NCBI GenBank assembly: GCA_001599935.1
Contig: BCIJ01000022.1
Coordinates: 197,798 to 261,797, forward strand
DNA length: 64,000 nt
DNA from: Holtermannia corniformis
Taxonomy: Eukaryota > Basidiomycota > Tremellomycetes > Holtermanniales
Reading direction: 5' to 3'
Below the pieces are notes generated by a model. The model was not told the origin of the DNA. It did no database searches and saw only the letters and a list, made by a program, of their open reading frames with translations. Of the stretch, positions 1-64,000 are shown in pieces (position 1 is the stretch's first letter; every line of letters starts with the position of its first letter). Position numbers and translations under genes: made by a program.

Positions 1-3000
1 GCAGACGAACCCAGAACTCAACCACCTCATGACGATCATGCGCATCGTCAGCCAGGCCCAGCAGCAGTCAGTTGGACCCAGTGGGCTTGGGCGTCGTAGA
101 TACTGATACTAGGCCCTAGACGACAGCAGAGTGCGGCATCTCCCACGGCGGTCAGTGCGCCCTCGCCTGCTCCGCAAACCAACGGCGCAAACGGGACCGC
201 TGCGCCCTCACCAGCACCACCACCACCAGCGGCCACACCGGCACCCTCGACGCCAATCGCCATGACGCCGCCTCAGACGGCCCAGCTCCGAACCCAGCTC
301 CACGCATATCAGATGCTCAACCGCAACGCGCCCGTTCCCCCCTTCCTCCAACAAGCCGTCCAGGGCAACCAGCCCCCAAACGTCGGCTCGCAAGCACCGA
401 CCACCAACGGTGTTCAGCAGAAAGTCGTCGAGCGCACCGTCGAGAGCGTCATGGTCGACCAAGCGGCGTCGACCGGCGCAGACGCCGAGACGCCCGAAGC
501 GTACGCGCTCGAATACGACGCAAAGTCGATCATCTACCCGTACAACGCCTACACCTCGCCCTCGTTCTATCTCGACCGCCAGCCCAAGACGGACGACGAG
601 TACATTCACTCGAAATTCCAGCGGCTCATCATCCCAAACCTGACGCCGACGGGGCTCGATCCCTACCTACTGCTCGAAGAGCGCAACCGGTTCATCCAGA
701 CGCGGATCGACTGGCGCGTAAAGGAGCTCGAATCGCTCGATGCCGCCTCGGGAGCCGGTCCGGCTGGCGCTCAACCCGTCCCTGGCCTCACCGACCAGAA
801 ATCGGCCGCACCAAACAGCACGCTCGCGACGCGCGCACGGATCGAGCTCATGCAGCTCCGTTTGCTTGAAAAGCAAAAACTGCTGCGCGAAGACGTCGTG
901 CGCGCAATGCACTCTGCGTCGCAGATCCCGACGGACCGTTCCCAGTTTCGCCGGTTCCGGACCCACTCTCTGCGCGACGCGCGCGCGACCGAGAATGCAG
1001 AACGCAAGCAGCGCAACGATCGCGAACTCAAGGGCAAGAAGCGCCATCTGGCGTACATCGACGGTATCTGCCAGCATGGGCGCGACCTGGTCGCGAATGG
1101 CGAGAGCAACCCTCGGGGTGCGACGGCGGACCGTGCGCGACGGCTCGGCAGGAGCGTGCTGAAATTCCACGCGGATACGGAAAAGGAGGAACAGAAGCGG
1201 ATCGAGCGCTTGTCGAAAGAGCGTCTCAAGGCGCTCAAGGCCGACGACGAAGAGGGCTACCTGAAACTCATCGACGAAGCAAAGGACACGCGCATCACGC
1301 ACCTGCTAAAGCAGACGGACGCGTTTCTGGATTCCCTCGCCGCCGCCGTGGTCGAACAGCAAAACGACGACGTTCATCGCGATCACGCCCCGATCGCAGT
1401 GTACGAGACGGAACAGGGACCGGCGAGCGAGGCCACGTTTGGCGCGCGCAGAGCCGATGGCGAAGAAGAGGGCGCAGAGGCAAAGGAGGGCAAGGTCGAC
1501 TACTATGCGGTCGCTCACCGGATCCAGGAGAAGATTACGAGACAGGCTAGTATCCTCACTGGCGGCACACTCAAGGACTACCAGGTCAAGGGTCTGCAGT
1601 GGATGATTAGTCTATACAACAATAGGCTCAATGGCATCCTGGCCGATGAGATGGTCCGTCGCGTAGGGATCACAGGCTTGGCTGACGCTCGACTAGGGTC
1701 TCGGCAAGACGATCCAGACGCTATCCTTGATCACGTTCCTGATCGAAAGCAAGCGCCAAAACGGCCCTTTCCTCGTCATTGTCCCGCTCTCGACGCTGAC
1801 CAACTGGACGCTCGAGTTTGAGCGCTGGGCTCCTGCCGTGCGCACCGTCATCCTCAAAGGCTCACCCGCGCAACGCAAGGAAATCTACCCGCGCCTCCGC
1901 GCCGTCGATTTCCAAGTGTGCTTGACCACGTACGAGTACATCATCAAGGAGCGCCCGCTGCTCGCAAAGATCAAGTGGGTCCACATGATCATTGACGAGG
2001 GCCACCGGATGAAAAACGTAAAGAGCAAGCTGAGCCAGACGTTGAACGACTATTATTCATCGCGCTATCGGTTGATCTTGACGGGCACGCCGCTCCAGGT
2101 GAGTCGTTTGCGCGCGAGCAGCAGACGAGGCTGATGCGGGATAGAACAACTTGCCGGAGCTGTGGGCACTGCTGAATTTCGTCTTGCCAAAGATCTTCAA
2201 CTCTGTCAAGACGTTTGACGAGTGGTTCAACACGCCGTTTGCGAACACGGGCACGGGCGAGAAGATGGAGATGACGGAAGAAGAGGCGCTGCTCGTCATC
2301 CGGCGCTTGCACAAGGTCCTGCGCCCGTTCCTGCTCCGGAGGCTGAAAAAGGACGTCGAGAGCGAACTCCCGGACAAGGTTGAAAAGGTCATCAAGACCA
2401 AGATGAGCGGCCTTCAGTGGAAGCTGTACAAGGTCATGAAGGAGCACAATGTCCTCATCACCGACGACACCAACACGCAGCGGTCAGTCGCCTGTGAAGC
2501 GAGAGCAATGCGCTGACAGACGGTCAGCAACGCCAAAGCCAACAACCTGCAAAACACTCTGATCCAGCTCCGCAAGATTTGCAATCACCCGTTCGTGTTT
2601 GAAAACGTCTATGCCGACTTTTGCCCGTACAACCACACGGACGACCTCATCTTTCGTTCGGCCGGTAAATTCGAGCTGCTCGATCGCATGCTCCCGAAAC
2701 TGTTCGCGACCGGCCACAGGGTACGTCTCTGGGCAGGCTACGGACAGCCGACTGATCGCGACCCAGTGCTTGATCTTCTTCCAGTGGACGGCCGTCATGG
2801 ACGTCATGGAGGATTTCATGGCTTACCGCGGTTGGCGCTACTGCCGTCTGGATGGTCACACCAAGGCCGAGGAGCGTAACGAGATGCTGACCCACTTTAA
2901 CGACGCAAACTCGCCGTTCCAGTGCTTCTTGCTCTCGACCCGTGCCGGTGGGCTCGGTCTCAACCTGCAGTCGGCCGATACCGTCATCATGTGAGTGCTT

Positions 3001-4534
3001 GCACCAGCCAGCGTCGACGCCAGCTGATCCGCTAGCTATGATTCGGACTATAACCCTCATGCCGACTTGCAGGCTCAGGACCGTGCACACCGCATCGGGC
3101 AGAAAAAGGAGGTCCGCGTGTTCAGACTCGTCTCGTCAGCTACGGTCGAGGAGAACATTTTGGCGACCGCGCAGGGCAAGCTCGCGATCGACGGCAAAGT
3201 CATCCAGGCCGGCAAGTTTGACAACAAGTCGACGGCCGAGGAGCGCGAAAACTTTTTGGTCAGTCTCGGTTGACGACGGATTGCTGGGTACTGATGGCGC
3301 AGCGATCACTGCTTGAAGTCAACGAAGAGGACAATGAAGAGTCTGGCGAGCTCGACGATGACGAGCTGAACGATGTTCTGGCGCGCGGCGATCACGAGCT
3401 GCAAAAGTTTGCAGAGATGGACCGAGAGCGCGTCGCGGCTGAAGCTGAGCGCTGGCGTGCCTCCGGCCATAATGGTGCTCCTCCCGAGCGACTCATGACA
3501 GAGGCCGAGCTGCCAAAGTCGTATCACCGCAACATGGCGCCCGTTACCACGTTTGTCGACGAAGCCGAGACGGGCCGAGGTCGACGGGCGAAGAACGAAG
3601 TTCGGTACGATGACGGCTTGACGGAAGAGCAGTTCATCAACGCTCTGGAGAACTCGGATGACGACCTCGTGGACGCGGCCGAGCGCAAACGCCGTCGGGC
3701 AGAGAACGTCAGGCGCCGGCAGGCAGAGAACCTGGCGCGTGGAGATGTGGATGATCAAAGCAAGAAGGGCAAGAAGGTCCGCAGGGGGCGTGATGAGAGC
3801 GAAGACTTGTCGCCGGCGCCGGGCAAGCGCAAGCGCACCGGACCTTCGCTGTCGGTCACGCCGTCGCTGAACGAGGACGATGATGATGTTCTGCCGGTGG
3901 GTTGGACGGCATCTGCTACCAAGTGACTGACACGGGCAGAAACGGAGAAAGACGGGCGGTACGGCGACGCCGGCGTCTGCTTCTAGCGCTGGAGGAATCA
4001 AGGGCACCATGGAGCGCCTCTTCAAAGCCGTCAATGATCTCGTCGACCCCGAGACGGGTGAGAAGCGCAACGTCTACTTTCAGAAACCCGTGTCGAAGAT
4101 TGTCAGTCGTTTGCGCCGGCTCGGGCCACTGCTGACGATGACAGGATTACCCCGACTACTACCAATTGATCGAGCGGCCCATCTGCATGCAGCAGATCAA
4201 GCGCAAGATTACATCAAACTCGTATCGCGATCTCGCCACGTTCCGTTCCGAAATGGTCCTCCTTTGGGACAACGCCCGGCGCTACAACCAAGACGGCAGC
4301 TGGGTCTACATGCAAGCCGAGGCGCAACAGGCTGCGTTCGAGACCATGTTTGATAACGAGCTCAACGCTCACTCGGCGGCAGCGAGCAACGTCGGCACGC
4401 CGTCACGGGATGAGCCGCAGATGAAGCTCAAGTTCAAGCTGGGAGCGGGCGGCGGCGGTGGGAACCGCAGCAAGCCGGCTCGGCGACAGTCGACACCGCC
4501 GTCGAGCGATGGGTCAGACGATGATGACTACTAG
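1..4534 (+). CDS. STH1: SNF2/STH1-type chromatin-remodeling ATPase, 5' partial
   Basis: Catalytic subunit of a SWI/SNF- or RSC-class remodeler, a DNA-dependent nuclear ATPase that moves nucleosomes. Order seen: QLQ-like stretch near 265-370, HSA-type basic region (about 900-1250), helicase domain with GLGKT Walker A (made by a splice at 1696) and DEGH box near 1995, C-terminal helicase half ending in the HRIGQKK motif near 3090, acidic/basic linker, then a bromodomain (about 4010-4370). Introns: 67-119, 1654-1696, 2099-2144, 2483-2527, 2721-2766, 2991-3035, 3259-3302, 3897-3939, 4102-4144. The reading frame before 67 is open to base 1, so the N terminus lies outside the window. Stop TAG at 4532. 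The terminal bromodomain is typical of Snf2/Sth1; which of the two paralogues it is cannot be told here. Confidence 0.95.
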
Positions 4535-4660
4535 GGTCTCAATGCGTGTGCATAATGCGAGATGCATCGGCTGCAGAACCACAAGGGGGTTTGCGAACCA
4601 AACAATCATCGGCGGCGAGGTCGTGCAACAACTCACTTTCGACATCATCACCCGATCACT

Positions 4661-7088
4661 ATGGCACAGCGTAGGCAGAGGAATCCGATAGAGGATCTGA
4701 CGAGTCCGTTGACGCAGCTCCGCGTCAATCCGTACCCCGACGAGTTCGGAGCTGGGCCATCGCGAGGCTATGCGTTGAGAGATGAGGGTGTATCCACTCC
4801 GGGATCCAGCACGAGACGCGAGGTATGTTGCAGCTCGTATACATGTGGTACAGTCCTGTATCTGCTTGTAGGACGCAGACCGGCAGCTCATGACCTTGCA
4901 GCCACCGAAAGGCCTCCAGTTACCAGCACGGACCCAGCCGTCGGGACCGTCAACATCGACAGCACAGCTGGGTCAAGCATCGAACCAAGGGTTGGACTTC
5001 AATCTCTTTCGGTCATCCACCATCTCGACCATCTCGTCCAACGCGTCCTCGGGTTACGACGACGATCGGTCACTGTACTCGGCTCCTGACAGTCCTGAAC
5101 ATTACTCTTTCACTTCGCAGCCAGGACAAGCAAAGACCTGGGCGGAACAAGAGGATGACGGACCGTCTACGCCCAAGGCTGTACCGTCGTCCTTCCAGGT
5201 CATGTCGCGGCCAACGCTTCATACCCCTACAAGAGCAGAAACGCCGCAGGCGAGACACGAACAGGTGCCAGAGCAAAGCTACTTCAATCTAGCTTTCCCT
5301 GCAAGCTCATCGGCATCCACAATAGCTGCACCCAAGCACGCTGCTGGACCTCAGGTTCAAACGCCGTCTGTCGAGGACGCGAATGGTGGCGACACGGTCT
5401 CGATGCACGGCGAACAAGGCGACGAGTGGGGTGAGGATGAAGCTGCATTCGAGTGGCTTGACAGCGATGCACAGCCGCCAGATAGCAATGTGGGCAACGG
5501 CCTACGCGGAAGCCCGGCTCGAAGAATCTCTCTCCGAAGAGTCGCATCAGGCACTGGCGTCAAGCTGAGAAAGAGCCGGAGACCACCAGTGGTCATGATT
5601 CCCACTCGAGCCGCGCCGCCTCCGCCTCTAGAGGGGACCACTATTTCGGCGCCAATGCCTCTGGGCATGCGGAGGATCAATTCGGACGCGGGAGCACACG
5701 GTCCGAGACAAATGGGGGCAAGGTCAACGTCGTCGCCTCAGGTGACCAGCAACCAGAGCCGAGATTTGACGGCGCACAAATCGCGCAGTCATGAACCTCT
5801 CTCTCCTTCTTGTGAATCTAAACAGAACGAACATTATCCACCGCCTCCGCGCAAAGCCCCTCCGCAACCTCTGGCATTGCAAGAGCCGCCACAGCCTCAG
5901 CGCTATGTGGCTCTCAAAGACGACGAATCGCCCACCGCACCAAGCTTCCGCTCAGTCACACCGACACAAAGTCATCGGGGTTCGTCCGACACGGCCCGTC
6001 CGGCCCCCAAACCCCCACATAATTCTCATCAATCAGGCGCATGGTCATTCTATGATCTTGACGGCGGCCCCTCCCCTTCGACACCCACAGCAACTCAGCA
6101 TACGCCAATGGGGTCGGAGCTGGCATTCCCAAGAGGGCGATACGTCAAGGTGGCTCCGCCGGTGTCATCGGCTGCTTCGTTTGCAACTGCAAGCGAACAT
6201 CGAGAGCCAAAGACGGCAGATGAGTTCTTAAAGTTGGGCGTCGAGGCACATAGTCGAAGTGAACTCGCCAAGAGCGCATACTATTTCATGAAGGCAGCGG
6301 AAGGCGGTAGTGCGAGTGGCCGGATCTTCTGGGGTAGGTCGCCACGTCCCGTCACCCTTGCGCGCAGCTGATCGCACTACTGCAAAGGCTTAGCACTACG
6401 ACATGGGTACGTCGCAGCGCGTGTGCTTAGCTCCAGCTGATCGCTGCACAGCTGGGGTGTCGCTCGTGACGAGAGAAGAGGGTTCAACGAACTCCGAAAA
6501 GCTTGCGAGGAGAGCCTCTACGACGCCTCGTTGCATGGCGCTAGCCACGCTGGTTTAAGCGAGAAGCAGCGACGGGATCTCAACGTGCGTTGTCGTTGCG
6601 TCTCGGCGCATCTCACTCACCACATGCAGCGAGACATTGCATTCGCGCTGTTCGAGGTGGCGAATTGTTTCTTGGATGGTGTCGGTGTCAAGAAATCGCC
6701 AGAGCTGGCCGTCTCATATTTGCGCTTTGCAGCAAAGCTAGGCGATATGCAAAGCCAAGAACGTGAGCTAAACCCTGTACCATGCAGCCCGCTGACATGG
6801 ACACAGAGCTCGGTTATCTGCTGTCGAAGGGTAAAGGAGGCGTCAAGAAGGATCTGTAAGTGGTGTCACTTGTTACAACGACAGGCTGACAGGATGCCAG
6901 GCGAGAGGCAGCTCGGTGGTATCGCACGGCAGTAAGTGTGCGAGGATTCGGTGGACGTAAGTTTGACCCTGCCAGATCGCTCAAGGTTCCCCAAATACCT
7001 TTGGACTTGCTTGGATCTACAAGGTCAGTAGATATGCATATGCGGGAGCATGGCTGACTGTGCGCCGTAGGAAAAATACATGGAATGA
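4661..7088 (+). CDS. Sel1-repeat protein, Nif1/Dsf2-like
   Basis: Long low-complexity N-terminal half (Ser/Pro-rich, PPPP tracts, basic patches) followed by Sel1-type TPR-like repeats: the FLKLGVEAHSR block near 6225, the FEVANCFLDGVGVKK block near 6650, and the last TFGLAWIYK block near 7000. This layout matches fission-yeast mitosis inhibitor Nif1 and budding-yeast Dsf2. Introns: 4823-4871, 6334-6387, 6407-6451, 6585-6629, 6773-6806, 6856-6900, 6932-6975, 7024-7070. The last coding exon is only 18 nt (7071-7088). The start at 4661 gives a continuous frame through the first splice. It ends tail to tail with the WD40 gene, 52 bp away. A scaffold role in cell-cycle or cell-shape control is inferred from the family, not seen here. 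Confidence 0.8.
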
Positions 7089-7140
7089 TGACGTCCATAC
7101 ATCATACATTGGCGCTGCTGCCCATCAAATACGGGGCAAG

Positions 7141-9779
7141 CTACATTGCCCACACCTTGGCCGAGCCATCCTTGCCGCCCGACACGAGGTAGCGGTCGAT
7201 GAAGCGCATCCGTTCGGCGGGCTTGACGTGCCCGTTGGTCGTCAAACGCGAATGAGCGTGCGTGGTGCGATTGTACACCTGCGATGCGTTAGTCATGTAA
7301 CTGTATCCCTGCCCTACCAGTGACAACTCACCTCGATTCCATTCTCGCCAGTGCATGCTACGACCTTGCGACTGTCGAATTGCAAGGCCGTGACGGGGAA
7401 CTCGTACTTGTGTACTTCGGCTACGGCTCCCATTCTGAGATCCCAGATCTACGAGTCGTCAGTGCGTGACGGTTCGAGCTGGGCAGGACCTACACGGATG
7501 GTCTTGTCCAGGCTTCCGCTTACGACGTTGGTCTCGTCGAACTGCAAGCATGTCACAGGCGCAGTGTGGCCGACGAGCGTGCGGTGCGCCTGGCCCGTCC
7601 GCACTGCCCACTATCAGCATGATCACGCTCAAGAACCGGTTCAACTTACTGTCCCACATGCGAACCCCACCGTCGCCACTGCCACTTGCCAAGGCATAGC
7701 CCCAGAACTGTACACCGCCCACAAAGTCTTGGTACATTTCCCAGCTGCCGTCCGAGTAGGGCGGTGTGGGAATGGCAAACTGCTGACCTGAAATGGCGTT
7801 CAAAAGGCTGCCGCCACTGATCGTTGACGGTCCGGGGGAAGGAAGGAGGTCATCGTAGTGCACCGACGAGAAAGACGTTGAAGAACGGTGGCGAAGTCGA
7901 GGCGGGGNGAAGGGGNCTTGCCCGTAAGTCGGCTGGACCGGAGAAGTCGGGCCAGCTTGGGGATATGATGGCGGAGGGTTTGAAATGGCCCACAAAATGT
8001 CCATCGTCAGAATACACTGGCCGGTCGTCACGTCCCATTGGCGGATGGTCTTGTCAGATGACCCGGTGACCTACACTGCGTCAACTCATACTCAGCGTAG
8101 CGAGAAGCTACACACCAAGCATCCGTCTTCATAATAGAGCGCGGTCACACTCTTGCTGTGGCCCTCGAGTGTGCGAACACATGGCCCTCGATCTTGATCA
8201 GCAGGTCCGTTCGATCCACCAGCCTCGTCTTGCTCTTGTATCCGCTCGAGTGTCCCTTGTCGAAGACTCTCAACAGCGGACCTCTGTACTTTCTCTTCGT
8301 AGTCTTCAACGACGCGCAGATCCCACAGCTTGACGTTGCCGTCCGTACCACCGGTCAAACACAAGGTATCCTCCACTTGAACGGCCTTGACTGCGCCTAA
8401 AGGTTGCCTGTGTCAGCGCAACGTGGATTACTAGCAAGCTCACGCACCAGTATGCCCACGCAATTGACCGATCTCCTCTCCGTCGCACAGATCCCAAACC
8501 TTGACGACATCGTCCTGCCCAGCTGTCACGAGCATGCCATATGGCTCTGAAAAGTCCATGGCGGTAATCGGTGCCGTGTGGCCTGACAACGTCTGCACAG
8601 TCACTAGTCAGCTCCATTTGGTACCACTAGATGCTCACCATGAAGGCCACCCCTCGAGGCAACTCGTCATGTTCAGACGGCAGGAATGCTGGGCCTTTTC
8701 GACGCCGTGAGCTCTTGCTTGCACCCACTGCGTCGGACGCGGCTGTGAGGCCGTCGCCTCCGGAAGCGCCCGAGATGACGTTCGGCAAGGTCATGAGCTC
8801 TTGCACCCCCTCGAGCTCGTCATCGAGTTCCAAGTCTTCTTCTCGCAGATGTAGTAATGAAGACTCGAGGCGTCTCCGAAGATCCGCCAAAGCGTCGATC
8901 TTGGCGGCAATCTCGTGGATTTCGGTGTGTATGAGAGACTGTTGGTGTGAATGAGCAAGGCCAAGTAGCCATGTGAGACTAACCCTTCGCACGACGAGGT
9001 TCTCCTTGTCGATCCTGATCTCCTCTGCCTGCTTCTTGAGGTCTTCAAGGTGCAGCTTGCCCTCCACCCGGCTCCTGCTGAGGCCACCCGACTCTCGAGC
9101 TTTACGACGCTGCCGTTGCTTGCGTCCCACTCCCAGGCCCTCGTCCTCGTCACGCTCGCTGCCGTCTGTGAGCAGACCACGGGCTCGGTCCCCTAATCGT
9201 TTCAACCCGATCTTTTCCCCGCCAAGATCCTCGTCCCCAAGTCCGCCTCGGATCTTTCTCCGCCTCGCTTTTGCAATCTCAGAGCTGGGTACAGTAGCGT
9301 AAAAGCCCTTGATCAGGCTGACTTGCTCTTCTGACCCGCCAGGCTCCCCATCTGTAGGAGTGAAGGACAAGGCGGTGAGCGATGGAATAGCTTCGACAAT
9401 GGCCAACGAGTTTGAGGTAGTCCGTCGAGCAAGAGTCGGAATGGGAAGCGTAGATGGCAGCCGAGCCAAGACGCCGCCAGGGCGAGTTGGCTGATGTCCA
9501 AGACCTCGAGCGGCCGCTGCATTCAGGATTCGCGGGTGCAACAGTGACGGAGCGACTGCAGTCTTGTCAATGCCAATCATGCACATAGAATCCACTGCGC
9601 TCACGTTCTGAAAAGATCTTGACGCTCGCTGATCTGCGGTGTTCACCTTGGAATGGCCCCAGCAGGGCTTCTTTGACGATGGACAGCGTTCCGCTCGAAC
9701 TCCCCGCTGACGATATTGGGTCAAGGGCTTGCCGCAGCGGCTTGTGACCATTCTGCCTGTGCGGCGGCGTCGAGGCCAT
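7141..9779 (-). CDS. MDV1: Mdv1/Caf4-like mitochondrial division WD40 protein
   Basis: Adaptor that links the outer-membrane protein Fis1 to the dynamin Dnm1 during mitochondrial fission. Seen: N-terminal region with the ALLGPFQ segment, a coiled coil (about 9070-8800, [12 protein letters not shown] through [21 protein letters not shown]), then a WD40 propeller with GH..WD signatures ([46 protein letters not shown]) and a final blade ending KVWAM. Introns: 9556-9604, 8939-8983, 8593-8638, 8397-8447, 8071-8115, 7604-7649, 7449-7493, 7279-7331. A low-complexity insert (about 8010-7700) splits two blades and contains ambiguous bases N at 7908 and 7916. The start at 9779 leaves 139 bp to the divergent KTI12 start. 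Confidence 0.88.
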
Positions 9780-9918
9780 TGCGGACAGCGTGTCAACAGC
9801 TGCCTGATTGATATTCTCCGAAGATGTGGTCGTCGTCGGTGAGAGATGAGGTCACACTGTCTGCGGACGATTTCGGTTCATCAAGACGACCACTTTGCCT
9901 TTCGCAATATCAGCAGCC

Positions 9919-11010
9919 ATGGCATTCGTAACGATCTCGGGCTTCCCAAGCTCTGGCAAGTCTACAAGAGCTCGACAGCTCAAGGAGGAGTTTGAACGTC
10001 GCCTCTCACTTGACACCTACCGAGGACCGTCCTATCGAGTCTTGGTCGTGGACGACGACAGCAGTAATGTTACTCGAGATGCATACGACAGTATGTAGTA
10101 TGATCCGGATTGAAGCACTGCTGACTGCTGACGCGCCAGGCAGTCTCGCAGAAAAGCCAGCACGGGCCAGCCTCTTCGCAAACGCAACAAGGGAGATGCG
10201 GAACGACACCATCTTGATCTGTGATAGCCTCAACTATATCAAGGGCTTTCGCTATCAGCTCTACTGTTCTGCCAGGGAGGCGAGTCTGAGAGTGTGCACC
10301 GTCAGTCCGTCGCGCATTATGAGAGTCTGCTGATGATGACATCGCCAGATCCATGTCGCTGCCCCGCCGGCAAAATGCAAAGAATGGCATGCGGCTCGTT
10401 CAGCTGCAGAGCAGTACAAGGAGCCAACGTATGCTGCAACTTCAGCTCTTGCTTCAGTATCTGACGCCTTCAGATTCGACAACCTGATTATGCGCTATGA
10501 GGAGCCGTCATCAATGGTCCGATGGGATTCGCCCTTGTTCACACTATCCTGGGACGACACGCACGAGCAAATACCATACGACGAGCTGTGGAAAGCCGTC
10601 ACCGAGGGTCTCAAGAAAGGCCCGACCGGCAGTGTCTTGCCTGTACGTGCCCAAGCTGTCGCCACGGATAGTCAAGCTGATTGACATGCTAGGTCGTCCG
10701 ACCACCACCAAACACTTTACAACTCCTCACATCTACTACAGCGAGCCTGACAGCGTTGCTACTGCCCGCCTCTCAATCCTCAACCCACATACTGCCCATC
10801 CCATCAGTTGCGGGGCTAGACATCCGGCTGCCAGGTCGAGTTTTGACATTGAGCGAGTTGCAGCGATTGAAGCGACAATACGAGGCCATGCAGACTAAAG
10901 GCGTGATACAGGGTGGTCAGGGCACGGGAGAACGAGCGTGGACGGAAGAGGGTCTGATGCGCGGGTTTGTACGATATCTCGAGGGTGTATGGGGCACAGC
11001 AGACGATTGA
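9919..11010 (+). CDS. KTI12: Elongator-associated ATPase Kti12
   Basis: Kti12 is a tRNA-binding P-loop protein needed for Elongator-dependent wobble-uridine modification. The P-loop GFPSSGKST lies at residues 6-14. DDDSSN, ICDSLNYIKGFRYQLYC and the RYEEP segment are family landmarks. The C-terminal helix region ends RFVRYLEGVW. Introns: 10091-10139, 10301-10348, 10429-10473, 10643-10692. An upstream in-frame non-ATG extension exists, but the ATG at 9919 places the P-loop at the usual position. Head to head with MDV1. Confidence 0.93.
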
Positions 11011-11144
11011 GATGCACATCTATTGCATATGCGTGCGATTCACCGTGTTGCGCTATGATACAACGTCTACAGATTGATCCCAGCGATTGATGTTGTCCGT
11101 GGTGAGCGCATTCCCCTCTCAAGTGTGATGAATGGGAGCGTGAT

Positions 11145-13096
11145 CTACTTCGATTTGCCCTGCTGGTAGTCGAGACGCAGGGATACTGGCGACTTGAGCC
11201 CGGTCACACTCGGTTTGGGTAGCCAAGACTCACAATCTTCTATGCAGCTGTATGCATGATTGAGCTCAATAGCCACTTTGACGTCGCCTCCTCGATCCGG
11301 ATGATGGGCCTTGACCTTGTCCAACCATGCAGTCTGAATACGCTTGTTGACCACGACCTCGTGCTCTGGGCGCAGGAAGTGTGGTGTTGGTGTGATGCCG
11401 AACCGCGCATAGTATCCGTACGGGTCCAAGACGTGTTTGACAACCATGCCCGTCTCGGTCGCTGGGCGTGTAGAGTCCACCGGCCTCGATTTGGCCTGAG
11501 ACGCTCGCAGGCGGTTCAGGTGCTCTTCGGCGCGCCTGCGTTCGTGTGCTTGTCTTTCTTGAGCAAGCTGACGTCGGCGCTCGAGACCTGCAGCTCTGGC
11601 GCTAGCGGCACTCGCACTGGTCCCGGTACCGGCGCTTGCTCTTGGCTTCGTTGTCGACGCAGACCGAGCTTGCGTAGCTTGTGCCGCAGTTTCCTTGGCG
11701 GCAGCGGCAGCATCCAATCGCGCTTGACGACGAGCCTGGAATTCGGGATCGAGGGAGGCTGCTTTTGATGGCAAGAATGCCGGATACTTGAGCTCTTGCC
11801 CTCGTAATGTTCGATCGATGAAGACACTAACTTCTCAGTACACCCTGCTAGAAAGCATCGTCTGAACTCACTCGGTGGTTCCAAAGTTGTGCTGCAGTGG
11901 GCCAACGCCATCCAAGTCTAGATCAACTTCCTTGAGTGGATCTAGCGGGTAGATATTAGGATCTTCCCAGTCTGCATGCGCAAATGTCTCTCGTTCCATT
12001 GATTCCGCGACGATGGCTCCGAGAGGTTCGCGCGTAGCATCCGGTACGTGATACATTGAGAGCACCTCGCCGATCTCGTCGTGCGAAGGATCCATGAGCA
12101 GCATGGACAATGTTTCGTGCTTGATATGTCATGAGCTTGCGTTCATCCCGGTGCAGTGTACGTACGGAGGGTAGATCCATGCCCAACTTGGTCTGAGGGG
12201 CTGGTAAGCGGCCCGCTGATCGGCCCGCTGCATCGAGGACAATGTATCCAGTCGCCGTCAAGACCTTGACGACTGGCATGTATATTGGGTATATGAAAGG
12301 TCGCTGTGCAGTCAGCTCCAGACATCCTCCCCGTAGTCTCAACTCGTGACTTACAGCCTTCTCTCGAGCCTCCCATGTCCGAATCAAACCGCCAGGTATT
12401 GTCGCGACATCCGTCAAGCTTTGGAGTAATCGGTTGGTTTCAGCAAGCGTTGGCTTTGGATAGGGAGCTGTAAAAAGCGGAGCTCTATTTGCGTTCCATC
12501 GTTTTGAGACATAGGCCTCGGATACGTATGGGAAGACTGCTGCCAGTTTATTCGATGCAAACACGGCCAAGAATTCTTGGTTGCGAGACTGGATGAATCC
12601 ACTGCCTTTGTGTGAGCCATTTGCTTCGCTTTCAGGGTAATCGCCGCTCACCGACACCAGTGCCCCTTCGGTACAGCTGCGACGTCAAAGTCCAGTCGCG
12701 TGAACATCCGACTCCCGACTCGATTCCCGTGTGCTTCCCTCGACTGGAGAACTTCGGAAAAGTCGATGAGGTAGCGGCACGCCCAGAACGGCAGCAAGTG
12801 GTGCTCGACCGCATATGCGGTGCGCTGACAAATCGTCAGTAGGCAGCTACTGGACAGTCGCTGTAACCTACATCTATCCGCTTTGCTTCATCCAGGGTCA
12901 ACACCCGAGTCTGGGGGATCCCGAGGCCGAAGCGAACCCGACCGTACTTGTCTTGGTGGTAGAGCACCTCTTCAGGTGGTCCACTTGGAGCCGTTGACAA
13001 GGTCCGAGAGCGACCACGCAGCGCGCATGGTGCTCGTGGACCTTTGATGCGCAATGTGGATAGCGTCCATCGATGGCGTACGCTACCAGCTTGCAT
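11145..13096 (-). CDS. Mitochondrial-type protein with C-terminal J domain, unknown function
   Basis: About 570 aa in six exons. Introns: 12825-12871, 12602-12651, 12304-12354, 12120-12165, 11827-11871. The N terminus is Arg/Ser-rich without acidic residues over about 40 residues, which looks like a mitochondrial presequence. A middle block (PFIYPIYMPVVKV, then MLLMDPSHDEIGEVLSMYHV) I do not recognise. A coiled, Ala/Arg-rich helix (AARAAGLERRRQLAQERQ) precedes a J-like domain near the C terminus with DPYGYYARFGI, an HPDRGGD loop and a terminal AYSCIED. Exon lengths sum to a multiple of three. A final 52-nt GTGAGT..CCAG segment near 11242-11191 could be an intron, but removing it is not needed for an open frame. 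Function unknown; a co-chaperone role is only an inference from HPD. Confidence 0.7.
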
Positions 13097-13409
13097 GGTC
13101 CCGACGCATCGAAGCGCGGCGCTCGCTGATGCTTTCGATGCTAGCTGCTGGTGGCCTGGCACTGAGCTCGCGTACGACTTGGCTTTGCAACACTTGGTCA
13201 GACGTCGGAACAAACAACCTTGCAAAGACAAAAGACTGATCACGTGGTGCAGATCGCCGTCGTTCAGACGCTGGGCGACAGAAGGTATGGCTACCGCAAG
13301 CTGTGCAGTGATCTGATATATCGTAGCATCTGTAGCAGGCTACAATCTCCAAAGCCCCAGTAAGGAATACCAATTTCGATTCTCACAAGTCGAGCGCATC
13401 ATGGCAGCT

Positions 13410-14560
13410 CTAGCGCGCCAACTTGTGGTGGCTAACCTTGGCCTCCTTCTCGTCCTTGCTGCCGTGGCTGGGAGCACGATGATAAGCCAGCTCCAGGTCG
13501 ACAGCGGTCGCCTTATCAAAGACGACAGAGACCTCTTCGAGGGTGAGGCCTTTGGTTTCGGGATACGGGAAGTCGATGCAAACGACGGCGACGGCGAGCT
13601 AGTCAGGTTAGCTACGTCCTGTGGCAGTCGTCCCAAGACTCACGATGCAGATGTAGACGATGTAGTACTTCCACGCGAGGGCGTCGAGCGCGACGGAGCT
13701 GACATACTGGTTGAACTAAAGCGGTGTGAGTTGTCACACGATTGCAGCGCGATGCGACGACTCCCGAAAAGGGCAGCGAAAATAACCAGTTGAAGGATAC
13801 TGCGACCCTTGGTACAGAGAGAATGGGAGCTGCGCATGTTAGACAGGAATCTGCTGCGCGTTGAGGTATACCCACGATCTCTGTCGGGTATGCGAGCGAG
13901 AGACCGGTGAAGGCAATGTCGTACGAGGCAAAGTAGAGGAACAGGAAGGCGATCTGGTCCCCATTAGCGCTGACTGCCCAGTCCAATCGTACTCACGGTC
14001 GCACAGCCAGCGCTAGTCGCGTGAGGCGCGCACTGAGCGGAGTAGATGGTGATGGCAATGTAGATGACTGCAGGTCATCAAGTACTTGCCCCAAACTCGC
14101 GCAATACTGACTCAGCATGCCGATGGCGCAAGAAAGCCACAATAAACGACGACCGAAGCGTTCGCAGGCCATCGAGACAGCAAAAGCCCAGAGCCAGATC
14201 CAAATTTGATGACCGCCATTGAGACCAGCCTGCTGGTTCGAGCCGGTGATCCCGACTGAGAGGAGGATGCGCGCGATACGATCTTGTTGCCGTCTGGGTT
14301 GCCAATGCTCGTCACAAAACGCGGCACGGCGAAAAGGCCCTGTCGACGTCGGGTCAGCGCCAGTAGCGCAATCATCACCGACTCACGTTCATAAAGGAAC
14401 CGTGGTATCCAGGGTACGATTATGCCCAGCATTATCTACTCACAACCACGCCGGTAAAGCCGACCGAGATGGCGAGGGCCAGCTTGCGCATGCTACGGTC
14501 GGCCCGCCAGTTCTGAGCGGTATCGTCCGAGAGGACGCGGATGGCAAACATGCCACCGCC
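13410..14560 (-). pseudogene. Decayed MFS sugar transporter (C-terminal half)
   Basis: The C-terminal third of a lactose-permease/sugar-porter protein is clear: LLSVGITGSNQQAGLNGG and QIWIWLWAFAVSMACERFGRR (about 14270-14120), AFLFLYFASYDIAFTGLSLAYPTEI, ALDALAWKYYIVYICI, and the family end PYPETKGLTLEEVSVVFDK with stop at 13410. Splice sites are still recognisable, for example 14089-14046 by consensus. The motif expected after YPTEI (LPFSLxTKG) is present but needs a frame change near 13812-13822, and the region around 14450-14300 does not join cleanly. No N-terminal transmembrane half fits before the next gene at 14999, so a full 12-TM protein is impossible here. A sequencing error could explain the frameshift but not the missing half. 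Confidence 0.6.
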
Positions 14561-14998
14561 AGATGTTGAAGGAGCAGGCATTCTGTCGTACCGTGATTGA
14601 GATACTGATGATCCTCATGCTTGTCTGGCCACGGTAGTCTTTAAAGACCCAGGGCGCACCCCGGATGATTTGTCCGCCAAGAAGCCGGTGTCCCGCGTCT
14701 GGGCCGGCAGCTGATACGATGTGAGCACAGTGCGGCTCTGCGGGCTTGAATATCCTCCGACGAGCGGCCGTGTGGACCGCGAGATGCCTGAGTGCAGCTG
14801 CCTCGAGTGAGCCACAGGCACCAGCCGCGGAGCATGCGAGTGGCGGGAGCCTGCGCAGCTGCAGGCAGGGACGGCGTCCAATAGCCGACAGGACCCCGTG
14901 GCTCGTAGCTTTCCCCTGACACATGAGCACAGTTGTACACACCATCCATACGCGGCCTATGATACACGGGCGCCGCGGCTCGCCGATGAATACAAACG

Positions 14999-16367
14999 TC
15001 AAACGCGCTCGAGCGCCGTGATGCCTTGGGTCAGGCGCTCAAACTCATCCCCGCGGCCATGTCGGATGCCTTGACCTATATGATGTCAGGCGTGTTCTGC
15101 CACATTGCATGATCAGGACGCATACCTGCGGTGGAAGTGCTTTGGTATGTGAGGTATGCCCCATCGCTGTGGTACGTCCAGCCAGAGGTTGACGTCAGAA
15201 CTGTGATGGTCAGCCGATCAAGGAAGCAACATGTGGAACCCTACCATTGATAGCGACTTCGAGCGGGAGATCAAGCTTAGCCGCAGCCGTCTGAACGGGA
15301 AGATTGTCATACGCCTTGGCGAGACGGCCGATGGACGATTGACCCAGGCCGGCTGCACTGGGTCAGCCGCTCATTCGTATTTCGATTGCGCTACGTACCA
15401 CGCGCGGCGTTGACCAACGGCTCACTCAAGTGCGGCAGAACTGGCCAAACCTCACTCCGCTCTTGGTGAGTTTGCAATGACTGCACATTAAGATGTCAGG
15501 TTGGCTTGGTTGCGGGCCAAGGCAACATACACGGGCATAACCATCCAGTTCCCGGAGCGCGGCCGCATAGGACGACTGAGCTGCCAAGATGATGATCCTC
15601 ACGCATCGTCAGCCCCAGGTCACCAAACTACATGAGCCAAACTCACTTCAGCAACGCCTGAATGAGATCGATGTTTTGGACAGCAGCTGGCAGAGCTTCA
15701 AGGTAGGCGAGAGCGATCGGCAAGCTAGCCGAATCACCCCTATTGGCTGTCAGACTGCATTCAGGAACACGACGACTTGCCCACCCAGTCGCGAGAATCA
15801 GATGACCGAGTATGAACGGGATGCCAATGATGAGCTGAGGGACGTCGAAGAGGGTCCTAACTGCAGTCTTCGGGTTGACAGGGTACTGTCGTCGACGTGA
15901 GCTCACGCCATTGTACCAAGCTCGGACCTCACTTGAGCATCAAGAGCTCCACAGTCCTGCACCACAAAGTCCCATTGCCCCGTGATGACATCTTGATGCA
16001 GACGGCCGATTCTAGCGTTGATCTCGACCGTGACTTGCTCGACTGGCTTGTTCAAGCCTGCAGTTGACGCCGAGCCCCTTCTGGCGACAGCTGACGACTT
16101 TGGCGGGGCGTCGACCGGCGGAGTAAGAGACCTGCTGGGCTGGGTCTGTTCTTCCTCGGCAGCATCATCGACTTCCATCCCCTCGTCGGGCTTGATCTCT
16201 GCATCCGGCACGGTCGGAGCCAGGGCCTCGAGAGCAGCCGCCGCCTCTGGTGATCTCGGGTTCAGGCCATCTGCGATCAGCTCGTCGACTGGTGGTGCTG
16301 GTGATGGCGGCACAGTAGCCGTCTCTGGGAGAGGCGGGAGGTCTTTACCGTCTGTCGGGGTCGTCAT
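14999..16367 (-). CDS. CSN8: COP9 signalosome subunit 8-like protein
   Basis: Subunit of the cullin-deneddylating COP9 complex. Eight exons were reconstructed (345 codons plus stop). Introns: 15886-15932, 15740-15784, 15598-15646, 15481-15530, 15353-15398, 15201-15244, 15076-15125, all 44-50 bp. A Pro/acidic N-terminal extension (about 100 aa) precedes a helical region (ARIGRLHQDVITGQWDF, QSSYAAALRELDGYAR). The diagnostic part is the CSN8/PSMD8-type winged-helix block: GLGQSSIGRLAKAYDNLPV then AAKLDLPLEVAINV. It ends in a coiled tail (FERLTQGITALERV) like CSN8. The N-terminal extension is not typical. Only 62 bp separate its ATG from the divergent C78 protease gene. Confidence 0.7.
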
Positions 16368-16429
16368 GCTGTGTGGTCGTGATCGTTGTCGTTGTCACAA
16401 GTTGCTGCCGGCGGTGGTATGCAACAACC

Positions 16430-18535
16430 ATGCCGCCCTGTCCGGTGTGCGAACAGGAGATTGACGTCGACCAAGCAGCCTTCGAGCTGCATGTAGATGG
16501 GCATTTCTATCAAGACAATGCTGGCGAGAGCAGCAGGCAGGGCGGATCATCGGCTGGGTATGTTGATCATGCAAACTGGATCTTCAACTGATGTACATCT
16601 CAAGCCAGGCCAACGGCCACCTGTCATGCTTTGTCTGTGCTATCAGTCTGACGGGACTGAGTGAGCAAGCGGTACAGCTGCACGTCAACGCCTGCCTCGG
16701 TAGGTCGCCAACAGCTCATCATGACAGAGCTAAGTCCATCCAGACGGCAATGTTCTGCACAACGACATTGAAGACGCCGGCCTGGGACAGCCTCAGGAAT
16801 GCACTGGGCTCAGCCCTAGTATCTGGAAGGGCAAGCAAGCCGACAAAGGCGATGCCTGGTCCGTTGCGCGATCCAAGTCGTTCAACGTTGCTGATTAGGC
16901 GCAGGTGGGATCCCTCCACCGACAGCTTGTCCGACGTCCCTCCCAACTTTTCTCCCGGTATGTCGAGCTGTGACTCTCATACAGATGACTACAAAAGCTG
17001 ATCCATACAGGCGTCATCCACACGCTCGCGTCCATCCTCGCCGTCACACACTCGCGCAACGTGACTCGTTCGGCGGTCCTATGCGACCCTGGGATCATTC
17101 ACATGCACGGGACGTGGGGCTTTGACAAAAGTACGTCGGGTATGTGGACATGCTCGAAATGTGACTGATGTGAGTCTAGCATGGGGATGCGGGTGAGCTG
17201 GGTTGCAGGAAACTCGGTCGGGGACTCACGCAGGAAGCTATCGCAACGCGCTCATGAGTCTGTCGGCGCTGCTGCATGCCCAGCCGGCGTATCGGCCCGT
17301 CTTCGAGTCGGACCCGTCGAGCGCACGACCGGGTGTCAGGCGTGTGCAATGTTGGATTGAAGAGGCCTGGGGTCAAGGTCCGTCTGAACTGGCGTGTACA
17401 GCCAGTGCCTAATGCGAGGTGAACAGGTTTTGATGTCGAAGGCAAAGCTCAGCTCGGTGGCAAGATCGTCGGGACGCGCAAGTGGATCGGAGTTTCTGGT
17501 TGGTGCTTTATGTCGCCGCACCGCCTTGGGCTGATGGTATGGCCAGACATTGCCGCAATGTACCTCAGCAAGGGGATCCCGTCGGTGTTGGGTCCATATC
17601 CCAGTCTATCTGCTGACCCTGGATCACAGCTGTCGACTCAGTCAGTATGGCTGACGTTCTGTCAACCTCGTCTGACGGTGTCGCCTTGCAGTCGACTTTC
17701 CAAAACCGACGAAAGCTAGCAAGCGGACCGGGCGCCCAACGCACCAGACTCTGCAAGAGTGGGTCGTGGCGTATTTTGACGATCAGCCGGCGGCGGTGGC
17801 TGCTACTGTGCCGCGCGATTCGAGCTCCACTAGCACGGCTTTTGACGTGCTCATGGCGTCCAAGGGGAAGCGGAGTGCAGTACGGACGTCGAGCAAGATG
17901 CCGCTGATTCTCCAGGTGAGTCGATTCGAGATTTCAGCAAGGTAGGGTGACGTTCTGATCAGTGGTAGCACTCTGGTCACTCGCGGACGATTGTCGGGTA
18001 TGAAGTCAATAACCGCGGCGATGTCAACTTGCTGCTGTTTGACCCTGGCAAGTGCGTCTGACGAGCTCGCGAGGATGCAACGTCTGACGCTCAACTTGCA
18101 GAGTCATCCCGAAAGACATTCGCAAGTCTGCCAGAGATCGTTGTGCAGCCCTCGAGGGTTCCAGCACCAACAGCAACGGCAAACGCGCGTCCTCGACGCC
18201 AAACAGCGGCAGCCACAGTCCCTCGCCGTCTAAATACTCCAAGATCTCGCTCGAGTCGGACGAGGAGCGAACCGCCAAGGGCTGGGTGAAGAAAAAGGTC
18301 AAGAGCGGCGGTAGCAACGATCGGCCAGAGTGGGAAACAGACCCAATCAAGGCGCTCAAGAGTTTTCGAATCAATCTGTCTTCGTTGAGGTGGGTGTGCT
18401 CGCCTGGTGGCAGGCTGATGGACGGATGACAGTTCGCATACGGAATACCAGCTCTTGGCGTTCACTGCTGGTCCGCTGCTGACTGAACCAGAGCGCCTGA
18501 GCAGCAAGGTGCTGACCAGTGAGCCAGTGTGGTAG
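16430..18535 (+). CDS. C78-family ubiquitin protease, ZUFSP/Mug105-like
   Basis: Zinc-finger plus papain-fold isopeptidase of the ZUFSP/ZUP1 class (K63-ubiquitin-specific in animals). Two N-terminal zinc fingers: CPVCEQEIDVDQAAFELHVDGH and CFVC..HVNAC. The catalytic Cys is in WGCGYRN (assembled across a 13-nt exon, 17180-17192), the His in HSGHSRTIVGYE, the Asp in LLFDPG. The C-terminal extension is Ser/Lys-rich. Introns: 16558-16614, 16700-16743, 16859-16898, 16958-17010, 17131-17179, 17193-17237, 17378-17426, 17499-17546, 17592-17629, 17645-17691, 17916-17968, 18052-18101, 18390-18432. Stop TAG at 18533. Head to head with CSN8; a shared promoter for two ubiquitin-pathway genes is an inference. 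Confidence 0.85.
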
Positions 18536-18800
18536 TGGGCTCCGTTGTAGCAGGTGTCGAGAAATGTTCATACACCGATGTCGATTACGTAATCTGTCCT
18601 TGCTCACTGCCTCGCACCCGCCCAGCCGCCGTGCGCTCTACCAGTCTTGAGATTGCAGGGCGACAGCGACAGCACTACCGACGTGCAACAGGTCGAGACA
18701 CGGTCAATCAGTAGCGTTCACAGCGATCGAGAGGACTCGTTGAACTCGGCACGAGGCAAAGGATCCGAGCGGGGTCAACCATCAAGAGCACCACAGCACA

Positions 18801-20090
18801 ATGTCGGTCGAACTGTTGCCGCACACCCAACTGGGCTTCAACCGTCAGTGTTGCGATCAGTAGAGTGGCTGCAAAGCTACGGCTCTGTCACCGTCGCTGA
18901 CGACCCCAGGCCCTTTGACGCAGCTCGTGACAAAGACGCTCGTCATCCACAACCCAAACCCTCAACCGGTCGCGTTCAAAGTCAAGACGACGGCGCCAAA
19001 GCAGTACTGTGTCCGGCCAAACTCTGGACGGATCGATCCCGGAAGCAAGGTCGAGGTCACTAGTGAGTTGACGTCCGGCTGCCGCTTGTTTGTCCGGAGC
19101 TGAATCCGGATGGCGACAGTCTTGCTGCAGCCGATGCGCGAGGAGCCGCCGATCAATGCAAAGTGCAAGGACAAGTTTTTGGTGCAGTCGGCATTCATTG
19201 CGCCGGATGATGAGATCAAGTCGCTCGGCGAGATGGTATGCATAGTGGAGAGAGGATGAGATGGACGCTGATGACTCAGTGGGCCGAGGTGGAGAGGCAA
19301 GATCGGTCAGCCATCCATGAGCAAAAGATTCGCTGTGTCTACCTGGCCGAGGACGCGAGCATCCCTGAAGGTGTAGCCGTGGGTGCTGGCGACATGAGCC
19401 ACTTGAACGAGTCGGTGAGTCCAATGACTAGCCTTGCGCTGGGGATGGGGATGGGGACAGCGCTGCATGTGGATTCGAGCGGGTGGTTGATGCGGGTGGC
19501 AGAAGGAAGCCGGTTGGGGCCAGTGGTCGACGCTTCCCGAGTTTGAGCGCGACTATGAGCACTTTGCAAACGGCGGCTATTCGAACTTTCAAGTCGATGC
19601 CGTCTTTGTCCCGCGCGGTCCTGGATTCACCGCGGTGCCGTATCAAGAGGCCAAGGCTAACATTGCACAGCAATACGTTCAGCCATCCCAGGACTTGCCG
19701 TCGTCGCCTATCGCGCAGACGCCAACGGCGCCGACCCAGGACTCGCCAGGGGCCGCTTCAAACTCGGTCCCTGCCCTTCCTTCCCTCACGCGCGACCAGG
19801 GCGACTCTACCGCTCCGGCAACGACTGCACCGGCCAAGCCTGCGAGTGACGACCGCGTGGCCGAGCTCTTGCGTGAGAACGCACGGTTGCGTACCGAGCT
19901 CGAGGCTGCTTTGGCTTCCACCGGCGGCCTGCGCCAGCGTTCAGGTGCAGCGATCGACAAGGCCAAGGCCGGGGATCTGGCGGCTGCCGGTGCCGAAGTC
20001 AAGACGGCGGTCCAGACCGAGGGCGTACCGGTGCCCGTGGTGGCCGTGACCGTGTTTGCCGTGTTTGTGGTCACGTACCTGTTCTTCTGA
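18801..20090 (+). CDS. VAP/Scs2-type MSP-domain ER membrane protein
   Basis: Tail-anchored ER protein that binds FFAT-motif partners at membrane contact sites. The MSP domain starts at residue 1 ([17 protein letters not shown]) and contains [24 protein letters not shown] and ILLQPM, the VAP core including the FFAT-binding surface. A Pro/Thr-rich linker, a short coiled coil ([18 protein letters not shown]) and a single C-terminal transmembrane helix ending YLFF follow. Introns: 18844-18909, 19073-19119, 19236-19279, 19415-19523. The last is long for this genome and carries a GGGGAT repeat. Very secure family call. Confidence 0.93.
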
Positions 20091-20276
20091 GGGCGACGGG
20101 ACAGCTCTAGCTCGGGATTGTAATGTGCGAGAAGCGAGTAGAGGGCGTGATGCAGGTGATGAGCTCTGATGAACCGTACACGCCGCTGTTGCTCACTCCA
20201 CTGCCGCCACTCGCTCACCGTCGGGCCATCGATTTCCTTTCACCCATTGTTATCAACATCCACCGGATCAGCCAGG

Positions 20277-21875
20277 ATGCCAGGCTCGAAGCGTAACAAG
20301 CTGAAAAAGCTGCTCTCGCCGAGCTCGACGCCGCAAGAGTCGATCCACTCGGTCACGTCGCAGAATTCTCCGACTTCACCACCACCGCTCGACGGCGCCA
20401 TCCCACCGGCTGCGATCCCCGCTGGAGCAGAGGGCGTCGCAGCCGACAGCGGCAACTACCTGTCCGATGCCGCTCTAGCTGAAGAGCTGCAAGTGGTGGA
20501 AGAGATGCAGCGACGAGAACAGACGATTGGCTCGGGCCTCGACTTTGCTCGACGCCTTTCGCCCGTCCAAAGTCCTAGTCCAAAGGAAGGCATGTCGGCC
20601 AGCGCAGGAGGACAGGGTGGAGCGACAGGCTCGGGAGGCAAGAAGAAGTCTTCGCGCCAACGGTTTGAAGAACGCGAGGTGAGTGGAACCGTGCCGAGCT
20701 TGGCGATGTCTCCTTTGTGTCATGCTCGTTTCGACCGGGCGCCAGCTGGACATCGGCAGAGCTTGTGCTGCCTGCACCTGCCTGCACGATCGACCATGAA
20801 CCCTGCGTTCAACACGGACGTTGCTGCTTTCGTGCTCGCATACTTTCGACCCGCACCGTCACCGTCGCCACCGGTACAGCGTTGCATCTCGTTTGTGCAG
20901 AGCTGACGACTCCTCTCTTTCATCCCGGATGCCTGCCTCTTTGTCTCTCCCTCCCGCACTCGTTTCCCGTCCTACACGCTGGACACGTTGGTCCCCTCCC
21001 GAACCGCCGTTACCCAACGCCTTCCCGCCACTCGACACGCCCGGCGCCGACGCTCAGGCTCGCAAGCAGGCGGCCATGCTCGCTGCCAACCCCGAAGGCG
21101 ATGGTGCGCGAGGCGAGCAGTTTGAGAGGGAGAAGCGACAAGAGCAAGACGTGGTCGGCAACGCGTGTGCTGTCCTCGGCCGAACAATCTACGAGGTCCG
21201 TGCGGCTCGACGGTGACGGTGCTGATGTCGATCCCAGATTGCACCCGACGGTCACTGCATGTACTCTGCCATTGCAGACCAGCTTGCTGCCATCGGCTTG
21301 ATCCCACAAGAGCATGTCAGTCTGCTCACAGTTGCCCCGCCACAAAGTTGAACCCTACGCAGGCCAGCAATCCGCTATACGTGCGCCAAGCGGCCGCAGA
21401 CTACATGCGTGCACACCCAGACGACTTTATGCCGTTCCTGCCCTCGATCGCAGGCGAGGACGCAACGGGTGCAGGCGACGATGGGATCATGACCGAAGCT
21501 GGCTTCCAGACGTACTGCGAGCGCGTCGTCAGCAGCGGTGATTGGGGTGGCGAGCCAGAGGTCGGTTCTGCACCTCGTGCCGTGCTGGCCATGCTGACGG
21601 TCCGCTCAGATCCAGGCGCTCTCGCGCGCGTTTGGGATCCCGATCCATGTGATTCAGCGAGGCCCGCCGACGGTCGTTGCGCACGGGGGAGGTGCGGCGG
21701 GCGGTGATGGCGCCATGACGCCCGAACAGAGCCAGGCGGTCGGTGATCGCGTCGTGCGGATCAGCTACCACCGGCGCATGTATGGTCTCGGCGAGGTACG
21801 CGGTGTAGCAGATCGAGCACACTAGCTGACTGACGGTAGCACTACAACTCGCTTCGGCTGGTTGCTCAAGCCTAA
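20277..21875 (+). CDS. OTU-domain deubiquitinase, OTUD6-like
   Basis: Cysteine protease that removes ubiquitin. Basic N terminus (SKRNKLKKLL), helical EREARKQAAMLAAN block typical of OTUD6/Otu2, then the OTU domain: catalytic Cys in PDGHCMYSAIADQL, substrate loop region, and catalytic His in EHYNSLR near the C terminus. Introns: 20679-21057, 21196-21237, 21316-21362, 21561-21609, 21796-21838. The first intron (379 bp) is about eight times the usual length here, but the frame and the family alignment continue directly across it. Third ubiquitin-system gene within 7 kb. Confidence 0.9.
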
Positions 21876-21946
21876 TACAGCACTCTATCATCTTGTCATG
21901 CAGCATTAGACTCGGTTCGGATGTAAAGATGGATGCATATGCCATG

Positions 21947-23505
21947 CTAGACGACCGGCGTCGGGGGCAACACCGTGTTCCTCCCTGGCTCGAGCTCGAG
22001 CCCTGCCATCTTGGCCTCGACCTTGCGCTGCTTGCGCTCTTGCCTGATGCTCCGCTTACTCCTGCGCTCGCCCCGGTCCGAGCCCACATCGGTATAAGCG
22101 CCGAGCTGAGGTGCCCAGACTTGACCGAGTCGCCTGGCCTCCTTGGTCTCCCTCTTGCCCTCCAGTACCAACGCATCAAACTCTGCCCCTGCTGCTTCGC
22201 GCACCTCTTTCCTCGTCCGACCCCGGATCCGGACCTCTCCACCCGCCAACGAGAGTTCCCTCAACACCTCTCCCAAGCCGCCATCACGCCCCGCCGCCTC
22301 CCACTCGTCAACTGCAGACCGCACATACTCGTCTCGTTCAGCCCGTTCAATCTCGCGCCGCTCGTTCCACCCGCGTGTCTGTTTCGCACGAGAAAAGCGC
22401 GGAGACAGTTCCTCGGCGAGACAAACGGGCATGATCGAGTCGGTTTGCGCGTTGGCCCGGTTCGCCGGGTTGTCAATGTACGTGTTGGCAAAGTCGAGAG
22501 CGGCACTGGAGATGCCGGGCGTGTGGAGCGAGCTCGGGACCTCGTCCGGTCCGTAGGCTGAAGGAGGGGACGGGTTGAATGTGACGCTGGTCGAGTCGGC
22601 CGTGACGGCTTCCAGCGGGCTCGCTGTACATGTCAGAGTTGGAGCTGGCAAGGGCGGATAGGGACTTGCCTGGTGGGTACTCGCGCTTGGGGTACTGCGG
22701 CCACTGGATCCTGACTTTGCCACGAGCGGGATCGAACCCTGGCACATTGCCATCGTCAATGTTGAGCTTGGCCGCGTAGCGCTCCCATCGCAATCGCCGT
22801 GTCACAGGGTCGAACCCTGGGTTCGATGTCACGATCCGGGTTGCGAACACGCTGCTGTTGTCAGTACAGTGTTGGCGTGTTGACAAACGCACCTCGGCGA
22901 AGGCGGCGACAGCGTTGATCGGTCCTCGACGCAGAGCTGTACATTCGAGTACGCGACCGGTCTAGACAGGTTGATGTAGTTTTTCTGCTCGGTAAATCGC
23001 TTCTGATCCTCCTCGCTCAGTGACTCGAGGTTTTCAGGCAACGGCCGGATCTGGCTGGTTTTCGAGTTCTGCGCGCGATCAGCGCCTAGGCCGCATCGTT
23101 CTCAGCAAGCCAACGTACCGTGACGCCGTCGAGATGAACCGTGTTCCGCTCCATATCCACATGCTTGACCGTGTGGATCTTCCACCCGGACACGGCGCTC
23201 TTCTCATCCAAGTACTTTTCTTTCGGCTTGCCGACCATCAACCGGACTTTATCGCCCGGCCAGATGTTCCATCGTCGGATCCGTTGGTCGAGCGGGACCC
23301 ATTGCTTTGGTCGTGGGTCTACACGAGTTGGGATCCTGGAATGTACGTGAGCATAGGTTGAGTAACATTGAGGTGAACTCACCTTGTACCGAATTTTGAG
23401 ACTTTGGTTGTCTCGAGGTGATGGAGCCCTGGGAAGCGTTAGCTGGCTTCTGGGGATGCGGCTGTGATCTGTACCCTTTGGGATCCTGATTGTGGGTGTT
23501 GACAT
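21947..23505 (-). CDS. MRPL40: Mitochondrial ribosomal protein uL24m (Mrpl40-like)
   Basis: Large-subunit mitoribosome protein. The KOW/L24 core is RRWNIWPGDKVRLMVGKPKE with KIHTVKHVDMERNTVHLDGV, followed by a long fungal C-terminal extension rich in charged residues (EVREAAGAEFDALVLEGKRE, RSKRSIRQERKQRKVEAK). Introns: 23429-23474, 23336-23382, 23069-23118, 22852-22892 and a GC..AG intron 22624-22679 (GCAAGT donor). The first intron is required: without it the frame before the KOW domain is wrong. It lies 151 bp from the divergent unknown gene. Confidence 0.88.
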
Positions 23506-23656
23506 GCTGCTTGTGAGCCTGCTCTGCCTATAGTTGTTCTCGAGAGTCGAGCAGGAGCACTGCAGGAGTGAACCGGGGGTTTGCCGACTTTGCGCCCTGA
23601 CGTGGCATCACTCACTCAGGGGGCGATGCGATGCGTTCACTTGGTATACATTCGCC

Positions 23657-24428
23657 ATGTCGGTATGTACCATAGTCGTAGCCAACGGTAGCCATTCTCA
23701 TGTAATGGTCTGCACAGGACGCCCGCTTCACCTGCATTCACGCGACCCACGCCGCCATCCAAGCACTCGACTTTGACGATGACCCACAGACGGGCTGGGC
23801 GCTCATGCCAGGCTTTGACCAGCGTGCGTGTGCATGCCGAAGCAGACTGTACGCTGATGGGGTGATTTTCAGATATCGACATACCGGATCATCTAGAGCC
23901 TCGGCGCCCAGACGCCGACGACAGTCAGTGCAAGTCTTGATAGCATCCCTCCGACTCACCCATACAGGCCTGCCAACACTACAACACCCTTCCTACCCGC
24001 TCGGACGCCCACACAGCATCTCGAACCCGCATCTCGGTCGACACACGCAATCTCACCACAACCCCGCAACGTCCCTGCTAGGCCCCCTCGCCGGCAGCTC
24101 CGCCGGCACCAGCGCAGGCGCCGGCAGAAAAGGCAGCTTATGGCCCGAGCTCGGTCTCTTGGATGACTTCATCGAGCGTGCCGTCGGCAAGGAAGTCCCA
24201 CCCGGAATGGCCGGTGTCAAACGTCCGCCTTCACCACCCTCACCGCTCCTGAGGCCGTCGCTGGCACCGCAGCCGCGTTCACGCCACTTGAGGGAATCGT
24301 TGGCCTCGACGGCGCGCGACGATATGGGACCGGTCGACCCCTTTGATGCGCCCGTGCCGAATGAGACGTATACCGAGGCGCAGGCAGAGGCGCAGGCGCG
24401 AGAGCAACGGCCCGAGAGCTCGACGTGA
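23657..24428 (+). CDS. Unknown low-complexity protein
   Basis: About 210 aa from four exons; the first encodes only Met-Ser. Introns: 23663-23717, 23824-23872, 23934-23967. The N-terminal 60 residues (ARFTCIHATHAAIQALDFDD, LMPGFDQHIDIPDHLEPRRP) look ordered. The rest is Pro/Ser/Gly-rich with one helical stretch (LWPELGLLDDFIERAVGKE) and an acidic tail ending AQAEAQAREQRPE. No family recognised. The splice consensus and clean frame support a real gene; the function is unknown. Confidence 0.65.
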
Positions 24429-24625
24429 TGCGCACAGAGCAAGGACCTGTACTCTTGATGGCATACTCATGATTACGAACGTGACATGCTGGTAGTCACC
24501 AGCAGCGCAAAGTGCAGCGCGACGTCAGTACTGGTGACGGTTCGCGACGGTGTTGCACATGGTCACGCATGCTGCCAGAATGTTGACCATATATTGTTTG
24601 AGTGGTCTCGAAGACCAAGCGAATT

Positions 24626-24716
24626 GGTCAGATGGCCGAGCGGTCTAAGGCGCTAGCTTAAGGTTATTTTAATCCGCTAGTCGTAACAGGCGTGGGTTCG
24701 AATCCCACTCTGATCA
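24626..24716 (+). tRNA. tRNA-Leu(UAA) with 13-nt intron
   Basis: Class II tRNA. The acceptor strand GGTCAGA (24626) pairs with TCTGATC (24709-24715), with discriminator A. The A box TGGCCGAGCGGTCTAAGG and B box GGTTCGAATCC are intact. The anticodon loop carries TAA. An intron GTTATTTTAATCC sits at the canonical position 37/38 and its removal restores the GCTAG/CTAGT anticodon stem. A run of seven T follows at 24720-24727, a Pol III terminator. Confidence 0.9.
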
Positions 24717-24730
24717 TTATCTTTTTTTGC
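24717..24730 (+). terminator. Pol III T-run terminator
   Basis: T-rich run directly after the tRNA-Leu acceptor stem. Confidence 0.8.
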
Positions 24731-25664
24731 TTTTCCCATCGTCCGTCTGTCACGACTCCGGCCGTGTGGTAGTCATGTCAGAATATGTCCAGATTGAGTG
24801 TTATGAGTAACACTCGATATTGACCTTTTTAGGGCAGCGGTAGGGACTGGACACCCATGCCGTCACACCGTCCTGCTGCTACTTGGCAGCGTCGGGATGA
24901 CCGGCCCGGCAACGGGTTCCACGTTGGAACACGCAGCCCCGTGATTCGTGTTGTTTACTTTGACGCGTCGCACTTACCGACGCGTCCTTTCGCTTGAATT
25001 ATTCACGTCCTTCGCTATTTCCGCCAATGCCAAGCCCTTTCTCTGATTCCAGCAACCTGGTTGCACGACTACTCGCTTCCCCTGAGTGCCAGGGGCGGAG
25101 CCGAAGCCCGTTCATCGAGATCCAACGCGCAGCGTGGGCATTAATAACGACAAGGTTCTGACACGTCCGATGGCGCTGCGGATCCGCGATAACCTTGCTC
25201 CAGTCCCGACTTCGGCTGTTGGGTGGTGGGTGGCACTGTTCTGTGGTCGGTACTCTATCATTGCGGCACTCTGCTTTCTTGTTGGTTGTCGGCTGTCGTT
25301 GGAGCGACGTGTTCATGCATTCCATGGTATGTACATGTTGTGATGTCTTCGACAGACGTTAGATTGACTCTGATCCGGCTTCTTGCAGATCCCGAAGCTG
25401 GAACAAGTCGTGCGGCGTACCTGATTAATGGCGACGCCACCCGCGTTGCCCCACGGTCCATCCAGCGCGACACGTCTGCGCCTGTTGCAATGGCCAGGCA
25501 ATTGTCACGAGCTTGGATGCCGACGCGCTTTGAAAACATACGTGTTGTTTGTTGAGCCAGCGGCTGACCCAGCATGCGAAATCCATAAAGCCGAGGCGAC
25601 GTCGAGCTTCATGCAGCATTGACGACCTACGTTCCTTACGACTGACACCCACGCTCCTTTGACC
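24731..25664. other. Intergenic region, 5' of the CPL1 gene
   Basis: About 0.9 kb with no convincing coding frame on either strand; it contains the inverted repeat at 24796 and a second palindrome (GTTCCA/TGGAAC) near 24886. Presumed promoter of the secreted protein. Confidence 0.5.
24796..24815. repeat. 8-bp perfect inverted repeat
   Basis: GAGTGTTA and TAACACTC flank a TGAG spacer, in the intergenic region downstream of tRNA-Leu. It could be a binding site or chance. Confidence 0.4.
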
Positions 25665-28600
25665 ATGCGCTCTCGCACTTACCTTCTCTCCTTGGCGGCG
25701 ATGACTTCGGCAGTCATCGCAACGCCGGCCCCAACCCCCGGTACCTGTATCAACAACGCTGTCCGCAACATCCCCGACACTGGTTTCCTCGTCGGTCGGG
25801 GCGTGTCTGATGCCTTCACGTGGTCGGTCACTTTCGATGCTGCCAGTGAGTACCGCAGATGCCATCGTGCCCCGGGGGGGGAGTGCTGATTCGTCTAGGC
25901 TGCCAATCTGGCGGAACATTTTACACGTCTTTGATCTCGCTTGACACCGGCGCCACCTTTGAGTGTGATACGTGAGCTCGGTTTCTGCTGTAGCAAGAGC
26001 GAGCTGACGCATGCAGCGTGACTCTTCCCGAGGAGGGTGCGGGCGGCACTTTTGACTTGATATGCTCGGGCGCCTCGCAGTCAGTTTGCACACGTACTCG
26101 TGGTTCATCGCTGACATATGCTCAGATCCAGTCTGCCTACCGGAAATTGTGTGTAACATGCGTCACCAGCCGGCGTAAGCTTACTTTCCGCAGACGACTT
26201 CCAAATCAGCGCTTCCGGATGGACTTCCGACCAAGTGTCGATCGCAATCACTAGTCGCGCCGTACCGTCGCCCTGTGGCGCCACCCTCTCTTTCACCGAA
26301 GACACCTACAGCGGCGCTGAACCCATTTCGCCTACCATCTCATTCGACGGATACCGTATGTTTCAGATATGTGTCCTCGCCCTGCCATGCTGACCTCGCC
26401 TTAGTCTGCAGCGGCTTGACCTTGACCGAGACGATCATCGATGCCAACGACGGGAATGCGGGCAACTGTTTGTAAGTACGCATGATCACGATTGGTGGTC
26501 TTGCTGATAACATGCAGCTTCGATTTCCCCGAATACAATGATGACGCAGGCCCGACGACGGGCAATCTGCAGTGCTCCTCCTATTCAGGGTGAGCTCTTC
26601 AGCGCACTGACTAGGCGTGGCTGACCGCATGGCTCAGATCGTTCCCAGCCGGCAAATGTGAGCAAGCAGTACCAGGGGCGTGTTCAAGGCTGACAGAGAC
26701 CAGACTACTTCGCGCCCTCGATCAGTGGCGCAGCAGACCAAGACCCCGCAAACCCAGGGGGATCAGTTCTCACCATCCCAGCGTTCCCGTCCGATGCCAA
26801 TTGTGCAGCATCGGCCCGGCGTGCGGACCCTCAAGAAGGCTACTTGCTGGCCCGTGGCGACGACTCGTTCATCTGGATGGTCACGTACGATCCCGCCGGT
26901 GCGTCGTCTCGAACACTAGTGTTACCGAGCTGAACGTGCGCTAGTCTGCACGGCTTCGACATTCACTGCCGCCCTTCGAGCAAACGGCAACTACATCAAC
27001 TGCCAGCCGTGAGTATACTGTACCCGTCCGGTCCTCTGAGCTGACAACGGCGATAGTGGCGGCTTCGATGGATCGGGCTCGGTTCAAATCGCATGCCCAG
27101 ACGTTCAAAAGTAGGTTGTAGCTTCCGTTGGTTTCCGGTAGCTCACCACGGTCATAAAGCTACGCTCTCTCCAGCTCACCCTGTGAGCCAGCTTGACACT
27201 CGCCGTACCACTGATCTGACTCGTCAGGGGGCTTCCAAATCTTCGTCGGCGGCATTGATGTAGATTTCGCTTACACATGGGTCAACACCGAAGCCAAGCC
27301 TGAGATCTGTGCCAGCACCTTCCAATTGGAGCCTTCCTGGTTCGGCCCTTCCGACCAAGCAGTCACGCCGGTCTACTTCTTTGAGAGCTACCGTAAGTCC
27401 CGCTGTGTCCCTTTTTGCCTTGCTGACACAAATGCCAGGCTGCAGCGGCCTTACCGTAATTCTCCCGTTCCATGACACCTCTGGCGAGCAATCGGGTACC
27501 TGCACGTTAGTGTCGTGCTCGCCCGAGTTCGCAGTCCACTGACAACGGCTGTGTAGCGCAAATTTCCCAGACTCGGACGTGGTTGGGTACGGCAATGGTC
27601 TACTCTCGTGTTACTTCGCAAATGGGTATGTTTCTTATGGTTCACAGTAGCGTACTGATTGGGCTACAGCGAATTCGACAACGGCAAGACTTGTGGGTTG
27701 ACAATACACGCTACCGCATCCTGCGTCGCTGACCCTTTTCAGACTTCTTTGACCCGACAGTTTCAGGAGCCACCGACTACCCTCCCTGGACTGCCGCGAC
27801 CCAATCCGTCTATATCGATCTCGGCCCGTCGACGAGTCAGATCAACTGCGCGAATAGCATCTCTTTCGTCACGCCCGACCCAATTGTCGTCACTGACACA
27901 AGCCCCTTCACCGTTGACGTGACCTATGACGTCGGACGTGAGTTGCATTGACAGGTCACTATCAGCGTTAATTTGGTTCAGAATGTGCGGGCAAGAATCT
28001 TGTCGCCACTTTCGAAGCGCAAGACTTCCAAGTCAGCTGCTCGTGCGTCTATATCGCCCTTTCATGACGAGACTGACGCGCTTGTCACCCAGACAGGAGC
28101 TGTCAGGCTTCGCCACGCAGCGGAGTACGTTGATCTGCAACATCGCTCGGTACGTACAGTGGGCAAGAGAGGCCATGCCGCTGACTAGCAAACAAACAGC
28201 AACCAGGTCCCCACCGACGTGCAAAGTCTGTACTGCTTCATGATACGCTGTCTACTCGGCTGACGCGGTATGTGCAGTCTTCGCTTCTGGCCGCCTCGAC
28301 GACATTATCGATATCCCATCCAACTCCTTCACTATCGACGCACGTTTCGAGGCGGACCTGACTGCTTGTGGTCAATCGGTTCGGTTCCCGGAGCTCAACG
28401 GTAACCCTATCGACTACTCGAGCTCGGACATGAGCCTCTTCAACGTCCTGTCCTGCTGGTCGACCAAGGGCCGTGAGTTTGCACACGACGTAGCATTGCA
28501 AGAGCTGACATCCCCAGTCTGTGACGAGTCCATGTTTGCCGACTTTGAGCTCACCAACCCTACGAACTCGTACCAGTGCACCCGATTGAACCTGGATTCA

Positions 28601-29281
28601 ACCACTGGCGCCGCCACGTTGCAATGCAACCGACAGGTCGGCACAATGTCCACTGTTGTTGACTGTAGGGTCCTGTCAACAGCTCCGGCTGAAAGCTCAC
28701 TTGTACCTAGGGCAACTCAGATCCTTGACCAAGCACGTTGAAGTCAGGCGTCGCGTTGCCATCAAGCGCGACGAAGGCGCCGTCGATGTTCCCGAGGAAA
28801 ACACCCCAGCGTTCCAGGTCTGTCACCTCCATCAGAGCGCGAGACATAGCTGACTTTACACAGGTCACTCACAATGACGACCCTTCAGCAACCGGAGGTC
28901 TGCGCCGTCGCGCGCGTCAAGTGCAGGCCGGCTTGATCATCCCAGGTGGCCTCGACTGCGAGAAGCGTGGCTTGGCGTCTTGCCCTATTCCCGGCCGTCT
29001 GGGCTCATGGGAGGTGAGCGCCTCTATGCAGCGTTGAAGACAAGCTGACCTCCCCGCAGTGCATCGACACGTCAAGCAAGCTCGACGCCTGCGGTGGCTG
29101 CCCTCACTCTGGCGGCCAGGACTGCTCCGAGATCCCCGGTATCATGGAGGTCTCGTGCCGCGCTGGTCAATGTATCGGTAAGTACATTTGAATCTCCGAG
29201 TCGTCCTAACCCGCTGCAGTCTCCGAGTGCGACTATGAGCACGTTCTCGCCGCCGACGGTCGCTCCTGCATTCCCAAGTAA
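25665..29281 (+). CDS. Secreted modular cysteine-rich protein with C-terminal CPL1-like domain
   Basis: A signal peptide (RTYLLSLAAMTSAVIATPAP) opens a protein of several hundred residues spread over roughly twenty small exons. The body consists of repeated modules with three spaced cysteines, e.g. CSGLTLTETIIDANDGNAGN..C..C near 26400-26580, CTASTFTAALRANGNYINC near 26946, CSGLTVILPFHDTSGEQSGTC near 27437, CAGKNLVATFEAQDFQVSC near 27988, and C-terminal copies near 28300 and 28520. After a dibasic LKR/RRR region, the end (28950-29281) is a CPL1/PriA-type domain: CEKRGLASCPIPGR, SWECIDTSSKLDACGGC, GGQDCSEIPG, CRAGQCIVSECDY. No transmembrane helix or GPI signal seen. Exon borders in the middle are approximate. 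Cell-surface or extracellular role inferred. Confidence 0.75.
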
Positions 29282-29457
29282 CCGTCGCCAGACTCGTAGT
29301 TTTGGCTTGCCTCACGGACTTTTCCCTCTTCGCTTTTGCTTCCTCCCTATTATCGCGCTGCCATGCTCTCACGTCCATATCACGTACGCCCTCACGCATG
29401 CATTCGCCATGTCCTCCTCACTCGACATGCTGCAAAGTCATCGCTATGCATAGGGTG

Positions 29458-31964
29458 TTAGTCACTCTCCTCTTCGCTCTCACTCTCTCCAGCCGCCTCG
29501 AGCGCGCGATAGAAGCGCAAACCAGAAGCGAGCGTTTCTTGCCACTTTTTCTTCTCGTCTTCCTTCAAACCCTCGCCTACCGCTCGGGGGGACTCTGTCC
29601 ATGCCTCAAAGTCCTCTTCCTCTGCGACATCCGCTTCATACATTGCCTGCAGGAGTGCCGCGACGAGTGTGGCGTGGGTGTCAAAGTGGTCCACACAGTA
29701 TGCCTGGGTATGTGAGCGACTGCGGCAGAGATCAGACGACTGCTCCTACCTGGACAGCCAAAACCGCGTCGACCATATCCTCGCTGAGCTTCTCGACCAT
29801 GCCGCCCCACTTGCGCCAAAGCTTGACGGCGTCCGTCTTGACTTGCATGACGTTCTGACCCTCGACTTGGACGGCGCCAAGGATGGCGTTGACTACCTCT
29901 GAACGGGCGCTTTCGACACCCGCATTGTAGCCCATGACCAGTGTGCGGAGTTCAAGCAGCGCATCCTCCCAGTCGTGATCGTCTTCAAACGCACGCGCCA
30001 GACTTGCAGACGCTTCGGCGTGGAACGCGGCGCTCGGCTTCGGACCCGTAGAGATGTCGAGTGATGGAATGTCGGGAAGTGAAGCGGAGGAGGCGAGAGA
30101 TATGGGCGAACCACCTTCAGAGCTGGTGGCGATGGACAGGGTCGACGCCGTGTCATCATCGGACGAGACATCTGATAGCCGCCGGCCGAGTTGAAGCAGT
30201 CTTTTGTTCCGTGGGTGCTCGTACGGGTCTTCACCATCGCTGTCACTGTCCTCTTCCAGCTGCTCTTCTTCATTCGGCCACAGGAAGCCGAGCGAGTCGG
30301 GTCCGAGGACCGCCAACCGTTCAGCTGGAAGGGTTAGCTCGACCAAACGCGTTTGTAAAACCACATACCCTTCTCCTCTTCATCCTCTTCCTCTTCTTCC
30401 TCGTCGCTACCCCACGAATCCTCCTTCCAGCGATCCCGTCCGATACGCGTAAACGCTGGCACGCTCACACCCTTGCCAAGCTTGACGCCGGGTCCGAGCA
30501 GTACGCCACGGCCAACGACCACATTGTCCTCGAGAACGACGCCGGCACCGACCATGCATTCCTCGAGCACGCAGTACTGTCCGATCCGGACATTGTCAAA
30601 GATGTAGGAGCCGGTGATGGACGAGCCGGTGCCGATGAGAGTGTCGGCCGCCAACGTCGACTGCGAGATCCGAGTGTTGTGCGATAGCGTTGTCCGTGGA
30701 CCGATCAGAGACGGGCCGATGAGTGTGGTGGTTCGGGAGAGAACGACATTGTCTCGCGCGATGTAAATGTTGCCGCGGCGGAGCTCGTATTGAACTCCTC
30801 CTGGTTCGCTGAGGTCTGGGGCGAGCGGGAACGCCCAGCGGCGGAGGACATCGCGTCTGTGTCGTCAGTGCACTGCACATTGTCACGTCGCTCAGAGGAC
30901 ACGCACGAGATGTCTCCAAATGTCCGAGTATCTCTCACTCTGTCCACATAGCGACCTTCGTCGCGACCCGCCTTGCCTTGTTCCGACCCGACGCGGTACA
31001 CACCAATCTTCTTGCCGAGCAACTCACTCGTCAACACGCCGGTGGTAAAGTCACGCCGCAGGTCATGGTAGTCAAAGTTTTCCGTGCACAGCGCCGGCAC
31101 GTCTGCTTCGCACACGTCGATTCCCAGGTCCCGATGGTTTCCTGACCAGATCTCGAACGAGTCCACGCCAGGGAACGGGTCGATCAGCAGGTTTGCGGGG
31201 AAAGCGTAGCGTTTCTGGCGAGGCGAGAGTGGGTGTTGCGTGTAGTGCAGCAGCCGATTGGTGGGAGGATGAACGAGCAGTAGAGGTGACTCGGGGTGTT
31301 TGCTGTGCATGTCAGCTCGACCATGAAGCCCTCCAGGCACAACTCACCGACCGCCCTTGCCCACACCGACAGTCATGATAAAGTTGGCATCACGCTCCTT
31401 TTGCTTCTTGTGAGCCTGAACCATCTGCTCGAGGTTGAAGTTGCTGATGACGGGGCCGTGGAGAAGCAGGAACGGGTTGTCATGGTTGAGGACCTGCATT
31501 GCGTCTAGCTCGCGCAGCGCATCGCCGGCCGACTGCGCCGTGCGCGACGTCAAGCACTGGATCTGGAGCTTGTAGCGGAACGGCGAGTTTCTGCAGTCTA
31601 TCAGCGAGATTCCAAGCGAGGTGGACCGAGTTGACGTACTCTACGAAAGCTTGGATCTTGTCCGAGTGCACACCACAAAAGATGAACACCTGCTTGACGT
31701 TGCTCAAGCTGAGACTCTCGAGCGTCCATGACAGCAAAGGTGTGGAGCAGAGCGGGAGCAGGCACTGATTAGGGTATCAGCATGCATCGCTAGCACAGAG
31801 ACAGGCCGCCATACCCTTGGCTGGTCTTGACAAAGGACTTCGAACCGACGATTGTACGAGTCGGCGAGCACGACGGCTTGGAGCGGGGCCTCGTCGACAC
31901 CGGTATCTTTGGCTGCGGCCTTGGCATCTGCTTTGGATGCCGTCGCTGGCTTTTTGGGAGGCAT
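29458..31964 (-). CDS. GCD6: Translation initiation factor eIF2B epsilon subunit
   Basis: Catalytic guanine-nucleotide-exchange subunit for eIF2. N-terminal nucleotidyltransferase-like domain (LQAVVLADSYNRRFEVL, LSLSNVKQVFIFCG, AGDALRELDAMQVL), left-handed beta-helix hexapeptides (GSYIFDNVRIGQYCVLEE, VGAGVVLEDNVVVGRG), acidic linker EEEEEEDEEE, then a W2/HEAT domain ending in an acidic tail. Introns: 31765-31814, 31591-31639, 31313-31347, 30857-30906, 30325-30368, 29704-29749. Tail to tail with the CPL1 gene. Ordinary housekeeping gene. Confidence 0.95.
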
Positions 31965-32161
31965 TGCGATTGTCGAGTGCAAACCGCGAGCGCTGCAAGT
32001 CGAGCTGGTGAGTCGAAGGAGTTTGGTTCCCGCGTGGCATTGACGTGGCCGGGATTCTTCCTTCCTTGCAGCCGGTAGGGACCGCAGCGCCCGGCTCACG
32101 TCGACGCTTTCCTAGGGTAATCATGGCAATGCATAGACGTCGCGTCATCCCAATCATCCCA

Positions 32162-34640
32162 CTACCTGTCCTCGATCGCAACAGGCGATGCAAGCTCGAG
32201 GCCTCCGTCCGCCTCGATCCTCATCTTTGCCGGGCTGCTCGAGATCGACGACGCAGAGTTTGCGCCATTCAGCAGCTCATCGTTCGAATCGACGCTGACG
32301 ATACTCGATTCCCTCTCCATCCTCTTGCCTTGGAACCTGACGACCTCGAGCTCGGGGTCCGGGCCAGGACTCTTTGTCCGCCGGTCGTCACCGACGGCAA
32401 TCGGTGGCGGTTTGCGGATGGCCGCGTCAAAGACTGAACGCGGGACTTGAGGGAGTTCATTCTGCGTCAGGATGCCCGGCGTCGTCGCTTTCGGCGTCTG
32501 CTCGCCAGAGTCAAACGTCGTCTCGACAGACAGCGGGCTCGGGGTACGCGATTGCCCGATAATGTTGGGGCTCGAGACCCGACGCTGTTCCAGACCGACG
32601 TGGGCGAGCGCTCGCTCTTGCTGGCGCCACTCGTCGTCGCCAATCTTGGGACTGCCAAAGCGTTCCCGCGATCCGCCTTCGAGATCGATATCGACCATTT
32701 CGTTGCCGTCGGGATGTTCACGCTCCGAGCTCGTCCGTCCGAACCGTGGGATCGGCGCCGCGTCAAGGTTCATGACCCAGCCTCCGCGAAGGCCAGACTG
32801 CTCTGCGCGGTGCACGGCTTGAGCGGCTTGAACGTCTGCACGCGTCGGAAGGTCGATTGGGCTCGGAGCGGGCGCGGGCGTGTGTTCGCGCTCTTTCCTC
32901 CTTGAACGCGGTGGAGAAGTGCTAGGTGGAGACAGGAAACCAGAGTCTTTGCGCGGAGGTGAGCGCGATCGAGCTAGCGGATGACTCGGCTGCGCGTCTT
33001 CAGGTTGGTTCAGGGCGGGCGAGTACGGCGTGATGAGCCGGATGGGAGAGGGCGACGCGGGGCCACGGGTATCAGTGACCTCGGCTTCGTAGGATGCTTT
33101 CGAAGGTAACGGTGCCGTGGACGGCTGCCGAGGATGAGGGGGTGATGCAGGCGGTAACAGAGCGTCATCTGGTCCTGGCGTCGGCGTCGGAGGACCCGCT
33201 GCCGGTTCACTACTGGGTCTCGGCGAGCTGATGACTACGTCGCTCAGTCCATCATCCCGCCCTCGATTGCTGCACTCACCTGGGATCTCGACCTGAGCCG
33301 CATTCGTCTCGCCAATCCGCATCCCGGAAAAGCCAAGCCCTTCCACAGCACCGCTCTTTGGGCCGTCTGGACCGGCCGCGATCCGCTCGGCTTCTTGCAG
33401 CCCGCGCTCAACCGCGTCCACGTCCATCCCGAGCCCGACTTCCTCCCAACGCGCCGTGCTGCGATCCCACCACGCTTCGAGTACGCTCCAGCCGCGGTAC
33501 GGGCCGTTGAGTCGCATCCCACCCGTTCCCTCGCCATAGCTGTCGCCAGCACCGACACCAGAGCCAGCATAATAGCCAGAATACCCAACGTCGTCTTCTG
33601 AATCGTCTGAATTCCGCCCACTGCCGGACCCACCACCTCCTGATCCTTCAATTTCCCAGCCATCGCCCGACTCGAGGTCGTCGGCAAACGCGGCGAGCCA
33701 GCGACCCCAGCCGCCGATCCCGTCGCCGCGCCATAAAACGCACTTGCGGTCAAAGTCACGGCCAAAGACGATCACTTGACCGTAGCTGCCTCCTGGGCCA
33801 GGGTCGAGATCGACACCGACATAGTTGCCCGCACGATCCGAGATGAGTGGGATCCAGCCACGACACGCGTATCGATGTTGGATCCAATCGGGTGGGATCG
33901 AAGCCATGGTGAGGAGTAGCTGCTTGTTGGCGCCGGATGCTGGATCGTGTTCGACGGAACGCCAAAATGAGCATTCACGTGTGACATCTTCAAGGCTGAG
34001 CAGGTGGAGGCCAAAGAAGAGACCATCGTCATGACCGAGACCGTCTTGGCCGTCGACGGCGAGTAAGGATTCTCGGACGGCAGGCGGGAGCCGGGCGCCG
34101 AGCTCACGTTCAAACGTCGTCAGGGCCTCGATCGGCACGGGCGAATTTAGAGTCTCTAGCAGTTCGGGAAAGTGGTTTGCGAGTGCGGCGCGGATTCGCT
34201 GCCAAGTGAGATGCAGTGGTGGGTAGTAGGTTGATGGTGTTTGACTGTTGTACCCGCCGCGAGCGGGACTGTCTGCCAGCACGGCAGAGGATGAAGCGTC
34301 GAGTGTGCGTGCGCCCGCATAGTCGTACACTTCGGAAGTCGGTCTGACGGCCGAGCGTGGAGGGTACGAGTAGCCTGTTGAAGTCCGCCTGCTGGGTCCT
34401 GGCGAGCCATCGCGCGAATGCTACAGCCCAAACGTATCAGCTCCTCTTCACCCGTCTCTACGTCTTGGCACGCACCGGGTCCAATCCGGGGCTAGGGTTT
34501 CGACTATCATCTGCCTGCCTTGCCGTTGGCAAGCTGAACGCATCAAACGTCGAGCTCATCGCCGTCCGGTGCTGGCCATACCGCGCGTCGCGCGCCGTCG
34601 AGCCCGCCGAGCCAAACAGCGAGGCGAAAAAGGACGCCAT
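32162..34640 (-). CDS. KNR4: SMI1/KNR4-family cell-wall assembly regulator
   Basis: The N-terminal MASFFASLFGSAGSTARDA start and the first splice (intron 34421-34475) bring the frame to the SMI1/KNR4 domain: FPELLETLNSPVPIEALTTF, LPPAVRESLLAVDGQDG, GLFFGLHLLSLEDV, RGWIPLISDRAGNYVGVDLDPG. The C-terminal half is long, Pro/Ser-rich and probably disordered. A 45-nt segment 33235-33279 has good splice signals and no stop, so it could be a retained intron. In yeast Knr4 links cell-wall integrity and calcineurin signalling; the same role is inferred. Confidence 0.88.
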
Positions 34641-35646
34641 GCCAGCCGAGCTGAGCACGGTCAGCTAGCTGCCGCTAGAGAGGCTGAAACGGCTCGGGGT
34701 TGGCGTACCCTACGCTACCAACCAGTTGTGCCGTGCCAAACTCTGCGTGAGCTCGAGCTCGACCGACGGCTGATTATCCGACGGCCTTGGCTCCTTTCCC
34801 TTTGCTCCCGTCGGTGATCGCGTCGAGATAGAACGGATAGGCCGCTGAGTTGCGTCTTGGATCGCCCTGGCTGGATCGTGAGGGTGGATAGGCTGTTGGC
34901 AGGCCTGCACCGTGCTGTGCTCACAATGCTACTACAGCAACCACCACCCACCACCCCAATCTACGGTCCATAGCACGGGGCCGGGGACGCGCACGGAAAT
35001 GTTCGCGGGCGATAAAACGGTAATCGCAGTATGAGGGTGGCACTTTGGCGCACCACCTGAACGGGATGCTTCATCACTTGACATCTCGTCGAATTCCGAC
35101 TGACTGCGGCAGTTGTAAGCAACGGCAGCGCGTAGAGTAGGGCGATAGCAATAAACAAGGCGCCTGTGCGTTGCCTTGGCTCAAAGGACCCTGCGCTTCG
35201 CCCCTATACGCAGTAGTCGAAGCAGGCTTGACCTTTGCATGCAGCTGTAAAAGTAGTTTCCGGCCTTGCATACGCGTGTATAGCTACGAGCGCGTGTATC
35301 ATTTGTGATGGTCGTTTCGTCGTGCAGGCACGTGCATAGACATCTACGACGTGGCGCCACCTTCGCCTCACCTCGCTCGCTGCCCTCTGCATCAGTGTGT
35401 ACATAGTCTTGACAAGTCGGCGCGCACTCGTGAGTCGCGCATGCTCTACTCTGCATTGTATGAAGACTTGGAAGCGGCGATAGAGTGACGGCGCCGACGT
35501 GCCGCTGGGCACAGATGCGTGGCATGACGTCACGAGCGCACCGCAAACTGCGAGCAAAGGATGCTGCGTACCGCATCTCGAGTTGATCCTCTCAGCCCTT
35601 CAGTTGACTCAGACCGATACACTTGAGAAAGCGACAGGGCGACAGA
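34641..35646. other. Intergenic, no gene seen
   Basis: About 1 kb between the KNR4 start and the small cysteine-rich gene. Many short frames, none with splice-compatible continuity or a recognisable family. Confidence 0.4.
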
Positions 35647-36135
35647 ATGGTAGCTGGCATCAAGACTACACAGCCAATGATTGGCATGCAGCCGGTCGAA
35701 TCGAGCTCGCAGGCAAAGACGATCCAAACGCAGCCTGTGATCGGGTCTCGAATGGGTGCGTAGCATGGCTACAGCACAGTTTATGCTACGTGGTGAACAT
35801 GCCAAGCTGACGCCGTGATCCTACAGACCCCAAGAACGCGCCAGCGGGAGAGTCGAAGCAGATAAATGAGGTCATGCGGCTACGCGGTGGCTGCCCCGGC
35901 AAGTTCTGTGGTCTGCGTGAGTGCTGAGCCGTGTACCCATGGTCCGTCGCTGATGATTACGACTTGATCAGCTATCCTACCTTGCCGGTCAGTGTGCTCA
36001 ACGAGGCTGCGTCAGGAATCGGATACTGACAGCCTGGTGACAGCTGCGATATCTGCATCATTCCCATCCCCTGCGTGAGCCAACTCCACCCCTGAAGAGA
36101 TGGATCCACGAGCTGACTGTGCACCATAGTGCTAA
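35647..36135 (+). CDS. 83-aa cysteine-rich small protein in five exons
   Basis: Built from splice logic: exons 35647-35755, 35827-35916, 35972-35987 (16 nt), 36044-36074 (31 nt), 36130-36135 (6 nt: Cys codon plus stop). All four introns have GT..AG ends and CTGAC/TGATGA-like branch sequences. The protein has a polar Gln/Thr/Ser N terminus, the stretch ESKQINEVMRLRGGCPGKFC, then a hydrophobic Cys cluster LPCRCDICIIPIPCC; seven cysteines lie in the last 26 residues. The RLRGG plus Cys-tail layout resembles small fungal Cys-rich proteins of unknown function. The total coding length is a multiple of three. No expression evidence; the function is unknown. Metal binding or palmitoylated membrane attachment are possible. 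Confidence 0.65.
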
Positions 36136-36620
36136 CCAAGTTCGAACTCCGCCAACCCTTGCCTGTGCTGGTTCCCTCTTTGTATCACCCTCTTGCTCTT
36201 GCTGTACCGCACACACGCATGTATACCGTCTCAGACCATTCGCAGACCATCACCAAGCTAGCCTTAGCATGGCCCCCTGTGCCGCTTCGGCCGAGCCTGA
36301 CGTCACCGCGCCGAGTTTCACCGTGGGCGTGGCTGTTGCACCTGCTGACCGGTGGCGAATTGGACAGGTTGCTGTCGCGCTCGCTGCTGGAGGGGAGTGC
36401 TGCAAGACAGCTTGGAGTACTCTACCCAGTTGACCGACCAGCACAACTGGCCAGACTGGAGCGGACGGTAAGCTCCGCCGCGCCACACGGCAAGATCGGG
36501 CCGCGACCGACTGAACCGTGCTTAAGTGCTGCCCCCGTTTGAGCCAACTGCCGTCGCTCGTCACCGCACCTTTCGACGGCTTTCTTTTCCACTCAACCAC
36601 TACCACTGTCCATACTCACA
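36136..36620. other. Intergenic, presumed TAL1 promoter
   Basis: C/T-rich toward the start codon (CTTTCTTTTCCACTCAACCA), as in many fungal housekeeping promoters. No gene seen. Confidence 0.5.
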
Positions 36621-38437
36621 ATGTCCAACTCTCTCGAACGTACGTTGGGCTACGGCAATATGCATCCATGAGCGGTACTGATCAGACGGTCTGAACAGAA
36701 CTCAAGGCTTCCGGCACCGTCGTCGTCTCGGACTCTGGTGACTTCGAGTCCATTGCCGCCTACCAGCCCCAGGATGCTACCACCAACCCTTCGTTGATCC
36801 GTGAGTCGCACATTTGCATGATACAACAGCAGCTAACCCTCTACGACAGTCGCGGCGTCCAAGCTCCCCCAGTAGTCCGTGCCGCCGGAGATAACCTCGC
36901 GTTAGCCCGCCTGCTGACTTTTTTTCTTTCCAGCTCGCGCGTCATTGACGTTGCTATCAAGTACGCCAAGGAGCAATCTAACGACATCGAGGTCCAGGTC
37001 GAGGCTGCCACCGACCGTCTCGTGCGTGATACGGCCAGCTCTAGCTCAAGCTGACCCCCCTGCAGCTCGTCGAGTTCGGCAAGGAGATCCTTGCCATTGT
37101 CCCTGGCCGTGTCTCGACCGAGGTCGACGCCACCCTCTCGTTCGACAAGGAGGGTAACATCAAAAAGGCAAAGGAGCTCATTGCCCTTTACGAGTCGATT
37201 GGTATCTCCAAGGACCGTGTGCTCATCAAGCTCGCGTCGACCTACGAGGGTATCAAGGCTGCTCAGGAACTCGAGCAGCAGCACGGCATCCAGTCAGTCT
37301 TTGATTGCATGATTCATTGTACAGAACTGACGTACATAAAGCTGCAACCTCACCCTCCTTTTCGGTTTCGGTCAGGCCGTTGCCTGCGCCGAGGCCGGTG
37401 TCACTCTGATCTCGCCCTTCGTCGGCCGTATCCTTGACTGGTACAAGAAGGCGACCGGTGAGGAGTACACTGGCGAGACCGACCCAGGAGTCAAGTCGGT
37501 CCAAAAGATCTTCAAGTTGGTGTCGCGTACATGCACCATCACAGACACCTACTGATCCCACACAGCTACTACAAGCAGCACGGCTACAAGACCATTGTCA
37601 TGGGCGCGTCGTTCCGTAACGTAAGCTGCAATACCGGACACAGTCCCTTGCCGCAACAGAGGCTAACGACGCCCCCTCGTACAGGTTGGCGAGATCAAGG
37701 CGCTTGCCGGCGTCGACTACCTCACCATTGCGCCCAAGCTTCTCGAGGAGCTGTACGTTGTGCTAGAGCCTTTGCATCGCCTCCCGACACTTGGGCGGGT
37801 AGACGGGAGCTGACACACGCCTCGTCTATAGGAAGAACTCGAACGAGCCCGTGCCCAAGAAGCTCGAGTCCGAGTCGGCCGACCGGGCCCCGATCGACAA
37901 GGTCTCGTACATCGACGACGAGGCCAAGTTCCGCTGGGAGCTCCTTGCCGACCAGATGGCGTTCGAGAAGGTGAGTTTGCGTCGGGGTTCCAGTGGGTGA
38001 TGTGGCGTCCGTGTTATAGTGGCTCTTAGGCCTGCATGGAGGCCTGCCCTGCCTGGGTTCGGGACAGGCCTCCGTGCAATCAGTAAAGCATGTCGTGTGA
38101 CAGCGGCCGCCTTGCATGCTGGTTCCGTTATAGATTCGCGTACGCGTCTGCAGTATCAGTATTTCTGATTAAGCGATGACAAGTTCCGAATCTGTAGTGT
38201 GGATCAGATAGCAGGGCCAGCCTTGCGTTGTCGGCTGCGCGAGGCATTTCGCCGAGGCTAGCTATATTAGCTCTGCTGGCGCACGTCCTTCTGCGGCATC
38301 GCGCAATCAGCCATACCCGCCCCATTGGGTTGAGAGTTCATAACGCTGACACCCGATAGCTCCACGAGGGTATCCGCGGCTTCGCCAAGGACGGCCAGGC
38401 GCTCAAGGACGCCCTCCGTGCCAAGCTCTCGGCTTAG
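36621..38437 (+). CDS. TAL1: Transaldolase
   Basis: Pentose-phosphate enzyme moving a dihydroxyacetone unit from sedoheptulose-7-P to glyceraldehyde-3-P, cytosolic. Signatures: DATTNPSLI near the N terminus, [12 protein letters not shown], and the Schiff-base Lys in [13 protein letters not shown]; then [40 protein letters not shown]. Introns: 36640-36698, 36801-36849, 36872-36933, 37022-37065, 37293-37341, 37516-37565, 37621-37684, 37753-37831 and the exceptionally long 37971-38359 (389 bp), which contains a strong hairpin. The frame is secure across all of them. Confidence 0.96.
38033..38078 (+). other. Strong hairpin inside long TAL1 intron
   Basis: TGCATGGAGGCCTG (38033-38046) pairs with CAGGCCTCCGTGCA (38065-38078) over 14 bp with one G-U pair. 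An inner CCC/GGG extension is possible. It sits in a 389-bp intron where neighbours are about 45 bp. Confidence 0.55.
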
Positions 38438-39084
38438 GTCGGGGTCGGATACAGAGAAGGGAAGAAGTTTGACGCGGCGATGTATGGCTTGCTGCAGATC
38501 CTGACAATGAACCCTTGGCACACTTGCACACGAGATCTAGAGCGTTCTTGGTCGGTCGACGTTGGATTATGGAATGGCCGTTGCTACATGTGTACCTGAT
38601 GCTCTCATCACAGTCCATAACGCTGATCTCGCAGGATACACTACACTCGGACGAAGGTGCCTGAGGGTCAGTCCCCCATGTTGCTGCTCTCAGCATGCTG
38701 CCGTGCCCGGCGCCGTCCCGTTCGGAGCGGTCCACGCGCTCTCGTAACTTTGCAATGATGCGCCGAAAAAGTCTATGCCGGGCCTGGATTTGAACCGAGA
38801 CAGGGCTGCCGATTGCCTGTGGATCGCCGCCGCTCGAGACCGTCAAAATCGTAGCGCTCGTTCAGTAACTGGACATTCCCTTTGAGGTATTCGCTGCTGA
38901 AGCAAGAGAGGGAAACGCATCGCACCTCGGTCAGCCCGGTCCCGGACTAATTGCAGGCTGGCGCAAGAGTTCCTGAGCTACGTACTCTGCGATCGTGACT
39001 AGCTCGGCTGGACGTTTGGCGAGTGCAAAAGTCTGGTGAGACGATCGGCTACTGTTGCAAGAGACTGAACGGCGCTGACTGTCA
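38438..39084. other. Intergenic, no gene seen
   Basis: About 650 bp. It contains a B-box-like GGTTCAAATCC on the minus strand (38786-38796) followed by a minus-strand T5 run, but no tRNA fold could be built. Confidence 0.4.
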
Positions 39085-41229
39085 ATGACTTTATCGCCTG
39101 CTTTCACCCGTCATGACGTCCGCCACCAGTTCTACGCAAAACCGTTGCCCCCTTCGCCGTCGACAGACATGTCTCCACCTCGGCCAGCTCCTCTTGCGGT
39201 CCCTATCGTCGTGCCGCGCTCCCCAGCACGGTCGCCGTCAGTCCGACGCAAGCCTGTTCCGCAACTACCCTCGGATCATCCCTTCGCTCAACTGACCCCA
39301 TCCCCATTGAGCTCCAACTCGTCGGCAACACCGCATGCAACCCCAGGCGTATTTGCACCGGCTCTGCCTGTACCTGTCGTCGATCACCTGTTCTATGACC
39401 CGGCAAGGGATACCGGTGAAACGAAATCGGCAAACAGCAGTGCGCCGTTGCCTCCGCCAAGGCGCCGAGTCCCCTCGCAACGACCGATAATCATCGATCA
39501 TACCAAAACTCATGGAGCAAGAATCCCGTCTGCATCTTCCAGCGCTTCATCCCCGTCGCGCGTACCTCCCCTTCCAGTCCATTCCGAGGACGGATCGTTC
39601 GATGTCGAACTCGCAGACCTACAGGGATGGTCCCAGGCGACCCGGGAGAAGAATTTGCCACCTGTACCTCTGCTCGAAAATACCTCGTCATCTCGCGTCG
39701 AGCGCACGTCCTCGGTGCAGCCGTCGCTCGAGTCCAGTGTACTACCTGTCACACCACGGTCTAGTTCTCAACCTGCAGAACCGCACGGCGAGACATGGGA
39801 TGTTGAGCACGAGCTTGAGTTCCTTGATGGTGAGGCTGAGCGCCGAGCGCCACCAACTTGGGCAAAGGGGTCGTCGCCTCTGAAAGCGTTTCGCAAGGAC
39901 TCGAAGAAGAAGAATGCTGCCGAGGACGAGACCTTCGACGTGGACAGGCTACCGAGTAAACGGCGGCTGTGGGAGGCAGGAACGTGCATGCTGCGCGATG
40001 AGGAGGGCGACTATGTGCGCTTCTCTGAAGTCTTTGCTGGTCCCGTCGGTACTATGACTACCCCTGCTGAGTCGCGGCTGGAAACAGGCAAGGGCAAAGC
40101 GAGGGCGAAGGATTCCGACAATGCCGGTCTGCGTCAACAGACTGGCTACAAGAAGACGGTCGTGTTCTTCATTCGGCACTTTTGGTGCGGTCAATGTATG
40201 TTCCTACCCTGAGTTCACGATAGCATGTATGCTGACGTAGTGCTTAGGTCAAGATTACATGTTCGCCTCTCTGTCCCTTCTTGATCCGGCTGCGATCGAG
40301 AAAGCCGGCATTCGCGTTATTGTGTACGTCTTGTGACGACGGTAGGCTTCAGCTTACAAGAGCAGCATCTCTAATGGCTCGTGGCGTATTATCAAAAAGT
40401 ATCGAGGTGAGTCCCAGTGGCCTCGTATGGACACCGGTTGATCATTACTAGAACTGTTCAAATGCCCCTTCCCGGTCTACGTTGATGGTCCACGGCGGCT
40501 TTATCAGCTCATGGGGTAAATTCGATATACCATAAGGGCGACACCTGGCTAACGGTGCAGCATGACCAAGATGACGAACGACTTTGGGCCGATGAAAGAG
40601 CGCGCGGCATACAACACTCGTGGTGTCCCCGGTCAGCTTGTGCACGGGATCGGAGTACGTCTGAGCCTGTCACAACTCAAGCAATTGGGCTGAATCGTAT
40701 GCGCAGAACGGGCTGTTCAAGTTTCCTCTTGGCGATCCAGGAACACTCACGCAGCTCGGTGGCGAGTTCGTGCTCGGGCCCGGGTGGCAATGTACCTTTG
40801 CGCACCGGATGACCAACACGTCAAGTGAGTCCCTTCTTGCTTCGTCTTGTAGTCTGACGAACTCCAGACCACATGGAGGCACCCGAGGTATTGCGCAAAG
40901 CGGGCTGTCCTACACCCACGTACGACGAACATGCGCGGGTGCGAATACAGGAAGAAAAGCGAGAGCAGCTCGTTCGAGTGGAAAAGGAGCTTGCAGAGTG
41001 GCGAGAGGGACGCGAAACAGAGTTGGAGCGGTACGTCATGGCCAGATGTACCGTGATTGACGGGACTGACTTGCGCAGCATCCGGCGCAAAAGAGCAGCT
41101 CGACGAGGGGTTGATTATGCGCCGCCTGCACGAGCTGTCGGGCTAGACGAGGAGGCAGAGCTGGATGCGCGCTTCCAGGCTGTAATGCTGGAAGCAGAGG
41201 AACGCGAAGCGTTCACAGTTGTGTTGTAG
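39085..41229 (+). CDS. AhpC/TSA-like thioredoxin-fold protein (PRXL2/AAED1 type)
   Basis: A long disordered N-terminal half (Pro/Ser-rich, with basic SPLKAFRKDSKKKN and SKRRLWEAG) precedes a peroxiredoxin-like domain: TVVFFIRHFWCGQCQDYM with a CxxC redox pair (created across the 40196-40247 intron), RVIVISNGSW, FPVYVDGPRRLYQLMGM, HGIGNGLFKFPLGDPGTL, ELGGEF-like QLGGEFVLGPG. A charged helical tail follows. Introns: 40196-40247, 40324-40365, 40407-40451, 40516-40560, 40655-40706, 40825-40867, 41031-41078. A redox role is likely; the substrate is unknown. The disordered N-terminal extension is typical of basidiomycete members. Confidence 0.82.
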
Positions 41230-41308
41230 TCATTCATTGCGGTCATCGATGCGTGCATTGCAATGCAGTGTTGTATGGTACATGTAGTCGTTATTCCTGA
41301 ATGACAAG

Positions 41309-43438
41309 CTACAGATCAGATCCTTTGCGGAACCACGACGAGCGCGCGATACGCGCCAATGAACTCCTGGGGCTGGTGGTGCGCAGGCCGGGACACGCTT
41401 TGCCTCGTGCGTTGATGGGCAGCAGAACGCGCGGTTCGCCGCGTACTACGGTGACTCGTAGACGGCCGCGCCAGTCCACTTTGAAGACATCGCACGAAAG
41501 CACGTCGACGAGGGTAGTCAGTGGCAAGTGGCCAGCTTGCTGACTGGTCAAGATGAGGGCGCGAAAGGGCGAGTGTGAGCCGGCGTTGGATAAGATTGTG
41601 AGGAGTGGGAACTTGGCGATGGCTAGTTCGTGCTGTGAGAGAACACTCGGAGTCATCTGCCGATGTGTGAGATCGGTCTCGTGTGGCGAGTGGGCTCAAT
41701 GTACGTACGGAGGATGAATGAAATGCTTCATTGGCGAGACTTGCTTGTTGTCGAGCATCGTTGACTTTGGCATATACTTGATACATGGGCTGACGCGACG
41801 GTGTCAGTCACGGTTGCACGCCATTCATGCTACTCACAGTCGACTCAAAGCCGTTCAGCCACAGGGCTTCGCGGTTGAACGGGTCATCACCGCCTGTCAA
41901 GCCCTGTACGCACATCAGTGCTCGTCCGATTACACTGGAACACCTCACGAACCACTTCTTGACCTTGGTAGACAAGTGGAATGCCATCACCCACAAGGGG
42001 GTAGATGGCGGCGTTCTTGACAAGCTATAAGTCATTGTGTGAGCGTTGTCGAACCATTCAAGGGCATACATACAACCGGATCCGAGACGTCGTGGGCAAA
42101 CCGCGGGTTATCATGGTTACTGCGTGATACGTGAGTGGGGTTCCCACTTGAAATGTTGAGCTTACTCGAGGAAGACAGACATCAAGCTGGGGACTAAGAA
42201 GCTTGTCTGCACTGTTCGGGCCATCTTGACAAGTTCGGGGATTGATCCTTTGGGGGACCCAAACGCACGGCTATGGGTGCGTGAGCGGGAGTCTCACATG
42301 CACTCGAGAACAGCATACCGAAGATGATAAAACGTCGCGTAGTCCAACAAAGCACTCATGTCTTGTTGATAGGGCGCCAGGTATTTCGGATCTGCCGGCA
42401 GATCAGCTGCCTTTCTTTGCATCACTGTCTAGCGCGCGCACCTCCATGCCATACCTCGCCCAAGCATGCGACCCCGGCACTTTCTTCAAAGCCACGCCAG
42501 AAGCTACGTCTGATATGCTTGACGGTATCGACACGCAGGGCATCAATCTCGTAATCGCGCACGAGTTGCTTGATCCACGCATACAGGATCGCTACGACGC
42601 GCTCTGATTCAGTGTCGAGGTCTGCGAGGTCGGGTTCGAGCCAGCACTGCTCTATTTGCGACTGGTTCGAATAGTCGCTGATTGCGCAGTAGGGGTGGAA
42701 ATCATCTGGGAAGGTGAAGGGCCCGGTTGGGGTTGTGTCGGTCGGGCGGCCGAGGTGATTCACGGCCTACGATAATCAGCCGGCGCAGTGGCGTTAAGAA
42801 TGCAGCACACAATGTCGACTACGAGGAACATGCCCCGATCATGCAGCGCCGTGGAGAGGTCACGCAGGTCTTGGGCCGTACCAAAGTGAGCATTCAACTC
42901 TAGCGCATGTCAGCACGAGAACGGTGGACAGAACAGGATTTCGTGAGCTCACTAAAGATATCGGTGGCCCAATAGCCTGAATGATGGTCAGTACACAAGC
43001 AGCGACACCCATCCTCAAGACGAACCATGCCACGCTTCACCCCATCTGGCCTTGCCTTCGACATTCGCCACGATTGGTGATATCCACACTGCGACGCGCC
43101 GGTCAGCGCCTTCATGTCGGTCGAAGAAAGGAAGAGGACTGCTGACCTGTATCAAAGCCCATGCCCTGGATATAGCCCAGACGATTCTGAATCCCTTTCC
43201 ACGTGCCGCCGCAATACTGTCTGTGCGCTGGGTCGCATGGTGCCCAGGCTGGCGGCTGCAGAGAACATTGGTCGTCCCCAGGGGTTGGATGTGACGACGA
43301 GTCCAGATATGTAGGCGCTGGCGAAAGCGCAAAGCGGTCTGTCAACACCTGGTAGATTGACCGTTGTCGGAGCTCGGACGGGGTCAAGGCGGTGCTGAGG
43401 GGCACAGCGAGCGCCAGCAATAGCAAGCGAGCAAGCAT
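41309..43438 (-). CDS. Secreted alpha-amylase (GH13)
   Basis: Signal peptide [15 protein letters not shown], then a fungal alpha-amylase: [49 protein letters not shown], the nucleophile region [11 protein letters not shown], acid/base region GEVWHG, DNHDNPRF, and a C-terminal DUF1966-like beta domain ([24 protein letters not shown]). Introns: 43089-43146, 42977-43025, 42900-42952, 42767-42810, 42392-42441, 42271-42318, 42120-42165, 42025-42073, 41894-41948, 41790-41837, 41657-41708, leaving a 24-nt exon 42953-42976. Hydrolyses internal alpha-1,4 bonds of starch outside the cell. Catalytic residues look intact. Confidence 0.92.
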
Positions 43439-44028
43439 GGTGGCAAGCTCTTTGGCACCGTAAATCCCTCTTCTTGGGGTTTGAGTTGCCCAGCGAGATG
43501 CTCTTGAAATAAGAAGGCCGTTTGAGCGGAAATTATCTAGCAGGATGGACGCGCATCGCAGTACCTAAGTGACGCCGAAGACTGCCCTAAGCCAATTCAG
43601 TCAGCGGGGCTTCGATGGTATATCTCACTGCGATGCTGCATACCTTTGTCAGCTCTCCAGCGCACTTTGGCACTATACGCACTTTGCCAGTGGCGCGCGT
43701 ACAGAAGGAAAGCAGGCGCAGGACGCGATCGTCCAAAGTGCTGGTCACATGACTTGTTACTGCGTCGCCGAACATCTCCGCTGTGCAGTTGAGGGCGAGT
43801 AAGAGGACAAAATGGACAAAGGGCTGCATAGAATCCCAAAGTATTCTCTCGTGGTTACGATACAGTCAATGAAACCCTGCCAGCCGTGTTTGCACGGTCG
43901 TGAGAGCACATTGAAGCTGGTGACGCACACCCAAACCGCTCTCCAGCCAAAAGTGCCACACTCCGTGTGTTCCGTCGAGTTCACTACCTCTTGAACCCGC
44001 TGCCGTCTCCAGTCCAGCAACATACACC
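43439..44028. other. Divergent promoter region amylase / succinyl-CoA ligase
   Basis: About 590 bp without coding evidence, between two divergent starts. Confidence 0.5.
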
Positions 44029-45525
44029 ATGCTCCGCACCACTCTCAAAACTGCCAACCAGACGCTCGGTACGTACGCCATAATGCCACCAGGCTCGTGG
44101 AACTGATAGGGTTCACCAGGCGCGGCCCGTGCGTTTTCGTCGACGGCCAAGCGGGCAAGCTATGAGGATACGATCAAGAACCTGCTCATCAGTGTGTTGA
44201 TCGACCACGACGACTGTACACACCACTGATCCAAATGCGCTGCAGACAAGGACACGAGGGTCCTCGTTCAGGGTTTCACCGGCAAGACTGTTAGTAAACT
44301 CCCTTTCTTCTAGCAGACGGCTGATGAACGCTCTCGTAGGGAACCTTTCATGCTCAGCAGGCTATCGAGTACGGTACCCGCATGATTGGTGGTACCAACC
44401 CCAAGGTTCATCAAAATCTGTTCATAGAGGAAAGCAAAGGAGCTGACAAGGGACTTCGTAGAAAGCTGGCCAGACCCACCTCGGTCTTCCCGTCTTCGGC
44501 ACCGTCCGTGACGCCGTCAAGGCGGCTCAGCCGGATGCGACTGTTATCTACGTCCCTCCCCCATTCGCCGCCGACGCTATTATTGAGGCTATCGAGGAGG
44601 AGATCAAGCTCATCGTCACCATTACCGAGGGTATCCCGCAGAGGGACCAAATCAGGGTGAGTGGTATGCTCTGTGGCAAATGCGAGTACGACGGGCCTAG
44701 ATGGCAGAAGATGGGTCGCGACCAGCTGCGCCTCTTCGCTATGGCTACCGCAGTCTGAGCTGCAACAAATGTCTGTTGCGCTGCGGCCTCGACACAAAGC
44801 GTCGGATTGCTATTCGAGTTGTGGCCATTGCAGACTACCATTAGCACGGCGGTGGCACAATGCCGGACGTATGATTGACCTGAGCTAACTCTTTCTTCAG
44901 GTGATGAACGCACTCAAGTCGCAGTCAAAATCGCGCATGGTCGGTGGTAACTGCCCGGGTATCATCTCCGAGGGCTGCAAGATGGGTATCATGCCTGGCC
45001 ACATTTTCTCACAGGGCAAGATTGGTGTCGTTTCGCGATCCGGTACCCTGACCTACGAGGCTGTCAAGTGCGTCATCAGGTACTTCATAGGAGCCGTGAA
45101 CTGACCACAGTAGCCAAACGACCCTCGCCGGTCTTGGCCAGTCGCTCACCGTCGGCATTGGCGGTGACCCGTTCCCCGGCACCCAGCACATTGACGTCGT
45201 CAAGGTCCTGCTCGATGACCCGCGTACCGAGGGTATCGTCCTCATTGGTGAGATTGGTGGTTCGATGGAGGAGGACGCGGCTGCGTACCTCGAGCAATAC
45301 AACAAGACGCGCAAGGTGCCCAAGCCTGTCGTTGCGTTCATCGCTGGTCGTACCGCGCCCCCAGGCCGTCGGATGGGTCACGCTGGTGCCATCATCTCGG
45401 GCGGTAAGGGTGCCGCGAGCGACAAGACGGCGGCGTTGGAGAAGGCGGGCGCCATCATTGCCGACTCGCCGGCTCAGATCGGTGACTTGATGCTCAAGGC
45501 CATGAAGGACGCCGGGTTGGCCTAG
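44029..45525 (+). CDS. LSC1: Succinyl-CoA ligase alpha subunit, mitochondrial
   Basis: TCA-cycle enzyme forming succinate and NTP from succinyl-CoA. N-terminal presequence ([20 protein letters not shown]), CoA-binding Rossmann segment ([22 protein letters not shown]), [22 protein letters not shown], and the phospho-His loop [15 protein letters not shown]. Introns: 44069-44119, 44192-44245, 44290-44339, 44406-44461, 44657-44900 (244 bp) and 45068-45113. The fifth intron is unusually long and holds two predicted hairpins. Confidence 0.95.
44748..44864 (+). ncRNA. Candidate intronic two-hairpin RNA in LSC1
   Basis: Hairpin 1: CCGCAG (44748)/CTGCGG (44781) outside and GCAACA (44762)/TGTTGC (44774) inside, with internal loops. 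It is followed by ACACAA (44792-44797), which fits the H-box pattern ANANNA. Hairpin 2: GGCCATTG (44823)/CAATGCC (44858) outside and CTACC (44835)/GGTGG (44851) inside. This is the layout of a box H/ACA snoRNA, but no clean ACA follows the second stem. Confidence 0.35.
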
Positions 45526-46255
45526 ATCTATCTCAATGTAGCCCATTGAAGCCCGAGCTCGTGCTATAACGCAGTTGGATACAGTGCAGTGAATCAGCTT
45601 TACAATGTGAAGGACAGCGGTCGCCCGAGCTCCCTATCCTGCCCTCGGCGCAGATCTTAGTCAGATCGATATGATACCATAGTAGTCCGCTAGACACCAA
45701 CGCGAGCGGAATTGCCCCAGTTCGTGAGGAATCCGATCAGACAACAGACCCGATCGAGCCGCCAATTGACCCGGTGGCCGTCGGCACGAGAGTACAGCAC
45801 CACTGCCGAAGTGCGGCATGTACTCCCCGACTGGAACATTGCTAAGCGCGACGTCCCCGGTGACATACAAACTTCTGAGACCTATCCATGGCGCGGATGC
45901 ATCCTCCCCTCGAATTTTGCATCATACACTAGTGGTCTACCAGCTGATCACGCCGATCACCACGCGGATCGTTCCGAAGAGATGCTGCATGCGCAATGTG
46001 AAGAGTTTGTCCGAAACAGTGCGACGTTCGCCCGGAGCGGGGAAGCCCCACTTGCTCGGGTGCTGGCGCACTTGCTGCTTGGGTGTCCAATCAAGCAATC
46101 TGAAGGAACAGTATGGGAATGATAAAGTCTTATCTTGGCACCGCTGGGAGGCCGTCACAGTCAGCAGGAAATATATATGTAGGAGCCGCTCTCTTCAGTG
46201 GGATAGGAACATCATCGTACTTATTATATCACTTATCTCTCACTTTTATCGTATC
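45526..46255. other. Intergenic with TATA-bearing promoter
   Basis: No supported gene; open frames here lack splice or family support. A strong TATA element (ATATATATG, 46171-46179) lies about 80 bp before the ATG at 46256. Confidence 0.45.
46171..46179 (+). promoter_or_regulatory. TATA box of orphan gene
   Basis: AAATATATATG sequence, 77-85 bp upstream of the ATG at 46256 and followed by a pyrimidine-rich leader. Clear TATA boxes are rare in this window, so it suggests regulated expression. Confidence 0.5.
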
Positions 46256-46771
46256 ATGGAGCCCACCTACGTTCCCACCATCCTATCCGCGCTTGCGTCT
46301 CCGTTACGCGACAAACGGTCAGGCAAGCTACCCTTGCCGAGGCGGAGATGACAGTGCGCTAGTTCATGCAGTCGCACGACGGGCGCGTCGACCAGTACAA
46401 CACGTATGTCAACTTTATCCAGACGTACATTCCGACCGTCAAGATCCTCGATCAGGTCATTAGGTCTGACAACGTCCTGGTGGTGGACATTCTCGCCGAT
46501 CGGTGAGCCGACATTGTACAAGACATTCGGCGTCGGCGTCAGACTATGGACAATTGGAGACGGAGACGGACAAACCTTATGCGACAAGGAGATGTATATA
46601 TGTTTAGCTGGCCGCGATGACTCGCCAGCATTGGTATCGACACGGCAAACTGAAAGATGGTGGCGTATCGAACCAACGTTCTTGGCCAAGGCATCCGGAA
46701 TAAAGGGGTTGGTTCCACGAGACAAGGACTTCGGATGGCTCCTTTACGCAAGGCATCCTGAGTGCAGATAG
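46256..46771 (+). CDS. Orphan protein of unknown function, structure uncertain
   Basis: From the ATG at 46256 a 45-bp intron (46317-46361; GTCAGG donor, ATGACA branch, TAG acceptor) removes the only early stop and gives an open frame to 46771 (about 157 aa). The C-terminal half is convincing: LYKTFGVGVRLWTIGDGDGQ, then LCDKEMYICLAG, ERWWRIEPTFLAKASGIKG. In the middle (46362-46500), however, a different frame reads much better (GRVDQYNTYVNFIQTYIPTV, KILDQVIRSDNVLVVDIL), so either another intron or a frameshift exists. No family recognised. It could be a young gene or a recent pseudogene. Confidence 0.4.
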
Positions 46772-47266
46772 GGCCAGTGCATCGTTGAGCTGGGCTACAT
46801 ACGCTGAGTTGATGTTCGCCGCAAGCGGCAGAGCTGGTGTTCAGCCCTGACGCGATCACCTGCGGTGCCACGTTTGATGCACCGCTACGGCCTCTTGATG
46901 AAACAGTACGACACCTGCGCGGCTACCGCAGTCATCTACACACTGCTTCACTCATTCTGTGAGCTCCTTGCTATCCTTGCGAAGTCGACAAAACATTGGA
47001 GAAGTCAGGGCGACACCCTTTGTTTTGCCACGTCGCTCTCGTCACCGAACGACTCCCGCCGCGAGTGCGAACGCTGAGGTGGATCCATCGTCGACCCTCC
47101 TTGGACAATCGCAGCAAGTGTTCGACTCGGTCGCTATCAGCTAGCATCGTGTACCGCTAGCTCTCCGTGCGGATCGGCCATACGCACGGCCACTTGACAC
47201 TCGCTTCCTTTACTCCCATTCCACCATCAGTTGTGCCTGCCTCGCCGGTGAGAGTGACGAGCTGCA
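46772..47266. other. Intergenic, presumed Kin1 promoter
   Basis: About 500 bp; no supported coding sequence. Confidence 0.4.
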
Positions 47267-50200
47267 ATGGCGACGGCGACCGGCATGACCATCCCCATCC
47301 CACCGCAGCCGAGCGGGCTCACCCGGGTCCAGGAGGAGTATGGTCAGATGACACCGTCTCACAACGGCACGGTCACTACGGGTGATGAATGGGATCTACC
47401 GGTGAACAGGCGGAGAGACAAGAGGTATGTCTTCCCCAAGTCTGGTCAAGCATCAAGTCATTGGAGATATCGGGGTGCGGCACAGTGGCTCGGTGCTAGC
47501 TCTCAAGGTCCCGCGCGGGGTCTGTGCTAGAGTGTGCACAGTGTGACTTGCAGGCATCGTCGCACCTTTCACACCAAGCTCGACAACCAACTTGTTGTAG
47601 ACTGTACGACCATTGCTGACAATCCCACAGTCGTACACCGAACCACTCCCCTGTTCGTCGTCCAATGGCTACCGAAACCCAATCCGTCCATCGTTCAGTA
47701 TCCCTCTCACGTCCTTCCTCTTCATCCGGGCCACCCGCATCCGCCGAACCACCCGCAAAGCGACCTTCCAATGGTCGATCCGGTCCCTCTGCGCCTTCAA
47801 CGTCGCGCTCAAGAGGGAAGCAGGTGGGAGACTGGCAGCTCGGCAAGACGCTCGGCGCAGGTAGCATGGGCAAGGTCAAGCTGGCCAGTCATCAACATAC
47901 CCGCGAAAAGGCAGGTCCCGGTGAATGTCTGGCTAGCAATTGCTCATCTCTCTAGTGTGCCGTCAAAATCATCCCTCGCTTTACGCCAAACACACGCCAA
48001 TCAGATGCAGACCGGGCACAGACCCCAGAGGAGCAGGCCAAAGCGGCACAAAAGGACCTCTCGAAGGAAATTCGCACGGTTCGCGAGGCATCCATCTCGA
48101 TGCTGCTACACCACCCTTACGTCTGCGGTATGCGCGAAATGATTGTTCATACTCATCACTACTATATGGTGTTCGAGTTTATCGACGGTGGCCAGATGCT
48201 CGACTACATCATCTCTCACGGCCGCCTGCGAGAGCGCGCAGCGAGGAAGTTTGCCCGGCAGATTGGCAGTGCGCTCGAGTATTGTCATCGCAATTCGATC
48301 GTTCATCGAGGTCAGTCGTACATGCAATGCTCGTTCAAGTACTCACGACGATAGACCTCAAAATCGAGAACATCCTCATCTCTAAAACAGGCAACATCAA
48401 GATCATCGACTTCGGCTTGTCAAACCTGTATTCACCATTTGATCACCTCTCGACCTTCTGCGGCTCTCTCTACTTTGCGGCTCCCGAGCTCCTCAACGCC
48501 AAGGTCTACACTGGTCCGGAAGTCGACGTCTGGAGCTTCGGAATTGTGCTTTACGTACTGGTGTGCGGCAAGGTGCCTTTCGATGACCAAAGCATGCCGG
48601 CGCTGCATGCCAAGATCAAGCGAGGTCTCGTCGAGTATCCAGCTTGGCTCAGTAGTGGTGTGTACACTCAGCATTAGTGGCGCGCTCGCTAACTCGCCGC
48701 AGATTGCAAGCAGATTCTGTGCCGCATGCTCGTCACCGACCCATCGCAGCGAGCGACCCTCGCCGAAGTTCTCGCCCATCCGTGGATGAACAAGGGATAC
48801 GACGTGACTCCAGACGCCCACCTGATCGTCCGAGAACCACTTCGAGCCGACGAGCTTGATCTTGATGTGATCAAGGGCATGACCGGCTTCGAGTTTGGCG
48901 AGCCTCAAGACATCGAGGCCAAGTTGCGTGACGTGCTGCTGTCAAGCACATACTTGCAGGTGCTGCACGACTGGGAGAATCGCCGTGACTCATTGCGCAA
49001 GGGCAATAAGTGGCGAGGTGGACCTTTATCCGATGTGCAGGTACAGGCGGGCATGTCGTCTAGCTCATCAATGAGCTTAACGGAGAAGATGACCGGCGAC
49101 TCGTCGCCCCACAAGCCAAAGCTGGGTAAGCGATTCTCCGGCTTTGACTTCTACCGCAAGAAGCTCTTCCCCTCCAGCGGCAAAGAGGACAAGGGCGGTG
49201 CAGCCAAGACGCCAGGGACTGGACCAGAGGTGCCCGTGCGCGAGCCAGAGCCACTCGACCCCACGCGTGGGTTCCACCCTTTGATCTCGATCTACTACCT
49301 TGTGCGGGAGAAGATCGAGCGCGAGAGGGTCTACGGCCCCGGACACTTTGCCTCCTCCCAATTATCACTGGATACGCCTGGAATCAACGACGGCCGAGGT
49401 CCCGGCCCAACTGGAGGGTTTGGCATGCAGTTGCCTCATCTACCACCGCCCGCCTCGACATTCGCTGCCGATTCGAGCTATGATCACCCCTCGTCGCCAA
49501 GGTTCCCTCCTGGCCATGGTTCAGTGCCGCCATCGCCGACAACGGACGTGAGCGGTTCGAGGATTCCATCCGGGCCGCAACCACGCGGGCGCGCCGTCAT
49601 GGACTCGCACGGCGTCGCCGCACCGCACGCGCACAACCCTGTCATGCAGCATCCTGCAGCTGACCAGGAGCAGAGCAATGTGGCCAATATGCCCGCCGTC
49701 CTTGCCAAAGTCGACGAGGCTGCCAATGGTCATCGACGATCGGTCAGCCAGCGGGGGTCCGGACCTTCAGTGGCCGCCGTGCGCGTGCGCGAATCAATGT
49801 CCCATTCACCATCAATGCCGCCAGCCGTTGTTCGCACAAGTCAGGAGGCTGAAGCAATTGATCTTGATCGCCCGCTGCCGCACCCACCGACGCAACCATC
49901 ACCGGGCTTTGTCAGACGCTTCGGCTCGATGCTCGGACGATCTTCAGAAGACGGCGGTCGGCGGACATCGCCGCGCAAGCCAACTGCCTCGCCAACGCGC
50001 TCGGCGTCGATTGCCGGTGGTGCCGTCACCGCGGAACTGGGCGACGGCCTCACTGCATCCCCATCAGCGCCACCATTCCCATCATCAGCTCCGACACCCT
50101 CGGCGTTGCCCGCGTCACATTCACTTCCACCTGATGCAAGTTTGGCGCACAAGCGTGCTGCGACTGTCATGGAATCTTCTACCTCATCACGCCGCCATGA

Positions 50201-51140
50201 GCGACGTGTTTCTGCAGGGAGCATTACTGGCTCGATTGGCAAGGCTTCCGGCGGTACAATCGCGGCACGGCGTGCGGTCAGACCAATGTCAGTCGTCGGC
50301 GACGCCTCGGGTCCGTCTGCTGCAGGTTGGCGTACTGCTCAGGAAGAAATTGGTGAGGAGAACGAAGAGCTCGATAGCGACGAGCCAGTCGACGCAAACG
50401 TCACGTCTCCAACCGAGATCAAGTCGGTGTACCTCAAGGGCTTGTTCAGGTGCGTGACATACTTGACCATGAGTTGGCTGACATATCCAAGCGTGGCTAC
50501 AACGTCGACAAAGTCGGCCACTGTCCTGTATGAGGACATCCACCGAGTGTTGAATCGGATCGGCATCAAGCACCGCCCCATCAAAGGCGGCTTCGAGTGT
50601 GTACACGTTCCGTCAATCGACCTCTCTTCGGTCGTGAATGGCGGTACTACTCAGTCACTCGCGGAGATGTCGGCTGGTCCCAAACGAAGGATCAGTCTAC
50701 GGCGTAAGAGCTCAAAGCCAACCATACAACGGAGCCGTGGGACGTCGCCGGCACCGCCGCCTACCCCGGGCAAGGGTCCTATGTCATCATCATCGGGCAC
50801 CTTCAGCACCACGACCAACCCCGAGCTTGCACACCCCGCTTCGCCATCGCGCACACATGGTGTATCTGTACCGTCACCTAGGGCACCAGCGCCACCAGCC
50901 GACCTCATTGAAGACGAATTCGATGCGTGGGAGTTCGGCGGTGCAAACAGTGATATGATTGTTCGATTTGAGATCAGCGTGGTCAAGGTTAGTTGCGACC
51001 TTTCATCACCCGCCTTGTCTGACGTGATTGCGCAGGTACCGTGGCTGCCATTGCATGGCATCCAGTTCCGTAGGGTCGGCGGCGACGGGTGGCAATACCA
51101 AATGCTTGCCAAAACGATACTCAAAGAGATGCGGCTATAA
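47267..51140 (+). CDS. KIN1: Kin1/MARK-type Ser/Thr kinase with KA1 domain
   Basis: Cortical kinase for polarity and exocytosis. N-terminal disordered leader; kinase domain with glycine loop [14 protein letters not shown]-Lys in [22 protein letters not shown] and APELL; long Ser/Pro-rich spacer containing [10 protein letters not shown] and [19 protein letters not shown]-terminal KA1 block ([30 protein letters not shown]) ending in KTILKEMRL. Introns: 47445-47553, 47597-47630, 47911-47955 (GC..AG; needed to join EK to CAVKII), 48311-48354, 48658-48702, 50450-50491, 50988-51035. The sixth is 42 nt without a stop, so retention would stay in frame. The first two introns were chosen because only this phase links the leader to the kinase frame. 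Confidence 0.93.
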
Positions 51141-51331
51141 TAAGTGACTGCGTAACAATATGCAATCACATCTTGACAAGGTTTTGGGTGATGTCCATTG
51201 TCCAGCGTTGTCGCTTTCACACCAGTGATGATGACTTGTGATTTAATCGCACGATCGCACGGAAAGTAGGACACAGGACGGGTCTTTAATAGCGTTCTAT
51301 ATGTCATGGCCGCCGGAATTGTCAGAAAAAA

Positions 51332-51402
51332 ACACGGTTGGTGAAACGGTATCATGGCCGCTTGCCATGCGGCCGGCGTGGGTTCGACTCCCTCACCGTG
51401 TA
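51332..51402 (+). tRNA. tRNA-Gly(GCC)
   Basis: The acceptor ACACGGT pairs with ACCGTGT (51395-51401), discriminator A. D arm GGTGAAACGGTATCAT, anticodon stem GCCGC/GCGGC around loop TTGCCAT (anticodon GCC), B box GGGTTCGACTC. The T stem has one mismatch. T-rich run after the 3' end. Confidence 0.8.
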
Positions 51403-51511
51403 TTTATTTTTGGCCTTTCGTCGACTTTTTGGCACGGCCGATGATGTCACGGAACCGACCACTCCAATCGATGATCACAGCGTGCTGTGGACAGTCCGAA
51501 TCTATACAACC

Positions 51512-52198
51512 ATGCCCAAAGCTCCGGCAAGCACAAGTGGTCGGACAATTCACAAACAGCACACTACTGGACAAGCGCTTGGTGTAGACTTTCGAGATCA
51601 GCCAGAGGTGTACCGTATTCTCCGGGGTGAACAGGGGGTGTTCACAACACCGCCGTACTCTGCTGAGCTAAAGTCATTCTGGAGGTTCAAGGACGAAGCT
51701 ACAGCCAAGAAGAGCGCTGAAGAACTATATGGACGCTTCGAGGATTTCCGTCGAATTGGCGATTTTGTCGGGTAAGTCTACAACGAGGTGCTGGCACTCG
51801 ATGCTGAGACCAAAATCTGCAGCATGGACATTACACGCAAGTTCATCCAGATGGGTCGAACACGATCACTGCGATACGCGTTACGACCTGGTGGTCGCAA
51901 ATACGACAAAGTGACAGGCAGGGAGATGCAGCGTACCGGCGAAATCGCCGACGAGGAGAAGCTGCGAGGGGCGCACATCTTTGAAGACTACCTCGAACGA
52001 GTTGAATCGGACGAGGCTTACATACAAGCAAAGGAGGAGTGGCGTGTCAAGGTAGAAGGCAAAAAAAGAAGTCCGGCAAAGAAACCCAAGCGGGAGGCCG
52101 TCACCGAACGAGAAGCAGTCGGCACACAGGCCCACGTCAAGACGGAGATCGAGCAGCCCATGTGCTCGATCAAGGAAGAGGTCAAGACCGAGCCATGA
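51512..52198 (+). CDS. DUF4385 protein
   Basis: Two exons around intron 51772-51822. The domain is conserved nearly throughout: GVDFRDQPEVYRILRGEQGV, FWRFKDEATAKKSAEELYGR, FVGMDITRKFIQMGRTRSLR, YALRPGGRKYD. The C terminus is Lys-rich and could be nuclear (KKRSPAKKPKRE), ending with repeated KTE/KEEVKTE SUMO-like motifs. Biochemical function unknown; members occur in fungi and phages. It ends 12 bp from the convergent D-serine dehydratase gene. Confidence 0.85.
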
Positions 52199-52210
52199 AT
52201 TCATCGTGCT

Positions 52211-53788
52211 TCACCAGAACTTCCACGGCACCCACACATCCACGACCTTGTCTCCACCTTCCTCGATCACGTAGTACCACGGGAATTGCGCGGCGGTCAA
52301 GCATGCGTGCTGCGGGACCAGAGCAAGCACCTGACCCAGCTCGAGGCTCGGTGCCGTCAGCTCGTCACCAGCGTAGCGGAGAAGACCGTGTTCTTGCGAG
52401 GTTCGATCAAGCTTCCAACCGCGCGCTGGTCCATCGACAACAGCACCGAAGCCGCCAGAGGGCCCGCTGTCGCGAGACATGCCAAGGCCGCCCACATCGC
52501 ACATGCTGTACCAGGTAAGCTCGCTTCCTGTGCAAAAGCCGTTACTTACGCCTCTTGGCGTGTAGCGTACGTCGAGATGACTCGCGAAAGCACACGGATG
52601 GCGACGTCTTGTTGTCCGATGGCCTTGGTCGACATTTGCTGCAAGTCGCAAGCAGGGTAGCAGCCAGCGTGCCTGCCAGAATCAGCTCTGGGTGATCGTC
52701 AAATCGGTTGTGACGAACAACTCCATAACGCCGTTCAGCTTGCCCGGCACCATGGCTTCTTGCTCGGCCACCGCATGCGCCGCTGGAGTGGACCCCATGG
52801 CCAGAACGAAAGGCGTCGTTGGTTCACGTCCCATGAGCTCGATGCATACTCCTGCGGCGTCGTTGACAGCGGCAAGCTCGCCGGTCAGGTAGCCAGCTGC
52901 CTCGCCGATGCTCTTGGAAGCGTAAGAGGCTGTGACGAGTTAGGTCACATCGGTCTCGATAGGACTGACCTACCACCGTTGTGGCAGTAAAAGCCAAAGA
53001 TATCGATAGACTGTGAAGCCAGTATAACGGTAATCAGCTCACGCATGTCTTGTGACAGAGGCGGTAGGCCGGCGCGACTGGCTAGTGTCAATTGGTTGAC
53101 AAGTTATGAAACCTTTCAACGCACTTGCCACCCGCGTCGCACTTGATAAAGGCAGACCATCGACGCGACTTGCCCTCCGTAGTAACCCATTTATCGACAG
53201 CTGCGACTTGCGCAGTGCTGTCAAGAAGCACACGGAGGACGCCATCGTGTCTGGCCAGCTGATCCGCTGCACTGGCCAACTCTTCGAGCTTGTCAATGGG
53301 AAGGGGAAGGCCGTACAAGATCTAGCAAGTCAGCTCGGCGTCAACGCCGTCGACCATCGCTCACATCCTTAAGAAGCCCATCCTCCACACAGCCAGATTG
53401 CAGAGCACCGAGTAGCTCTGGCATTGTCGAGCATACGATCGAGTCCGATTTGCCGCTCGAAGATTGGAGTTGGTATCTCATCACTTCCTTGGACTGAGCA
53501 CAGTGAGCGCCTGAAGGCTAAGAGTGGGTAGAATCTGACCTTGAGCGTCTTGACATGAGCCCGGAAGCCCATCTGTGTCTTGCTCGCACGCTCGTGCATC
53601 TTGGCACAGTTGCGAGCGACAACCGTACGGTCGACTACGAAGCCTGCAGACCATCAGCTCAGGAAGCTCTGGGAGTGGTGATACGCACAAGGCGTTCGGA
53701 GAGCATCCAGTAAAGTCCCAACGAACGCATCTCGGAGTTTGCCCTCATCAGGACTGTACGCGAAAGGTGTAGCTGTCTGAGCGACCAT
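52211..53788 (-). CDS. DSD1: D-serine dehydratase (Dsd1-like, PLP and Zn)
   Basis: Fold-type III alanine-racemase-like enzyme. The PLP Lys lies in FRAHVKTLK, the barrel continues through KDILYGLPLPIDKLEELASA, FIKCDAGGNRAGLPPLS, DIFGFYCHNG and HAGCYPACDLQQMS, and the C-terminal beta domain carries SQEHG and PQHACLTAA. The HxC zinc motif in the last block is the eukaryotic D-serine dehydratase type; bacterial D-threonine aldolases have HxD there. So conversion of D-serine to pyruvate plus ammonia is preferred over aldolase activity. Introns: 53645-53689, 53494-53539, 53322-53364, 53078-53124, 52930-52973, 52673-52721, 52506-52549. Head to head with RidA. Confidence 0.85.
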
Positions 53789-54091
53789 AATGATGGGTAA
53801 GGTGCACACGTAACAAGGTCACTGCCGAACTTGTGTAGCTCAATCAGCTCATGCCATGTCGCAAGGAGTTTTCGGCATACTCGCAGCGTTGTCCTAGCGG
53901 ACTCGGGTACGACGCGATAGCAAATCCGGGTGGGGGAGAGTGGGGGAGGGTGGGGGAGTTGACGAGAGACGGATAGGATAAGGTGGAGCGGCAGCTCACG
54001 GATCAAGGTATCAGCAGACCAGGACTCTCAGAAATACCACCATCTACATACCACTCCCAGTGCTCTTTCGATTCCAGTCATCGTGATCAAC
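53789..54091. promoter_or_regulatory. Bidirectional promoter DSD1/RidA
   Basis: 303 bp between divergent start codons; contains the G-rich tandem boxes at 53931-53960. Confidence 0.6.
53931..53960 (+). repeat. Three tandem 10-bp TGGGGGAGRG boxes
   Basis: TGGGGGAGAG, TGGGGGAGGG and TGGGGGAGTT at exact 10-bp spacing, one helical turn. The same core recurs in the other promoter of the D-amino-acid block. It also fits a G-quadruplex pattern. Confidence 0.75.
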
Positions 54092-54573
54092 ATGTCCGAC
54101 GAGATCAAGCACTCCTTCGTCACTGGCGTTCCCGACCAGAAGGCGGTTCCGCACATCCTCAGCCCCGCAACCGTGTACAATGGCCTCGTATTCTGCAGTG
54201 GTCAGGTATGTGATTCATTCGGCGTTGGATCACAGCTGACATGTACAGACTCCTATCGATGCCAGCGGCAAGGTCGTTGAGGGTGGCATCAAGGAGCTCA
54301 CGACCCAATGCGTCCGCAACCTCGAGCAAGTCTTGCACCATGCAGGCTCATCCTTGAAAAAGGTCTTGAAGGTCACTGTCTTCTTGGCCGACATGGATGA
54401 CTTTGCGGAGATGAACCAGGCGTATGAGCAGGTTGGTGACAGATAGTGTTTGAGCACAGACGGCTGACGGCGGTGCTTAGCTTTTCGGCAGCCCCAAGCC
54501 TGCCCGATCCTGTATACAGGTCACCAACCCTGGCCGTGTCAGGGTCGAGATTGAGCTCGTTGCCACTGTATAA
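54092..54573 (+). CDS. MMF1: RidA/YjgF/UK114 enamine deaminase
   Basis: Hydrolyses reactive enamine/imine intermediates such as 2-aminoacrylate, made by PLP-dependent serine/threonine dehydratases. Full-length (about 130 aa): YNGLVFCSGQTPIDASGKVV, GGIKELTTQCVRNLEQVLHHAG, KVTVFLADMDDFAEMNQAYE, and the conserved Arg in KPARSCIQV. Introns 54206-54248 and 54432-54480. It lacks an obvious presequence, so it may be cytosolic. Its divergent pairing with a D-serine dehydratase matches its chemistry. Confidence 0.93.
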
Positions 54574-54785
54574 TAGTCAATCTTTGCATGCACTTGTATG
54601 GTCGTTGAACGAGAGGTGTCGTGTGCGGCCGTGCGTCGTTAGCTCGAGGCACTTGCCATCAGCATATCATTATTCTCTTGAGCCTCAGCAAGACGAAAGT
54701 GCAGCTCCAGGGTGCAGAAAACAGCCTGTTAAAAGTGACGTATGCACCATCCGCAAGAAGTACAAGCTGCATGATCACTGTACAA

Positions 54786-56666
54786 TCACTTCTCACCCAA
54801 GACAGTCACCCGCCCATCCGTACGCCGCCTCAACGTTCTCCCACCTCGAGCTCCAGTCGGTCGTCCTTGGTCGACCGCAATCACTCCATTCACCAAGACA
54901 AACTCAATCCCACGACTCTGCTGCACTGGCTTTTCAAACGTCGCCATGTCCTTGATGGTAGCCGGGTTCCACAGGACGAGATCGGCGTATGAACCCTCCC
55001 GGACGACACCTCGCAATGGATAGATACCCATCCGCTTTGCTGGACGAGTCGTGAGGTGAGCTACCATCGATGGCAAAGCGATGAGCCCCAGGTCTCGAGA
55101 GTAGTGCCCCAAGAAGCGAGGGAAGGTACCCCAAGCTCGAGGGTGACACCGTGCTCCGTGTAGAATACTGTCAAGTCGTCAGCCCCAAATCTGCCTGCGC
55201 TCTGAAGCATACGCATCACTCCCACCGCAGTGCGTCTCGTGCTGCATGATGCACCGTACGTTGGCTTCGTCCCCGACATGCATGATAATGCTGGTCCGCA
55301 GGCTATCCTGCACCAAGACGTCGAGGAAGACCTCTCCTGGCTCTTTCCCTTGAGTCTCGGCGATTTGAGCCAAGGTCTTGCCCGAATATGACGCCAAAGC
55401 CGGGTTGGCCACGCCCGACAGCTCGATGGTTGTCCAGTCGATTGGCAAGCCATGACCGCCATCGCAACCCTTTTCGACGGCGGCTCGCAGTTCTTGAGCC
55501 GACTTCAGATCTTTGAGCCGTTCCAATGTCGCGGCCGGGCCACCTTCGTGTGCGGAAGAGGGCAGCATGGCCGCCAGCGTCGTCGATCCCGGCAGATACG
55601 GGTACGTGTCCAGGCTAACATCAACGCCGTCTCGTCGGGCCTGGTCGACAAGGTCAAGCATGTCCTGGCCTTTGCCGCGGTTCTCCGCATAGTTCATCGT
55701 GGCATGCGTCAAGTGTACCGCAACGCCAGTATCCCGACCGAGCTGGAGCATCTCCTCGTATGCTTTCAATGCGTTCTTGCCATACGAACGGTGATGAGGC
55801 GCATAGAACGAGCCCGGAAAGGTCGCAAGTTCCTCGCAAAGCGATGCGAGCTCCGCGGTGGAAGCGTACATGCCCGGCGTATAGGTCAGGCCGGACGACA
55901 TGCCGATAGCGCCTTCGGCCATGGCTGCGCGCAAAAGAGCTCGTTGATCGGCAATCTCAGCTGGTGTAGCTGGTGTATCGTTTGGACCGCATGCAAGCAA
56001 GCGGAGGTTCCCCTGCGTAGTCGATCAGCGCTGGCGCCCGATTCGCGACCAGAAAAACGGGGCGTACCTGTGGGCAGAGCGTTGCGACGTTGGTCGCAGT
56101 TTTATTGCGTTCCAAGCAGTCAAGGTAATCCTTGGTTGATTGCCATTCGAACATGCCGACGCCCGCATGCAAGGTACTGCAATCTTCGTCGCTCGGGTTC
56201 CCGTTCCAGCCCTCGATCTGCACCCGGATGTGGTCGAGCTCGTGCTTGTTGCGGATCGGGCTGTAGGAAATGCCTAGCTTTGGGTCAGCTATCAGACTTC
56301 ACCATCTCACACAGGACTCGCCGTCTTGACCGACAATCTCGGTGGTAACGCCTTGTGTGATCTTTGGGGCATGCTCTGGGTGAGTAAGGAGGTACAGGTC
56401 CGAGTGCGCGTGCTGGTAATGCTCAGCTGGGCTCCGCTCAAGTTTGCGAGGCCTACCATGTCGATGAAGCCAGGGCTCAAGACTAGCCCGTTCCCGTCTA
56501 TACGTCTTGCGTCACCCTTGTACGTCAAGCTCAAGCCGTTGCCGATAGCAGCAATCCTGCCATCAGACACAAGGACATCTGCAACGTAGGGCACAGCCTT
56601 CTCCTCGCCATCGATGATTGTCGGCGAGAGGAACAGGATGTCACGCAGCGAAGGTTGGATGGTCAT
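54786..56666 (-). CDS. N-acyl-D-amino-acid deacylase (D-aminoacylase)
   Basis: Amidohydrolase-superfamily enzyme cleaving N-acyl groups from D-amino acids. N-terminal beta part (DVLVSDGRIAAIGNGL), metal-binding HAHSD right after the first splice, GAIGMSSGLTYTPGMYAST, HHRSYG, VHLTHATMNYAENRGKG, IIMHVGDEANVRCIMQHETH, CGGSDA, HPRAWGTFPRFLGHYSRD, and the C-terminal beta strands LRGVVREGSYADLVLW. Introns: 56413-56456, 56278-56310 (borders ambiguous), 56013-56067, 55168-55212. An upstream in-frame extension begins with TTG only, so the ATG at 56666 is used. No signal peptide seen; an intracellular enzyme. Confidence 0.9.
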
Positions 56667-57179
56667 GTTGAACTTCGGCTGCTTGCGTCGATACAGTAAA
56701 CGGCTAGCTGGAGCTGGAGCTGGGATGCGGAGGTGTCCACCGCGATAGCTCGGCAACTCGGCTGCAACGGATGCCACGGACAAGATAGCAGTCGGTCGTA
56801 CACGGCAGCTCTTGTCCGATGTTACCGTGAAGTACCGCGCGTTGCCTTGATGCGCCGGACGTCCTCCCCCACCTGTATAGTCATCCTAGCCAGCTGATCA
56901 CCTTGCACCAGCCAAAACAAGCGTTCGCTATCGGAGAGTGGGGGAAGCACCCCAGGGTGGGGGCGGGATAGAGCCGGGGCACCCGCTCGTTCCCTAATCA
57001 GCTGCTCGGAACCTCCCCCATCTCCCCCACCCGACTGATTGCTGTTTGGCACTGTCGCCGCTGTCAGACTCGAGTTGTAATCATGCGCTCACACGACCGC
57101 GCTAATATATAAGTGGACGGGATACGAAGCCTAGAGGTACCGACCACTCGAAAGATTGACTCGTGCCTGAATTAGCAAG
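56667..57179. promoter_or_regulatory. Bidirectional promoter D-aminoacylase/permease
   Basis: 513 bp between divergent starts. It contains five G-rich boxes of the type found at 53931, in both orientations, and AT-rich AATATATAAG near 57103-57112 upstream of the permease. Confidence 0.6.
56864..57029. repeat. Scattered GTGGGGGA boxes (five copies)
   Basis: CTCCCCCA at 56864-56871, TGGGGGAA at 56939-56946, TGGGGG at 56958-56963, CTCCCCCA-type copies at 57013-57020 and 57022-57029. The core is the same as the tandem boxes between DSD1 and RidA. Confidence 0.65.
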
Positions 57180-59622
57180 ATGTCGTCTATCGAAGAACGC
57201 TTCAGCGACGAGAAGAAGGCTGTTGCTGCTGTCTCGGTCTTTCCAGGAGCCGACGCCTTACCCGACGAGCTGCGCCACGATGACATTGTCATTGACCGTG
57301 CTGAAGAGAAGCGTAGGTTATGACTAATCGTTCTTGGACGATACGCTGACAACTTGCTAGGATTGTTGCGCAAAATCGACTTTACCATCCTGGTAGGAGC
57401 AGCGGAAGTGTCAAGACTGCAGTTGCTTATGTTCTCACCAGCCCGTGCTTGCCATCATGTACCTTTTCAACGGTCTTGACAAGTACGTGCGAGTTATGCG
57501 AGCTATGCACGCGCGCATGTTGACTTACTATGTGCAGGGGCAATATTGGTAACGCAAAGACTGACCACATGGATAAGGACATTGGCCTTGTTGGTAATCA
57601 ATGTAAAGTACTCCCTAGTAAAGTACTCCCGACTGACTTGGTCAACCAGACTATCTGACGGTCATGTGTTTTTACATCCCGCTGTGTCTTGCGGGCACCC
57701 CCATCGCCATGGTACGCACAGTTTCAGAGCGAAGTCGTTTCTGGCTCACGATCTCATTAGTTCTGCAAACGATACTCGGCCGCCTTCGTGTTGCCTCTCA
57801 TGATGATCGGCTTCGGCACGTGCTCCCTGCTCTGCGCTGCTGTCACGAACTTTGGAGGTGACGTTGTCACCGTACGTGTTTGACACAGGGCTCATAGGAC
57901 ACAGGACTCTTCGCTCTGCGTTTCCTTCTCGGTATATTTGAAAGCGCCATGTTCGTATCGCTCGAAGAGATATGTTGACACATCACTTACATCCGTCTCT
58001 AGGTTGCCCGGTGTCGTGTACTACCTTTCAACCTGGTAGGTGACGGTAGGAAACCATTTCTCTTCATTTACTGACTTGCTCCTAGGTACACTCGAGGAGA
58101 GCTGGCGGGACGCATTGGCATCTTCTACAGCATGTCATCCATCGCGAATGCTTTCTCCGGCTTGCTTGCCTTTGGCGTAAGTCCATCATTCATTTCGTCT
58201 TTGGCGGCGACTGACCGAATATTTGCAGGTCTTCCAAATCGAATCCAAGTAGGCAACATCTACACCAACCATATGCCTCGTACTGATCGCCCGTCCGCAG
58301 ACTTCACGGATGGCAATACCTTTTCCTCGTGGAGTGGGTCACCTACTGTTCCGCGATTCTGCGTGCTGACGCTGGCTCAGGGGAGGTGCAACCGTGACAT
58401 TTGCCGCCTTTGCCTTTTTCGTATGTATCATGCGCATCAAGAGCTTCTTTCGGCTGACACGTACAGTATCTACCTCGCTCACCTGCCCGCGCCAAATTCC
58501 TCACCCAAGAGCAAAAGGACATGTGCCGTGTTCGCACTCTTAGAGATGGGTCGGTCGTTGTTGACGAGAAGGTGCGGTGTTACGGGCACGACTCCCCGAT
58601 ATAGCGTTGACGAGCCGATCAGCTGGTCCTTCGTGATGCGTTCATGCCGTTTGTCGAGGACTGGCGCTACATCATCTGGGCTCTCCTTGCTCTTGGTCTC
58701 GGTGCGTAGAGATCGGTCGACCTCGTGAGCCACGCTGACGTGCTTGCAGGCGTTCCTCTTGCGTCCGTCGGTGTGCGTTCAGCTGACCAATCCCGTCTCA
58801 TTCGTCACTAACTGCCCTTTAGTCCTTCTTGCCACAGATTGTTGCGCGCCTTGGTCTGTCCACTGTCAAGACCAACCTGTACACCGTTGCTCCCAACATC
58901 GTCGGTGCCATCTTTGTGATCATCTTCACTCAAAGCTCCGATTACTTCCGCGAGCGCTCGATCCACGTTGCCATCCCTCTATTCATCACCATGGTCGGCT
59001 TTATCATCCTGGGTGTCATCGACGTGTTGCACAACAAGGGTGTGGCGTACTTGTGAGTCCAGCCGCGCTAGCATGAAGCCATCCTCTAACATTGATGCAG
59101 TGCTTGCTTCCTTCTGTGCATCGGTTCAACTGCACCTTCAGTCTTGTTGTCTACTTGGTACTCCAACTCGCAAGTGGGCGAAAGCAAGCGTGCCGCTCTT
59201 GCTGCGGGTAGGCAGAGCGCGGTCAAGTGACGTAGCCTGCACTGACCCTCATCAGTCATGGTCGCCATCGCCAACAGCTCTGGCCTCATCTCTACCAACA
59301 TCTTCCGTGCTCAAGATGAGCCCAAGGTACGCAGCTACCACGAGCTTGTCAATATGTTGCTGACGAGTTTAGTACATCCCGGCGCTTGCTACGTCTGCGG
59401 CAATCGGTGGTGCCACTTGCGTTGGTGCCGTGTCCTGGGGTCTTTACATGCGCGCCGTCAACTGGAAGCGCAACCGTGAGCAAGGCCTTCCACGCGGTTA
59501 CGGCTCCAAGGATGTCCCAACCGAGCTTCTTGGGAAGGGCCCCAAGGACTCTGGTGAGTGTGCTGTGAATGATAGCAGGACGGCAGCTAATATCACCTGC
59601 AGCGTACCGCTACTTCTACTAG
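57180..59622 (+). CDS. MFS anion/allantoate-family permease
   Basis: Dal5-like (anion:cation symporter) transporter with 12 expected membrane helices. LRKIDFTILPVLAIMYLFNG, NIGNAKTD, FYIPLCLAGTPIAM, FALRFLLGIFESAMLPGVVY, YLSTWYTRGELAGRIG, FLVEGG, FLTQEQKDMC, IAIANSSGLISTNIFRAQDE-like VAIANSSGLISTNIFR and an end in YRYFY. Nineteen introns of 38-55 bp were placed: starts at 57313, 57393, 57483, 57603, 57712, 57858, 57951, 58036, 58177, 58249, 58334, 58421, 58572, 58702, 58773, 59053, 59218, 59327, 59554. Substrates in this family are small carboxylates, amides and dipeptides; N-acyl-D-amino acids are inferred from its divergent partner. Confidence 0.88.
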
Positions 59623-59856
59623 GCGTGTCGATCTGTTTAGGTTCGGCTGACACTGGGGGTTGACGAGAACGAGGACATGGTCGTCTTACAATACGTAGCT
59701 AAGCGAACCAGGCTGCCTATGCAGAGCAAGCATCGTTGTACGCTTTAGAGGAATGACGTAACTCCTTCGATCACGTCACATGACCACAGCTGGCAGCGAT
59801 CCGTGCGTTACAGTAGCATGATGGGTAGCCTGTGATCCATTGACCTTGACCTGAAC

Positions 59857-62800
59857 ATGGCTACAGCTGACCCGGCACTAGTCAGACTGTTCTCGGGGAC
59901 GGAGGTCGTCAAGCAGGCTATCCAATGCTGGCCCATGGGCGGAAACATTGCTGACAAGCAATACCTTGCAATCGTCACGAATAGAACGCAGGGTGATGAA
60001 GAGGCCGGGTGCGTCATAGATGGCACAACTGATCGTATGCAAGCAGCTGAAGCAGTCAGAATTGTGATCTTACAACGATCTCGTGGCAATTTTCAGATTG
60101 TGGATTTGCTGCCCATAGTTTATGGCTTCAAAGTCACGGTTGCCCAGGAGCAGGTGCGATCTGCGAGTACCAGCGGAAACAAACGCAGTGGTGAGGGTCG
60201 TTTCTATCTCACTTAGCCCAGTCCCTAACGTTCGATTTGCAGAGCTGTCTGTGATAGTCGAATCGCCACGGAAGAGGATACAGGTTCGCTGCCGCGATGC
60301 AGAGGCCGTGAAGTCTGCCGTAACGGACATACGAATGCTCGCTGTGCTTGCCAGTCAGTACTACAGGTATCTATCTCATATCACTTCTGACGTGAAATTA
60401 GATGAGAACCGTTTGCGCGAGGGCAATTCACATGCTTGGTTGGAGCCATATGTCCGCAAGGGCTCAGTCGGACCATCGCATACTTCTGGCTTTGCTGCGC
60501 CGCCAAACACTCAGGTGTGGGGTCCAGGTGGTAGCGTGGATGGTGAGCAAAGCCCCAAGTGAGAACTGAGCTTCATCACTTACGCAGCAGATGGTTCACG
60601 CAACAAGGGCGACCCTACCAATCCGCACGATCCTGCCTTTCCTCGTACCCAGTGGCTACGGGATAAGGTCTACGAAAGGCAGCACGATTTCTCGCAGCGA
60701 ACACGAATACGGTAAGCAGCATCGAGGGGCTCCGAGCAATTGCGCTGAAAACCATCAAGTCTCCGACTAGCCACTTTCAACGTCAACGACTTATTGCCGC
60801 GCCCTGAAGATGATCTATCTTATCTGCTAGACTTGGATGCCGAAGAGGCCGATGTCATAGTCTTTGGCTTCCAAGAAGTTGGTAAGTCGCTGAGCCCACT
60901 GCTACGGGCTGCTGCTGAGGGGATAGATCTGCGAAATCAAAGTCTTGTGCTCGCTGCTAGCAGTGATCGGGATGACGCCTGGGTGGCTGCTCTCTTCAAA
61001 GGTCTTGGCACCAGAGCAAATGCTTACGAGCTGGTAAGCTATGACTGCCTGGCCTTTGGGCAGTCTGTTGAGCAATAACAGCTATGCAAGAATAAGTTCG
61101 TCGGCGTCCTCCAGCTCGTCTTGGTCAAGACTACACTTCGAAAGAGCATTACCGACCTGCAAATGAGTGAGAAACCAATAGGGTTGATGGGGTTCATGGT
61201 GCGTTTGTTGAATATAGGGATCACGGCTAATCTGCCGGTAGGGTAACAAAGCTGTGCGCGACGAGTCTCGCGCGAGGGTTCAGCTGACACTCTCAAGGGC
61301 GTCGCCGCGCGCTTCAAAGTTCACGACTCCGTGTTCTGCTTTGTGACCGCACGTGAGTTGTGGACAGCGCTAGCCGCCTGGTCGCTGACAAAGTGGGTTG
61401 CAGACCTAGCAGCGTTTGCTAATGCAGATGAGAAACGCCGCGAAAACTATGAGGAGCTTATGAAAGGACTCGTGTTCCCCAGAGCCGATGCCCCTATTCC
61501 GGCTCTTGAGCAATTTGGCAGTGAGACGGTGACGCCAGCAGATGCCAACTACCTGGTAATGCAGCGGACAGGGGGTAACCTGCAGCTGACTTTCCAACAG
61601 TTCTTCATGGGCGACCTGAACTTTCGAATAGCTCTGCCAGATGAGGAAGCGTCTGCCCTTGCGGATGTGGGTGACTGGGAAGCACTGCTCAAGCACGATC
61701 AAGTGGGTGCTGTACTTCAATCTAGATCTGTTGCTGACTATCAGTAGTTGCGTGCACAGATAGCCGCTGGCAAAGCGTTTGCCGGGTTCTCAGAGGCTGA
61801 GATCAGTTCTGCGCCGTGGGTGCCCCATCGAAGGATCCGTGCCAGCTGATTGTAGCAGGTCATTCAAGTACAAGCACGGTACCCTTGATTTCGACAAGAA
61901 GCGTGGCGCCGCATACACGGATCGCATCGTATGGCGCACATATGCGGCGCAAGACACAGCCGAAGCGTCGAAATACACATCTCACAAAGAGATCCTTCTT
62001 TCCGATCACCTTCCCGTCTCTGCCTCCTTCCTTTGCCAGGTCAGGGTAGCCGATCTAGACCGCCGCGAAGTCATTTATAAGGAGGTCCTCCGTGATCTGG
62101 ACAAACTCGAGAATGATTGCATCCCCGTGCTGTCCATTGAACCCGACTCACTATTCTTTGGACGGGGTCGCTTCCGATCGACAGAGAGTCGGGAAGTGCA
62201 GATGACAAACTTTGGCAAGGCTGTCGCTTCGTTCGAGATCGGCTTCTCAGACGGGCAGACCGCATACTGGGCGACACCCTCGCGAGGTTCCGTCCGGCCT
62301 GGGGAGAAGCAGACGGTCGCGGTGAAGGTGCTTGTGACCGATCGACAGGTGGATGCACTCAACCGCGGTAAGACGAATCTCGACGGTATGTATGGTGCAC
62401 TGCTTACTGTGGTTTGCTGACTTTGTCTAAGATACCCTGCTATTGAATATCCGGGGTGGCAAGCAGCACGTAAGTCGATGCGATAGTAGATGTTTATGAT
62501 CGCTAATACTCTTTGAGTTTCTCGCTGTGTCCGCCCAGCACATTCCAACGTGTTTTGGCGCTTCGCTCGAATGGCTCTGCGAGCTCACTGGCCCTGCGAG
62601 TACCACCACGAGCGAAGCTGGAAAGCGTACTACACCGCTCTCGTCGCCCAAGGAGCTATGGCAAATGATCGAATTCATCATGCAGCATGGCAAGAGTGTT
62701 GCAGGTCTTTTCGTCGAAACGGGTCGGTACGAGGATATGGAAGAACTTCGCGAGGTGGGTTGAAAAGTTACATCAGTTTTCCGCAAACTAAACACATTAG

Positions 62801-63284
62801 CGATTGGATATCGGCGCCGAGATACCTACGCCGACCGATGCCAGCGAGCTTCTGCGCTGGGTCGTGGCACTTGCGGATACGCTAGTCCAATTTCTCGAAA
62901 CACTGGCGGAACCGGTCATACCGCCACCTCAGCAAGCGATGTGTGAAAGGACAACGACAAGGGACGAGGCGTATGCCTGCCTCGACCTATTACCGCAGAT
63001 CAATACTAATGTACGTCGCAAGCGGGTGTGGTGAGCGGTGCTAATCAATCAAGGTCCTCATATCAGTCACCTCCCTTCTCCGCTTCCTGCTGATGGAGAA
63101 CTCTGAGAACAGCATTGACGACTTTGGTGGGTCCGGGCAATCCTACGAAAACATTGCTCACCAGCCATCAGCTGCTATCTTTGCATCATGCTTGTTCCGT
63201 ATGAAACCTGGGGCTCCAGGAGCAGCCTTAGGTGCCGACACTCTGGGGCGACGACAGTTCATCAAGTTGCTAATCGACTTGTGA
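59857..63284 (+). CDS. OCRL/INPP5B-type inositol polyphosphate 5-phosphatase
   Basis: Removes the 5-phosphate from PI(4,5)P2-type lipids on Golgi and endosomal membranes. An N-terminal PH-like part (FSGTEVVKQAIQCWPMGGN) precedes the catalytic domain with VATFNVND, FGFQEV, GFMGNK, FVTAHLAAF, MGDLNFRI, YTDRIVWRTY and SDHLPVSASF, all catalytic motifs intact. Then come an ASH-type beta domain (LSIEPDSLFFGRGR, VQMTNFGKAVASFEI) and a C-terminal RhoGAP-like domain (HIPTCFGASLEWLCE, GLFVETGRYEDMEELREAL). More than a dozen short introns. The same domain order is found in animal OCRL; yeasts lack the ASH-RhoGAP part. Confidence 0.92.
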
Positions 63285-63314
63285 GGGGCAATGCAGCCAT
63301 TTTACACAAGAGGG

Positions 63315-64000
63315 TCACAGCTCGACCGTCAGGGCTTCCAGTCCCTCCGTCAAGTCTGGCACGCCCGCAGCCTTGTCCGCACTATCTTCGCGAGGCTGCT
63401 TCGTTGCTTCATCATGCCTCCAGCCGGGGTGGTCCGCGAGATCTTCGGCCGCTGCCTCACGGCGCGACTTGAGCGCATCACCTCCAGGTCGCCACTTCCA
63501 GGCGTCACGAAGATCGTCGGCAATGGTGCCCTCGAGTAGCTCGACGACGTGCTTGCCAATATTTGGAAGGATCTTGAATGAATGTCTGGACCAGTCAATC
63601 GCTGTCTAAATCGTAGGCAAGTGACTCACCCACTGTCGCCAGTTGCAAGGATGAAGTTTTTCCACTTTGGATGCTCGCAAATCAACAGCGCTGCGTCGGC
63701 TGTATCCGTGCACCAACACAGTGCGCGATTGAAGAGCTCCTTGTGTTTGAATTGCGGGAGGAAGGCAGCGACAGCCTTGCGTATCGTGACTTCAGAGGCG
63801 TCGGGATATGTGTCTGTCGGGTGCTTGGCGTGCGAGCGTGGTACAGAGACGCGCTTCGGAGATGAAGCACCGTAAGGCTGATGTTGCTTGAACCGAGTAA
63901 AGCCAGGGAACTCGTCGCAGACTTTGATGACGCCGTGCCTATGTTAGAGTGAGTCGAGATCGAAACCTGGGCATTGCACGTACTCGTTCGGTTCAAAGAA
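63315..64000 (-). CDS. Fructosyl-amino-acid oxidase / sarcosine-oxidase family, 5' cut by window
   Basis: C-terminal half of a FAD-dependent amine oxidase acting on Amadori products. FFEPNEHGVIKVCDEFPGFT (across intron 63940-63983), HKELFNRALCWCTDTADAAL with the Cys that usually holds FAD covalently, ICEHPKWKNFILATGDSGHS (across intron 63596-63629), and FKILPNIGKHVVELLEG. A Lys/Glu-rich tail (KSRREAAAEDLADHPGWRH) ends at the stop complementary to 63315-63317. The N-terminal FAD-binding region lies beyond base 64000. It is tail to tail with the 5-phosphatase, 30 bp apart. Confidence 0.85.

Follow-up and report, generated by a model that had tools for sequence, protein, structure and literature searches.

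Four neighbouring genes of the basidiomycete Holtermannia corniformis raise the question of whether this fungus encodes the use of D-amino acids as one clustered pathway, or whether genes of separate function have come to lie side by side. The genes, for a D-serine dehydratase (DSD), a RidA family protein, an N-acyl-D-amino-acid deacylase and an MFS permease, occupy positions 52211..59622 of the 64,000-nucleotide stretch analysed here (the window), the two limits coinciding exactly with the stop codons of the DSD and permease genes (Table 1). All four splice into intact open frames and lie, in the order given, as two divergent pairs, with the RidA and deacylase genes convergent. Their 32 introns measure 43-55 nt each, 31 having GT-AG borders and one GC-AG. 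Every family involved (PF14031 with PF01168, PF01042, PF07969 and PF07690) scores above its own Pfam cut-off, and the frames, order, strands and families together confirm the two adjacent divergent pairs proposed in a preliminary description of this DNA. Judged by their families, adjacent genes would encode connected steps, the mark of a fungal catabolic gene cluster, and the block is probably a real, probably co-regulated cluster of this kind.

Table 1. Features of the block in window coordinates; promoter lengths are the gaps between the start codons of each divergent pair.
Feature	Position	Strand	Length	Details
D-serine dehydratase (DSD)	53788..52211	minus	420 aa	8 exons, 7 GT-AG introns; PF14031 + PF01168
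Divergent promoter 1 (DSD / RidA)	53789..54091		303 bp	three GTGGGGGA at 53930, 53940, 53950
RidA family protein	54092..54573	plus	129 aa	3 exons; PF01042
N-acyl-D-amino-acid deacylase (amidohydrolase family 3)	56666..54786	minus	562 aa	5 exons; PF07969
Divergent promoter 2 (deacylase / permease)	56667..57179		513 bp	three GTGGGGGA (56865 minus, 56938 plus, 57023 minus); one more GTGGGGG at 56957
MFS permease	57180..59622	plus	502 aa	20 exons; PF07690

The DSD belongs with the zinc-dependent enzymes of the fold-type III family, such as yeast Dsd1 and chicken DSD, with which it shares the HxC motif (H389, C391), whose residues we take to be the zinc ligands, and the lysine K65, presumably that which binds PLP. 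Its domains score 87.9 bits (PF14031) and 35.4 bits (PF01168), and the nearest solved structure is chicken D-serine dehydratase (3anu, 4.5e-49), the D-threo-3-hydroxyaspartate dehydratase 3wqc reaching only 3e-29. The Pfam families agree with the preliminary description. In a six-frame search of the 20.2 Mb genome PF14031 matched this gene alone, so that the enzyme is single-copy. Relatives agree to 95% or more on 11 residues that are different in this enzyme. One of them is L67, two residues past K65, where 120/120 fungal relatives carry His and, by alignment, 3wqc has Ser; V72 (Gly in 120/120) and F419 (Gly in 118/119) are others. Because of the unusual residue near the PLP lysine, D-serine may not be the only substrate. 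A FastTree phylogeny of the DSD was not relied on, as it pairs two long branches, those of the window and Pseudohyphozyma, and a scan of viral contigs with the fungal DSD alignment returned no relative. The window enzyme differs from yeast Dsd1 and chicken DSD in the Leu at position 67 and in its clustering with deacylase and permease. Saccharomyces possesses DSD1 and yet reportedly does not use D-serine as a nitrogen source (PMC6965332).

The RidA protein scores 110.6 bits against PF01042 (cut-off 27.3) and 106.1 bits against TIGR00004, slightly below the cut-off of 106.25. It contains the PARS motif with its Arg, which we take to be the catalytic residue, and imine/enamine hydrolase activity is predicted. 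Four further matches to the family lie on other contigs of the genome, and the head-to-head arrangement of DSD and RidA is observed here in the Holtermannia corniformis genome.

The deacylase (PF07969, 104.3 bits) is closest in structure to D-aminoacylase 1m7j (2.2e-77), followed by N-acyl-D-glutamate deacylase 3gip (6.2e-63), and is the sole copy found in the six-frame search of the genome. It retains H71, H73, H242, H272 and D435, which, after 1m7j, we take to be metal ligands and which no fewer than 99% of 120 relatives share. The Cys of GNCG, presumably a metal ligand in D-aminoacylase of the Alcaligenes type, is absent in the alignment with these relatives, the sequence being GQDG with D100 in its place; this form recurs in 99% or more of those 120 sequences, fungal as well as bacterial, and, on the alignment, is a trait of the subgroup. 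The GC-AG intron of the block is intron 2 of this gene (56274..56321). Reading it with GT-AG borders adds residues (GQDGESCIS) and was ruled out by the relatives: of eight compared, seven have GQDGIS and one GQDGLS, and the GC-AG intron yields GQDGIS. The corrected protein was used for the genome copy search, residue conservation and the tree, an earlier 565-aa version for the Pfam, TIGR and structure matches and for the listing of relatives and linkage.

The permease matches PF07690 with 118.1 bits and TIGR00893 with 157.7 bits, below the cut-off of 395, and has many more-distant relatives elsewhere in the genome. Among the matches listed, the nearest relatives that bear a name are nicotinic acid (TNA1-type) transporters, members of the same wider family, the rest being unnamed MFS proteins; the label 'Dal5-like' given in the preliminary description is therefore too specific.

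Whether these genes keep company elsewhere was judged only from names, locus tags and equal longest-contig sizes among the best 120 relatives of each search. The DSD adjoins or shares a contig with the deacylase in 7/8 comparable basidiomycetes, lying within two locus tags in four of the seven, and with the permease in 17/27, lying within three locus tags in six of the 17; in the remaining 10 of the 27 the two are apart. Deacylase and permease are closely linked, by neighbourhood or contig, in Meredithblackwellia only, of four comparable species; for M. eburnea the contig concerned is 442 kb long. By locus tags, a gene intervenes between DSD and permease in Marasmius tenuissimus (AAF712_000781), Paramarasmius palmivorus (VNI00_001616) and Amanita thiersii (between tags 72247 and 72249), and between DSD and deacylase in Cryptococcus sp. 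DSM 104548 (IAR50_007546). Schizophyllum commune (permease) and Cutaneotrichosporon oleaginosum (deacylase) do not enter the counts, as the rows for these species are drawn from several assemblies or from different ones. Dispersal in all close relatives had been named beforehand as an outcome that would speak against a pathway, and it is found neither for DSD and deacylase nor for DSD and permease. The recurrent linkage spans Tremellomycetes, Microbotryomycetes and Agaricomycetes, and its recurrence in such distant fungi suggests a real pathway cluster rather than chance gene order. Nor is the adjacency of DSD and deacylase a by-product of large families, since each is found only here in the genome.

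The two divergent promoters also share a motif. The window contains six copies of GTGGGGGA, each inside one of these promoters, against a mean expectation of 1.85 per window, and six copies anywhere in the window arose in 1 of 100 shuffles; of the eight copies of GTGGGGG in the window, seven lie in the two promoters. The copies in promoter 1 follow a 10-bp period and may stem from a single tandem duplication. Genome-wide the word is not enriched (371 occurrences against 421 for the reversed control; the first 100 of the 371 were listed individually), and its clustering alone is unusual. Pairs were also searched for across the genome. Copies on the same strand separated by 0-30 nt gave four matches at three places (control 2), and opposed pairs of the form GTGGGGGA..TCCCCCAC 0-30 nt apart gave none (control 2). 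Opposed pairs 60-90 nt apart occur in promoter 2 only, a result that demonstrates rarity and is not a blind test because the spacing was chosen after promoter 2 had been seen. At the spacings searched, the pairs outside the block are one coding repeat and one upstream of a C2H2 zinc-finger gene. The former, at position 606221 of contig C3, was set aside as coding, since the reading frame in which it falls is of WASP-like appearance and rich in proline at this point. The zinc-finger gene lies about 55 kb beyond the permease, its own upstream region carrying the motif twice; there are six other zinc-finger matches. This pattern makes co-regulation of both promoters by way of GTGGGG(GA) probable, and the C2H2 protein is perhaps, as a hypothesis, the regulator of both.

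Pathway clusters of this type had been described beforehand as well known in bacteria, and for Actinobacteria this holds. Among 80 actinobacterial deacylase loci, 77 contain a RidA relative, 77 a DSD-type relative and 75 both, so that deacylase, PF14031 enzyme and RidA lie close together as in the window (e.g. in Psychromicrobium, L027, and Saccharopolyspora, L072). Resemblance between the proteins is uneven: the actinobacterial deacylases are about 50% identical to that of the window, whereas the fungal DSD finds no match at 1e-4 in any of the 80 loci, and the RidA proteins reach at best 45% identity over 95 residues. The bacterial loci often carry genes that we read as encoding an IclR regulator (70 of 80) and a sugar-kinase-like protein (65), and in 54 a GntP-type permease instead of the fungal MFS permease. 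In a deacylase tree that combined the window with 29 selected fungal rows and with 36 bacterial loci out of the 80, fungi and Actinobacteria form the two sides of one branch, and as the tree has no outgroup the direction of transfer cannot be told from it.

Within fungi, the yeast allantoin (DAL) cluster is one gene cluster devoted to a nitrogen source. The nitrate assimilation cluster is another (PMC2040219). Like both, the block sets a permease beside successive enzymes for what would be one nitrogen source, and it differs from them in substrate and gene families, its regulation being predicted. Cryptococcus, also a basidiomycete, uses D-amino acids as a nitrogen source through three D-amino acid oxidases (PMC4489021), a different route; aminoacylase and dehydratase go unmentioned in the text of that paper. 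A search for the D-amino acid oxidase family gave 15 matches. Among the titles and abstract openings of the literature searched, no description of a fungal cluster of these genes was found.

The reading that we consider likely is that the block is a catabolic cluster for the use of D-amino acids, its substrates probably being N-acyl-D-amino acids or anions like them, with promoters that are probably co-regulated. The D-amino-acid pathway put forward in the preliminary description stands in so far as families, shared promoter motif and the linkage of DSD to deacylase and permease support it, and needs amending as to the permease label and perhaps the restriction to D-serine. This last point leads to the most serious competitor, a true pathway cluster for another substrate, in which the DSD would act mainly on a different beta-hydroxy D-amino acid (for example D-threo-3-hydroxyaspartate or D-threonine) and the permease would import a nicotinate-like or other organic anion. 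The departures at L67, V72 and F419, the Ser of 3wqc in the place of L67 and the names of the nearest permease relatives speak for it; but among the solved structures chicken D-serine dehydratase matches best by a wide margin, and the neighbouring deacylase points to N-acyl-D-amino acids, so that we regard it as unlikely, though deserving to be kept in mind.

Distinctly improbable in our estimation are two independent neighbouring pairs without shared regulation, DSD and RidA serving housekeeping detoxification and deacylase and permease some other nutrient. Compact fungal genomes have many divergent pairs, and DSD and permease do lie apart in some comparable species, yet one motif clusters in both promoters and the DSD is recurrently linked to deacylase and permease, the members of the other pair. 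A chance neighbourhood without functional meaning, for which speaks only that unrelated genes do in general come to be neighbours at times, we hold to be very improbable indeed, because the linkage recurs in three classes; the single-copy state of DSD and deacylase and the motif common to both promoters argue against it too.

Under the catabolic cluster that we favour, whose steps are all suggested by the gene families, the permease would import the substrate and the amidohydrolase would strip off the acyl group to release a free D-amino acid. The zinc/PLP enzyme would then dehydrate D-serine, or a beta-hydroxy D-amino acid akin to it, and so produce an enamine, for instance 2-aminoacrylate, which RidA would hydrolyse to a keto acid and ammonia, thereby protecting PLP enzymes. 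Both promoters would be read through GTGGGG(GA), perhaps by the distant C2H2 protein. Free D-amino acids besides D-serine and D-threonine would need another enzyme outside the cluster, for example an oxidase. A bolder extension, which we put forward tentatively and think rather unlikely, is an old, repeatedly rearranged basidiomycete D-amino-acid regulon in which native DSD, permease and RidA were joined by a deacylase from Actinobacteria, rebuilding the actinobacterial parts list; an ADR1-like C2H2 factor, dedicated to the regulon and regulating itself, would read GTGGGG(GA).

With a motif common to both promoters and a candidate regulator, the idea lends itself to direct testing. If it is true, fungi would own a clustered route for D-amino acids beside the well-studied oxidases, with removal of the toxic enamine built in, and fungal Dsd1-type enzymes would gain a nutritional role. 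The cluster would also hint at how D-amino-acid material derived from bacteria is recycled by basidiomycetes, and it would be a case of one gene set present in both fungi and Actinobacteria, a single member of which may have been transferred.

The four genes named in the preliminary description, encoding a D-serine dehydratase (DSD), RidA, an N-acyl-D-amino-acid deacylase and an MFS permease, were all found, intact after splicing, within the range given there and at the positions tabulated here, on contig 22 of a 20.2-Mb genome assembled in 55 contigs. Their 32 introns are each 43-55 nt long, 31 being of the GT-AG type and one of the GC-AG type; the GC-AG intron, in the deacylase gene, probably leads automatic annotation astray. 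None of the four proteins reached the cut-off of an NCBIfam model, RidA falling 0.15 bits short of TIGR00004. By sequence, DSD is closest among solved structures to chicken D-serine dehydratase (3anu, 4.5e-49) and the deacylase to D-aminoacylase (1m7j, 2.2e-77). The flanking genes look unrelated to the cluster: a DUF4385 protein is encoded convergently with DSD on one side, and of two stretches beyond the permease one has no Pfam match and the other only a sub-threshold match to the endonuclease/phosphatase family. By six-frame search of the genome, PF14031 and the deacylase each occur once, at the cluster. The RidA family has four more matches, all on other contigs, three of which align to the cluster RidA (40-51% over 48-63 residues), and the permease has many further, more distant relatives.

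Features of the cluster, with positions in the window
Feature	Position	Strand	Product and structure	Pfam
DSD	53788..52211	minus	420 aa, 8 exons, frame intact once spliced	PF14031, PF01168
DSD exon 2 (holds residue 67)	53540..53643
Promoter 1 (DSD/RidA)	53789..54091
RidA	54092..54573	plus	129 aa, 3 exons, frame intact once spliced	PF01042
Deacylase	56666..54786	minus	562 aa, 5 exons, frame intact once spliced	PF07969
Deacylase GC-AG intron	56274..56321
Promoter 2 (deacylase/permease)	56667..57179
MFS permease	57180..59622	plus	502 aa, 20 exons, frame intact once spliced	PF07690

Gene order in relatives was inferred from locus tags and longest-contig sizes among the best 120 rows per protein search, each row being a cluster at 90% identity and equal longest-contig size counting as one contig. 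In this comparison with related basidiomycetes, which the preliminary description had proposed, DSD and deacylase are linked in seven of eight comparable species, with tags 1-2 apart in Kwoniella dendrophila (L201_003872/003873), K. shivajii (IL334_005087/005086), Cryptococcus floricola (B9479_007291/007290) and Cryptococcus sp. DSM 104548 (IAR50_007547/007545), or equal-size contigs in Naematelia encephala (64,409), Meredithblackwellia eburnea (441,921) and Kockovaella imperatae (672,263); Pseudohyphozyma bogoriensis has them on different contigs. DSD and permease are linked in 17 of 27 comparable species, with tags 1-3 apart in six (Marasmius tenuissimus, Paramarasmius palmivorus, Hericium alpestre, Amanita thiersii, Pleurotus djamor and Leucocoprinus leucothites) and equal-size contigs, a weak sign where contigs are megabase-sized, in 11 (Meredithblackwellia, Crepidotus, Crucibulum, Gloeophyllum, Crassisporium, Marasmius fiardii, Pholiota conissans, Heliocybe, Mycena floridula, Collybia nuda and Moniliophthora). 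They are unlinked in ten: Cryptococcus floricola, Lyophyllum atratum, Auricularia subglabra, Auriculariales sp. MPI-PUGE-AT-0066, Termitomyces sp. T112, Mycena vitilis, M. alexandri, M. haematopus, M. metata and Cryptococcus sp. DSM 104549, where 1151 tags separate them on one contig. Several species carry one gene between DSD and its linked partner. Among four species comparable for deacylase and permease, only Meredithblackwellia has both on an equal-size contig; the genes lie 317 tags apart in Kwoniella newhampshirensis and on different contigs in Cryptococcus floricola and Vanrija albida, which slightly lowers the odds both of a catabolic cluster and of a novel regulon.

Going by these species, DSD is linked to the deacylase in Tremellomycetes and Microbotryomycetes and to the permease mostly in Agaricomycetes; the window unites the two, as does Meredithblackwellia if judged by contig. 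When the labels DSD-linked (18 including the window) and unlinked (10) are mapped onto a 119-row permease tree, four changes are needed; label shuffles need 8.3 on average and as few as four in 1 of 500. Kwoniella sp. DSM 27419 has two different DSD proteins (IAU60_003755 and IAU60_003789, tags 34 apart), one of them with HSC at the HxC motif.

That such clusters exist in bacteria is borne out by a scan of bacterial genomes with a deacylase alignment. In the best 80 of at least 509 confirmed loci, all actinobacterial by title, a RidA relative is present in 77, a DSD-type relative in 77 and both in 75, the DSD-type queries being the PF14031 proteins of two of the 80, from Psychromicrobium and Saccharopolyspora, in which Pfam confirmed the domain. 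The DSD-type relative lies on the deacylase strand, no more than about 1.2 kb upstream, in 64. The likeness to the window consists in deacylase, RidA and DSD-type enzyme. In these 80 loci the fungal DSD has no match at 1e-4, the fungal permease has one, and the best RidA match to the fungal protein reaches 45% identity over 95 residues. Fungi and Actinobacteria thus have the parts list in common, with the deacylase alone as close kin. The same loci hold an IclR-type regulator (70/80), a sugar-kinase-like gene (65/80) and a GntP-type permease (54/80). In a Paenarthrobacter strain, D-serine is reported to raise one of two DSD1-type genes 8.8-fold, and the enzyme it encodes was assayed (PMC6965332).

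A deacylase protein search (best 120 of 6708) lists named fungal rows first and named actinobacterial rows (53-57% identity) directly after. In an unrooted tree of 66 rows (the window, 29 chosen fungi and 36 bacterial loci), fungi split from Actinobacteria with support 100 and the window groups with two Microbotryomycetes (support 92). The simplest reading, with the tree unrooted, is that the deacylase may have moved from Actinobacteria into fungi. Twelve ascomycete deacylases, many of them from insect-associated Hypocreales, are placed among those of Tremellomycetes (grade supports 80 to 99), a hint of gene transfer from fungus to fungus. Where the Alcaligenes enzyme has a metal-ligand Cys, Asp (GQDG) stands in the window deacylase and in at least 99% of its 120 relatives.

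The window DSD keeps K65, H389, C391 and most other residues conserved in 120 fungal relatives and deviates at 11 positions with at least 95% agreement among them, including L67 (His in 120/120), V72 (Gly in 120/120) and F419 (Gly in 118/119); these codons can be read directly from the DNA, and assembly error is possible. Residue 67 stands two after the PLP lysine. D-threo-3-hydroxyaspartate dehydratase has Ser at this site, so the His is non-essential in the wider family.

The two divergent promoters share a repeated word, GTGGGGGA. All six copies in the 64-kb window lie in them, three in each, against a mean expectation of 1.85 (six copies in 1 of 100 shuffles), those of promoter 1 forming a short tandem repeat of 10-bp period that may count as a single event. 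GTGGGGG has seven of its eight window copies there, and when interval pairs with the promoters' lengths and spacing were slid along the window (1213 pairs), at least three copies in both intervals occurred only at the cluster promoters, at five overlapping positions. Genome-wide GTGGGGGA occurs 371 times, against 421 for the reversed control, so the word is not enriched and its clustering is the striking feature. Opposed pairs 60-90 nt apart, a range picked after the fact, occur in promoter 2 only, in both orders (control 0), and three of 13 genomic copies of GGGTGGGGGAG (control 14) lie in the two promoters. Same-strand GTGGGGGA copies separated by 0-30 nt mark three places in the genome (control two matches). 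One is promoter 1, another a contig 3 coding stretch rich in proline; the third belongs to a C2H2 zinc-finger gene on contig 22, about 55 kb past the permease, and lies 206-220 nt upstream of its start codon (312742).

We hypothesise that this C2H2 protein regulates the cluster. It has two fingers (PF00096) with helices RKDHLKR and RLDLLQR, which under the usual recognition code would presumably favour GNGGGG, consistent with GTGGGG. Yeast ADR1, which binds TTGGRG, has similar contact residues. Among solved structures 2adr matched at 5.1e-08, and many animal zinc-finger proteins score higher. Matches in the genome comprise the gene's own two exons and six weaker ones (best 8.4e-5). Its first intron is GC-AG (GCAAGT).

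From family knowledge, the permease would import the substrate, the least certain step being what that substrate is; the deacylase would remove the acyl group, DSD would dehydrate the amino acid to an enamine and RidA would hydrolyse it. 2-Aminoacrylate is reported to harm PLP enzymes, including a yeast one, in the absence of RidA (PMC9127364); a Cryptococcus D-amino acid study is about oxidases (PMC4489021). The D-amino-acid pathway proposed in the preliminary description stands as the best label, with candidate substrates for DSD and permease and with RidA membership coming from this genome alone. The author of that description knew of no described fungal cluster that pairs Dsd1 with RidA head to head, and the literature searched yielded no fungal cluster of the four genes; the cluster is new as far as those searches reach, and its general kind is already known. 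It is a real fungal catabolic cluster, conserved in part, whose genes are probably co-regulated.
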